DNA from: Tubulanus polymorphus
Taxonomy: Eukaryota; Nemertea; Palaeonemertea; Tubulaniformes; Tubulanidae
Direction: 5' to 3'
NCBI RefSeq assembly: GCF_964204645.1
Contig: NC_134029.1
Location: 17,812,450 to 17,876,449 of the forward strand
Length of the DNA: 64,000 nt
Part shown: positions 1 to 64,000 of the stretch, piece after piece
Layout of the letters: the number at the start of each line of letters is the position of its first letter
Position numbering within the stretch: the first letter of the stretch is position 1
Made by a program: the position numbers and the translations under genes
The notes under the pieces: generated by a model
Seen by the model: only the letters and a program-made list of their open reading frames with translations
Database searches by the model: none
Told to the model about the DNA's origin: nothing

Positions 1-345
1 CTACATCCTTCCCCGGCAGGGATTCGAACCTGATGGCATCGAGATTGCCACGGCACGAAACCCTGCCACAATCGACCGTGTGCGCAGATACATGCGCAGT
101 TCAGATGATGTGATTTTTAGCTAATCAGAAATCCCGTTTTATTTTAGCCCGGGTTTTCCCATTTATAGTTCCTCCTTGAAATTTGCCTCAACGATTATAC
201 AACGAGCAATCTGATTGGTGCCGGCAGTTTTCGTTCGGATAGTGCGCATGTAACTGCGCACATGGTCGTCTATGGCAGGTGTTCATGCCGTGGCTGAGTG
301 TAGCGATGCCATCAGGTTCGAGTCCCTGCAGAGGGAGGATGGCAG
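1..345. repeat. Inverted pair of tRNA-like repeat copies
   Basis: Two diverged copies of one repeat lie in opposite orientation: a minus-strand copy at about 1-110 and a plus-strand copy at about 225-345. Both share a purine-pyrimidine core (gcgcatgtaNctgcgcaca), a GGCAGG block, a 'gatgccatcaggttcga' block and a pol III B-box-like motif (GGTTCGARTCC; 315-325 on plus, 20-30 on minus). The plus copy also has an A-box-like TGGCTGAGTG at 291-300. The A-to-B spacing is shorter than in a functional tRNA and no cloverleaf closes, so this looks like a tRNA-derived SINE or a foldback MITE, not a tRNA gene. Confidence 0.5.
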
Positions 346-899
346 GCCTACTTACTGTTGCCGCGCGTGTGTGGCGAACGTCTTCGGATATTATACACTA
401 CTGGGTGATGATTTTTAGTGACCATTCATCGGCATATTTTTACTGCAATAATTCAGGGCTCGACCCGTAATGCATGAGATGCTGAATGTCATCGAATGAG
501 CATGTACAACATTGGAACTAGCCATTGCCTTCCAAAATATAATAGTCGTTCATGGGTTCAAGATCGCTCTAAGTGCTCGGAAAACGCATTTAATTTCTAA
601 AATTTTCTTGGGGGAGGACCCCCAAACCCCCCAAAATAGCTTTGCGCCTTAGGCGCTCGCTAGTGCTGACGGCTACGCTGTCAACTAATTTGCGTGTGTA
701 ACTCAAGAAAAAAAACCCGCGGATTTTACAGGTCGGCGGACTCATCCCTGATTATTGTTACAGCCAATACTTCACTAGGGACCGACAAGCATTTTATTGT
801 AGGCCTAACAGTCGTTTTGATGCGAGGCAGATCTGTGCAAGTATCACTTCGAAAATGTATGGATGGAATATTTTAAAATTAACTTTTTTTGTGTTTCAG
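346..899. other. DYNC2H1: Intron sequence upstream of a DYNC2H1 exon, no gene recognised
   Basis: No reading frame here resembles the dynein segment that should precede the exon at 900, so this is read as the 3' part of an upstream intron. A small G/C hairpin at 608-625 (TTGGGGG, loop AGGA, CCCCCAA) sits in a C-run-rich patch of repeat-like sequence. The last 20 bases are a pyrimidine-rich tract (ttttttgtgtttcag) that forms the acceptor of the exon at 900. Confidence 0.5.
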
Positions 900-981
900 G
901 GATGGACGAAATTTTATGAATTTTCATTTTCTGATCTACGAGCTGGGGCTGATATCATTGATAGGCTCTGTGCACATGCAG
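900..981 (+). CDS. DYNC2H1: DYNC2H1 exon a (AAA6/lid region)
   Basis: The acceptor is gtgtttcag ending at 899 and the donor is gtatgt at 982. In the frame starting GGA TGG ACG it encodes a dynein-2 segment beginning GWTKFYEFSFSDLRAG and ending AHA plus the first base of a glycine codon (phase 1). That lone G joins GT at 35924-35925 to make GGT, giving AHA-G-RNDVQWDFVHG, which is continuous dynein-2 sequence. This is how the 34.9-kb intron was recognised. Confidence 0.92.
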
Positions 982-3900
982 GTATGTAAATTTCATGCTG
1001 TAGAACTTTGTAACACCAATATTCGAAATCAAACAAATTTGTTATACATAAATATCTCAAATGATCTGGTGACAAGCCAATAGAAATTGGGTTCAAACTG
1101 TAGAAAACCCAAACTGTTTGGTCAAGGCAATAGTGCTGTCAACTTATTAATCAAAATCCCGGGCATATATCAATGTCTAAGTTATTGTGCATCACCTTCC
1201 TTGTTGACTTAGATTTTATTGAACATGGTACTGGCAGAAAAAAGCCATTGAATGAGTACAAGTCATCAACTGATGATGAGCAGGTTCATTCACTTAATCA
1301 ATCATTAATAACCCCACATTACTATTCAGGCTACAAATCAGTGTCACTGTCTTTTCAATAATAGTTAAGAATTAAAATCGCCCAAAAGAAATTAAAACTC
1401 GAATTTTGTTTCGGAAACCAGTAGTTAAAGAGATGGCTATTTGATTCCCATTACTAGCACTGACCTGTGCTAATTAGTCAAATTCTCACCAGCACGAAAT
1501 CAGTATCAGTTACAAAAAATCTATATTGATTTTCCACAATTAATATCCTTCACAAGAATTAAATCACCCAAAAGAAATTAAAACTCCAATTTTGTGTTAG
1601 AAACCAGTATTTAAAGAGGTGTCTATTTGATTCCCATTACTAGCACTGACGTGTGCTAATTAGACAAAATCTCACCAGCACGAAATCAGTATCAGTTACA
1701 GAAATTATTATATCTTAGCTGAAATCATACCGAATCTGCAGAAATCCATTTCCATGATTTCCTCCTGAACTCAAGTTGTGATTATGAACACCCACAGATC
1801 CCCACATATTTATGTGCTAGTGCTTCTTATCTGACAAGAACAGAAATATAAAGGGATCAGTGAGGGAAAAAAACTCCATTTAAAAAGTAGAACTTATGCC
1901 TTAAGTCCTGGTATCATTTGGTGCTAGTATCATAAGTAAACAAGCCCTCATATGATACAAGGAGAAATAGACGTTTAGGTTTACAAATGGCTACTCATTG
2001 GTATCAAACCTTTTAATCCAAATGAATCTTGCTAATGAGAGGTGTCTATAGAATCATTGTTACCAGCACTGACCTGTGCTAATTAGTCAATTTCTCACCA
2101 GCACAAAATTAGTACCAGTTACAAAAAATCTATATTCATTTTCCACAATTAATATCCATCACAATACTGGTTTTAGCTAATCCTCAAAATCTATGACATG
2201 AAATATCTCAAAAGTATTCCCAGCACAGGCCTGTGCTAGTAATATATGTTAAACTACCACTAGACATGTACCAGGGACACTAGATGAGGTATTGACGGAT
2301 AACTGGAGGGTTGAGGACATTTTTTATCTAAAAGATATTGTGTTGAATTGAGTAAGTTAGTGTTATAGTTTGAGCATTGAATGAGTACTTCAAGTCATCA
2401 ACTATCGATGAGAAATTAGAGTAAATGATTTAGATCCTCAATTCTGTAGTTGACTCAATCTTTTCAATAATGATAAAGAATTAAATCACCCAAAAGAAAT
2501 TAAAACTCCAATTTTGTGTTAGAAACCAGTATTTAAAGAGGTGTCTATTTGATTCCCATTACTAGCACTGACCTGTGCTAATTAGTCAAAATCTCACCAG
2601 CACGAAATCAGTATCAGTTACAGAAATTATTATATCTTAGCTGAAATCATACCGAATCTGCAGAAATCCATTTCCATGATTTCCTCCTGAACTCAAATTG
2701 TGATTATGAACACCCACAGATCCCCACATATTTATATGCTAGTGTGTCTTATCTGACAAGAACAGAAATATGAAGGGATCAGTGAGGGAAGAAAATTCCA
2801 TTTAAAAAGTAGAACTTATGCCTTTAGTCCTGGTATCATTTGGTGCTAGTATAAAAAAGTAAACAAGCCCTCATATGATACAAGGAGAAATAGACGTTTA
2901 GGTTCCCAAATGGCTACTCATTGGTATCAAACCTTTTAATCCAAATGAATGTTGCTAATGAGAGGTGTCTATAGAATCATTGTTACCAGCACTGACCTGT
3001 GCTAATTAGTCAATTTCTCACCAGCACAAAATTAGTACCAGTTACAAAAAATCTATATTCATTTTCCACAATTAATATCCATCACAAGACTGGTTTTAGC
3101 TAATCCTCAAAATCTCTGACATGAAATATCTCAAAAGTATTCCCAGCACAGGCCTGTGCTAGTAATATATGTTAAACTACCACTAGACATGTACCAGGGA
3201 CACTAGATGAGGTATTGACGGATAACAGGAGGGTTGAGGACATTTTTTATCTAAAAGATATTGTGTTGAATTGAGTAAGTTAGTGTTATAGTTTGAGCAT
3301 TGAATGAGTACTTCAAGTCATCAACTATCGATGAGAAATTAGAGTAAATGATTTAGATCCTCAATTCTGTAGTTGACTCAATCTTTTCAATAATGATAAA
3401 GAATTAAATCACCCAAAAGAAATTAAAACTCCAATTTTGTGTTAGAAACCAGTATTTAAAGAGGTGTCTATTTGATTCCCATTACTAGCACTGACCTGTG
3501 CTAATTAGTCAAAATCTCACCAGCACGAAATCAGTATCAGTTACAGAAATTATTATATCTTAGCTGAAATCATACCGAATCTGCAGAAATCCATTTCCAT
3601 GATTTCCTCCTGAACTCAAGTTGTGATTATGAACACCCACAGATCCCCACATATTTATGTGCTAGTGCTTCTTATCTGACAAGAACAGAAATATGAAGGG
3701 ATCAGTGAGGGAAAAAAACTCCATTTAAAAAGTAGAACTTATGCCTTAAGTCCTGGTATCATTTGGTGCTAGTATCATAAGTAAACAAGCCCTCATATGA
3801 TACAAGGAGAAATAGACGTTTAGGTTTACAAATGGCTACTCATTGGTATCAAACCTTTTAATCCAAATGAATCTTGCTAATGAGAGGTGTCTATAGAATC

Positions 3901-6900
3901 ATTGTTACCAGCACTGACCTGTGCTAATTAGTCAATTTCTCACCAGCACAAAATTAGTACCAGTTACAAAAAATCTATATTCATTTTCCACAATTAATAT
4001 CCATCACAAGACTGGTTTTAGCTAATCCTCAAAATCTATGACATGAAATATCTCAAAAGTACTCCCAGCACAGGCCTGTGCTAGTAATATATGTTAAACT
4101 ACCACTAGACATGTACCAGGAACACTAGATGAGGTATTGACTGATGAATGGAGGATTGAGGACATTTTTTATCTTAAAGACATTGTGTTGAATTGAGTAA
4201 GTTAGTGCTATAGTTTGAGCAGTGAATGAGTTCTTCAAGTCATCAACTATTGATGAGAAGTTTCATTCACATAATCAATCATTGATTACCCATTATTACT
4301 AATCAAGCTACAAATATGTGTTAATGATTTAGATCCTCAATTTTGTAGTTGACTCAATCTTTTCAATAATAATAAAGAATTAAATTACCCAAAAGAAATT
4401 AAAACTCCAATTTTGTGTTAGAAACCAGTATTTAAAGAGGTGTCTATTTGATTCCCATTACTAGCACTGACCTGTGCTAATTAGTCAAAATCTCACCAGC
4501 ACGAAATCAGTATCAGTTACAGAAATTATTATATCTTAAGTGAAATCATACGGTATCTGCAGAAATCCATTTCCATGATTTTCTCCTGAACTCAAGTTGT
4601 TATTATGAACACCCACAGATCCCCACATATTTATGTGCTGGTGCTTCTTACCTGACAAGAACAGAAATATGAAGGGATCAGTGAGGGAAAAAAACTCCAT
4701 TTAAAAAGTAGAACTTATGCCTTTAGTCCTGGTAATCATTTGGTGCTAGTATAAAAAAGTAAACAAGCCCTCATATGATCCAAGGAGAAATAGACGTTTA
4801 GGTTCCCAAATGGCTACTCATTGGTATCAAACCTTTTAATCCAAATGAATCTTGCTAATGAGAGGTGTCTATAGAATCATTGTTACCAGCACTGATCTGT
4901 GCTAATTAGTCAATTTCTCACCAGCACAAAATTAGTACCAGTTACAAAAAAATCTATATTCATTTTCCACAATTAATATCCATCACAAGACTGGTTTTAG
5001 CTAATCCTCAAAATCTATGACATGAAATATCTCAAAGGTACTCCCAGCACAGGCCTGTGCTAGTAATATATGTTAAACTACCACTAGACATGTACCAGGG
5101 ACACTAGATGAGGTATTGAAGGATAACTGGAGGGTTGAGGACATTTTTTATCTAAAAGATATTGTGTTGAATTGAGTAAGTTAGTGTTATAGTTTGAGCA
5201 TTGAATGAGTACTTCAAGTCATCAACTATCGATGAGAAATTAGAGTAAATGATTTAGATCCTCAATTCTGTAGTTGACTCAATCTTTTCAATAATGATAA
5301 AGAATTAAATCACCCAAAAGAAATTAAAACTCCAATTTTGTGTTAGAAACCAGTATTTAAAGAGGTGTCTATTTGATTCCCATTACTAGCACTGACCTGT
5401 GCTAATTAGTCAAAATCTCACCAGCACGAAATCAGTATCAGTTACAGAAATTATTATATCTTAGCTGAAATCATACCGAATCTGCAGAAATCCATTTCCA
5501 TGATTTCCTCCTGAACTCAAATTGTGATTATGAACACCCACAGATCCCCACATATTTATATGCTAGTGCGTCTTATCTGACAAGAACAGAAATATGAAGG
5601 GATCAGTGAGGGAAGAAAATTCCATTTAAAAAGTAGAACTTATGCCTTTAGTCCTGGTATCATTTGGTGCTAGTATAAAAAAGTAAACAAGCCCTCATAT
5701 GATACAAGGAGAAATAGACGTTTAGGTTCCCAAATGGCTACTCATTGGTATCAAACCTTTTAATCCAAATGAATGTTGCTAATGAGAGGTGTCTATAGAA
5801 TCATTGTTACCAGCACTGACCTGTGCTAATTAGTCAATTTCTCACCAGCACAAAATTAGTACCAGTTACAAAAAATCTATATTCATTTTCCACAATTAAT
5901 ATCCATCACAAGACTGGTTTTAGCTAATCCTCAAAATCTCTGACATGAAATATCTCAAAAGTATTCCCAGCACAGGCCTGTGCTAGTAATATATGTTAAA
6001 CTACCACTAGACATGTACCAGGGACACTAGATGAGGTATTGACGGATAACTGGAGGGTTGAGGACATTTTTTATCTAAAAGATATTGTGTTGAATTGAGT
6101 AAGTTAGTGTTATAGTTTGAGCATTGAATGAGTACTTCAAGTCATCAACTATCGATGAGAAATTAGAGTAAATGATTTAGATCCTCAATTCTGTAGTTGA
6201 CTCAATCTTTTCAATAATGATAAAGAATTAAATCACCCAAAAGAAATTAAAACTCCAATTTTGTGTTAGAAACCAGTATTTAAAGAGGTGTCTATTTGAT
6301 TCCCATTACTAGCACTGACCTGTGCTAATTAGTCAAAATCTCACCAGCACGAAATCAGTATCAGTTACAGAAATTATTATATCTTAGCTGAAATCATACC
6401 GAATCTGCAGAAATCCATTTCCATGATTTCCTCCTGAACTCAAGTTGTGATTATGAACACCCACAGATCCCCACATATTTATGTGCTAGTGCTTCTTATC
6501 TGACAAGAACAGAAATATGAAGGGATCAGTGAGGGAAAAAAACTCCATTTAAAAAGTAGAACTTATGCCTTAAGTCCTGGTATCATTTGGTGCTAGTATC
6601 ATAAGTAAACAAGCCCTCATATGATACAAGGAGAAATAGACGTTTAGGTTTACAAATGGCTACTCATTGGTATCAAACCTTTTAATCCAAATGAATCTTG
6701 CTAATGAGAGGTGTCTATAGAATCATTGTTACCAGCACTGACCTGTGCTAATTAGTCAATTTCTCACCAGCACAAAATTAGTACCAGTTACAAAAAATCT
6801 ATATTCATTTTCCACAATTAATATCCATAACAAGACTGGTTTTAGCTAATCCTCAAAATCTATGACATGAAATATCTCAAAAGTACTCCCAGCACAGGCC

Positions 6901-9900
6901 TGTGCTAGTAATATATGTTAAACTACCACTAGACATGTACCAGGAACACTAGATGAGGTATTGACTGATGAATGGAGGATTGAGGACATTTTTTATCTTA
7001 AAGACATTGTGTTGAATTGAGTAAGTTAGTGCTATAGTTTGAGCAGTGAATGAGTTCTTCAAGTCATCAACTATTGATGAGAAGTTTCATTCACATAATC
7101 AATCATTGATTACCCATTATTACTAATCAAGCTACAAATATGTGTTAATGATTTAGATCCTCAATTTTGTAGTTGACTCAATCTTTTCAATAATAATAAA
7201 GAATTAAATCACCCAAAAGAAATTAAAACTCCAATTTTGTGTTAGAAACCAGTATTTAAAGAGGTGTCTATTTGATTCCCATTACTAGCACTGACCTGTG
7301 CTAATTAGTCAAAATCTCACCAGCACGAAATCAGTATCAGTTACAGAAATTATTATATCTTAAGTGAAATCATACGGTATCTGCAGAAATCCATTTCCAT
7401 GATTTTCTCCTGAACTCAAGTTGTTATTATGAACACCCACAGATCCCCACATATTTATGTGCTGGTGCTTCTTACCTGACAAGAACAGAAATATGAAGGG
7501 ATCAGTGAGGGAAAAAAACTCCATTTAAAAAGTAGAACTTATGCCTTTAGTCCTGGTAATCATTTGGTGCTAGTATAAAAAAGTAAACAAGCCCTCATAT
7601 GATACAAGGAGAAATAGACGTTTAGGTTCCCAAATGGCTACTCATTGGTATCAAACCTTTTAATCCAAATGAATCTTGCTAATGAGAGGTGTCTATAGAA
7701 TCATTGTTACCAGCACTGACCTGTGCTAATTAGTCAATTTCTCACCAGCACAAAATTAGTACCAGTTACAAAAAAATCTATATTCATTTTCCACAATTAA
7801 TATCCATCACAAGACTGGTTTTAGCTAATCCTCAAAATCTATGACATGAAATATCTCAAAGGTACTCCCAGCACAGGCCTGTGCTAGTAATATATGTTAA
7901 ACTACCACTAGACATGTACCAGGGACACTAGATGAGGTATTGACGGATAACTGGAGGGTTGAGGACATTTTTTATCTAAAAGATATTGTGTTGAATTGAG
8001 TAAGTTAGTGTTATAGTTTGAGCATTGAATGAGTACTTCAAGTCATCAACTATTGATGAGAAAAGATATTGTGTTGAATTGAGTAAGTTAGTGCTATAGT
8101 TTGAGCATTGAATGAGGACTTCAGGTCATCAACTATCGATGAGAAATTAGAGTAAATGATTTAGATACTCAATTCTGTAGTTGACTCAATCTTTTCAATA
8201 ATGATAAAGAATTAAATCACCCAAAAGAAATTAAAACTCCAATTTTGTGTTAGAAACCAGTATTTAAAGAGGTGTCTATTTGATTCCCATTACTAGCACT
8301 GACCTGTGCTAATTAGTCAAAATCTCACCAGCACGAAATCAGTATCAGTTACAGAAATTATTATATCTTAGCTGAAATCATACCGAATCTGCAGAAATCC
8401 ATTTCCATGATTTCCTCCTGAACTCAAATTGTGATTATGAACATCCACAGATCCCCACATATTTATGTGCTAGTGCGTCTTATCTGACAAGAACAGAAAT
8501 ATGAAGGGACCAGTAAGGGAAGAAAACTCCATTTAAAAAGTAGAACTTATGCCTTTAGTCCTGGTATCATTTGGTGCTAGTATAAAAAAGTAAACAAGCC
8601 CTCATATGATACAAGGAGAAATAGACGTTTAGGTTCCCAAATGGCTACTCATTGGTATCAAACCTTATAATCCAAATGAATCCTGCTAATGCGAGGTGTC
8701 TATAGAATCATTGTTACCAGCACTGACCTGTGCTAATTAGTCAATTTCTCACCAGCACAAAATTAGTACCAGTTACAAAAAATCTATATTCATTTTCCAC
8801 AATTAATATCCATCACAAGACTGGTTTTAGCTAATCCTCAAAATCTATGACATGTAATATCTCAAAAGTACTCCCAGCACAGGCCTGTGCTAGTAATATA
8901 TGTTAAACTACCACTAGACATGTACCAGGGACACTAGATGAGGTATTGACGGATAACTGGAGGGTTGAGGACATTTTTTATCTAAAAGATATTGTGTTGA
9001 ATTGAGTAAGTTAGTGTTGTAGTTTGAGCATTGAATGAGTACTTCAAGTCATCAACTATCGATGAGAAATTAGAGTAAATGATTTAGATCCTCAATTCTG
9101 TAGTTGACTCAATCTTTTCAATAATGATAAAGAATTAAATCACCCAAAAGAAATTAAAACTCCAATTTTGTGTTAGAAACCAGTATTTAAAGAGGTGTCT
9201 ATTTGATTCCCATTACTAGCACTGACCTGTGCTAATTAGTCAAAATCTCACCAGCACGAAATCAGTATCAGTTACAGAAATTATTATATCTTAGCTGAAA
9301 TCATACCGAATCTGCAGAAATCCATTTCCATGATTTCCTCCTGAACTCAAATTGTGATTATGAACACCCACAGATCCCCACATATTTATGTGCTAGTGCG
9401 TCTTATCTGACAAGAACAGAAATATGAAGGGATCAGTGAGGGAAGAAAATTCCATTTGAAAAGTAGAACTTATGCCTTTAGTCCTGGTATCATTTGGTGC
9501 TAGTATAAAAAAGTAAACAAGCCCTCATATGATACAAGGAGAAAAAGACGTTTAGGTTCCCAAATGGCTACTCATTGGTATCAAACCTTTTAATCCAAAT
9601 GAATGTTGCTAATGAGAGGTGTCTATAGAATCATTGTTACCAGCACTGACCTGTGCTAATTAGTCAATTTCTCACCAGCACAAAATTAGTACCAGTTACA
9701 AAAAATCTATATTCATTTTCCACAATTAATATCCATCACAAGACTGGTTTTAGCTAATCCTCAAAATCTCTGACATGAAATATCTCAAAAGTATTCCCAG
9801 CACAGGCCTGTGCTAGTAATATATGTTAAACTACCACTAGACATGTACCAGGGACACTAGATGAGGTATTGACGGGTGACTGGAGGGTTGAGGACATTTT

Positions 9901-12900
9901 TTATCTAAAAGATATTGTGTTGAATTGAGTAAGTTAGTGTTGTAGTTTGAGCATTGAATGAGTACTTCAAGTCATCAACTATCGATGAGAAATTAGAGTA
10001 AATGATTTAGATCCTCAATTCTGTAGTTGACTCAATCTTTTCAATAATGATAAAGAATTAAATCACCCAAAAGAAATTAAAACTCCAATTTTGTGTTAGA
10101 AACCAGTATTTAAAGAGGTGTCTATTTGATTCCCATTACTAGCACTGACCTGTGCTAATTAGTCAAAATCTCACCAGCACGAAATCAGTATCAGTTACAG
10201 AAATTATTATATCTTAAGTGAAATCATACCGAATCTGCAGAAATCCATTTCCATGATTTCCTCCTGAACTCAAATTGTGATTATGAACACCCACAGATCC
10301 CCACATATTTATGTGCTAGTGCGTCTTATCTGACAAGAACAGAAATATGAAGGGATCAGTGAGGGAAGAAAATTCCATTTAAAAAGTAGAACTTATGCCT
10401 TTAGTCCTGGTATCATTTGGTGCTAGTATAAAAAAGTAAACAAGCCCTCATATGATACAAGGAGAAATAGACGTTTAGGTTCCCAAATGGCTACTCATTG
10501 GTATCAAACCTTTTAATCCAAATGAATGTTGCTAATGAGAGGTGTCTATAGAATCATTGTTACCAGCACTGACCTGTGCTAATTAGTCAATTTCTCACCA
10601 GCACAAAATTAGTACCAGTTACAAAAAATCTATATTCATTTTCCACAATTAATATCCATCACAAGACTGGTTTTAGCTAATCCTCAAAATCTCTGACATG
10701 AAATATCTCAAAAGTATTCCCAGCACTGGCCTGTGCTAGTAATATATGTTAAACTACCACTGGACATGTACCAGGGACACTAGATGAGGTATTGACGGAT
10801 AACTGGAGAGTTGAGGACATTTTTTATCTAAAAGATATTGTGTTGAATTGAGTAAGTTAGTGTTATAGTTTGAGCATTGAATGAGTACTTCAAGTCATCA
10901 ACTATTGATGAGAAAAGATATTGTGTTGAATTGAGTAAGTTAGTGCTATAGTTTGAGCATTGAATGAGGACTTCAAGTCATCAACTATTGATGAGAAATT
11001 AGAGTAAATGATTTAGATCCTCAATTCTGTAGTTGACTCAATCTTTTCAATAATGATAAAGAATTAAATCACCCAAAAGAAATTAAAACTCCAATTTTGT
11101 GTTAGAAACCAGTATTTAAAGAGGTGTCTATTTGATTCCCATTACTAGCACTGACCTGTGCTAATTAGTCAAAATCTCACCAGCACGAAATCAGCATCAG
11201 CTACAGAAATCATTATATCTTAGCTGAAATCATACCGAATCTGCAGAAATCCATTTCCATGATTTCCTCCTGAACTCAAATTGTGATTATGAACACCCAC
11301 AGATCCCCACATATTTATGTGCTAGTGCGACTTATCTGACAAGAACAGAAATATGAAGGGATCAGTGAGGGAAAAAACTCCATTTAAAAAGTAGATCTTA
11401 TGCCTTTAGTCCTGGTATCATTTGGTGCTAGTATCAAAAGTAAACAAGCCCTCATATGATACAAGGAGAAAAAGATGTTTAGGTTCCCAAATGGCTACTC
11501 ATTGGTATCAAACCTTTTAATCCAAATGAATCTTGCTAATGAGAGGTGTCTATAGAATCATTGTTACCAGCACTGACCTGTGCTAATTAGTCAATTTCTC
11601 ACCAGCACAAAATTAGTACCAGTTACAAAAAATCTATATTCATTTTCCACAATTAATATCCATCACAAGACTGGTTTTAGCTAATCCTCAAAATCTCTGA
11701 CATGAAATATCTCAAAAGTATTCCCAGCACTGGCCTGTGCTAGTAATATATGTTAAACTACCACTGGACATGTACCAGGGACACTAGATGAGTTATTGAC
11801 GGATAACTGGAGAGTTGAGGACATTTTTTATCTAAAAGATATTGTGTTGAATTGAGTAAGTTAGTGTTATAGTTTGAGCATTGAATGAGTACTTCAAGTC
11901 ATCAACTATTGATGAGAAAAGATATTGTGTTGAATTGAGTAAGTTAGTGCTATAGTTTGAGCATTGAATGAGGACTTCAAGTCATCAACTATTGATGAGA
12001 AATTAGAGTAAATGATTTAGATCCTCAATTCTGTAGTTGACTCAATCTTTTCAATAATGATAAAGAATTAAATCACCCAAAAGAAATTAAAACTCCAATT
12101 TTGTGTTAGAAACCAGTATTTAAAGAGGTGTCTATTTGATTCCCATTACTAGCACTGACCTGTGCTAATTAGTCAAAATCTCACCAGCACGAAATCAGTA
12201 TCAGCTACAGAAATCATTATATCTTAGCTGAAATCATACCGAATCTGCAGAAATCCATTTCCATGATTTCCTCCTGAACTCAAATTGTGATTATGAACAC
12301 CCACAGATCCCCACATATTTATGTGCTAGTGCGACTTATCTGACAAGAACAGAAATATGAAGGGATCAGTGAGGGAAAAAACTCCATTTAAAAAGTAGAT
12401 CTTATGCCTTTAGTCCTGGTATCATTTGGTGCTAGTATCAAAAGTAAACAAGCCCTCATATGATACAAGGAGAAAAAGATGTTTAGGTTCCCAAATGGCT
12501 ACTCATTGGTATCAAACCTTTTAATCCAAATGAATCTTGCTAATGAGAGGTGTCTATAGAATCATTGTTACCAGCACTGACCTGTGCTAATTAGTCAATT
12601 TCTCACCAGCACAAAATTAGTACCAGTTACAAAAAATCTATATTCATTTTCCACAATTAATATCCATCACAAGACTGGTTTTAGCTAATCCTCAAAATCT
12701 ATGACATGAAATATCTCAAAAGTATTCCCAGCACAGGCCTGTGCTAGTAATGTTAAACTACCACTAGACATGTACCAGGGACACTAGATGAGGTATTGAC
12801 GGATGACTGGAGGGTTGAGGACATTTTTTATCTAAAAGATATTGTGTTGAATTGAGGAAGTTAGTGTTATAGTTTGAGTATTGAATGAGTGCTTCAAGTC

Positions 12901-15900
12901 ATCAACTAGTGATGAGAAATTAGAGTAAATGATTTAGATCCTCAATTCTGTAGTTGACTCAATCTTTTCAATAATGATAAAGAATTAAATCACCCAAAAG
13001 AAATTAAAACTCCAATTTTGTGTTAGAAACCAGTATTTAAAGAGGTGTCTATTTGATTCCCATTACTAGCACTGACCTGTGCTAATTAGTCAAAATCTCA
13101 CCAGCATGAAATCAGTATCAGTTACAGAAATTATTATATCTTAGCTGAAATCATACCGAATCTGCAGAAATCCATTTCCATGATTTCCTCCTGAACTCAA
13201 ATTGTGATTATGAACACCCACAGATCCCCACATATTTATGTGCTAGTGCGTCTTATCTGACAAGAACGGAAATATGAAGGGATCAGTGAGGGAAGAAAAT
13301 TCCATTTGAAAAGTAGATCTTATGCCTTTAGTCCTGGTATCATTTGGTGCTAGTATAAAAAAGTAAACAAGCCCTCATATGATACAAGGAGAAATAGACG
13401 TTTAGGTTCCCAAATGGCTACTCATTGGTATCAAACCTTTTAATCCAAATGAATGTTGCTAATTAGAGGTGTCTATAGAATCATTGTTACCAGCACTGAC
13501 CTGTGCTAATTAGTCAATTTCTCACCAGCACAAAATTAGTACCAGTTACAAAAAATCTATATTCATTTTCCACAATTAATATCCATCACAAGACTGGTTT
13601 TAGCTAATCCTCAAAATCTATAACATGAAATATCTCAAAAGTACTCCCAGCACAGGCCTGTGCTAGTAATGTTAAACTACCACTAGACATGTACCAGGGA
13701 CACTAGATGAGGTATTGACGGATGACTGGAGGGTTGAGGACATTTTTTATCTAAAAGATATTGTGTTGAATTGAGTAAGTTAGTGTTATAGTTTGAGTAT
13801 TGAATGAGTGCTTCAAGTCATCAACTATTGATGAGAAATTAGAGTAAATGATTTAGATCCTCAATTCTGTAGTTGACTCAATCTTTTCAATAATGATAAA
13901 GAATTAAATCACCCAAAAGAAATTAAAACTCCAATTTTGTGTTAGAAACCAGTATTTAAAGAGGTGTCTATTTGATTCCCATTACTAGCACTGACCTGTG
14001 CTAATTAGTCAAAATCTCACCAGCACGAAATCAGTATCAGTTACAGAAATTATTATATCTTAAGTGAAATCATACCGAATCTGCAGAAATCCGTTCCATG
14101 ATTTCCTCCTGAACTCAAGTTGTGATTATGAACACCCACAGATCCCCACATATTTATGTGCTAGTGCTTCTTATCTGACAAGAACAGAAATATAAAGGGA
14201 TCAGTGAGGGAAAAAACTCCATTTAAAAAGTAGAACTTATGCCTTTAGTCCTGGTATCATTTGGTGCTAGTATCAAAAGTAAGGAGAAAAAGACGTTTAG
14301 GTTCCCATATGGATACTCATTGGTATCAAACTTTTGAATCCAATTGAATCTTGCTAATGAGAGGTGTCTATAGAATCATTGTTACCAGCACTGACCTGTG
14401 CTAATTAGTCAATTTCTCACCAGCACAAAATTAGTACCAGTTTCAAAAAATCTATATTCATTTTCCACAATTAATATCCATCACAAGACTGGTTTTAGCT
14501 AATCCTCAAAATCTCTGACATCAAATATCTCAAAAGTATTCCCAGCACAGGCCTGTGCTAGTAATATATGTTAAACTACCACTAGACATGTACCAGGAAC
14601 ACTAGATGAGGTATTGACTGATGACTGGAGGGTTGAGGACATTTTTTATCTAAAAGATATTGTGTTGAATTGAGTAAGTTAGTGTTATAGTTTGAGCATT
14701 GAATGAGTACTTCAAGTCATCAACTATTGATGAGAAAAGATATTGTGTTGAATTGAGTAAGTTAGTGCTATAGTTTGAGCATTGAATGAGGACTTCAAGT
14801 CATCAACTATTGATGAGAAATTAGAGTAAATGATTTAGATCCTCAATTCTGTAGTTGACTCAATCTTTTCAATAATGATAAAGAATTGATTCACCCAAAA
14901 GAAATTAAAACTCCAATTTTGTGTTAGAAACCAGTATTTAAAGAGGTGTCTATTTGATTCCCATTACTAGCACTGACCTGTGCTAATTAGTCAAAATCTC
15001 ACCAGCACGAAATCAGTATCAGTTACAGAAATTATTATATCTTAGCTGAAATCATACCGAATCTGCAGGAATCCATTTCCATGATTTCCTCCTGAACTCA
15101 AATTGTGATCATGAACACCCACAGATCCCCACATATTTATGTGCTAGTGCGTCTTATCTGACAAGAACAGAAATATGAAGGGATCAGTGAGGGAAGAAAA
15201 TTCCATTTAAAAAGTAGAACTTATGCCTTTAGTCCTGGTATCATTTGGTGCTAGTATAAAAAAGTAAACAAGCCCTCATATGATACAAGGAGAAATAGAC
15301 GTTTAGGTTCCCAAATGGCTACTCATTGGTATCAAACCTTTTAATCCAAATGAATGTTGCTAATGAGAGGTGTCTATAGAATCATTGTTACCAGCACTGA
15401 CCTGTGCTAATTAGTCAATTTCTTACCAGCACAAAATTAGTACCAGTTACAAAAAATCTATATTCATTTTCCACAATTAATATCCATCACAAGACTGGTT
15501 TTAGCTAATCCTCAAAATCTATGACATGAAATATCTCAAAAGTATTCCCAGCACAGGCCTGTGCTAGTAATATATGTTAAACTACCACTAGACATGTACC
15601 AGGGACACTAGATGAGGTATTGACGGATAACTGGAGGGTTGAGGACATTTTTTATCTAAAAGATATTGTGTTGAATTGAGTAAGTTAGTGTTATAGTTTG
15701 AGTATTGAATGAGTGCTTCAAGTCATCAACTATTGATGAGAAATTAGAGTTAATGATTTAGATCCTCAATTCTGTAGTTGACTCAATCTTTTCAATAATG
15801 ATAAAGAATTAAATCACCCAAAAGAAATTAAAACTCCAATTTTGTGTTAGAAACCAGTATTTAAAGAGGTGTCTATTTGATTCCCATTACTAGCACTGAC

Positions 15901-18900
15901 CTGTGCTAATTAGTCAAAATCTCACCAGCACGAAATCAGTATCAGTTACAGAAATTATTATATCTTAGCTGAAATCATACCGAATCTGCAGAAATCCATT
16001 TCCATGATTTCCTCCTGAACTCAAGTTGTGATTATGAACACCCACAGATCCCCACATATTTATGTGCTAGTGCTTCTTATCTGACAAGAACAGAAATATG
16101 AAGGGATCAGTGAGGGAAAAAAGCTCCATTTAAAAAGTAGAACTTATGCCTTTAGTCCTGGTATCATTTGGTGCTAGTATCAAAAGTAAACAAGCCCTCA
16201 TATGATACAAGGAGAAAAAGACGTTTAGGTTCCCATATGGATACTCATTGGTATCAAACTTTTGAATCCAATTGAATCTTGCTAATGAGAGGTGTCTATA
16301 GAATCATTGTTACCAGCACTGACCTGTGCTAATTAGTCAATTTCTCACCAGCACAAAATTAGTACCAGTTTCAAAAAATCTATATTCATTTTCCACAATT
16401 AATATCCATCACAAGACTGGTTTTAGCTAATCCTCAAAATCTCTGACATGAAATATCTCAAAAGTATTCCCAGCACAGGCCTGTGCTAGTAATATATGTT
16501 AAACTACCACTAGACATGTACCAGGAACACTAGATGAGGTATTGACTGATGACTGGAGGGTTGAGGACATTTTTTATCTAAAAGATATTGTGTTGAATTG
16601 AGTAAGTTAGTGTTATAGTTTGAGCATTGAATGAGTACTTCAAGTCATCAACTATCGATGAGAAATTAGAGTAAATGATTTAGATCCTCAATTCTGTAGT
16701 TGACTCAATCTTTTCAATAATGATAAAGAATTAAATCACCCAAAAGAAATTAAAACTCCAATTTTGTGTTAGAAACCAGTATTTAAAGAGGTGTCTATTT
16801 GATTCCCATTACTAGCACTGACCTGTGCTAATTAGTCAAAATCTCACCAGCACGAAATCAGTATCAGTTACAGAAATTATTATATCTTAAGTGAAATCAT
16901 ACCGAATCTGCAGAAATCCGTTCCATGATTTCCTCCTGAACTCAAGTTGTGATTATGAACACCCACAGATCCCCACATATTTATGTGCTAGTGCTTCTTA
17001 TCTGACAAGAACAGAAATATGAAGGGATCAGTGAGGGAAAAAACTCCATTTAAAAAGTAGAACTTATGCCTTTAGTCCTGGTATCATTTGGTGCTAGTAT
17101 CAAAAGTAAACAAGCCCTCATATGATACAAGGAGAAAAAGACGTTTAGGTTCCCATATGGATACTCATTGGTATCAAACTTTTGAATCCAATTGAATCTT
17201 GCTAATGAGAGGTGTCTATAGAATCATTGTTACCAGCACTGACCTGTGCTAATTAGTCAATTTCTCACCAGCACAAAATTAGTACCAGTTTCAAAAAATC
17301 TATATTCATTTTCCACAATTAATATCCATCACAAGACGGGTTTTAGCTAATCCTCAAAATCTCTGACATGAAATATCTCAAAAGTATTCCCAGCACTGGC
17401 CTGTGCTAGTAATATATGTTAAACTACCACTAGACATGTACCAGGAACACTAGATGAGGTATTGACTGATAACTGGAGGGTTGAGGACATTTTTTATCTA
17501 AAAGATATTGTGTTGAATTGAGTAAGTTAGTGTTATAGTTTGAGCATTGAATGAGTACTTCAAGTCATCAACTATTGATGAGAAAAGATATTGTGTTGAA
17601 TTGAGTAAGTTAGTGCTATAGTTTGAGCATTGAATGAGGACTTCAAGTCATCAACTATTGATGAGAAATTAGAGTAAATGATTTAGATCCTCAATTCTGT
17701 AGTTGACTCAATCTTTTCAATAATGATAAAGAATTAATTCACCCAAAAGAAATTAAAACTCCAATTTTGTGTTAGAAACCAGTATTTAAAGAGGTGTCTA
17801 TTTGATTCCCATTACTAGCACTGACCTGTGCTAATTAGTCAAAATCTCACCAGCACGAAATCAGTATCAGTTACAGAAATTATTATATCTTAGCTGAAAT
17901 CATACCGAATCTGCAGGAATCCATTTCCATGATTTCCTCCTGAACTCAAATTGTGATCATGAACACCCACAGATCCCCACATATTTATGTGCTAGTGCGT
18001 CTTATCTGACAAGAACAGAAATATGAAGGGATCAGTGAGGGAAGAAAATTCCATTTAAAAAGTAGAACTTATGCCTTTAGTCCTGGTATCATTTGGTGCT
18101 AGTATAAAAAAGTAAACAAGCCCTCATATGATACAAGGAGAAATAGACGTTTAGGTTCCCAAATGGCTACTCATTGGTATCAAACCTTTTAATCCAAATG
18201 AATGTTGCTAATGAGAGGTGTCTATAGAATCATTGTTACCAGCACTGACCTGTGCTAATTAGTCAATTTCTTACCAGCACAAAATTAGTACCAGTTACAA
18301 AAAATCTATATTCATTTTCCACAATTAATATCCATCACAAGACTGGTTTTGGCTAATCCTCAAAATCTATGACATGAAATATCTCAAAAGTACTCCCAGC
18401 ACAGGCCTGTGCTAGTAATGTTAAACTACCACTAGACATGTACCAGGGACACTAGATGAGGTATTGACGGATGACTGGAGGGTTGAGGACATTTTTTATC
18501 TAAAAGATATTGTGTTGAATTGAGTAAGTTAGTGTTATAGTTTGAGTATTGAATGAGTTCTTCAAGTCATCAACTATTGATGAGAAATTAGAGTAAATGA
18601 TTTAGATCCTCAATTCTGTAGTTGACTCAATCTTTTCAATAATGATAAAGAATTAAATCACCCAAAAGAAATTAAAACTCCAATTTTGTGTTAGAAACCA
18701 GTATTTAAAGAGGTGTCTATTTGATTCCCATTACTAGCACTGACCTGTGCTAATTAGTCAAAATCTCACCAGCACGAAATCAGTATCAGTTACAGAAATT
18801 ATTATATCTTAGCTGAAATCATACCGAATCTGCAGAAATCTGTTTCCATGATTTCCTCCTGAACTCAAATTGTGATTATGAACACCCACAGATCCCCACA

Positions 18901-21900
18901 TATTTATGTGCTAGTGCGTCTTATCTGACAAGAACAGAAATATGAAGGGATCAGTGAGGGAAAAAAACTCCATTTAAAAAGTAGAACTTATGCCTTTAGT
19001 CCTGGTATCATTTGGTGCTAGTATCAAAAGTAAACAAGCTCTCATATGATACAAGGAGAAAAAGACGTTTAGGTTCCCAAATGGCTACTCATTGGTATCA
19101 AACTTTTTAATCCAAATGAATCTTGCTAATGAGAGGTGTCTATAGAATCATTGTTACCAGCACTGACCTGTGCTAATTAGTCAATTTCTCACCAGCACAA
19201 AATTAGTACCAGTTACAAAAAATCTATATTCATTTTCCACAATTAATATCCATCACAAGACTGGTTTTAGCTAATCCTCAAAATCTATGACATGAAATAT
19301 CTCAAAAGTATTCCCAGCACAGGCCTGTGCTAGTAATATATGTTAAACTACCACTAGACATGTACCAGGGACACTAGATGAGGTATTGACGGATAACTGG
19401 AGGGTTGAGGACATTTTTTATCTAAAAGATATTGTGTTGAATTGAGTAAGTTAGTGTTATAGTTTGAGTATTGAATGAGTGCTTCAAGTCATCAACTATT
19501 GATGAGAAATTAGAGTAAATGATTTAGATCCTCAATTCTGTAGTTGACTCAATCTTTTCAATAATGATAAAGAATTAAATCACCCAAAAGAAATTAAAAC
19601 TCCAATTTTGTGTTAGAAACCAGTATTTAAAGAGGTGTCTATTTGATTCCCATTACTAGCACTGACCTGTGCTAATTAGTCAAAATCTCACCAGCACGAA
19701 ATCAGTATCAGTTACAGAAATTATTATATCTTAGCTGAAATCATACCGAATCTGCAGAAATCCATTTCCATGATTTCCTCCTGAACTCAAGTTGTGATTA
19801 TGAACACCCACAGATCCCCACATATTTATGTGCTAGTGCTTCTTATCTGACAAGAACAGAAATATGAAGGGATCAGTGAGGGAAAAAAACTCCATTTAAA
19901 AAGTAGAACTTATGCCTTTAGTCCTGGTATCATTTGGTGCTAGTATCAAAAGTAAACAAGCCCTCATATGATACAAGGAGAAAAAGACGTTTAGGTTCCC
20001 ATATGGATACTCATTGGTATCAAACTTTTGAATCCAATTGAATCTTGCTAATGAGAGGTGTCTATAGAATCATTGTTACCAGCACTGACCTGTGCTAATT
20101 AGTCAATTTCTCAACAGCACAAAATTAGTACCAGTTTCAAAAAATCTATATTCATTTTCCACAATTAATATCCATCACAAGACTGGTTTTAGCTAATCCT
20201 CAAAATCTCTGACATGAAATATCTCAAAAGTATTCCCAGCACAGGCCTGTGCTAGTAATATATGTTAAACTACCACTAGACATGTACCAGGAACACTAGA
20301 TGAGGTATTGACTGATGACTGGAGGGTTGAGGACATTTTTTATCTAAAAGATATTGTGTTGAATTGAGTAAGTTAGTGTTATAGTTTGAGCATTGAATGA
20401 GTACTTCAAGTCATCAACTATCGATGAGAAATTAGAGTAAATGATTTAGATCCTCAATTCTGTAGTTGACTCAATCTTTTCAATAATGATAAAGAATTAA
20501 ATCACCCAAAAGAAATTAAAACTCCAATTTTGTGTTAGAAACCAGTATTTAAAGAGGTGTCTATTTGATTCCCATTACTAGCACTGACCTGTGCTAATTA
20601 GTCAAAATCTCACCAGCACGAAATCAGTATCAGTTACAGAAATTATTATATCTTAAGTGAAATCATACCGAATCTGCAGAAATCCGTTCCATGATTTCCT
20701 CCTGAACTCAAGTTGTGATTATGAACACCCACAGATCCCCACATATTTATGTGCTAGTGCTTCTTATCTGACAAGAACAGAAATATGAAGGGATCAGTGA
20801 GGGAAAAAACTCCATTTAAAAAGTAGAACTTATGCCTTTAGTCCTGGTATCATTTGGTGCTAGTATCAAAAGTAAACAAGCCCTCATATGATACAAGGAG
20901 AAAAAGACGTTTAGGTTCCCATATGGATACTCATTGGTATCAAACTTTTGAATCCAATTGAATCTTGCTAATGAGAGGTGTCTATAGAATCATTGTTACC
21001 AGCACTGACCTGTGCTAATTAGTCAATTTCTCACCAGCACAAAATTAGTACCAGTTTCAAAAAATCTATATTCATTTTCCACAATTAATATCCATCACAA
21101 GACGGGTTTTAGCTAATCCTCAAAATCTCTGACATGAAATATCTCAAAAGTATTCCCAGCACAGGCCTGTGCTAGTAATATATGTTAAACTACCACTAGA
21201 CATGTACCAGGAACACTAGATGAGGTATTGACTGATGACTGGAGGGTTGAGGACATTTTTTATCTAAAAGATATTGTGTTGAATTGAGTAAGTTAGTGTT
21301 ATAGTTTGAGCATTGAATGAGTACTTCAAGTCATCAACTATTGATGAGAAAAGATATTGTGTTGAATTGAGTAAGTTAGTGCTATAGTTTGAGCATTGAA
21401 TGAGGACTTCAAGTCATCAACTATTGATGAGAAATTAGAGTAAATGATTTAGATCCTCAATTCTGTAGTTGACTCAATCTTTTCAATAATGATAAAGAAT
21501 TAATTCGCCCAAAAGAAATTAAAACTCCAATTTTGTGTTAGAAACCAGTATTTAAAGAGGTGTCTATTTGATTCCCATTACTAGCACTGACCTGTGCTAA
21601 TTAGTCAAAATCTCACCAGCAATAAATCAGTATCAGTTACAGAAATTATTATATCTTAGCTGAAATCATACCGAATCTGCAGGAATCCATTTCCATGATT
21701 TCCTCCTGAACTCAAATTGTGATCATGAACACCCACAGATCCCCACATATTTATGTGCTAGTGCGTCTTATCTGACAAGAACAGAAATATGAAGGGATCA
21801 GTGAGGGAAGAAAATTCCATTTAAAAAGTAGAACTTATGCCTTTAGTCCTGGTATCATTTGGTGCTAGTATAAAAAAGTAAACAAGCCCTCATATGATAC

Positions 21901-24900
21901 AAGGAGAAATAGACGTTTAGGTTCCCAAATGGCTACTCATTGGTATCAAACCTTTTAATCCAAATGAATGTTGCTAATGAGAGGTGTCTATAGAATCATT
22001 GTTACCAGCACTGACCTGTGCTAATTAGTCAATTTCTTACCAGCACAAAATTAGTACCAGTTACAAAAAATCTATATTCATTTTCCACAATTAATATCCA
22101 TCACAAGACTGGTTTTAGCTAATCCTCAAAATCTATGACATGAAATATCTCAAAAGTACTCCCAGCACAGGCCTGTGCTAGTAATGTTAAACTACCACTA
22201 GACATGTACCAGGGACACTAGATTAGGTATTGACGGATGACTGGAGGGTTGAGGACATTTTTTATCTAAAAGATATTGTGTTGAATTGAATAAGTTAGTG
22301 TTATAGTTTGAGTATTGAATGAGTTCTTCAAGTCATCAACTATTGATGAGAAATTAGAGTAAATGATTTAGATCCTCAATTCTGTAGTTGACTCAATCTT
22401 TTCAATAATGATAAAGAATTAAATCACCCAAAAGAAATTAAAACTCCAATTTTGTGTTAGAAACCAGTATTTAAAGAGGTGTCTATTTGATTCCCATTAC
22501 TAGCACTGACCTGTGCTAATTAGTCAAAATCTCACCAGCACGAAATCAGTATCAGTTACAGAAATTATTATATCTTAGCTGAAATCATACCGAATCTGCA
22601 GAAATCCATTTCCATGATTTCCTCCTGAACTCAAATTGTGATTATGAACACCCACAGATCCCCACATATTTATGTGCTAGTGCGTCTTATCTGACAAGAA
22701 CAGAAATATGAAGGGATCAGTGAGGGAAAAAAACTCCATTTAAAAAGTAGAACTTATGCCTTTAGTCCTGGTATCATTTGGTGCTAGTATCAAAAGTAAA
22801 CAAGCTCTCATATGATACAAGGAGAAAAAGACGTTTAGGTTCCCAAATGGCTACTCATTGGTATCAAACTTTTTAATCCAAATGAATCTTGCTAATGAGA
22901 GGTGTCTATAGAATCATTGTTACCAGCACTGACCTGTGCTAATTAGTCAATTTCTCACCAGCACAAAATTAGTACCAGTTACAAAAAATCTATATTCATT
23001 TTCCACAATTAATATCCATCACAAGACTGGTTTTAGCTAATCCTCAAAATCTATGACATGAAATATCTCAAAAGTATTCCCAGCACAGGCCTGTGCTAGT
23101 AATATATGTTAAACTACCACTAGACATGTACCAGGGACACTAGATGAGGTATTGACGGATAACTGGAGGGTTGAGGACATTTTTTATCTAAAAGATATTG
23201 TGTTGAATTGAGTAAGTTAGTGTTATAGTTTGAGTATTGAATGAGTGCTTCAAGTCATCAACTATTGATGAGAAATTAGAGTAAATGATTTAGATCCTCA
23301 ATTCTGTAGTTGACTCAATCTTTTCAATAATGATAAAGAATTAAATCACCCAAAAGAAATTAAAACTCCAATTTTGTGTTAGAAACCAGTATTTAAAGAG
23401 GTGTCTATTTGATTCCCATTACTAGCACTGACCTGTGCTAATTAGTCAAAATCTCACCAGCACGAAATCAGTATCAGTTACAGAAATTATTATATCTTAG
23501 CTGAAATCATACCGAATCTGCAGAAATCCATTTCCATGATTTCCTCCTGAACTCAAGTTGTGATTATGAACACCCACAGATCCCCATATATTTATGTGCT
23601 AGTGCTTCTTATCTGACAAGAACAGAAATATGAAGGGATCAGTGAGGGAAAAAAACTCCATTTAAAAAGTAGAACTTATGCCTTTAGTCCTGGTATCATT
23701 TGGTGCTAGTATCAAAAGTAAACAAGCCCTCATATGATACAAGGAGAAAAAGACGTTTAGGTTCCCATATGGATACTCATTGGTATCAAACTTTTGAATC
23801 CAATTGAATCTTGCTAATGAGAGGTGTCTATAGAATCATTGTTACCAGCACTGACCTGTGCTAATTAGTCAATTTCTCAACCGCACAAAATTAGTACCAG
23901 TTTCAAAAAATCTATATTCATTTTCCACAATTAATATCCATCACAAGACTGGTTTTAGCTAATCCTCAAAATCTCTGACATGAAATATCTCAAAATTATT
24001 CCCAGCACAGGCCTGTGCTAGTAATATATGTTAAACTACCACTAGACATGTACCAGGAACACTAGATGAGGTATTGACTGATGACTGGAGGGTTGAGGAC
24101 ATTTTTTATCTAAAAGATATTGTGTTGAATTGAGTAAGTTAGTGTTATAGTTTGAGCATTGAATGAGTACTTCAAGTCATCAACTATCGATGAGAAATTA
24201 GAGTAAATGATTTAGATCCTCAATTCTGTAGTTGACTCAATCTTTTCAATAATGATAAAGAATTAAATCACCCAAAAGAAATTAAAACTCCAATTTTGTG
24301 TTAGAAACCAGTATTTAAAGAGGTGTCTATTTGATTCCCATTACTAGCACTGACCTGTGCTAATTAGTCAAAATCTCACCAGCACGAAATCAGTATCAGT
24401 TACAGAAATTATTATATCTTAGCTGAAATCATACCGAATCTGCAGAAATCTGTTCCATGATTTCCTCCTGAACTCAAGTTGTGATTATGAACACCCACAG
24501 ATCCCCACATATTTATGTGCTAGTGCTTCTTATCTGACAAGAACGGAAATATGAAGGGATCAGTGAGGGAAAAAAACTCCATTTAAAAAGTAGAACTTAT
24601 GCCTTTAGTTCTGGTATCATTTGGTGCTATTATCAAAAGTAAACAAGCCCTCATATGATACAAGGAGAAAAAGACGTTTAGGTTCCCATATGGATACTCA
24701 TTGGTATCAAACTTTTGAATCCAATTGAATCTTGCTAATGAGAGGTGTCTATAGAATCATTGTTACCAGCACTGACCTGTGCTAATTAGTCAATTTCTCA
24801 ACCGCACAAAATTAGTACCAGTTTCAAAAAATCTATATTCATTTTCCACAATTAATATCCATCACAAGACTGGTTTTAGCTAATCCTCAAAATCTCTGAC

Positions 24901-27900
24901 ATGAAATATCTCAAAATTATTCCCAGCACAGGCCTGTGCTAGTAATATATGTTAAACTACCACTAGACATGTACCAGGAACACTAGATGAGGTATTGACT
25001 GATGACTGGAGGGTTGAGGACATTTTTTATCTAAAAGATATTGTGTTGAATTGAGTAAGTTAGTGTTATAGTTTGAGCATTGAATGAGTACTTCAAGTCA
25101 TCAACTATCGATGAGAAATTAGAGTAAATGATTTAGATCCTCAATTCTGTAGTTGACTCAATCTTTTCAATAATGATAAAGAATTAAATCACCCAAAAGA
25201 AATTAAAACTCCAATTTTGTGTTAGAAACCAGTATTTAAAGAGGTGTCTATTTGATTCCCATTACTAGCACTGACCTGTGCTAATTAGTCAAAATCTCAC
25301 CAGCACGAAATCAGTATCAGTTACAGAAATTATTATATCTTAGCTGAAATCATACCGAATCTGCAGAAATCTGTTCCATGATTTCCTCCTGAACTCAAGT
25401 TGTGATTATGAACACCCACAGATCCCCACATATTTATGTGCTAGTGCTTCTTATCTGACAAGAACGGAAATATGAAGGGATCAGTGAGGGAAAAAAACTC
25501 CATTTAAAAAGTAGAACTTATGCCTTTAGTTCTGGTATCATTTGGTGCTATTATCAAAAGTAAACAAGCCCTCATATGATACAAGGTGAAAAAGACGTTT
25601 AGGTTCCCATATGGATACTCATTGGTATCAAACTTTTGAATCCAATTGAATCTTGCTAATGAGAGGTGTCTATAGAATCATTGTTACCAGCACTGACCTG
25701 TGCTAATTAGTCAATTTCTCACCAGCACAAAATTAGTACCAGTTTTAAAAAATCTATATTCATTTTCCACAATTAATATCCATCACAAGACTGGTTTTAG
25801 CTAATCCTCAAAATCTCTGACATGAAATATCTCAAAAGTATTCCCAGCACAGGCCTGTGCTAGTAATATATGTTAAACTACCACTAGACATGTACCAGGA
25901 ACACTAGATGAGGTATTGACTGATGACTGGAGGGTTGAGGACATTTTTTATCTAAAAGATAATGTGTTGAATTGAGTAAGTTAGTGTTATAGTTTGAACA
26001 TTGAATGAGTACTTCAAGTCATCAACTATTGATGAGAAAAGATATTGTGTTGAATTGAGTAAGTTAGTGCTATAGTTTGAGCATTGAATGAGGACTTCAA
26101 GTCATCAACTATTGATGAGAAATTAGAGTAAATGATTTAGATCCTCAATTCTGTAGTTGACTCAATCTTTTCAATAATGATAAAGAATTAAATCACCCAA
26201 AAGAAATTAAAACTCCAATTTTGTGTTAGAAACCAGTATTTAAAGAGGTGTCTATTTGATTCCCATTACTAGCACTGACCTGTGCTAATTAGTCAAAATC
26301 TCACCAGCACGAAATCAGTATCAGCTACAGAAATCATTATATCTTAGCTGAAATCATACCGAATCTGCAGAAATCCATTTCCATGATTTCCTCCTGAACT
26401 CAAATTGTGATTATGAACACCCACAGCTCCCCAAATATTTATGTGCTAGTGCGTCTTATCTGACAAGAACAGAAATATGAAGGGATCAGTGAGGGAAGAA
26501 AACTCCATTTAAAAAGTAGATCTTATGCCTTTAGTCCTGGTATCATTTGGTGCTAGTATCAAAAGTAAACAAGCCCTCATATGATACAAGGAGAAAAAGA
26601 CGTTTAGGTTCCCAAATGGCTACTCATTGGTATCAAACTTTTGAATCCAATTGAATCTTGCTAATGAGAGGTGTCTATAGAATCATTGTTACCAGCACTG
26701 ACCTGTGCTAATTAGTCAATTTCTCACCAGCACAAAATTAGTACCAGTTACAAAAAATCTATATTCATTTTCCACAATTAATATCCATCACAAGACTGGT
26801 TTTAGCTAATCCTCAAAATCTATGACATGAAATATCTCAAAAGTACTCCCAGCACAGGCCTGTGCTAGTAATATATGTCAAACTACCACTAGACATGTAC
26901 CAGGAACACTAGATGAGGTATTGACGGATGACTGGAGGGTTGAGGACATTTCTTATCTAAAAGATATTGTGTTGAATTGAGTAAGTTAGTGCTATAGTTT
27001 GAGCATTGAATGAGTTCTTCAAGTCATCAACTAATGATGAGAAGTTTCATTCACGTAATCAATCATTTATCACCCATTATTACTAATCAAGCTACAAATT
27101 AGTGTTAATGATTTACCGGTAGATCCTCAATTCTGTAGTTGACTCAATCTATTCAATAATGATAAAGAATCAAATCAAAAAATCTATATTCATTTTCCAC
27201 AATTAATATCCATCACAAGACTGGTTTTAGCTAATCCTCAAAATCTATGACATGAAATATCTCAAAAGTACTCCCAGCACAGGCCTGTGCTAGTAATATA
27301 TGTTAAACTACCACTAGACATGTACCAGGAACACTAGATGAGGTATTGACTGATGACTGGAGGGTTGAGGACATTTTTTATCTAAAAGATATTGTGTTGA
27401 ATTGAGTAAGTTAGTGCTATAGTTTGAGCATTGAATGAGTTCTTCAAGTCATCAACTATTGATGAGAAGTTTCATTCACGTAATCAATCATTTATTACCC
27501 ATTATTGCTAATCAAGCTACAAATTAGTGTTAATGATTTACCGGTAGATCCTCAATTCTGTAGTTGACTCAATCTATTCAATAATGTTAAAGAATCAAAT
27601 CACCCAAAGAAATTGAAACTCCAATTTTGTGTTAGAAACCAGTATTTAAAGAGGTGTCTATTTGATTCCCATTACTAGCACTGACCTGTGCTAATTAGTC
27701 AAAATCTCACCAGCACGAAATCAGTATCAGTTACAGAAATTATTATATCTCAGCTGAAATCATACGGTATCTGCAGAAATCCTTTCCATGGTTTCCTCCT
27801 GAACTCAAGTTTTGAATATGAACACAGATCCCCACATATTTATGTGCTAGTGCTTCTTATCCGACAAGAACAGAAATATGAAGGGATCAGTGAGGGAAAA

Positions 27901-30900
27901 AATTCTATTTAAAAAGTAGAACTTGTGCCTTTAGTCCTGGTATCATTTGGTGCTTGTATAGAAAAAGTAAACAAGCCCTCATATGATACAAGGAGAAAAA
28001 GACGTTTAGGTTCCCAAATGGCTACTCATTGGTATCAAACTTTTTAATCCAAATCAATCTTGCTAATGAGAGGTGTCTATAGAATCATTGTTACCAGCAC
28101 TGACCTGTGCTAATTAGTCAATTTCTCACCAGCACAAAATTAGTACCAGTTACAAAAAATCTATATTCATTTTCCACAATTAATATCCATCACAAGACTG
28201 GTTTTAGCTAATCCTCAAAATCTATGACATGAAATATCTCAAAAGTATTCCCAGCACAGGCCTGTGCTAGTAATGTTAAACTACCACTAGACATGTACCA
28301 GGGACACTAGATGAGGTATTGACGGATGACTGGAGGGTTGAGGACATTTTTTATCTAAAAGATATTGTGTTGAATTGAGTAAGTTAGTGTTATAGTTTGA
28401 GTATTGAATGAGTACTTCAAGTCATCAACTATTGATGAGAAATTAGAGTAAATGATTTAGATCCTCAATTCTGTAGTTGACTCAATCTTTTCAATAATGA
28501 TAAAGAATTAAATCACCCAAAAGAAATTAAAACTCCAATTTTGTGTTAGAAACCAGTATTTAAAGAGGTGTCTATTTGATTCCCATTACTAGCACTGACC
28601 TGTGCTAATTAGTCAAAATCTCACCAGCACGATATCAGTATCAGTTACAGAAATTATTATATCTTAAGTGAAATCATACCGAATCTGCAGAAATCCTTTC
28701 CATGATTTCCTCCTGAACTCAAAATGTGATTATGAACACCCACAGATCCCCACATATTTATGTGCTAGTGCTTCTTATCTGACAAGAACAGAAATATGAA
28801 GGGATCAGTGAGGTAAAAAAACTCCATTTAAAAAGTAGAACTTATGCCTTTATTCCTGGTATCATTTGGTGCTAGTATCAAAAGTAAACAAGCCCTCATA
28901 TGATACAAGGAGAAAAAGACATTTAGGTTCCCAAATGGCTACTCATTGGTATCAAACTTTTTAATCCAAATCAATCTTGCTAATGAGAGGTGTCTATAGA
29001 ATCATTGTTACCAGCACTGACCTGTGCTAATTAGTCAATTTCTCACCAGCACAAAATTAGTACCAGTTACAAAAAATCTATATTCATTTTCCACAATTAA
29101 TATCCATCACAAGACTGGTTTTAGCTAATCCTCAAAATCTATGACATGAAATATCTCAAAAGTATTCCCAGCACAGGCCTGTGCTAGTAATGTTAAACTA
29201 CCACTAAACATGTACCAGGGACACTAGATGAGGTATTGACGGATGACTGGAGGGTTGAGGACATTTTTTATCTAAAAGATATTGTGTTGAATTGAGTAAG
29301 TTAGTGTTATAGTTTGAGTATTGAATGAGTACTTCAAGTCATCAACTATTGATGAGAAATTAGAGTAAATGATTTAGATCCTCAATTCTGTAGTTGACTC
29401 AATCTTTTCAATAATGATAAAGAATTAAATCACCCAAAAGAAATTAAAACTCCAATTTTGTGTTAGAAACCAGTATTTAAAGAGGTGTCTATTTGATTCC
29501 CATTACTAGCACTGACCTGTGCTAATTAGTCAAAATCTCACCAGCACGAAATCAGTATCAGTTACAGAAATTATTATATCTTAGCTGAAATCATACCGAA
29601 TCTGCAGAAATCCTTTCCATGATTTCCTCCTGAACTCAAAATGTGATTATGAACACCCACAGATCCCAAAATATTTATGTGCTAGTGCTTCTTATCTGAC
29701 TCGAACAGAAATAAGAAGGGATCAGTGAGGGAAAAAAACTCCATTTAAAAAGTAGAACTTATGCCTTTAGTCCTGGTATCATTTGGTGCTAGTATCAAAA
29801 GGAAACAAGCCCTCATATGATACAAGGAGAAAAAGACGTTTAGGTTCCCAAATGGCTACTCATTGGTATCAAACTTTTGAATCCAATTGAATCTTGCTAA
29901 TTAGAGGTGTCTATAGAATCATTGTTACCAGCACTGACCTGTGCTAATTAGTCAATTTCTCACCAGCACAAAATTAGTACCAGTTTCAAAAAATCTATAT
30001 TCATTTTCCACAATTAATATCCATCACAAGACTGGTTTTAGCTAATCCTCAAAATCTATGACATGAAATATCTCAAAAGTATTCCCAGCACAGGCCTGTG
30101 CTAGTAATATATGTTAAACTACCACTAGACATGTACCAGGAACACTAAATGAGGTATTGACTGATGACTGGAGGGTTGAGGACATTTTTTATCTAAAAGA
30201 TATTGTGTTGAATTGAGTAAGTTAGTGTTATAGTTTGAGCATTGAATGAGTACTTCAAGTCATCAACTATTGATGAGAAAAGATATTGTGTTGAATTGAG
30301 TAAGTTAGTGTTATAGTTTGAGCATTGAATGAGGACTTCAAGTCATCAACTATTGATGAGAAATTAGAGTAAATGATTTAGATCCTCAATTCTGTAGTTG
30401 ACTCAATCTTTTCAATAATGATAAAGAATTAAATCACGTAAAAGAAATTAAAACTCCTATTTTGTGTTAGAAACCAGTATTTAAAGAGGTGTCTATTTGA
30501 TTCCCATTACTAGCACTGACCTGTGCTAATTAGTCAAAATCTCACCAGCGCGAAATCAGTATCAGTTACAGAAATTATTATATCTTAGCTGAAATCATAC
30601 CGAATCTGCAGAAATCCTTTCCATGATTTCCTCCTGAACTCAAAATGTGATTATGAACACCCACAGATCCCCACATATTTATGTGCTAGTGTTTCTTATC
30701 TGACAAGAACAGAAATATGAAGGGATCAGTGAGGGGAAAAAACTCCATTTAAAAAGTAGAATTATGCCTTTAGTCCTGGTATCATTTGGTGCTAGTATCA
30801 AAAATAAACACGCCCTCATATGATACAAGGAGAAAAAGACGTTTAGGTTCCCAAATGGCTACTCATTGGTATCAAACTTTTGAATCCAATTGAATCTTGC

Positions 30901-33900
30901 TAATGAGAGGTGTCTATAGAATCATTGTTACCAGCACTGACCTGTGCTAATTAGACAATTTCTCACCAGCACAAAATTAGTACCAGTTACAAAAAATCTA
31001 TATTCATTTTCCACAATTAATATCCATCACAAGACTGGTTTTAGCTAATCCTCAAAATCTATGACATGAAATATCTCAAAAGTATTCCCAGCACAGGCCT
31101 GTGCTAGTAATATATGTTAAACTACCACTAGACATGTACCAGGAACACTAGATGAGGTATTGACTGATGACTGGAGGGTTGAGGACATTTTTTATCTAAA
31201 AGATATTGTGTTGAATTAAGTAAGTTAGTGCTATAGTTTGAGCATTGAATGAGGACTTCAAGTCATCAACTATTGATGAGAAATTAGAGTAAATGATTTA
31301 GATCCTCAATTCTGTAGTTGACTCAATCTTTTCAATAATGATAAAGAATTAAATCACCCAAAAGAAATTAAAACTCCAATTTTGTGTTAGAAACCAGTAT
31401 TTAAAGAGGTGTCTATTTGATTCCCATTACTAGCACTGACCTGTGCTAATTAGTCAAAATCTCACCAGCACGAAATCAGTATCAGTTACAGAAATTATTA
31501 TATCTTAGCTGAAATCATACCGAATCTGCAGAAATCCTTTCCATGATTTCCTCCTGAACTCAAATTGTGATTATGAACACCCACAGATCCCCAAATATTT
31601 ATGTGCTAGTGCGTCTTATCTGACAAGAACAGAAATATGAAGGGATCGGTGAGGGAAGAAAACTCCATTTAAAAAGTAGAACTTATGCCTTTAGTCCTGG
31701 TATCATTTGGTGCTAGTATCAAAAGTAAGGAGAAAAAGACGTTTAGGTTCCCAAATGGCTACTCATTGGTATCAAACCTTTTAATCCAAATGAATCTTGC
31801 TAATGAGAGGTGTCTATAGAATCATTGTTACCAGCACTGACCTGTGCTAATTAGTCAATTTCTCACCAGCACAAAATTAGTACCAGTTACAAAAAATCTA
31901 TATTCATTTTCCACAATTAATATCCATCACAAGACTTGTTTTAGCTAATCCTCAAAATCTATGACATGAAATATCTCAAAAGTATTCCCAGCACAGGCCT
32001 GTGCTAGTAATGTTAAACTACCACTAGACATGTACCAGGGACACTAGATGAGGTATTGACGGATGACTGGAGGGTTGAGGACATTTTTTATCTAAAAGAT
32101 ATTGTGTTGAATTGAGTAAGTTAGTGTTATAGTTTGAGTATTGAATGAGTGCTTCAAGTCATCAACTATTGATGAGAAATTAGAGTAAATGATTTAGATC
32201 CTCAATTCTGTAGTTGACTCAATCTTTTCAATAATGATAAAGAATTAAATCACCCAAAAGAAATTAAAACTCCAATTTTGTGTTAGAAACCAGTATTTAA
32301 AGAGGTGTCTATTTGATTCCCATTACTAGCACTGACCTGTGCTAATTAGTCAAAATCTCACCAGCACGAAATCAGTATCAGTTACAGAAATTATTTTATC
32401 TTAGCTGAAATCATACCGAATCTGCAGAAATCCTTTCCATGATTTCCTCCTGAACTCAAATTGTGATTATGAACACCCACAGATCCCCACATATTTATGT
32501 GCTAGTGCGTCTTATCAGACAAGAACAGAAATATGAAGGGATCGGTGAGGGAAGAAAACTCCATTTAAAAAGTAGATCTTATGCCTTTAGTCCTGGTATC
32601 ATTTGGTGCTAGTATCAAAAGTAAACAAGCCCTCATATGATACAAGGAGAAAAAGACGTTTAGGTTCCCAAATGGCTACTCAATGGTATCAAACCTTTTA
32701 ATCCAAATGAATCTTGCTAATGAGAGGTGTCTATAGAATCATTGTTACCAGCACTGACCTGTGCTAATTAGTCAATTTCTCACCAGCACAAAATTAGTAC
32801 CAGTTACAAAAAATCTATATTCATTTTCCACAATTAATATCCATCACAAGACTGGTTTTAGCTAATCCTCAAAATCTATGACATGAAATATCTCAAAAGT
32901 ATTCCCAGCACAGGCCTGTGCTAGTAATGTTAAACTACCACTAGACATGTACCAGGGACACTAGATGAGGTATTGACGGATGACTGGAGGGTTGAGGACA
33001 TTTTTTATCTAAAAGATATTGTGTTGAATTGAGTAAGTTAGTGTTATAGTTTGAGTATTGAATGAGTACTTCAAGTCATCAACTATTGATGAGAAATTAG
33101 AGTAAATGATTTAGATCCTCAATTCTGTAGTTGACTCAATCTTTTCAATAATGATAAAGAATTAAATCACCCAAAAGAAATTAAAACTCCAATTTTGTGT
33201 TAGAAACCAGTATTTAAAGAGGTGTCTATTTGATTCCCATTACTAGCACTGACCTGTGCTAATTAGTCAAAATCTCACCAGCACGATATCAGTATCAGTT
33301 ACAGAAATTATTATATCTTAAGTGAAATCATACCGAATCTGCAGAAATCCTTTCCATGATTTCCTCCTGAACTCAAAATGTGATTATGAACACCCACAGA
33401 TCCCCACATATTTATGTGCTAGTGCTTCTTATCTGACAAGAACAGAAATATGAAGGGATCAGTGAGGTAAAAAAACTCCATTTAAAAAGTAGAACTTATG
33501 CCTTTATTCCTGGTATCATTTGGTGCTAGTATCAAAAGTAAACAAGCCCTCATATGATACAAGGAGAAAAAGACATTTAGGTTCCCAAATGGCTACTCAT
33601 TGGTATCAAACTTTTGAATCCAATTGAATCTTGCTAATGAGAGGTGTCTATAGAATCATTGTTACCAGCACTGACCTGTGCTAATTAGTCAATTTCTCAC
33701 CAGCACAAAATTAGTACCAGTTACAAAAAATCTATATTCATTTTCCACAATTAATATCCATCACAAGACTGGTTTTAGCTAATCCTCAAAATCTATGACA
33801 TGAAATATCTCAAAAGTACTCCCAGCACAGGCCTGTGCTAGTAATATATGTCAAACTACCACTAGACATGTACCAGGAACACTAGATGAGGTATTGACGG

Positions 33901-36900
33901 ATGACTGGAGGGTTCAGGACATTTCTTATCTAAAAGATATTGTGTTGAATTGAGTAAGTTAGTGCTATAGTTTGAGCATTGAATGAGTTCTTCAAGTCAT
34001 CAACTAATGATGAGAAGTTTCATTCACGTAATCAATCATTTATCACCCATTATTACTAATCAAGCTACAAATTAGTGTTAATGATTTACCGGTAGATCCT
34101 CAATTCTGTAGTTGACTCAATCTATTCAATAATGATAAAGAATCAAATCAAAAAATCTATATTCATTTTCCACAATTAATATCCATCACAAGACTGGTTT
34201 TAGCTAATCCTCAAAATCTATGACATGAAATATCTCAAAAGTACTCCCAGCACAGGCCTGTGCTAGTAATATATGTTAAACTACCACTAGACATGTACCA
34301 GGAACACTAGATGAGGTATTGACTGATGACTGGAGGGTTGAGGACATTTTTTATCTAAAAGATATTGTGTTGAATTGAGTAAGTTAGTGCTATAGTTTGA
34401 GCATTGAATGAGTTCTTCAAGTCATCAACTATTGATGAGAAGTTTCATTCACGTAATCAATCATTTATTACCCATTATTGCTAATCAAGCTACAAATTAG
34501 TGTTAATGATTTACCGGTAGATCCTCAATTCTGTAGTTGACTCAATCTATTCAATAATGTTAAAGAATCAAATCACCCAAAGAAATTGAAACTCCAATTT
34601 TGTGTTAGAAACCAGTATTTAAAGAGGTGTCTATTTGATTCCCATTACTAGCACTGACCTGTGCTAATTAGTCAAAATCTCACCAGCACGAAATCAGTAT
34701 CAGTTACAGAAATTATTATATCTCAGCTGAAATCATACGGTATCTGCAGAAATCCTTTCCATGATTTCCTCCTGAACTCAAGTTTTGAATATGAACACAG
34801 ATCCCCACATATTTATGTGCTAGTGCTTCTTATCCGACAAGAACAGAAATATGAAGGGATCAGTGAGGGAAAAAATTCTATTTAAAAAGTAGAACTTGTG
34901 CCTTTAGTCCTGGTATCATTTGGTGCTTGTATAGAAAAAGTAAACAAGCCCTCATATGATACAAGGAGAAATAGACGTTTAGGTTCCCAAATGGCTACTC
35001 ATTGGTATCAAACCTTTTAATCCAAATGAATGTTGCTAATGAGATGTGTCTATAGAATCATTGTTACCGGCACTGACCTGTGCTAATTAGTCAATTTTTT
35101 CACCAGCACAAAATCAGTATCAGTTACAAAAAATCTACATTGATTTTCCACAATTGATATCTATCGCATGACATGAAATATCTCAAAAGTACTCCCAGCA
35201 CAGGCCTGTGCTAGTAATATAATGTTACACTACCACTAGACATGTACCAGGAACACTAGATGAGATATTGACTGATGACTGGAGGCACTGAGGAGCATTT
35301 TATCTAAGAGGTATTGTGGTCAATTGAGTAAGTTAGTGCTATAGTTTAACTTTAAAGTGAGCACCTCAAGTCATTAACTATTGATGACAAGTTATGTTAA
35401 TTATCAAGACACAAACTCGTGTGTCTGTATGACATCATCAATTCTCTTATTGGCCAAACTGTTTATCAGTGTAACAATGGCGCCACATGTCCAAAAAATA
35501 ATATAATTTCAAGAGATCACCCACTTAACAATTCATAACAATATTAATAATTTATAATTTAAAAGTGCCTTACATTAAAACAATCTCAAAGCTCTTTACA
35601 GGATACATATATAATTTCAAAATTATTCAAAGCAAAGCTTGTAATATCAGGCACCCTAAAAGGAAAACAAAAAGTAAATGAATTTGAAAAGAATATGACA
35701 TCAGCATCTACTGAAAAACAAAGTATAGTTCCCGAAACAACTTCCAATGACTAGCCCCGAACCCACCCTTCGATTGTGTCAGGATTTAAACATGGGGGAA
35801 GGGGATACATGGTTTCGCGTACAGTACACATACCTGATATCATTTTGCACTCTTTTGGCCTTTAATTATTTGATTGTATAGATTTATCAGTCATTATTGA
35901 TTGTTTTATTATTTTATCTAAAGGTCGCAATGATGTCCAGTGGGATTTTGTGCACGGTTTATTTGAATCCGCTATTTATGGTGGTCGAGTTGATAATCCA
36001 TTCGATGTCCGGGTGATGACCAGTTATCTATGTCAGTTCTTCGATGGTGGCGTTCTCGGTGCTCAGTTGCGCGGTACAAAACGTCTCGGTCCGATCAAAC
36101 TACCATCGTCTACTCACTACAGGGTAATATATCACAAGTAATGCTACAATATCACAAGTAATGCCAGTATTTATCTGTAATACGGAACCATTTCCTTCCA
36201 GACATTCAGAATTGTAGCAAGAGTGGATTTAGGGGAGGGTTTCCAGACATAGGCCTTCTAATTGAGGTTGCCATTTTGTCAAGACAGATCAGCAAAATTT
36301 GATACATCGTCTCGGAAATTGCATCTCTCTAGATGTATTTCTTCAAAAATAACTACCGCGTTACACCGAGCGTTACACTTGTGACCTCAGGCTTGGTTGC
36401 TTTTTCCCGGGAATGCCCTTCCTTTTCTTTCCTTCTGGACTGATGCCTTCCAATTTTCCTAGATCCGCCCCTGTCGTAGGCTGAAGTAATGATGATCACT
36501 TATAGAAAGTGTGGTGGTAAAAAAATTATGCCTGCCATTCGAAGTCCATCTTGTTAATTATTTTTCCAAAAATTTGAAATGTGACTTGATAGTTAAATCA
36601 AATGATTTGCGAAATTCGGCAAGTAATTTTTCGAATTTTTCAGGACTTCCTGGATGTGATTGAAGCTCTGCCCGAATATGACCAGCCGGCTTATTTCGGT
36701 TTGCCGGAGAATATCGATCGTTCATCGCAACGAATCATCAGCCAACAAGTGATCAGTCAAATACGTGTGCTGATGAGGTCGGACATTAAAGCAAATAAGT
36801 TCGACAAGGAAGTCTGGGCAAACGAACTCGGTCCAATACTGAATCTGTGGAAGAAATTAAATCAGGTATAGAAAGCTGAAATTGATGCGCGTTATGGTCC

Positions 36901-39900
36901 AGGTTTTCTACAGGCAGTTTTTCTCAGGAAAAATAATTGAATACTAGGTCCGTTTTCAACGTAATCCTCACGCACTACACTATTGTGAGGATTTTGTTGA
37001 GAAAGGTCCTAGTATTCAAGTCTTTCTCCTGAGAATATTACTGCCCTTCAAAAACCTTGATCGTAACATGCTTCCATGCATTATCAATTAATATACAAAT
37101 GTATTGCAAAGGCATTTGTTCATGATTACTTATGATTAGATTTTTATTCAATCACAAATTTTCTGTAAGAAAATTTGACATCATATTTTGGAGTCATATT
37201 TTCTCTGCCTCCCTGACCTCGAATGAGAAAAGAAACATTCTGCAGGTTTTTGTCAATTCCCAGAGTGGTATTAAATGAAAATGGGGCTGCTTTACCGCAA
37301 CATGGTAGCCAATGCAAGGATGATTATCTTTTTCGATATACATCTCCTTTTCTTTATTTTTTAAAGGGATCTCAGTTAATCCAGATGAAAGTGGCACCCC
37401 CTACCGAGAAGTCGGGCAATGAATCTCCGATATTATCGTTCATCGTTCTTGAACGGTACAATGCCATCAAACTTGTACAGAGCGTTCATCAGTCATTGGC
37501 AGCTCTCAGTAAAGTTATCCGAGGAACTCAGTTGCTCACAAAAGACGTTCAGAACCTTGCCGCTGCTCTTCTCAGTCAAGAGGTAAGTTGCGAGAATGTT
37601 TTTACTGTCGATTCTCGTTGGTGCGAGTTCCTTGTTGTGACTAACTCGGTACAACAATTTGCGGTCGACCTGATAGGAATTATGTGAGTTTGACAGTGCG
37701 CTGAAACACACATCATCAGATATGTTGTTACATTTCTTATTGTCTCTTATTTTCGTGTCCCAATTTGTATTTCCAATTCACTTAGCTGTACCTAACTAAA
37801 TAGCCACAACAAGACACAAATTACAATGAAATTCATTTTTAATCCGATCGATTTGGGATTAATCTGTCGCCTTTCCAAGAAAAATACGACAGCTGTTGTG
37901 GCTATACAAAACGTTGGACTCTACCGAATGTCAATTGACCAAAAGTCACTCATTATGTGAATAAGTCATCAACATAATGTATGGTCCCAGCTATGACAAC
38001 TTTAGCCAGACCCAAAGTAGCATGTATTTGATAATATTATCGTCTATTCGACGTTGTTATTTTAGACCCCGATATCGTGGTTGAATCGTTGGGATGGACC
38101 GGAAGATCCGATGCATTATCTACGTTCATTAATCGCACGAGCAATGGCATCGCAGCAATGGGTCGAGAAAGCAGAACGGGGCACTTTGCTCAACGACGCA
38201 CTCGATTTATCAGAACTATTCCATCCGGACACGTTCCTAAACGCTCTACGTCAACAAACTGCCAGGTGCGTGTCGAATTTCACGAATCTGTCAACTTTCA
38301 ACAACAGATTTTAGAACTAAATCACTTATGAACTAAATCACTTATTATCATTCTCTTATTGATTAACCCTTGAGATTTTCTTGCTAAGAATTGTACATAA
38401 TAACTAAGGCTCCCCCTGCACTCACGAGGCGAAAAATGCATGTGTAAAGTACACTGTATGAAATTCACCCAGTTTTGAGCACATTTTGGTGTTAGCAAGA
38501 ATATCTTTTTACAATACAAGTTTGATGATTTTTATTCATGGCACAAAGTTCACTCAGGTGTTCACTCAAGTTTTTTCAAGGGCAATTAGAAATAGAATCC
38601 CGCTTGAAATAGTAATCTGTTTAACAGGGAAATGAAGCTGTCGATGGATAGTCTGAAGTGTGTAAGTTCATGGCGAGGACCAATCAGCGGTGCGAGGACA
38701 AGTATTCGTATCGGAGGACTGCAACTAGAGGGCTGTACATTCGACGGTTCGAGATTATCAGAAAATCAACGAGATTCACCGAGTATTTCAGCAATTCCTA
38801 TGTGTACAGTTGCATGGATCTCTAAGGTTAGATGATATTTTAATGCATGCAATCAGAATTTTTGATCAGTTTTTGATAATGATATTCATAATAATAACTT
38901 TATTTTGCCATTGAAGTATAAAGAATTGTACAGATATAAGTATAAAGGACAGAATTAAAAGATTAATAATAATTTCATTGCAACTGTTTGGCAGGTTGAT
39001 TGCTATATTGCAAATGTGTCCAATGATTTCGTTTTGTGCTTAAAAATTGTGTCTTCGCTAGCAGATAGGGCCTCTTTTCATCGAAGGCTTAACAAAAATG
39101 GTACCTTGTTTCCCCGCAGCGGCCGGGTCATTTTTATGCCTCCGGCTCAACTTTAGTTGAGAGGGGCGTATAGATTTACCCCTGTCTGAATACGCCGCCG
39201 TGAAGCCGGGTGCTCGTTCTAGTTGTAAGATATAATAAGAGTTGTTATCAGTTCATTTCTATAGCGTCTGGGTCACAGTAATGTACAGGCAGATAGGTGA
39301 CCGGCCGGGTCAAGTATTAAGCTCAGCAGAGTGGAGAAACAAGGTATCAATTCTGCTTAGCCTAATAAATGATTTATCCTAAAAGTGGCCTTCAGTGAAA
39401 TAAAATGCCTATAAAAAAATAACCAGATTTTTGATCACCCGGATCATCCGCAAAGAACTACCAGGTATACAAGAGACAGAGTAGTTTAACATTTCAGATC
39501 CAGGGACCACTGTCGAGGGTAACAGAACTCATAAAAAGGACATTTTGAAATAAAAAGGGCATTTTGAAATTTAAAAGGGCATTCTAAAATTTTGAAAATC
39601 TGCTTTTTGCTGCATATTCCAGGCAATTAAAGCCCTGACACAAAGTGCGTTCTAGCATTTTAACTGCATGGAGATGTAGGAAATAAAGACAAAATCTTGA
39701 AGAATTATGTGGTTTGCTTAAAATCATCTACCTCATCTTGTAAAAAAAGTGCCCTTTTCTACTTTGGGCATGAAAAAAAAATAGAAAAAAAAACGGGCGC
39801 AAGATTTTTGCAACGGAAGCACGTGCCTACAGTGCTACCGTCTGAATCCGCGCCTGTGCTATGAGCCATTTTCAAAATGGATCGAATATCTCAGAGCAAA

Positions 39901-40695
39901 TGAATACTGTTAAACATCTCTCAATATTTCTGAAATCGTATTGATTAGAAATTGTATATACTGGTGTTCTAAAATTGTATCGTATTGTTATATTAAACAT
40001 ATTGAAAATCTGCATTCCATGTCTCGGTGATGGTCTATAAATCCAAACTGGATAAACTGATAAGTCAGTCTTCTAAATGATATCACATCATCGTTGTCAG
40101 TCTTAAAGGGTTTTCCTCGGTAAACAAAGGCGGCCATTGACCTAGAAAACTCCGGGAATCAGAAAAATCTAGAAAAAAATCAGATCAGGGAAAACTCAGG
40201 AAATCTTACAAAGTTTGCAAAGAAACCTGAAAAACTCTGGGAATTCGGATAATGCTTTAATTGACTACGTGTTTCTTTTATCAATACGTATTTCATGAAA
40301 AATGAATAAACTGTAACATTTTAAACCATGAAATTTCTCCATACACCTGCTGATGCTCTCAGGAATTTCTGTGTTTAAAGCATAGAAAATTCAGGAAAGA
40401 CGCAGGGAATTGTTAAATGGGGAAAAGTGGCCACGCTGCAAAGGAAAATGTATTTCTGACAATCATCAAACACTTGAGACTTTAATTGAAGTTCTTGTAC
40501 ATGTAATTCTAAATGCTGATATTTTGATATTTTTAGGATGCTCCAAATCCTTACCACCCGGACGAGGTTATATCATTACCTGTTTACTACAGCATGGAAC
40601 GCGACCATATAATCACTAGGATGGATGTACCATGTGGTGGAAACCAGAATCAGTGGCTGCAATCGGGCGCTGCTCTCTTCTTGAAGAGCCAATAA
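900..40695 (+). CDS. DYNC2H1: DYNC2H1, cytoplasmic dynein-2 heavy chain, last seven coding exons
   Basis: Dynein-2 heavy chain is the AAA+ motor for retrograde intraflagellar transport in cilia. Seven exons are readable: 900-981, 35924-36123, 36644-36865, 37367-37582, 38066-38265, 38628-38826 and 40537-40695 (TAA at 40693-40695). Together they are 1278 nt, exactly 426 codons with stop, and every junction has GT-AG with matching phase. They cover the end of AAA6, the AAA lid and the C-terminal domain. Diagnostic matches to the DYNC2H1 branch, not axonemal dyneins, include WTKFYEFS, AIYGGRVDN, SSQRIISQQVISQ, LWKKLNQ, SPILSF, QSLAALSKVIRG, ELFHPDTFLNALRQ and VPCGGNQNQW. The 5' part of this gene (about 4300 residues in vertebrates) lies outside the window. 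Introns are 34942, 520, 501, 483, 362 and 1710 bp; the first contains the macrosatellite. Confidence 0.95.
2223..7870. repeat. Three-unit higher-order repeat, two copies
   Basis: Landmark spacings run 923, 922, 979, 923, 922, 979. The 979-bp member carries a distinctive 3' version in which the short 'attagagtaaatg' stretch is replaced by about 70 bases containing gtttcattcacataatcaa (4258 and 7082, exactly 2824 bp apart). The two trimers share other private variants, so the whole 2.8-kb trimer was duplicated as a block. Confidence 0.85.
8060..30360. repeat. 83-bp internal duplication marking long satellite units
   Basis: Eight units of 1003-1006 bp contain a tandem copy of an 83-bp stretch (aaagatattgtgttgaattg ... 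tcaactattgatgaga), beginning near 8062, 10916, 11919, 14737, 17586, 21351, 26039 and 30279. The second copy has private changes (gtgctatag for gtgttatag; gaggacttc for gagtacttc), shared by nearly all eight, so the duplication arose once and spread with the array. Confidence 0.85.
14544..26851. repeat. Growing higher-order repeat: 3-, 4- then 5-unit blocks
   Basis: From one long (83-bp duplicated) unit to the next the landmark spacings are 1006-922-920, then 1006-918-922-920, then 1006-918-922-921-921. Shared private variants such as ctgcaggaatcc with gtgatcatgaac (15066, 17913, 21678) and tttcttaccagc (15419, 18267, 22033) show the blocks are copies of one another with one unit added each time. 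The last two 921-bp units (from 24004 and 24925) share tctgttccatg and gaacggaaat and look like a very recent single-unit duplication. Confidence 0.75.
33612..34960. repeat. Satellite segment copied from 26640-27985
   Basis: This block repeats 26640-27985 at a constant offset of 6973 bp, including a truncated 425-bp unit, the rare accggtagatcc variant and the tcaaaaaatctatattc junction. The 74-codon chance reading frame in both copies differs by one residue. Immediately to the left (about 32900-33577) the sequence matches 28250-28925 instead (gatatcag, gaggtaaaaaaa, agacatttagg), so a recombination junction lies at about 33577-33612. Confidence 0.8.
35441..35923. other. DYNC2H1: Unique intron tail before DYNC2H1 exon b
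   Basis: The satellite ends here and non-repeated AT-rich intron follows. A stretch at about 35565-35605 (ccttacattaaaacaatctc ... ctctttacagg) resembles the ends of common dispersed repeats, but I could not define an element. The acceptor (attttatctaaag) ends at 35923. Confidence 0.5.
35924..36123 (+). CDS. DYNC2H1: DYNC2H1 exon b
   Basis: It starts with GT that completes the glycine codon begun at 981, then encodes RNDVQWDFVHG, AIYGGRVDN and a stretch ending STHYR. It covers the dynein AAA lid region. It ends in phase 0 at AGG with donor gtaata at 36124. Confidence 0.93.
36217..36473. mobile_element. Decayed MITE with GGGGCGGATC-type termini
   Basis: The right end ctagatccgcccctg (36459-36473) is the inverted form of the CAGGGGCGGATC terminus seen intact at 41036; the left end gagtggatttagg (about 36220) is a decayed partner. 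The element lies wholly within the DYNC2H1 intron between exons b and c. I could not find an exact target duplication. Confidence 0.5.
36644..36865 (+). CDS. DYNC2H1: DYNC2H1 exon c
   Basis: A 74-codon, phase 0-0 exon with acceptor ttttcag and donor gtatag. It encodes DFLDVIEALPEYDQPAYFG, a RSSQRIISQQVISQ block and ends LWKKLNQ, all typical of the start of the dynein-2 C-terminal domain. Confidence 0.94.
36891..37067. repeat. Imperfect foldback repeat in DYNC2H1 intron
   Basis: Two arms of about 85 bp (36891-36975 and 36982-37067) are inverted copies: gttatggtccaggttttcta at the left end faces aaaaccttgatcgtaac at the right, and atactaggtcc faces ggtcctagtat. The loop is only a few bases. 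This is typical of a palindromic MITE; a folded transcript would form a long hairpin inside the intron. Confidence 0.7.
37367..37582 (+). CDS. DYNC2H1: DYNC2H1 exon d
   Basis: A 72-codon, phase 0-0 exon. The acceptor is tttttaaag and the donor is a consensus gtaagt. It encodes GSQLIQMKVAPP, SPILSF, RYNAIKLVQSVHQSLAALSK and ends LLSQE; the QSLAALSKVIRG core is a hallmark of the dynein C-terminal domain. Upstream in-frame codons before 37367 are intron. Confidence 0.93.
38066..38265 (+). CDS. DYNC2H1: DYNC2H1 exon e
   Basis: Acceptor ttattttag, donor gtgcgt. It encodes TPISWLNRWDGPEDPMHYL, then AEGTL-like and DLSELFHPDTFLNALRQ segments, and ends with AG of an arginine codon (phase 2) completed by G at 38628. 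Its reading frame is the one starting ACC CCG ATA, not the overlapping open frame at 38077. Confidence 0.93.
38628..38826 (+). CDS. DYNC2H1: DYNC2H1 exon f
   Basis: The first base completes AGG, then EMKLSMDSLKCVSSW, a LEGCTFDGSRLSENQ block, and AWISK at the end. The donor gttaga at 38827 is weaker than the others, but the next exon continues the protein in the correct phase (0). Confidence 0.92.
38885..38985. mobile_element. Possible LINE 3' tail fragment
   Basis: The stretch beginning ataataataactttatttt resembles the 'simple repeat then TTTATT' signature of minus-strand LINE 3' ends seen at 48655 and 59143. No coding part is attached, so this is only a weak assignment. Confidence 0.25.
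39099..39352. mobile_element. Small inverted-repeat element in DYNC2H1 intron
   Basis: The ends ggtaccttgtttccccgc (39099-39116) and gagtggagaaacaaggtatc (about 39331-39350) are inverted copies, and both sides carry a ggccgggtca motif. No coding capacity; best read as a MITE of about 250 bp. Confidence 0.5.
39500..40440. other. Repeat-like DNA in the last DYNC2H1 intron
   Basis: At 39530-39600 short degenerate repeats of a 'aaaagggcattttgaaat' type occur, followed by A-runs near 39770-39790. At 40140-40440 there is a series of 'gaaaactc(c/a)ggga' motifs (for example 40144, 40189, 40226) typical of dispersed repeats in invertebrates. No coding exon is visible between 38827 and 40536. Confidence 0.4.
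40537..40695 (+). CDS. DYNC2H1: DYNC2H1 terminal coding exon
   Basis: Acceptor tatttttag. Encodes DAPNPYHPDEVISLPVYYS, then RMDVPCGGNQNQW and ends ALFLKSQ followed by TAA at 40693-40695. The proline-aspartate and CGGNQ motifs and the short LFLKxQ end are the usual C-terminus of DYNC2H1. Confidence 0.95.
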   Translation, partial: DAPNPYHPDEVISLPVYYSMERDHIITRMDVPCGGNQNQWLQSGAALFLKSQ

Positions 40696-41035
40696 TCTGA
40701 GAAAGCGATCTCCGTTTAAAATCATTGACTCCAGAAGAAATGTTCGTGTTTTTGTTGTGATGCTTTTTCTTGTTTTTATTGTTGTAGTGTGAACCCCATT
40801 GTTCAATAAGATAGAAAAAATTCATTGATATTTCATGTGGAATCTTGTCGACCCCATTGACTTCAAATAGTACGTACAAAACAAAAATGTATCTTTATTT
40901 TCAGCATTATGTAGATAGGAACAACTGGATTATTTTGCCCCCCTCCCCCTCCCCTCATAGGTGGATGCTTATGTTCTTTTTTGCATGGTTCGTACCTGTT
41001 ATTGGATAAAAATCAATTTATTCACATATTATTTT
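40696..41035 (+). other. DYNC2H1: Probable DYNC2H1 3' untranslated region
   Basis: Non-coding sequence directly after the stop codon. No AATAAA or ATTAAA is present here; the nearest downstream AATAAA hexamers are at 41473-41478 and 41788-41793, which would place the MITE at 41036 inside the 3' UTR. The real transcript end cannot be set from sequence. Confidence 0.4.
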
Positions 41036-41326
41036 CAGGGGCGGATCCAGCCTACCGCTACTACTGCTTGAGCATGCTCACGATTGTAGAAGTGCCTTTC
41101 TATTTTTCAAGTTCTGAAAGAAGTAATTGAAAATGGCCAATTTGAATAATCGAAAATTGGTAAACTTCTTATTTTTCAAAATGTCATATTTTGTGGATGC
41201 AGAGGAGTTGATGCAATAATTAACTCAGATTGCATCTCAGAGCCCTGAAAATTCAAAATTTTCTGTGATATAGGTGCCGTTCCACAGCTGAGCAGTACTC
41301 AAAAACCTTGGTTAGATCCGCCCCTG
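41036..41326. mobile_element. 291-bp MITE with CAGGGGCGGATC termini
   Basis: The left terminus CAGGGGCGGATCCAG (41036-41050) and the right terminus gttagatccgcccctg (41311-41326) are inverted repeats with one mismatch in the first 14 bases. The flanks are attatttt and atttattt, which could be a decayed 8-bp target duplication as in hAT elements, but this is not exact. No coding capacity. Confidence 0.7.
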
Positions 41327-41472
41327 ATTTATTTTCATTCATAATCCAGCTAAAATATATATATAAAATATCCAGCTTTTGATATATATAGTACACACGC
41401 TTGTACTGAAATACATGTATACATTATGTCGATATTTGATTTGTGGCATATATACAGTTTGTTAATTAAACC

Positions 41473-41478
41473 AATAAA
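41473..41478 (+). terminator. Candidate polyadenylation hexamer AATAAA
   Basis: First AATAAA downstream of the DYNC2H1 stop codon; a second lies at 41788-41793. Either could serve the gene. AT-rich sequence produces such hexamers by chance, so support is weak. Confidence 0.3.
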
Positions 41479-41793
41479 ATAAGAATGAATCTAAAGAGAA
41501 AATTTAAGAAAACGTGCCATGCCACTAGGTGTAGAACCAAGAAGATGCGATCCATATCAAGTCCAATTATTTGTGAAAATTTAGTTGTTTTATTGATAGA
41601 AAGACACTTCGTTCAGATTTTTTTGCTACAGTTTTGATATAAGGCCTACATCTATATATGTGTGAAGATTCGAGAGAATATTAGTGAAATACACGATTAA
41701 AATCAGCAATCCGTCCGATATACACTTTGTTAGTTGTTTACAGTACCGGTAAAAATATTATATGTAGTGTTAGTATTTTCAATATCAAATAAA

Positions 41794-43482
41794 AACTGAA
41801 TTAAAATACGTGTCTTGTTTCAGCGGTTTCTGTTGCCTGGTCCATCTACTACTTTCTATCATTAGGTCGTTTCTTCTGCAGCGGAATTTACTAAAAGCAT
41901 TACTTAGGGTCATTTACCCCTTCGTAATGCGGGTATTCTTCAATTGAAATAGACAGTCGCTTGTGTATTAAAACCGACCCCATCACTGTTTCATTAATCG
42001 AGTTACTTCGTTGCTTTTTCCTCTCTGTTTTGTAGGGCGAGTTAGTTTTAGTTTAATTGGTTCACGTTCTCAACGAATTAATTCGTTGCTGTTGTCATTT
42101 GGTTCAAAGTAGAAATTTAAGGGCGACGTTACCTATGGTTTCATTCAGCCAGCTTGGCTACATACAGGTGGTAAAAGAGGACAACCCAACTGTCTTATGG
42201 GCCGGCTGCCTGTCAGTGTGTAGCCTATTCGATTCCTTGTCCGCCCCCTGGTCGCCAAATTATTTCACAGGGCCTGATTCAGGGTTTCTTAAAGGAGGTG
42301 CTCTGGTGATCGTTTCTGAGAAAATTTTGCTAAATTAATAGTCTAACTTTCTTCAGATTGTTTGGGCACTGCTTGATCATTCATATGACCTACTATGTTT
42401 AAACTGTACCTACGTATGAAATCTAGCATTGAAAAGCTGAAACGATGTGAAAGATATTTTCCAAGGAAGGGTTGCTCTAGCCCCCAAAGCACTGAATCCA
42501 CCCCAGTATCAAAATACCTCGCTTAATTCGTATCTCTTGGGACCGTGGTTTTTTCTATGAATTAGACATTGTACTACTGTAATTCGTATTGAACGCAACG
42601 ATTTATCTATTAATTCGTATATTATAAACTACAAATAAAAAACCGGCTATAAAACTGACATTGATCAAACGCCGCGTGCCACTGCCATTCATTGGTTAGA
42701 GATAAATGGCGGGAAAATACGTCGCGTGGCCGCGACACGCACAGTGCCAATGACTGACGAATAAATGATAAGCTTGCCAATCACTGCCAGCAGGCGGAAC
42801 AATGGGATGATGGGATACGAATTACTCGTCGCATTTTCATCAATTGTTTTTAGAAAAGGGACCGTGGATACGGCTACGATTTACGAAGTACGATTTATCA
42901 ATCATCTATATGTTTATAAAAAATCAAATGCATCTCTAATCAAAGATAGCATCAGTGTTAGCGTACCAGAGAAAACAAAGCTCGAGATGTTCGATCAGCT
43001 TTATAAGTATTTTCGATCATCTGATCGCGGACGTATATTGCCTGTGAGTTTGCCGGCGGCATGGGTGCTAACCGAAATGAAACCCAACCCAGAATATCAG
43101 ATGCACATTCGGTAATGGGAGTTCCCACTATCTCCGTGACAACCAATTGTGTACAGTGGATGCATGTTTCAAATGCATTGTATCGGCACGTGTATGGTGG
43201 GATTGGTGATATATGCCAAAGATTACTCGTTCTCTGGCGCTGATTTTCATTATTTTCCACGCGTAAGCCTCACTTCAGCTCGAAATATAACGAAGGGGTC
43301 TTAAAGGAAATGTTTTACACTTCGACCCGAGATTTCGGTCCGATACACAATGGATGTTGAGCTGATCGAGGTAAATGTTCCTGATTGTGTAAAATAAACA
43401 TTCATATGTCGTGCTCACTCTGCATTCCTGAAAATGCACCCTTCCGCCGACCTGAAAATGCACCACGTACACAACATTAGTA
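41794..43482. other. Intergenic region, no gene recognised
   Basis: No frame resembles a known protein. The longest open stretch (42765-43115, 116 codons) begins at a non-ATG-supported position, has no recognisable domain, and has no splice partners I can match. Pieces such as taattcgtat (42525 and 42582) resemble the terminal sequences of pogo-like transposons, and gcctgattcaggg (42272) with actgaatccacc (42490) may be a MITE remnant. Confidence 0.4.
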
Positions 43483-43695
43483 ACGAAGTAACGAGTAGTA
43501 CTATTATAGGTTCACTATTTATCAGCTTATTAATTATTTATTTCGCTACTAATGAATTGAAGCTTCATCAAGTGAATGAGTCGGTAGTGGGATCCGACTG
43601 ATTCCTGATGAAGCTTCTATTCATTATAGTAGCGAAAGCTCGTGCGTCAAATGAATAGTTAACCTATATAGTACTACTCGTCTCGTTACTTATTT
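43483..43695. mobile_element. Foldback MITE
   Basis: Two inverted arms: agtaacgagtagtact (43488-43503) with tataggttcactattt on the left faces aatagttaacctata and agtactactcgt on the right (43655-43682), and gaagcttcatca faces tgatgaagcttc in the middle. Central inner arms also match (ttcgctactaatgaatt / attcattatagtagcgaa). The whole unit would fold into one hairpin of about 100-bp arms. No coding capacity. Confidence 0.65.
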
Positions 43696-43817
43696 TAAAC
43701 CAGGTTAACACGGCTACTCTACAAATATTCACGTACAACATAGCAAATGACCAACCATAGAATTTGAAAATGCACAAATTGTGCATGTTTTCTATAACTA
43801 TTTCCCGTTAGTTATCT

Positions 43818-43960
43818 TCTACTGTGGAACCTCGTTCATACGAATCTTGTGGACAAAATTGATATTGTCGTATAAAACTAGTTTCGTATCATCCAACTCC
43901 ATATTATACTACGGGTAGTTACGAAACAACTACAGAATTACAGTGTGCATGACTGTACAG
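43818..43960. mobile_element. Possible pogo/Tigger-like transposon end
   Basis: The sequence ctactgtggaacctcgttca followed by tacgaat and repeated cgtat motifs resembles the termini of pogo-superfamily elements. No transposase and no matching second terminus was identified. Confidence 0.35.
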
Positions 43961-44590
43961 TGTCACAGCTTGCGTGACACAGGAAAACACAGAAACACGC
44001 CGTAACTCGAAATTGATGCCGATATCATGATGAACAGTACAGGATCCAGTCCACAGCTGTGAGTTAAGAGTCTACTCTGAACTCTGGACCAGTTCAACAG
44101 TAATGTGAGTTATAGAGTTAACGTTCTGAGTTAGAATCAGTTATAATCCAATGAGTAATTTAACACTCGAGTTAAATGAACTGTGGAACATGCCCATACT
44201 TCTAAAATTATTATTTCTCCTATAGGATATCTTGAGTTCGGCATTCTACTACGATTGTGTAAATATAACATGTATTTGTTCGGGTTGAGTAAATTTATAT
44301 TTGGTGACTGTACCTCGCCCGGGGAAAGTTAGCAGCCCTTTATACAGTGTGCACTCTCAATTAATTGAATATTTGACGTATATATTCGAAATCTATTCTA
44401 ATATGGCAGACAATACCGTTAAGTTCTCAGACCGTTTACATTTCTAAATCCTGCGATTCTCGTGGTATACCAGGATCATTGTTGAGTCAGGTGAAATGTT
44501 TATGTTTACATTATTGTTAAACACATTATTTTCACATGTTAGTGAATGAAAATTTCGCTTTTATAGATTATTTGAAAATCCCATTTTCAG

Positions 44591-44788
44591 ATTCGCTTGC
44601 CGTGGTATATATGCAGACGGCTTTACGATGCACCATTGCTCTCCTTGCCACCACAGTTATGTTAAGCAGGCTTAAACGCTGGTAAAACCGTTAACCATCG
44701 ATGGTTTATGAGACTTATTACACCAGGGGCTAGGCTGTATGTAACGTCTACGGTGTGTGATGAAATACGCGAGACGCGAAAGGGTCAG
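44591..44788 (+). other. Candidate 5' non-coding exon upstream of the fucosyltransferase gene
   Basis: A segment bounded by ccattttcag and a strong donor (gggtcag followed by gtgagt). It has no long open frame. If real, it could be an untranslated exon of the GT11 gene 630 bp downstream, with an acceptor near 45352 (taccttag). This is inference from splice signals only. Confidence 0.25.
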
Positions 44789-45421
44789 GTGAGTCTATAG
44801 TACACTGCATAATGCATTGCTTAATTAACATTTATCTAATTTTCTACAAATTTGTATTCATCGTTAGGTAGATTGATAGAATCTGCGATTTGAAGACGCG
44901 AGAAAAAACGCCCGGATTTTATCTTATGTTGCTAAAACCATATTGTACTCCCGTTATATTCCACTAGTGCTCTACCAGCGACATTTCCTAAATGAATGTT
45001 TTGATCAAACAATGAATCGCTGTGGTCAGTCGTGTCGAATGTCCTGTTATCTTATCTCGACAAGTTTGAATTTGTGGCGGCTCGGCACAACTTGCTCAAC
45101 GTGTTGTATGTATATCATGCACCGATGGCCATTCGGTGACAGCTGGTCATAGCTCTATAGCGCCTATATAGTTCATAGCCAGTTGAATATAGACAATATA
45201 ATATACAGTAAAACGAGAAAGTAAATCAATTTCTACGTAGATTCCGAGTAAGAAATTCATCATCGTTCGTAAGCCGCATCGTCAAGAAAACGACAGGATT
45301 ATATCATTGGAGTAATGCGTATACGTATGTATCTATTCGTATCTATACCTTAGCGGTTATTACCCGTATACATTTCGTGTTGACTGGAAAGGGTTATCTT
45401 CGTGACATCCTTGCGACTAAA

Positions 45422-46450
45422 ATGCAGGGTAGAAGATGCAAAATTTCACCGCGCCTATATAGGAAAATCGTGGCCGCGATCCTAATTGTTTGCGCATTAT
45501 GTTTGGCGTTAGCGTTGTTGTTAGGAGGACTTCTAAACTCTCAAGACTATGACGCAGTCGCTAGCTATAAGAAATTAATACGTATTGATCGAAGTGGTTT
45601 CGATGAACCGACGTTAACTGCGTTATTCACTGGCCGACTCGGAAATGTAATGTTTCAATATGCGGCTTTATATTCAACGGCTGAAAAGTATTCGTTGTTA
45701 CCTGTTGTGCCCTCAAAATTTCAGCTGTCGTCGATTTTTGAAATCACATCTCCTTGTCAATCGGGTGTTTCGACTCACGAAGTATTCAGGGAGCGAGTAA
45801 ATTATACAGGACGATACGACAAAAAGATCAATTCATTTCATCTCAATCCTAGCCATAATTCGTATCATATCAAAGGATTTCTTCAGTCTTTTAAGTATTT
45901 CGAAAACTACTCGCATAAGATCCGCCGACAATTTACCTTCCGGAAACGAACGCGCCATAAAGCGAAAAACTTCATCGATGACAATGTTAGTAATTATTTG
46001 GAACGCATTGGAAGGCGCAATTCGTTTAAGAAGTTACAGTTAGTTGGAATACACGTTCGTAGAGGCGACAATCTGTCTGTTTTTAATATCGGATTCGGAT
46101 ACGTGGTTGCCGGTAAATATTATATTAAACGTGCCATGCAAAAGATGACGTCAATGTATAAGAATATTCTGTTTATAGTTGTGTCGGATGATATCGTTTG
46201 GTGCGAGGATAATATCAGATATTACAACAATACGATATTTTCCCGTGGCAACAGCGCGGCAGTTGATATGGCAATCTTATCTATGTGCAATCACGTGATT
46301 ATGACGACTGGTTCATTTGGCTGGTGGGCGTCGTGGCTCGCTAACGGTACCACGATTTATTACAAAGATTGGCCTCGTCCTGGCTCGAATCTATCGCTAG
46401 AAGTCGGACACGAAGATTACTTTCCACCGACCTGGATCGGACTGTCTTGA
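45422..46450 (+). CDS. GT11 alpha-1,2-fucosyltransferase-like protein
   Basis: Family GT11 enzymes transfer fucose from GDP-fucose to the 2-position of terminal galactose in the Golgi. The start is ATG 45422 with A at -3; the frame is open a little upstream (to 45377) but with no earlier ATG. The 342-residue product has a basic tail, a membrane anchor at residues 16-38 and a luminal domain. Family motifs are present: RLGNVMFQYAALY (72-84), the GDP-fucose-binding HVRRGD (211-216), VSDDIVWCEDN, and TTGSFGWWASW (295-305). Length matches FUT1/FUT2 (about 340-365). Six N-glycosylation sequons (such as NYT, NLS, NGT) fit a luminal protein. The coding region is intronless, common in this family. Acceptor and linkage are not proven by sequence. 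Confidence 0.93.
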   Translation: MQGRRCKISPRLYRKIVAAILIVCALCLALALLLGGLLNSQDYDAVASYKKLIRIDRSGFDEPTLTALFTGRLGNVMFQYAALYSTAEKYSLLPVVPSKFQLSSIFEITSPCQSGVSTHEVFRERVNYTGRYDKKINSFHLNPSHNSYHIKGFLQSFKYFENYSHKIRRQFTFRKRTRHKAKNFIDDNVSNYLERIGRRNSFKKLQLVGIHVRRGDNLSVFNIGFGYVVAGKYYIKRAMQKMTSMYKNILFIVVSDDIVWCEDNIRYYNNTIFSRGNSAAVDMAILSMCNHVIMTTGSFGWWASWLANGTTIYYKDWPRPGSNLSLEVGHEDYFPPTWIGLS

Positions 46451-47034
46451 CAGCGTCAATTCATCTTTAGAACTAAGATCAGTTCGAATATCCATGACAA
46501 AAATAGGGGAAAAAGAGAAAAAATTTTCATATTATTTGTTGATTGTCGACAATTTGATTACACGTAATTTTACAAATTCAATAGCGAATATATATTTTGT
46601 TTCAAAAATTTAGTTATGTAATAATGTATATAATCGAACTTATGTTATATGCCAGACGAACGAATCAGTATGAATAAAACCAAATTATTTTTACGTGGTG
46701 CTTGTCGGTGGATTCAAGAGTTAGACTCGGTCGGCCAATTTTCACTGACAGGTTTGGCTAGTGGTCCGTTTAGTTTGCGCTTTAAGATGAAAGTGATCAT
46801 GATACGAGTTGAAAAATCTCGCGAGGCGTGGGTTTTTACAAATCAGCTCATTACTTAATTCACGCTATTTCATTGGGTTTGCATGAAGAAAATATACTGT
46901 TTACATACTCCTGCACAATATCTTAACCGAAACTGCAACTTCTATTAACCACATTTTTATCGTTACAATATTTGATAATTTACTATGAATTTGTGAAGAG
47001 TTTGAAAAATTTGGGTATATACTTAACCTTTATT
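46451..47034 (+). other. Probable 3' UTR of the GT11 gene and spacer
   Basis: AT-rich sequence with no gene. An AATAAA hexamer at 46673-46678, about 220 bp after the stop, is a plausible poly(A) signal. A 69-codon open stretch at 46649 has no recognisable features. Confidence 0.4.
46673..46678 (+). terminator. Candidate polyadenylation hexamer of the GT11 gene
   Basis: AATAAA in tgaataaaac, about 220 bp after the fucosyltransferase stop codon, a usual distance for a short 3' UTR. Confidence 0.4.
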
Positions 47035-47095
47035 GTCAGTTAATAATAAACTTTTGACAAATAACATACAATTCAAAAGTTTATTATTAACTGAC
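47035..47095. repeat. Perfect 23-bp hairpin
   Basis: gtcagttaataataaac... (47035-47057) is the exact reverse complement of 47073-47095, with a 15-bp loop; weaker pairing extends outwards (tttatt / tataaa; gtatacttaa-like / ttaaagtatac). It lies about 585 bp downstream of the GT11 stop codon. Probably a small palindromic MITE. Confidence 0.8.
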
Positions 47096-47399
47096 TATAA
47101 AGTTTGCAGTTAAAGTATACATACAAATTGCAGATCTGAAAAGTAATTGCTCTCCGAAACATACACTATGCTTTAGCTGATTAGTCGCGGTTGTTGATAT
47201 CCCTTGTTTGGAGACAAACAAGGGATCGGTTTCCAAGAGATTAACCACGACTAAACAGGAATAAATCAAATAGCAAATAGGAAAAATATGAAATATATTT
47301 GTAGACTGGTGGGCGCTGAGCGGGAACCCGTCCGCCCATGAAATCGTGGGCGATGCAATAGACCACTGTAAAGGGTTTGCGGCCAGGCTTTGTGTTGGC
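47096..47399. other. Spacer, no gene recognised
   Basis: A repeat-like stretch with a 9-bp hairpin (tcccttgtttggagacaaacaaggga, about 47200-47226). The minus-strand open frame running through it into the next hairpin is a by-product of the inverted repeat and shows no domain. Confidence 0.4.
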
Positions 47400-47575
47400 G
47401 TGAGCTCCAGCGGGCGGCAATCAAAACCTGGCGAGCGAGTGTCGTGCGACCGGGAGGGGGGAGACCCGAAATAGCTGCGGGAGCGGTCGTTGTTCTTGTT
47501 CGAGTAGTACGTCCCCTCCTCCCGGTCGCACGACACTCGCTCGCCAGGTTTTGATTGCCGCCCGCTGGAGCTCAC
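47400..47575. repeat. Perfect 58-bp inverted repeat with 60-bp spacer
   Basis: 47400-47457 is the exact reverse complement of 47518-47575. The arms are GC-rich (gcgagcgagtgtcgtgcgac) in contrast to the AT-rich surroundings. No target duplication or coding sequence was found. Such an identity means either very recent origin or continual arm-to-arm conversion. Confidence 0.9.
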
Positions 47576-48010
47576 GGCGATGTGGAAACCCGAGACCAGA
47601 AATTAACTACAATCTCAACGCGGTGATACGATTCAAGAAGTATATTAAATGTATTTACAAGCTACTACGGACATTATATTACCTAGCCGCGTGTTGCGCT
47701 GCCTCTGCTCTCGTTCCGTCCGATGTTGCTCCCAATGTCTCTCCCGCTCTCTAGAGTTCGGTTTGTACACTGTATTTATTCTATAAGTTTATTATCGCTA
47801 AAAAAAGAAAAACTTAAAGCTTTTAATTATTCCATAATACTAGATAGCAAATATTCAATAGCAGAAAGTGATACGTAATTAAATTGATCAAAATTTCTAT
47901 GTCACAACACGAGGATGAATTAATTGTACGGGACGATGTTCTGATTATGCGGTTCTGTATCGATTCAGTTAAAGCTACGAGCATTCGATCATTTGAGATG
48001 ATTGCTCGTA
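47576..48010. other. Spacer, no gene recognised
   Basis: Moderately GC-rich to 47755, then AT-rich. Open frames on both strands are short and have no recognisable similarity. Confidence 0.4.
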
Positions 48011-49639
48011 AGGAGCTGTTCAAAAATTACGTAACGCATTTTTTTGACGCCTTATAAAACGTTACCATTATGAAACCTAAACAATGCTAACCATTCAGCG
48101 TCATTTTACAAACGACAGCCGTAAATCGATGTGCAAAACGTCACAGGTCTATGTGTACACAAACAAGCTATCTGGCAAAATATTATTGACATAGATGTAG
48201 AATGGCTTCCTGTGATTATATAATGACCTATATTTGAACGTCGAAATGTTATATTGCATTGAATATCATTAGAAGACGTATTGTGATAGTAAAGGATGTA
48301 TGATTATATCAGAAGCGGCAGGCATAAATAGAAATGATAAGTAAATCGGATTATTCGGTTAAATGGCGGATGTATACACGATTTGGAAGTCTGATATAAA
48401 AGTCAGACCCTGACGTGGGCATGCCGGTGGAATGACGAAGCTATCTACGATGTGTGTACGGCCGGCGTGAATTTCATCAGCGGCTACAAGCGGTCAATAT
48501 GAAAATGTGTAAACATATAATTTCAATATTCAAACGTTTTAGAAAATATGTTTGATATTAGGAATATGCAGGTTTCGTGAGATTAGCAATTTATAATAGC
48601 ATAGCTATCATATACGGCTCCGCGTCCTCTGATGGCATGTGTATTAGGTGACAATTCAATTCAATTCTTTATTGATCCTTATTACATTGAAATTTCGGGA
48701 TAAAATTCCCAAATTCAATAAATACAAATTTTAAAATTAATTAATACAACATACATGACACACGGGTAATTCATACAGAACAACATAAGCATGTTATTTT
48801 AAATGACAATGTCTACTTCAACCCACCCAGACTCAAGACTCTAGGATATCGAGTGACAGCCAAACCCGTGGCCCGGGCCGGCTGGCTAGGCCACACGATA
48901 TGCTAGAAGTCATGATGAAGCAGACATCAGAAGAGCTCGTTCTTCAACCATGGAGGCAATGAAGTTGCAGACCAGCTTAGAGGCATAAGTAAATAAAGTC
49001 GGTCGCAAGTTCGCGATCAATTATTGAGAATTTTCAATAAAAAAATTTAAACCACTTCTAGAGTCGAAGACCCGCTGTATCATCTACCCAATCGCCAAAT
49101 CTCATCATTCCCCAAATTTCTTAAAACTTCGATTTCAAATTTGCAATTCCACATTAGCTTAGCCCAGAAATTATACATTTTTTCCGCAGGCGTCAAATAA
49201 TTTTCTAAAATTAATTTTCTTGTTGGGAAATTTAGACACCCCCTCTCCCCTTGTAACAGCTTGTAACAAATGTTGTCACACCCCCCTAAATATTATGTAA
49301 CAAAATGAAATACCCCTCCCATAATTATTCATTTAGACCATTAGGACATTGGGTAGGCCTATAGGTAACAATCTAACAGTAAATAATGCACCACTTGATT
49401 TTTAGATGTTTTTTTTGTATGAGATCATTTTCCTATAATAAGTTTAAGTTAGTTCAGCTGTGGTTTCAAGCATATTGTATAGTTCGAAGGGTATTATGAA
49501 GAATTTCATCCTTCTGAGATTTCCATGTGTTTTGTTATGTAACAGATGTCCTGACACCCCCCTCCCCCTGTAACAAGCTGCAACAAAATGTGTTAGACCC
49601 CCAACCCCTGACGCGTTACGTTATTTTTGAACAGCCCCT
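48011..49639. mobile_element. Pair of GGGGCTGTTCAAAAATTACG termini, probable non-autonomous element(s)
   Basis: The left end aggagctgttcaaaaattac (48011-48030) continues gtaacgc; the right end gcgttacgttatttttgaac (49613-49632) ends agcccct. They match as inverted repeats over about 27 bp with a few changes. The right half (49230-49600) is rich in 'tgtaacaa' and C-run blocks repeated internally. The 1.6-kb span could be one element, or two solo ends of the same family with other repeats inserted between them. No transposase frame is present. Confidence 0.45.
48655..48790 (-). mobile_element. LINE 3' end fragment
   Basis: aattcaattcaattc followed by tttattgatcc (plus strand) is the 'short tandem repeat then TTTATTG' pattern of a minus-strand non-LTR retrotransposon end, the same layout as at 59143. 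Coding sequence is not recognisable beyond it. Confidence 0.4.
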
Positions 49640-51781
49640 AAGTTATAGTTTATTCATCATAATCAAGTGACACGATTGGATGACATGAACACGGGATTAG
49701 CAGCAAAACGATATATTATTATACACAGTACGTGTTGTAGGCCTATACACATTAACAGAGTTACAAAAATATTTTCAGGAAAAAAGTGCAGGAAACAAGC
49801 ACCGTACTGTATATAATTTCAAACATCAAATTCAACGTATTTACCCAAATTGTGCGCATGAATTGTCCGATTTGTTAGCGGAATATGAGTTATGGTAATT
49901 CATTCGTGAGTGCGATTCACGATTTTACGGTCCGCAGCGGTTTTAGACGGAGATGGTCGATGCAGTGTACATTCGACTTTTTGTCGGTGCGTACATTTTG
50001 TCCACACCCCGAAACGGGCAGCCCGCAACCACAAGGCAGAGTAATGATACTGGAACCAGCATAGCCCATGACGGGTCAGTGCCACTTCACTATGATTTGT
50101 CAGACGGTCGTTCCTTGGCACCGCGTCTGAAAAAAAATCGATTGAGGCCCTATTAGAAGAGGTCATTGTATTCAAAATTGCTGATTGAGAGCCATATTTT
50201 AATTTCAGAAGCCTTTGTCTACAATTTTCATTGGAGAAGCTTTCTTTTGTGCGCTTAGATTTACTTTTCGTTGAAATTTTCGTCTAGCTTTGTATTAACG
50301 GTGTCAATGAGTCCGTCATTCCAGCATAATTGAACATTGTAGATTTAAATTTCAGCGTTGTAGTTTTCATCGCCATTCCATCTAACCCTGAAAGGGTTTA
50401 AATTCAAAGTAACTGGCAAAGCAAACTTCTTATCCCCAAACCATTATTAGGCCCATCCCTCAGGTCCGGTTCGCTTAAGTGATTGTACTTCTGCGATTGC
50501 GTTATGTCCTGGAAGCTGAGGTAGCTTGTTCCATATACCTCTTTTCGGAAAAAGATAGTAGTGGCGGCTCGATACCAGTTGTGCAGCGAAAAGCAGTACG
50601 ATAGCTCCCAGAGGAAAGCTTGCGTAAAGCTTTCTTCCAATTCTCGCCAGCGTTCCTATGGTATTACGTAACGTAGAATTTCCGCTAGTCAGTTGGGCTC
50701 TGAGTGACACGCGTCGGAGCTTCCGTTAATGATCTCTGACTTCCAGTTCCGCAAGTCCTAGATAAAGTTGACGACAAAACTCCAACTACCGATGAAACCG
50801 TACTTTATTTGAACTAGCAGACAATCTAGAATATCCTAGATCTGGGTTTTCAATTATCAAATTCCAAGTCACAGCGCATTTAGACCGTCGGTAAGAAAGC
50901 GGCACAGTAGTAAGTCCAAGAACAATTCACTCTAGTGGGAAATGACTCAGAGCTTGGCACCAAACATATCACCTGACACCTGACACCTTCAAGTATCAGG
51001 TAAGATTTTGGTGCTAAATTTTCAATTGTTGTCAGGTAACCATAGCGACGGTTTTCTGTTTCTAGAGTTCTGCACCAGGGTATGTGTAAGCTACGAGTGA
51101 TCATCTCAAGTTCTTGAGATGTTTGCTCGTATAGTAATGAGAAAAACTCGAATATTTTCATAACCAAATGAAATAAATAGATATACCTTGTAGGTATTTT
51201 TCATAGTTATACACGGCATACATGAAAATGACGTTTAAGAACCCAAAATATGAAATATTAACTTCTTCAATAGATTTTGACTGATTTCTAAGTGGTATTT
51301 CACATAGGGCCATGAAGAGGTTTATTTTGCGAATATCCGAATGCCGAAATTGTTCAAATTTCGTGTGTGTGCCTTAAAGGTTAAGATGATATACCATCCA
51401 ATGAACCTCAAGATGGCGGGTCATTCCTGGTAACCGTAGCAACAGAACTGATGCAGGCACGCGAAAGTTTGTACTTCTAGTCTTGGTCAAGTTTTATTTA
51501 CAGTTATGATAAAACGCCCACACCGCACTGATTGGCTGACAGTTCTATACATACGTATAATGAGAGACCGTCATAGAATCATCAAGGCGGCAAGCCCGGT
51601 TGTCACAATTAGGTTTCGGTAGTTTTATTATGAGACCGGTGTCAAGAAGCAAATTTCTAGTCACTACTGCGCGCAAGAGCCTGCTATCCTGAAGCCGAAC
51701 CGGAGGCTGCTTTCCAGATATCGCGGCAATGAGATTATGTATGTGATGTTATAAAAACAAAAGTGGTTAGCCAGTTCTATA
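49640..51781. other. Spacer, no gene supported
   Basis: The only stretch with protein-like properties is on minus at 50447-50710, with a hydrophobic run (ASFPLGAIVLLFAAQLVSS) after a basic segment, as in a type II membrane anchor. It begins at GTG, has no ATG, no matching splice partner and no downstream domain, so I do not call a gene. It could be a leftover first exon of a Golgi enzyme. The rest shows nothing recognisable. Confidence 0.35.
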
Positions 51782-51787
51782 CACGCA
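51782..51787. repeat. Left 6-bp target-site duplication (CACGCA)
   Basis: CACGCA immediately outside the left end of the palindromic element; the identical hexamer at 54929-54934 follows the right end. Beyond these six bases the flanks differ, which defines a genuine insertion. Confidence 0.8.
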
Positions 51788-51978
51788 AGTAATAGGGGTT
51801 TAGTTGTTTCATACCAAAGGTCGAACGGTCGAGAAATTTTCCAAATGTTAAAATAACAATAATTTCTACTTGAATTAGTCGCGTACACTCCTAATTCAAG
51901 TAGAAATTATTATTATTTTAACATTTGGAAAATTTCTCAACCATTCAACCTTTGTGAAACAACTAAACCCCTATTACT
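51788..51978. repeat. Left terminal hairpin of the palindromic element
   Basis: Arm 51788-51878 and arm 51891-51978 are inverted copies around a 12-base loop (tcgcgtacactc). Both arms start or end with the element terminus AGTAATAGGGGTTTAG, so the terminus occurs twice on each side and four times in total. The inner arm lacks 3 bases and has several substitutions compared with the outer. Confidence 0.9.
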
Positions 51979-52144
51979 CTTAAAATATTCATATACATAA
52001 ATAACATTCAAATTGACAGATTATTCAATATAAAAGTGTGAGCTCTTATAGAATAGATATATAGATATATTTTAAACATATTTCAATATTTATATTTGTA
52101 TGAGTTAGATTTTTGAACATTAAAAGTGTTAGTAAAGTGTGATT

Positions 52145-52327
52145 GAAATAATTCATATATAAATCATTGAATATTTATATTTATATGCGTTAAATTCTTA
52201 TTTTCGATATAAAAAGTAACGAGTAATTAACGAGTGAAATAATTCATATTTAAAACAGTGAATATTTATATTTATATGCGTTAAATTCTTATTTTATGTT
52301 TAAAAGTAACGAGTAATTAACGAGTTG
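52145..52327. repeat. 91-bp tandem duplication in the leader of the left arm
   Basis: gaaataattcatat at 52145 recurs at 52236, and both copies end in agtaacgagtaattaacgag. The second copy runs directly up to the ATG at 52328, so it may hold promoter sequence. The mirror copy lies at 54386-54568 in the right arm. Confidence 0.8.
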
Positions 52328-52942
52328 ATGAAAATATCAATTTTAATAACAAAGTTACTTATAAATATGAATGAACAGATACTACATTTCAAAGATATCG
52401 ATTTAAATGAATTAGAAAAATATTTTACAATTAAAAATTTCATTCCTATTAAAGATTTGATTAAAACTGCGCGTCTTCGTTTTCAAGTGAAAAATATTAC
52501 TGAATTAGTGTTTAAAAATCATTATCTGATAATAGAGTTATCGAATGATAAAGATAAAATCTTATTCAATACAATAATTCCAAAATTCACAACATTTGAT
52601 GGAATAGATAAACATTTAATAATTACAGATGAAATGCAATCACTTTTTAATAATGAAAATTCACATAAAACATTATTTTTACACTTACGTTATTGCCCAT
52701 TCAGAGAATGCTATGTTATGTTTTTCAGATTACAAGAAAAGAGATTTATCCCTGACATTCCAAATGAAAAATCATATAAAGATGTTGGAATTCAATGTAA
52801 CTTAGATAATGAAATTGTTGCGCCTAAATATAATCCTAATGAAAGCGTTTTATGTAATTGTGTAAAAAATATTATACTCGAAGCAATAAATCACACCATC
52901 TTAAATCAAAATATCGTAACACATATTAAAGATAAAAACTAA
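52328..52942 (+). pseudogene. Left-arm copy of the element protein, frameshifted near its C-terminus
   Basis: This copy is nearly identical to the minus-strand copy at 53786-54385 for the first 176 codons. It then has two extra bases in the run tgtgtaaaaaatatt (about 52861, against tgtggaaaatatt in the other arm), so its last 30 residues are unrelated and the zinc-finger-like tail is lost. The frame is otherwise open from ATG 52328 to a stop at 52940-52942. Confidence 0.8.
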
Positions 52943-53025
52943 TAACATAACTGATGATTTAAAAACATTAAAACATCATTTTGATTTCAGTAACTATCCT
53001 AAAGATCATGAATTGTTTAGCATGA

Positions 53026-53694
53026 AATGATAAATTGTTCGACTGTTGAAATGATAAGACAGTTGAAATGATAAATTGTTTGACAGTTGAAATGATAAAT
53101 TGTTTGACAGTTGAAATGATAAATTGTTTGACAGTTGAAATGATAAATTGTTCGACTGTTGAAATGATAAATTGTTTGACAGTTGAAATGATAAATTGTT
53201 TGACAGTTGAAATGATAAATTGTTTGACAGTTGAAATGATAAATTGTTCGACTGTTGAAATGATAAATTGTTTGACAGTTGAAATGATAAATTGTTTGTC
53301 AGTTGAAATGATAAATTGTTCGACTGTTGAACAATTTATCATTTCAACTGCCAAACAATTTATCATTTCAACTGTCAAACAATTTATCATTTCAACTGTC
53401 AAACAATTTATCATTTCAACTGTCTTATCATTTCAACAGTCGAACAATTTATCATTTCAACAGTCGAACAATTTATCATTTCAACTGCCAAACAATTTAT
53501 CATTTCAACAGTCACACAATTTATCATTTCAACAGTCGAACAATTTATCATTTCAACTGTCAAACAATTTATCATTTCAACTGTCAAACAATTTATCATT
53601 TCAACTGTCAAACAATTTATCATTTCAACTGTCAAACAATTTATCATTTCAACTGTCTTATCATTTCAACAGTCGAACAATTTATCATTTCATG
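53026..53694. repeat. 24-bp minisatellite spanning the palindrome axis
   Basis: The unit is close to ATGATAAATTGTTTGACAGT plus TGAA, with variants (ttcgact, ttgtcag). About 12 full units plus one 17-bp short unit (atgataagacagttgaa) run forward up to the axis; about 14 full units plus two short ones run in reverse after it. The axis is 53322-53328 (gactgtt) between gataaattgttc and gaacaatttatc. Being a multiple of three it stays open in several frames on both strands, but those frames are by-products and not genes. Confidence 0.95.
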
Positions 53695-53785
53695 CTAAAC
53701 AATTCATGATCTTTAGGATAGTTACTGAAATCAAAATGATGTCTTAATGTTTTTAAATCATCAGTTATGTTATTAGTTTTTATCT

Positions 53786-54385
53786 TTAATATGTGTTATG
53801 ATATTTTGATTTAAGATGGTGTGATTTATTGCTTCGAGTATAATATTTTCCACAATTACATAAAACGCTTTCATTAGGATTATATTTAGGCGCAACAATT
53901 TCATTATCTAAGTTACATTGAATTCCAACATCTTTATATGATTTTTCATTTGGAATGTCAGGGATAAATCTCTTTTCTTGTAATCTGAAAAACATAACAT
54001 AGCATTCTCTGAATGGGCAATAACGTAAGTGTAAAAATAATGTTTTATGTGAATTTTCATTATTAAAAAGTGATTGCATTTCATCTGTAATTATTAAATG
54101 TTTATCTATTCCATCAAATGTTGTGAATTTTGGAATTATTGTATTGAATAAGATTTTATCTTTATCATTCGATAACTCTATTATCAGATAATGATTTTTA
54201 AACACTAATTCAGTAATATTTTTCACTTGAAAACGAAGACGCGCAGTTTTAATCAAATCTTTAATAGGAATGAAATTTTTAATTGTAAAATATTTTTCTA
54301 ATTCATTTAAATCGATATCTTTGAAATGTAGTATCTGTTCATTCATATTTATAAGTAATTTTGTTATTAAAATTGATATTTTCAT
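53786..54385 (-). CDS. Element-encoded protein with C-terminal zinc-finger-like tail, intact copy
   Basis: A 199-residue protein starting at ATG 54385 (the frame is open one TTG codon further). It is Lys-, Ile- and Asn-rich, with no signal peptide or membrane span. The last 24 residues carry C176-N-C178, then NKSHH and a final H196, spaced C-x-C-x11-H-x5-H, a plausible metal-binding finger (CNCGKYYTRSN ... SKYH). I do not recognise the rest. The 24-bp repeats lie just downstream of its stop and the 91-bp duplication just upstream of its start. By position it is the only candidate function of the element: a DNA-binding or end-binding role is possible, but that is inference. Confidence 0.7.
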   Translation of the reverse strand: MKISILITKLLINMNEQILHFKDIDLNELEKYFTIKNFIPIKDLIKTARLRFQVKNITELVFKNHYLIIELSNDKDKILFNTIIPKFTTFDGIDKHLIITDEMQSLFNNENSHKTLFLHLRYCPFRECYVMFFRLQEKRFIPDIPNEKSYKDVGIQCNLDNEIVAPKYNPNESVLCNCGKYYTRSNKSHHLKSKYHNTY

Positions 54386-54734
54386 CAACTCGTTAATTAC
54401 TCGTTACTTTTAAACATAAAATAAGAATTTAACGCATATAAATATAAATATTCACTATTTTAAATATGAATTATTTCACTCGTTAATTACTCGTTACTTT
54501 TTATATCGAAAATAAGAATTTAACGCATATAAATATAAATATTCAATGATTTATATATGAATTATTTCAATCACACTTTACTAACACTTTTAATGTTCAA
54601 AAATCTAACTCATACAAATATAAATATTGAAATATGTTTAAAATATATCTATATATCTATTCTATAAGAGCTCACACTTTTATATTGAATAATCTGTCAA
54701 TTTGAATGTTATTCATGTATATGAATATTTTAAG

Positions 54735-54928
54735 AGTAATAGGGGTTTAGTTGTTTCATATCAAAGGTTGAATGGTTGAGAAATTTTCCAAATGTTAAAA
54801 TAATAATAATTTCTACTTGAATTGGGAGTGTACGCGACTAATTCAAGTAGAAATTATTGTTATTTTAACATTTGGAAAATTTCTCGACCGTTCGACCTTT
54901 GGTATGAAACAACTAAACCCCTATTACT
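54735..54928. repeat. Right terminal hairpin of the palindromic element
   Basis: Mirror of the left terminal hairpin: arm 54735-54825, loop about 54826-54837 (contains gtgtacgcga), arm 54838-54928. The outer arm is closer to the outer arm of the left end than to its own inner partner (shared gttcgaccttt and ggtatgaaac), as expected if the whole palindrome, and not each hairpin, is being kept identical. Confidence 0.9.
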
Positions 54929-54934
54929 CACGCA
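54929..54934. repeat. Right 6-bp target-site duplication (CACGCA)
   Basis: Exact copy of 51782-51787 directly after the element terminus ...CTATTACT. Confidence 0.8.
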
Positions 54935-55374
54935 TTTATAGACCGTCCCCTGTTCATTTCATTTTAAATCAGAACAACATACCTCATGTGTCAAAGCCAT
55001 GATATGAAGTGTTGAATATCAAACTAGGTTAATAGACTACGTCGATAGTGTCGATTGCAATTCTGTTTACCTTATTTAGTCCGCTTGCGTCCAGGTGTAT
55101 AAGTATATTGCTAAGTTTCCAAATATGAAGATTTTGTTGAAGATTTATTTCTTAGTTTAGGTGATCTATATTTGTGAGTTTTTGAAATAACTTGAAAAAG
55201 TGTTGATGCGGCGAAGATCAATCTTTAATAGTTTTGATATTGCGCAGCTTTTGTTCGAAATTCGTACAATCTAAGAATGATGGATGTAATTGAATCTATG
55301 AAGAAATTTGGCATCGTTGTCCGATAGCACGCTAGCGACACCTGGTGGATTTTGATTATTTATTTCAGAAATAA
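54935..55374. other. Spacer, nothing recognised
   Basis: No gene, no clear repeat and no strong hairpin found between the palindromic element and the LINE fragment. Confidence 0.4.
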
Positions 55375-55930
55375 ATTGCAACTAAGTGCACAATGTGATA
55401 GATAAATGTAACATAAAACTGGGGTTGTATAAACTGAAACCCTGAAAAGGAATGCTAAGTATACAAAATGTAGTAGTTTGCTGATAGAGAATTATACTGT
55501 TAAAAATTAACTGTGTGATAAATACAGAAATATCTAAATACACCCGTATGTTAAATGAATATAGCAGCTTTAAATGAATGAATAAAATAGTATAATCAAT
55601 CAATAAGTGGATATATAATGGCGTTTCATCTTTGATTTAATATTATTCAAACTTAAACTGGTTTTTACAGACTGACTAATTTGATTCCAAAGTTTAGGAC
55701 CCTTTACTCTCAATGAAATTTTTCTAACATTTGTATAGTAATGACTCAAACGAAGATTAGTCCTCGATGGCGATTATGATTGATGCATTTAACTCAAAAG
55801 GATCAGCGAACTTGAGAGGAAGAAGGTTGTGGGAATGAAAATACACAAACTGCCCAACGAAGATTGTTTATATCATGGAGTTTAAAGATCTGAGTGGATT
55901 TAAATAACGGACCTGTTTTCGCTTGCCATA
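55375..55930 (-). pseudogene. LINE fragment, C-terminal end of the reverse-transcriptase protein
   Basis: Reading the minus strand, three frames in turn give the familiar end of a non-LTR retrotransposon ORF2: GPLFKSTQIFKLHDINNL, then SHYYTNVRKISLRVKGPKLW and NQISQSVKTS, followed by a stop near 55610 and an AT-rich 3' region. At least two frameshifts break it. It is 5'-truncated; the catalytic part is absent. The RGPKLWN-type ending is typical of the CR1/Jockey group, so that clade is likely but not proven. Confidence 0.75.
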
Positions 55931-55979
55931 TAGGCAGAATCCTCGATTACCACAGTCGAACGTGGAGTCCTCATTTCTA

Positions 55980-56362
55980 GGCGCATTTGTTTGAAATCGG
56001 TTTGCACAAACCGTTTCGGTTTGTACGAACATCGTCTTTGTTCATACCGGTTAACAAACCAGTGTTGATATACCCAAACGGTTCGCCTGAACCGAGTAAA
56101 CCGTTTTGCGAGCGGATTGCGACATCAAACCGACTTTTTTATTTCTAATTTATTCCAAAAAAATGTTTTGTGCTGGATTGGTTAACATCAGGTTGACAAG
56201 TCTACATTTTATTTACGTGGCTGAAATTGACGAGTAGACGTGTTGATCTGAGATCGGATAATGAGGACCGAATCACTATTTGATGAATTTGATCAAATTT
56301 CGTCGTATATTACACTTGGGCCCAAAATGACGATGAGCACGAATATCCTATACAAATGCGCC
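55980..56362. mobile_element. 383-bp MITE with GGCGCATTTGT termini and TCTA duplication
   Basis: The terminal inverted repeats GGCGCATTTG (55980-55989) and CAAATGCGCC (56353-56362) are exact, and TCTA flanks both sides (55976-55979 and 56363-56366). The left interior is rich in ggtttg/caaacc motifs. No coding capacity. A diverged copy in the opposite orientation lies at about 58350-58660, on the other side of the GT31 gene. Confidence 0.75.
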
Positions 56363-56712
56363 TCTAGACGCGTTAGTGTATATAATCCGACTAAAAGTGT
56401 TGGAGACATCTGCCTCGTGAAAATAATACAAAAATTTGAATTGAATTCTACACATTTCGATTCTACATAGAATATTTAACGAGACATACGTATTATATAC
56501 AATCAGGATATTTAGAACAATCGTTCAGTGAGTGCAAGGTCGCAAAACTCCCTATTGTTTTCTAGCAATTTGGTCTAAGGACAATTCCATACCAGATACC
56601 TCCAAATCCTTATATGAGATCTTCTAGCAGGAATTTGAGCCGTAGACCCTCATAGAAAAAATGGCTGAATGAAAGGTCTAATTATTTGTTCACTAGATTG
56701 TGCCATAGGGGA
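56363..56712. other. Spacer downstream of the GT31 gene
   Basis: Contains the likely 3' UTR of the minus-strand GT31 gene. No AATAAA-type hexamer on the minus strand is convincing. No other gene seen. Confidence 0.35.
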
Positions 56713-57969
56713 TTAAGGGATAGATATACAAATATACATAAAACACTTATTCGGCTGAGGGCAGGTCTTACTGTCTAATTTATCTTGCCATATTTTCAGC
56801 AGGTTTTCAGGACTTTGTTCGTTCACCATGATGTAAAGTTTGGTCTCGCACCAGTTTTTCAATATGCTTGTAGGCTGCAAAACAATTATGCGTTCATCAC
56901 TGAAATGTTTAACACCTTGTATTCTCCGTGCTATAATACCCGTCCACCAGACATCATCGTTTATTATAAGTGTAGTTTGTAACGCCGTTCTCCACATATC
57001 GGGAATTATATTCGCTGTGAACCCATAGCCGGGACCGGAACAGTGATTCGGGAAAAACGGTAGCGGCCACGTGTCCCGGCTAACGTAATATTCCTTTTTT
57101 GGATCTCGTTCTACGGTCGGGTGGGCAAAAACCCTACACATGAAATATGCGTTCTGATCTAGGTGCGCATCTAACGCAGACGTAAACTGTTCGGCGTCCA
57201 AGTACGTGTCATCGTTGATTTTGATGACGTATTTCGCATGCAAACAGTAATCATGAACCCATTTAATCATGGCGCCCGTTTTTAGTTTGTTACGCTTATC
57301 TTCCATATTCACCTGTATGATATCGCCATACATTTCCATTTCGATAGACAGAAACTTCTTCCAGAGATAATCCGTAGTAGCGGGTAATCCGAGTAAGAAA
57401 GCAAACCGAATTTCCTTAGTTGATTTGGCCCAAGTAGCGCGAATCGCCCGGCGCTGTTGATAGCTATGTGCACGTGATATGATAACCACAATAGTTTTGG
57501 GATTCCCCCAACATATTGTGGTATTGTTGTTAACGAATTTTATATCTCGTAAATAGCCCATAAATGGAATCGGCGGCCCTGTCTCGGCCATTCTGAGTGC
57601 ATTCTGGATTTTCCAATCTTTAATTTTTTCGACGATTAATCCATGCATGAGACAGAGAAAAACCAGACATGATGCAGCTAAAACAATCGATTTGTATCTG
57701 AAAATAGATTATAAATTTACTTAAGAGCCGGGCGAATTTCAGAAAAAGGCCTTCAGCTTGTAAGAAGACAGAAATTTTCGCTGCACTCGCACACATCACC
57801 TTTGCCACTTGTTTTATCCACGCGTAAAATTTTCGTTTTGGCCCCACCATTCCTACCAGGTTACGATTCATAGATATTACGAATAACTATATATTGCAAT
57901 GTAAACAAACCTTGAACGAAGCTTATTGCGCAACCTCCTGACCATGCCAATGTAGCGAATCCTTGTCAT
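56713..57969 (-). CDS. GT31 beta-1,3-galactosyl/GlcNAc-transferase-like protein, two exons
   Basis: GT31 enzymes add galactose or GlcNAc in beta-1,3 linkage from UDP-sugars in the Golgi. Exon 1 is 57911-57969 (ATG 57969) and exon 2 is 56713-57697; the 213-bp intron has GT (gtttgt) and AG (ttttcag) and the split codon AG/A gives arginine. The 347-residue protein has a basic tail (MTRIRYIGMVRRLRNKLRSR), an anchor at about 24-43 and a luminal domain with family motifs: RRAIRATW (102-109), KINDDTYLD with the metal-binding NDD at 181-183, CSGPGYG (239-245) and DDVWWTG (267-273). The usual DDD and EDV motifs appear here as NDD and DDV, both known variations. Donor and acceptor cannot be read from sequence. 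Confidence 0.93.
57911..57969 (-). CDS. GT31 gene exon 1 (cytoplasmic tail)
   Basis: A 59-bp exon with the start codon, 19 full codons and two bases of the next. It supplies the positively charged cytoplasmic tail typical of type II Golgi enzymes. Without it, exon 2 has its first ATG only at 57648, in the middle of the membrane anchor. Donor: tcaag followed by gtttgt. Confidence 0.8.
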
Positions 57970-58349
57970 CCCCATCACAAGTTAACAATCAGTATTTACA
58001 CAGAATATGTAAGCTTACAAATAGTAGTTCAATTTCAAAACCTTTTTTCATAAAGTTGTCGCTTTATGGCAATGCACTTTCACAGCTATTTGAGTAAAAA
58101 TGTTCTTGCGGGTTACCGTACGTTTCTATGTTGCCTGTTATATGCGTACAAATATATGTCACTAAACAAAGGTTTTTTAAAACTTGTTACAATTTACCAT
58201 AACGTTTTCCAACTCACTTTATCAAACTGGTTTTCCAGAAGATCTGAAAAAACCATTCACTATAATTCATTATTGCTTGAGCATTCTGTAGGCGATTTTA
58301 TGAGCACGAGTATTTTTTCAAATATTTCTTAAATTCCCTCAACCAACTG
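57970..58349. other. Upstream region of the GT31 gene
   Basis: Likely 5' UTR and promoter of the minus-strand gene. No TATA box or other element could be assigned; the plus-strand open stretch at 58066-58332 has no recognisable content. Confidence 0.35.
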
Positions 58350-58660
58350 GGCGCCACGCAGGGCGTTATTAGCGGATTCGAAGTTTCTTTTTCCCAATGG
58401 AGGAGAGACCAGAGGAGAACCTTCGACCAAGAAACTTTGTCGCTATACGGTTTCTGTCCCGTGCAATATGCCGCGCAAAAAGATATATTGCTTCGAAATT
58501 TACCACATCCGTGGTAAATTTCGTTTCTGTGCCGTTTAGGTTTACGCCTAAACAAAGACGCCGGTTTATGAAAACCGGTTTGTAAACCGTTATGAACAAA
58601 GACGATTTTCCTAAAAATGGAAACATTTTGTGCAAACCGATTTCAAACAAATGCAGCTCT
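58350..58660. mobile_element. Diverged, inverted copy of the GGCGCATTTGT MITE
   Basis: The stretch from about 58575 to 58660 read on the minus strand (gcatttgtttgaaatcggtt, tgcacaaa, then aatcgtctttgttcataacg) matches the left end of the MITE at 55980. The far end is not clear (gggcgcc near 58347). Inside it a perfect 13-bp hairpin occurs: cgaaatttaccac (58494-58506), loop atcc, gtggtaaatttcg (58511-58523). Confidence 0.55.
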
Positions 58661-59142
58661 GGATTTTTCAGCATTTTGACTATGAGAAGTGCTATCCTCT
58701 ACGTATCCACCATTACGATTAACACGTATTACCGCTTGATTCAGCCTTGGGAGTATTCAGAACGTAGGGTCTATGGTTGAAACATCGGTCCTTTCGATGT
58801 ACTTCAAGAATCAATGGTCAAACCAGTAAAGTAATTCAGAGACACGACAGTAATTAGAATATATCAGTATCGTTTTATATTTCAGCATATTTATCTTTCC
58901 ACTGCAGCTTACAATATTCTCCACCAGAGAGCTTGTGTTAGACTTTCCCAAGCTCAGTTTTGACTTTCAGAATTCGGGCCTATTTATATCAATTTATCCG
59001 AGTTGAGGTTGATATTTCGACCTTATTTGGTAATTTCAACTAAATCAATAATTAATAATGGTTTGGTGTTGGCCAACAGAATGGTTCATTTAAACTGCGG
59101 AATTTTATAAACGATTGGATTTATAGATATGAAATTATTTCA
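58661..59142. other. Spacer, nothing recognised
   Basis: No gene or repeat could be supported here. Confidence 0.4.
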
Positions 59143-60875
59143 GTTAAGTTAAGTTAAGTTAAGTTTATTGCTCCACAATTAACTCATTGCACAGAGCTAA
59201 ACATACAATACAATATATTTATAGAAAAAGAAAAAACAAAAAACAAAAGAGAAAATTACAATACACGTATATACACATAATAACAACACGGCAAACATGA
59301 CAGATATTAATAGAATAATTGCAAACCTTTTTTGATATATATCGCCAAATTGAGAAGGAGTGATCCAGATAAGTTGAAAAGATTTTGGAGTTGACTTTGC
59401 TGTGGGGAGCGCCAGAAATATCTAGGGATGAATTTAGTTCTTAAATTTTGTGAAAATGAACACACTAAGAGAAAATGAAATTCGTCACCAACCACTCCCA
59501 TATTACACTTAGTGCATATTCTTTCATTGCGCATTCTTTCATATGGCAATATCTACCCTTCTCTATAGGTAACCTATGATTGGAGCATCTGAAACGGCAC
59601 ATCTCTACACGGAGGTTTAAAGGGATGGAAGTTAAATAATCTTCAAATTTGAAACCGGCATGATTTTTAAATTTTCTGTTAGATACAGCAATTGGTGATT
59701 CATTGATTTTCGCGGATATACTGGTCAGTCAGTCTTTGTCGCAAAAGAGCAGTTAGGTGGTTGATGTCAGGGACTGCCTGGTTCTCCCAGAAGTAACCGA
59801 GGCCATTTCTCACAAGGATATTCTTAACATGAATAATCCACTTATTAGATTGTCCATTGATGTGCATATAATAACCATGTCTATTTATTAACGAAGAAAT
59901 ATTGTTTGTTTCATTGACTAATTTTGCCCAAAATTTCACCATTCTGATTTTAACAAAAATATCCAAGGGGTGGCTCCCCAGTTCACCACAGATGAAAATA
60001 CTAGGGGTGGATCGCTTTACTTTAAGTATGTACTTGAAAAAAGATAACTGGACTCGTTCAAGTACCTGGAGGTTTTCAATACCCCAAATTTCGCAGCCAA
60101 ACAATACAATTGGTAATACCATGCTATCAAAAAGTTTTAAAGTTATGTCTAAGTCTAGGGAGTGCTCGCTGGCCTTCTTTAGTACAAAAAATAACGATTT
60201 CCTTGCTTGCTCCGCTAGAGTTTTACGACATTGGACATAGGATCCTGTATAAGAAAAAATTATACCCAGGTATTTATAACTATCAACTATTTCCAGTTTC
60301 TGGCCATTTATAAAGAAATCAGGTATGATCCGTAACCGTCGCTTAGAAAAAATCATCACTTTCGTCTTATCACAATTAATACATAATTTCCACTTTTTCA
60401 GTAGGCATACAGGTTATCAATTAAATGCTGATGTGCTTGTGGACTATCAGCGAATAGGACCGTATCATCGGCGTACATGAGTATTAAAAGTTTAAACCAC
60501 ACACTGTTCTGTTGACCGGGTTTGAAGAAGCTTATGGCTGGGCTATTGTTTTCGAGTAAATAACCTTCCAGGTCATTTAGAAATATTGAAAATAATATTG
60601 GGGAGCGGTTCTCACCTTGTCTTACCCCAGTGAAACTTTCAAAAAATTCTTATCTTGTTTCATTAGAAAAGACACAGGACTTGATGCCTTGATAAATATT
60701 ATGGATAACGTTGAGAATTTTGCCTGTGATACCATTATTAATTAGTTTATGCCAGAGTGCTTTTCGCCAAATGCTATCAAAAGCCTTCTTATAGTCGATA
60801 TAAATGCAGTATAATTTACCATTACTGTTCAAAAAAGCGTCTAGAAGTGTTTTAACACAACCAGGTTGAAAATTG
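59143..60875 (-). pseudogene. Truncated LINE retrotransposon with reverse transcriptase and C-terminal Cys/His domain
   Basis: The 3' end is marked by four to five agtta repeats (59143-59164) and tttattgctcc. On the minus strand, from upstream to downstream: YIDYKKAFDSIWRKALWHKL (RT palm, near 60790), GVRQGENRSPILFSIFLNDL (near 60610), catalytic YADD at 60464-60475, KYLGIIFSYTGSY and LPIVLFGCEIWG (60359-59700), then ICTKC ... GDEFHFLLVC (59549-59307), a conserved Cys/His tail of such elements. It is broken by an in-frame TAA near 60650 and frameshifts near 60410 and 59550, and 5'-truncated near 60875, so the endonuclease is absent. Clade unresolved. Confidence 0.85.
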
Positions 60876-61499
60876 GTTTACATGTACTTGGTTTACATTG
60901 TGACGATGAACACATCGTTAAATGGTCACGTGGTTTTCGAGGTGGGTGTTATACCTAATTCTATTATTCCTAATCCGTGATCGATCCACGTAGATAATGT
61001 CCCGCTAAGATTTTGTTATAACCAAGTGTTTTACCATACCTCCATTGATTCAGGGGTAATTGCCATAAAAGAGATTTCGTTCGAACGAAAAGACAGAATG
61101 TATAGATTCCGCTCAACTCAGAAATAAATCAACGAGTTAAGCGGAATTCGAGTTCGGGTTTTTGACGAAATTGGACAAAAGTTGTTCAAGAATTAAACCA
61201 TTCTGTATCGATCCTAAATGATCCGAAAATGATCTGAAATGATCTGAAAAGTTTGTCAATTGGATGCTAAATAAAAGTAAATTCCGTTATAATGATAATA
61301 ATAATGTATTATTTACGAATTAAATTACAATATGAAGTAGTAGGAATTAGTCAAAAATATTGTAAAATAGGACGTTGGACGACAGGTGAAGTTAACATAC
61401 ACTTATTACCTGAAGGGCCAAGTCGCACATTCACGCCCCATTTCATACATACAAGTAACATGACAAAAAAAAAATCAACATAGAAAATATGATAATTCC
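60876..61499. other. Spacer, no gene
   Basis: Non-coding. It contains a perfect 16-bp palindrome TTTCGTTCGAACGAAA (61075-61090) and a run of 'gatccgaaaatgatctgaaa' half-repeats near 61215-61250. Confidence 0.4.
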
Positions 61500-63420
61500 A
61501 GGATATTCAGTATTTCAGTATTTAGTTTGATCAATTAGAAGTACATAATTTCATCTAAACATATTGAGACATGAGATAAATTTTTACAGTATTTCCAAAC
61601 GACGAGATAGAATGACATAATTTCAGATTCTTCTGTACCAGTTCCAGAGTTTTGGGCTTTTGTGGATTATTGTAAATTGCCTATAATTATGCTTTGTGAA
61701 AGTAACATCTAATTCCTTACATCGACGTATGTTGTGGATGTGTTAAAGTTTGTTTGTAAATAAATTACTGTATCGCTTGGGAAGTAGGTCATTTATAGAT
61801 TTAAACATGAAGTTTAGAACTTGTTGATTATTGATATCGAATATTGTGAGTTGTTTCGTAGATTTGAATAATGGTCCTGAATGTTGTAGGTAATGTTTCT
61901 TATTTATTATGCGCATAGCCTTTTTCTGTAGGATAGAGATTATTTAGTCGTGAGGGGTAGTTGTTAGCCCAGACGATATTACAGTATTGTATGTGAGGTA
62001 ATGGTAATGATTGATATATTGTTTTTAAGGTGTAATTAGGAAGTTTATGTTTTAATTTACAAAGGATAAAAAGTATTCTTCGAAATTTAATTTCAACTTG
62101 ATGTATATGTTGTTCCCATGTAATTTTATCGTCAACTATAACGCCTAAAAATTTGGCAGCTGTCACCTTTTTTTATTTCTTCATCATCAATGTATAGTTT
62201 AATGGTCTTCGTTATTTTAATTCTTCCCGAGAATAATAAAAGGTCTTATCGATATTCAATGATAGTTTATTTTCAATTCGGAGTTCATTTCGGTTACGAG
62301 GGTTTTAGAACATCTATTACTGTGTATTAAACTTGTGTCGTATGCAAAAAGGATGGAGTCTAGGATTTTCGCTGATTCTGTGATATCATTGATATATATT
62401 AAAAATAAAAGTGGCCCTAGAATTGATCCTTGTTGTATTTCAACTTTAATGGCTTTAAAATCCGATAATGCTGAGTTAATGCTAGTTAATATTTTTTAGA
62501 AAGCCAAATTGTTTGTCGGAGAGAATCGCGTGTTTAGTACAGAAGTTCGATAGTCGATTATACATGAGTTTTTCTAGAATTTTGGAAATAGAGGGGAGAA
62601 TTGAGATAGGACGATAATTTGTTTGCTTCGCATGTGTCACCTGATTTAAAGATAGGTACAACTCTAGCCGTTTTGAGTTTACTAGGAACAGTTCCAGAAT
62701 TGAATGATATGTTGAAAATATGGCATAAAGGGGCTACGATTTCCGGTATAACATATCTAATAATTTTCATGGGTACACCATCGGTGCCAGCAGTGTTTGA
62801 GCTTTTGAGTGTTCGTACTAAATCAATAATTTCTGTCTCGACTACTGGAAATAGATAAAAGCTTGATGGGTTTTGATTAGGTAAAAGTGTCGAAAATCTT
62901 GCTAGGTGCTGTTGATACTGTTAGCAAGTTTGGGACCGACGTTAACAAAATAAACATTGAATTCGTTGGCGATAGTGTAAAGATAGGTAGATGGTCAGAG
63001 ATATCAGATATGATCACCCCTGAGGTGTTGTTGTTGGAGATAGAATTTTTGTAAATATTGTCGATCAGAGTAGCCGTATAGTCAGTTATTCTAGTAGGTA
63101 CATGGATGAGTGGTTTAAATCCTGTAGATATGACTCCGTTTAGAAATTTTGAGGTCTGGTACATTGATCACTCTTTAATAGATTTATGGTATAGTCTCCT
63201 AGTAAATAGCACTCAGTTTTGCCTTTCAATAAGTTGGAGTATTCTCTCAAATTCGGTATTAAAATTTTCAATCTTTGTCCCTGGTGGTCTATATATCGTA
63301 CCGGTACCCAGTTTAATATTCTTATTTTTGCAGGATAATTCGATAAATAGACATTCTAATACATGCGTATCATCGGAGATTAGATCCGATCGTAATTTGA
63401 AATTTACATCTTTTTAATAT
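61500..63420 (-). pseudogene. Degraded LINE of CR1/Jockey type, endonuclease and reverse transcriptase remnants
   Basis: Read on the minus strand: GTIYRPPGTKIENF and CYLLGDYTINLLKSD (endonuclease end, about 63300-63190), VPTRITDYTATLIDNIY and SDISDHLPIF (to 62990), VPSKLKTARVVPIFKSGDT (62690-62640), QQGSILGPLLFLIYINDI (about 62440-62385), a decayed catalytic site read as FAYDTSLIHS (about 62345) in place of FADDT, and KFLGVIVDDKITWEQHI with LPHIQYCNIVWANNY (62166-61950). The RT subunit between these is shortened, with many stops and frameshifts. QGSILGPLLFLIYIND is the classic CR1/Jockey-group signature. 5'-truncated at about 63420. Confidence 0.85.
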
Positions 63421-64000
63421 AAAAACGTTACGATTAAGCTTAATTGTTTTGTCTCTTTTCTACTTCCGAAAATTTACTTGCTGCGAAGAAAAATGTACCT
63501 ACGATCATAAACTGCTTTTTCTATCGTATTACCGCGGTGAACTTGTTTGGCGCGAAAATAGAAGACAACGAACGCAACGACCTTGCTGGTATTCAGCGTA
63601 TACGGGCAGCGAGTGAGCGTACTCAATTGCAGAATTAGAGCTCAAGACTAACGAAAGTATATGCTTGGGGTAATCATTTAAATGATTACTCCAAGGTAAG
63701 AGATAAGAGATTACTTCGAAGCCTCAATTTCATTAGTGAGCTCAGACAAGTTGTGGACAGCTCGCCCTATTTGCGTAACATAGTGTCCCTCAACTCAGTT
63801 AACCCGCAGTTTTAATCACGGTATTTATATGTTCAATTCAAATTTATATATTGTGGTTATTGTAATGTAAATTCTATGCGTTTAATACAGAATATAAGCA
63901 GACGGCGACAACTGAAGACGATATGGGAGAAAAATGCAAACGAAGAATTCAAGAGTGAATTTGCATGAAGCCAAATGGATGAGACACGTTATCTACAGTT
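63421..64000. other. Spacer with a 28-bp palindrome
   Basis: No gene recognised. At 63666-63693, tggggtaatcatttaaatga and the following ttactcca form a 28-bp palindrome with one mismatch (perfect over gtaatcatttaaatgattac, 63670-63689). Confidence 0.5.

What the first reader, a model, noticed from the sequence alone, without database searches (positions are those of the whole stretch)
51782..54934. A self-complementary 3.1-kb mobile element with a mirrored zinc-finger-like gene
Seen: both halves are reverse complements, the ends are AG...CT, and an exact 6-bp duplication (CACGCA) flanks the whole. Each half has the same order: hairpin, tandem leader, 200-codon gene, minisatellite. Known: Polinton/Maverick elements make 6-bp duplications and begin with AG; foldback elements have long inverted repeats. 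Inference: this is a non-autonomous relative, or an inverted dimer of a hairpin-ended linear DNA, that integrated as one unit. Neither a fully palindromic element with one mirrored small gene nor this protein is something I recognise as described. Of everything in the window, this is the best candidate for a new system.
Basis: partly seen in the sequence, partly recalled or inferred. Interest (0 to 1): 0.88.

Follow-up and report, generated by a model that had tools for sequence, protein, structure and literature searches.

The report
Palindromic Polinton offshoots with mirrored gene
A 3.1-kb stretch that reads the same on both strands is a small mobile element derived from a Polinton (a virus-like giant transposon), best explained as two mirror copies of one Polinton end; the same genome holds more such palindromes that seem to have arisen more than once, a fossil record of how these linear elements may mis-copy themselves.

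Summary
Window 51788-54928 is a near-perfect palindrome (97% to its own reverse complement), flanked by an exact 6-bp duplication (CACGCA), with ends AGTAATAG...CTATTACT.

The same TIR bounds 18-30 kb elements: nine of nine TIR pairs read have 6-bp duplications (eight exact), and pieces of them encode PolB and an RVE integrase. So this is a non-autonomous Polinton/Maverick derivative.

It is not unique. Neighbouring listed copies of the gene within 12 kb are convergent 17 times, divergent 3, same-strand 7. Of fourteen small elements checked, 7 have exact duplications, 1 has one mismatch, 2 match displaced by one base, 4 gave none. In 7 of 9 palindromes in the gene tree the two arms are sisters, and most centres differ (one pair, L058/L064, shares central sequence). 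Inverted dimerisation, or copying between arms, before integration fits better than passive spread of one palindrome.

A new variant of a known kind; the gene's function is unknown.

The parts
51782..51787 (.). left 6-bp target-site duplication CACGCA
51788..51978 (+). left TIR, a self-complementary hairpin beginning AGTAATAGGGG
   Evidence: shared with 18-30 kb elements
51979..52327 (+). left leader with ~91-bp tandem repeats
52328..52942 (+). left copy of the gene; ORF of 204 codons, frameshifted after about codon 180 relative to the 199-codon form
52940..53030 (+). fragment of Polinton PolB (codons 1171-1204)
53023..53331 (.). left 24-bp minisatellite, 13.2 units; the palindrome's centre lies where it meets the mirrored array
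53319..53692 (.). right (mirrored) 24-bp minisatellite, 16.2 units
53685..53775 (-). mirrored PolB fragment
53786..54385 (-). right copy of the gene; intact 199-codon ORF with C-terminal zinc-finger-like tail (motif recalled)
   Evidence: at least 154 genome matches
54386..54734 (-). right leader (mirror)
54735..54928 (-). right TIR hairpin ending CCCTATTACT
54929..54934 (.). right 6-bp target-site duplication CACGCA

Best explanation
It is a non-autonomous Polinton/Maverick derivative: a head-to-head inverted dimer of one rearranged Polinton end (hairpin TIR, leader, ~199-codon accessory gene, PolB remnant, minisatellite). Shown: Polinton-type ends and 6-bp duplication; TIR shared with elements whose pieces encode PolB and RVE integrase; further palindromes, mostly with different centres; arms of one palindrome more alike than arms of different palindromes in most cases tested. 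Inferred: during replication of a linear Polinton molecule the copying strand turned back (snap-back or template switch) at the minisatellite or other internal sites, or an element with similar cassettes at both ends lost its middle and its arms were made alike through a folded single-strand (panhandle) intermediate. Either way a one-ended fragment regains two proper TIRs and could be copied and integrated in trans by the PolB and integrase of full-size relatives.
For: TIR shared with 18-30 kb pairs; 6-bp duplications at 9 of 9 pairs read, 8 exact. PolB motif words, and 71% identity over 580 aa to a PolB in a PF03175-positive stretch; integrase PF00665 E 1.9e-9. PolB remnants in the element itself. 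17 convergent, 3 divergent, 7 same-strand neighbours within 12 kb. Inverted matches of 300 bp or more in 15 of the 15 convergent pairs fetched, of 17. Exact 6-bp duplications in 7 of 12 small elements. Arms are sisters in 7 of 9 palindromes in the gene tree and in L058 and L064 in a second tree. Own-partner TIR is best in 7 of 9 elements with comparators. Of 120 pairs of 16 palindromes, 3 had inter-gene stretches covering each other by 60% or more. L063, noticed from TIR spacing rather than from the gene, is also a palindrome with a mirrored relative of the gene.
Against: No autonomous Polinton carrying the exact window end was delimited at both ends. No duplication was found for 4 of 12 elements (L026, L055, L056, L057; for L056 the ends seen give TTACTG/TAACTA, 4 of 6 alike), and two more match only if displaced by one base. 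Inverted matches are partly implied by convergent genes: in L066 and L067 the longest is 300-334 bp, mostly the gene. One mirrored element (L072/L020) has different genes in its arms, which fits loss of a middle or joining of two halves better than snap-back of one half. L058 and L064 share 287 nt of central sequence at 79%, so they may descend from one palindrome. The window's gene copies fall in an unresolved fork and L017's pair groups with L046. L025 and L044/L073 are closer to each other at the TIR than to their own partners. Most of the set was gathered with the gene as bait.
Confidence: 0.75

Rival explanations
1. One ancestral palindromic element arose once and spread like an ordinary miniature transposon family; symmetry is simply inherited.
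For: The window gene copy is 97-99% identical to copies in several other palindromes, so they are close kin. L058 and L064 share central sequence.
Against: Inherited arms should group by side, not by element; 7 of 9 arm pairs are sisters, and L058 and L064 arms group by element (94.5-94.7% within, 86-88% between). Only 3 of 120 pairs of palindromes had inter-gene stretches that cover each other by 60% or more, and in L017/L018 and L054/L055 the best alignments do not run across the middle in one arrangement.
Confidence: 0.1
2. Arms became alike after integration by chromosomal gene conversion between the two arms.
For: Would also give sister arms.
Against: Some palindromes have diverged arms (89% in L058, 92.6% in L056), so conversion is not keeping them all alike; both alike and diverged ones group by element.
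Confidence: 0.15
3. Rolling-hairpin replication with covalently closed hairpin ends, as in parvoviruses.
For: TIRs are hairpins; whole palindromes would be natural dimers.
Against: Hairpin orientation is fixed relative to the element end in 14 of 14 ends of seven delimited pairs. The relatives encode a PolB; a Rep-type protein was not searched for.
Confidence: 0.07
4. Assembly artefact (false inverted duplication).
For: Inverted repeats are hard to assemble.
Against: The two arms differ by about 3% overall including a frameshift, and seven elements have different exact duplications at their outer ends.
Confidence: 0.03

Closest known systems
Polinton/Maverick elements (full length)
   Same: 6-bp duplication, AG...CT ends, TIRs; elements with the same TIR encode PolB and RVE integrase.
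   Different: The window element is 3.1 kb, palindromic, and holds only a 34-codon PolB remnant and one mirrored accessory gene.
Foldback elements (Drosophila FB, Galileo)
   Same: Long inverted arms with internal tandem repeats (recalled; Galileo seen only in a search listing).
   Different: Ends, duplication length and coding relatives are those of Polintons; FB and Galileo duplication lengths are recalled, not looked up.
Palindromic defective genomes of adenoviruses (recalled; the search listed no paper I could use)
   Same: Inverted dimer of one end of a linear replicon copied by a PolB.
   Different: Here they are integrated in a genome with target duplications and several keep an intact small gene.
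[quoted passage not shown]
   Same: A replication error at inverted repeats gives an extrachromosomal inverted dimer that later integrates.
   Different: ODIRA concerns chromosomal origins and homologous integration; here the ends look like integrase substrates.

Membership tests
Polinton/Maverick | 6-bp target-site duplication | tested here: met
   CACGCA at the window element; 9 of 9 larger TIR pairs read, 8 exact
Polinton/Maverick | AG...CT ends and terminal inverted repeats | tested here: met
   AGTAATAG...CTATTACT; PMC8097293 passages give (AG)3//(CT)3 and (AGT)2//(ACT)2 end-motifs with 6-bp duplications for vertebrate Mavericks
Polinton/Maverick | encodes type B DNA polymerase | tested here: not met
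   window element: only a 34-codon fragment. A larger element with the same TIR has it, so the window element is a derivative, not a full member
Polinton/Maverick | encodes RVE-type integrase | tested here: not met
   no such ORF in the window element; present in an element with the same TIR, L015, PF00665 E 1.9e-9
Polinton/Maverick | FtsK-like ATPase, cysteine protease, jelly-roll capsid proteins | tested here: inconclusive
   only separate pieces of larger elements were read; a 415-aa ORF is a capsid candidate by size and position only, with no Pfam, PHROG, NCBIfam or PDB sequence hit; ATPase and protease were not sought
Polinton-derived non-autonomous element | shares termini and duplication length with Polintons of the same genome but lacks their replication and integration genes | tested here: met
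rolling-hairpin (parvovirus-like) replicon | terminal hairpins occur in both orientations (flip/flop) | tested here: not met
   14 of 14 ends of seven delimited pairs have one polarity
Foldback/Galileo elements | FB- or P-type duplication length and transposase | not tested
   no search for a P-type transposase was made; the 6-bp duplication and Polinton kin already place the element elsewhere

The most novel reading that the evidence does not exclude
The palindromes are a class of Polinton satellites that replicate through a fully self-folding single strand: each displaced strand snaps into one hairpin, so every cycle re-copies one arm onto the other, keeping arms alike and TIRs functional. 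The mirrored gene encodes a small zinc-finger-like factor acting on the shared TIR that helps these satellites use, or compete with, their helper Polintons.
Probability: 0.2. Interest if true: 0.8.

Novelty: new variant of a known kind. Interest (0 to 1): 0.55.

Why it matters
Polinton replication is inferred from gene content and, to my knowledge (recalled), has not been watched directly. A genome with many palindromes, mostly with different centres and many with their own 6-bp duplication, offers a natural record of inverted-dimer intermediates. It makes models of Polinton replication (snap-back, panhandle, rolling hairpin) testable from sequence. It also suggests how a linear element that has lost one end can regain two, and it points to an uncharacterised accessory gene kept in the offshoots.

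Tried and rejected
Protein identity: Pfam, PHROGs, NCBIfam and PDB sequence searches gave nothing for the 199-aa protein; no relative by tblastn in viral contigs. AlphaFold2 on the single sequence gave mean pLDDT 37, not usable, so no fold search was made.

Left ends of the Polinton-like stretches behind L013 and L022 were sought and not found in the pieces fetched (L027, L028), so it stays open whether full elements carry the gene at one or both ends.

PolB in the L014 copy gave no PF03175 hit in Pfam at E 0.1, no NCBIfam hit and no polymerase in PDB sequences; it was tied to PF03175 through a 71%-identical homologue.

Selection on the gene: among five ORFs from small elements there are 7 synonymous and 9 amino-acid-changing single-site differences (p 0.025); among seven ORFs, 15 and 20, with 2 complex codons left out (p 0.0014). 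The test treats sites as independent and ignores base bias, so the evidence is weak to moderate. Pairwise dN/dS was below 0.6 for most pairs, but 0.67 for the window against L017b and 1.36 and 1.81 for the two L017 copies against L019; the two L017 copies differ by 2 changing and 0 silent sites.

Literature: no paper on palindromic or mirrored Polinton derivatives was noticed in the listings (listings only, of an open-access library). In the papers opened by passages, 'palindrom' does not occur in PMC6035795 or PMC8097293; PMC2836005 (passages) was not used further.

Full report
What is there. Window 51788-54928 is a palindromic element of 3,141 bp, flanked by CACGCA on both sides, ends AGTAATAG...CTATTACT. 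It aligns to its own reverse complement at 97.0% over 3,156 columns. Order in each arm: a ~191-bp hairpin TIR, a leader of ~91-bp repeats, the gene, ~91 bp coding for PolB codons 1171-1204, and a 24-bp minisatellite. The minus-strand gene copy is an intact 199-codon ORF; the plus-strand copy is frameshifted after about codon 180.

Kin with the same ends. The terminal 24-mer has 279 forward and 272 reverse matches at up to 3 mismatches; the same letters read backwards have none (only the first places were listed). TIRs come in pairs 18-30 kb apart. I read the flanks of nine pairs. Eight were parsed: seven exact 6-bp duplications, and gaagtc/gtagtc at C5:11118192. The ninth, C6:13550930, reads GGGGGT on both sides, by eye from the printed left flank and the right flank. 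So 9 of 9, 8 exact. Pieces of three of these elements, each about 18 kb, were read: one holds a 1,343-aa PolB ORF with motif words A, B and C (motif names recalled), one an RVE integrase (PF00665, E 1.9e-9), one a 415-aa ORF that is a capsid candidate by size and position only. The L014 PolB gave no PF03175 hit, but is 71% identical over 580 aa to the L076 PolB, which lies in a stretch that PF03175 matches at 70.9 bits. PMC8097293 (passages) gives 6-bp duplications and AG- and AGT-type ends for vertebrate Mavericks; PMC4028283 (passages) lists PolB and RVE integrase among conserved Polinton proteins.

The gene. It has at least 154 matches in the genome (150 of 508 candidates scored, so a lower bound) and no match in Pfam, PHROGs, NCBIfam, PDB sequences or the viral contigs. 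Homologues (called g207 in the scripts, about 30-50% identical) lie beside the TIR in Polinton-like stretches. In L022 the order from the TIR is PolB codons 1-90, g207, HNH, two ORFs, integrase; L061 has PolB 1-90, g207 and part of HNH; in L013 the gene is followed further in by a 100-aa ORF and a PolB. I could not delimit such an element at both ends.

Many palindromes. After merging, 150 listed hits give 129 loci; neighbours within 12 kb are convergent 17 times, divergent 3, same strand 7. I fetched 15 of the 17 convergent pairs; each has an inverted match of 300 bp or more. This is partly implied by the convergent genes: in L066 and L067 the longest match is 300-334 bp, mostly the gene. In L068 the inverted region runs past the element, so it is not a simple case. 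L063, noticed from the spacing of two exact TIR 24-mers and not from the gene, is also a palindrome, with a mirrored g207. Duplications, 12 elements: exact in the window element, L017, L018, L019, L025, L063, L066; one mismatch in L058; not found at the element ends in L026, L055, L056, L057 (proper ends were not recognised in L026, L057 and one side of L055; the L056 ends seen give 4 of 6 letters alike). Two more, L072/L020 and L044/L073, match if displaced by one base on the left. L054, L064, L065, L067 and L068 were not tested. L025 and L044/L073 keep only one gene copy between inverted arms.

How they arose. In a tree of 35 gene copies, both arms of nine palindromes are present (L026 and L063-L068 were not placed). 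Seven pairs are sisters: L018, L054, L055, L056, L057 and L058 with starred support, L019 at 97/0. The window pair lies in an unresolved fork but each is the other's nearest row; L017's pair groups with L046. A small second tree puts L058 arms together and L064 arms together, both starred. Over the first 130 bp of the TIR, ten elements were compared: the own partner is closest in 7 of 9 with comparators (L072/L020 aligned over 80 bases only); L058 had no comparator that passed; L025 and L044/L073 are closer to each other. Centres, as read from alignment coordinates, differ: minisatellite against minisatellite (window), gene codon ~134 against minisatellite (L019), within or beyond the 100-aa ORF (L017, L018, L026, L058), 100-aa ORF against gene (L054), within the gene (L055). 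Comparing the stretch between the genes in 16 palindromes, 3 of 120 pairs cover each other by 60% or more: L017/L018, L054/L055, L058/L064. Only L058/L064 has an alignment inside the asymmetric middle in one arrangement, 287 nt at 79%. If those two share an ancestor palindrome, their element-wise arms speak for copying between arms while the element spreads; if not, for two separate dimerisations. One element, L072/L020, has g207 in one arm and the 199-aa gene in the other, while minisatellite and 100-aa ORF are 91% alike. This favours loss of a middle, or joining of unlike halves, for at least that element.

Mechanism. Shown: Polinton-type insertion of whole palindromes; mostly different centres; within-element likeness. 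Inferred: an inverted dimer made before insertion, by snap-back or template switch, or by deletion followed by copying between arms in a folded strand. The known analogue of an error that makes an inverted dimer is ODIRA (PMC4689423, passages); palindromic defective adenovirus genomes are recalled. Rolling-hairpin replication is disfavoured because hairpin polarity is fixed at 14 of 14 ends of seven pairs. Later gene conversion is disfavoured by palindromes with 89-93% arms.

Function of the gene. Weak to moderate sign of purifying selection. At least one gene copy is open in the window element, L017 (both), L018, L019, L025 and L026 (both); most copies in the more diverged palindromes have stops. 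A role at the TIR is a guess from position and the zinc-finger-like tail (motif recalled).

Novelty. Non-autonomous transposons are common knowledge (recalled); palindromic Polinton derivatives formed repeatedly were not seen in the listings. I file it as a new variant of a known kind.

Noticed in passing
window about 1200-28700 and beyond: Long satellite array with a ~922-bp unit and regular longer variants (families of 44 and 36 members listed), like a higher-order repeat.
   Followed up: no
L061 (G000:C10:6058400-6064900): Three head-to-tail copies, 2,744 bp apart, of a Polinton end holding PolB codons 1-90, g207 and the start of HNH; two TIR hairpins lie in the stretch held.
   Followed up: partly
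L003 and L004 (G000:C2 near 14.14 and 12.63 Mb): 99.94% identical over 3.2 kb in opposite orientation, including outside the TIR; gene fragments lie about 20 kb from each TIR in mirrored positions. Recent inverted duplication or assembly duplicate.
   Followed up: no
L023 and L024 (G000:C7:6625000-6646500): Mirrored region with two pairs of the gene facing outward, about 12 kb between the inner copies; larger inverted duplication of unknown nature.
   Followed up: partly
L072/L020 (G000:C6:13911490-13917788): Mirrored element whose two arms carry different homologues (g207 and the 199-aa gene) with alike minisatellite and 100-aa ORF.
   Followed up: partly
L022, L061: PolB codons 1-90 lie directly before g207; open frames of about 290-310 aa at several g207 places may be PolB-g207 fusions.
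   Followed up: no
window 45422-46450, 56713-57648, 59700-60356: ORFs that look to me like two glycosyltransferases and a reverse-transcriptase fragment (by eye, no search; ORFs).
   Followed up: no
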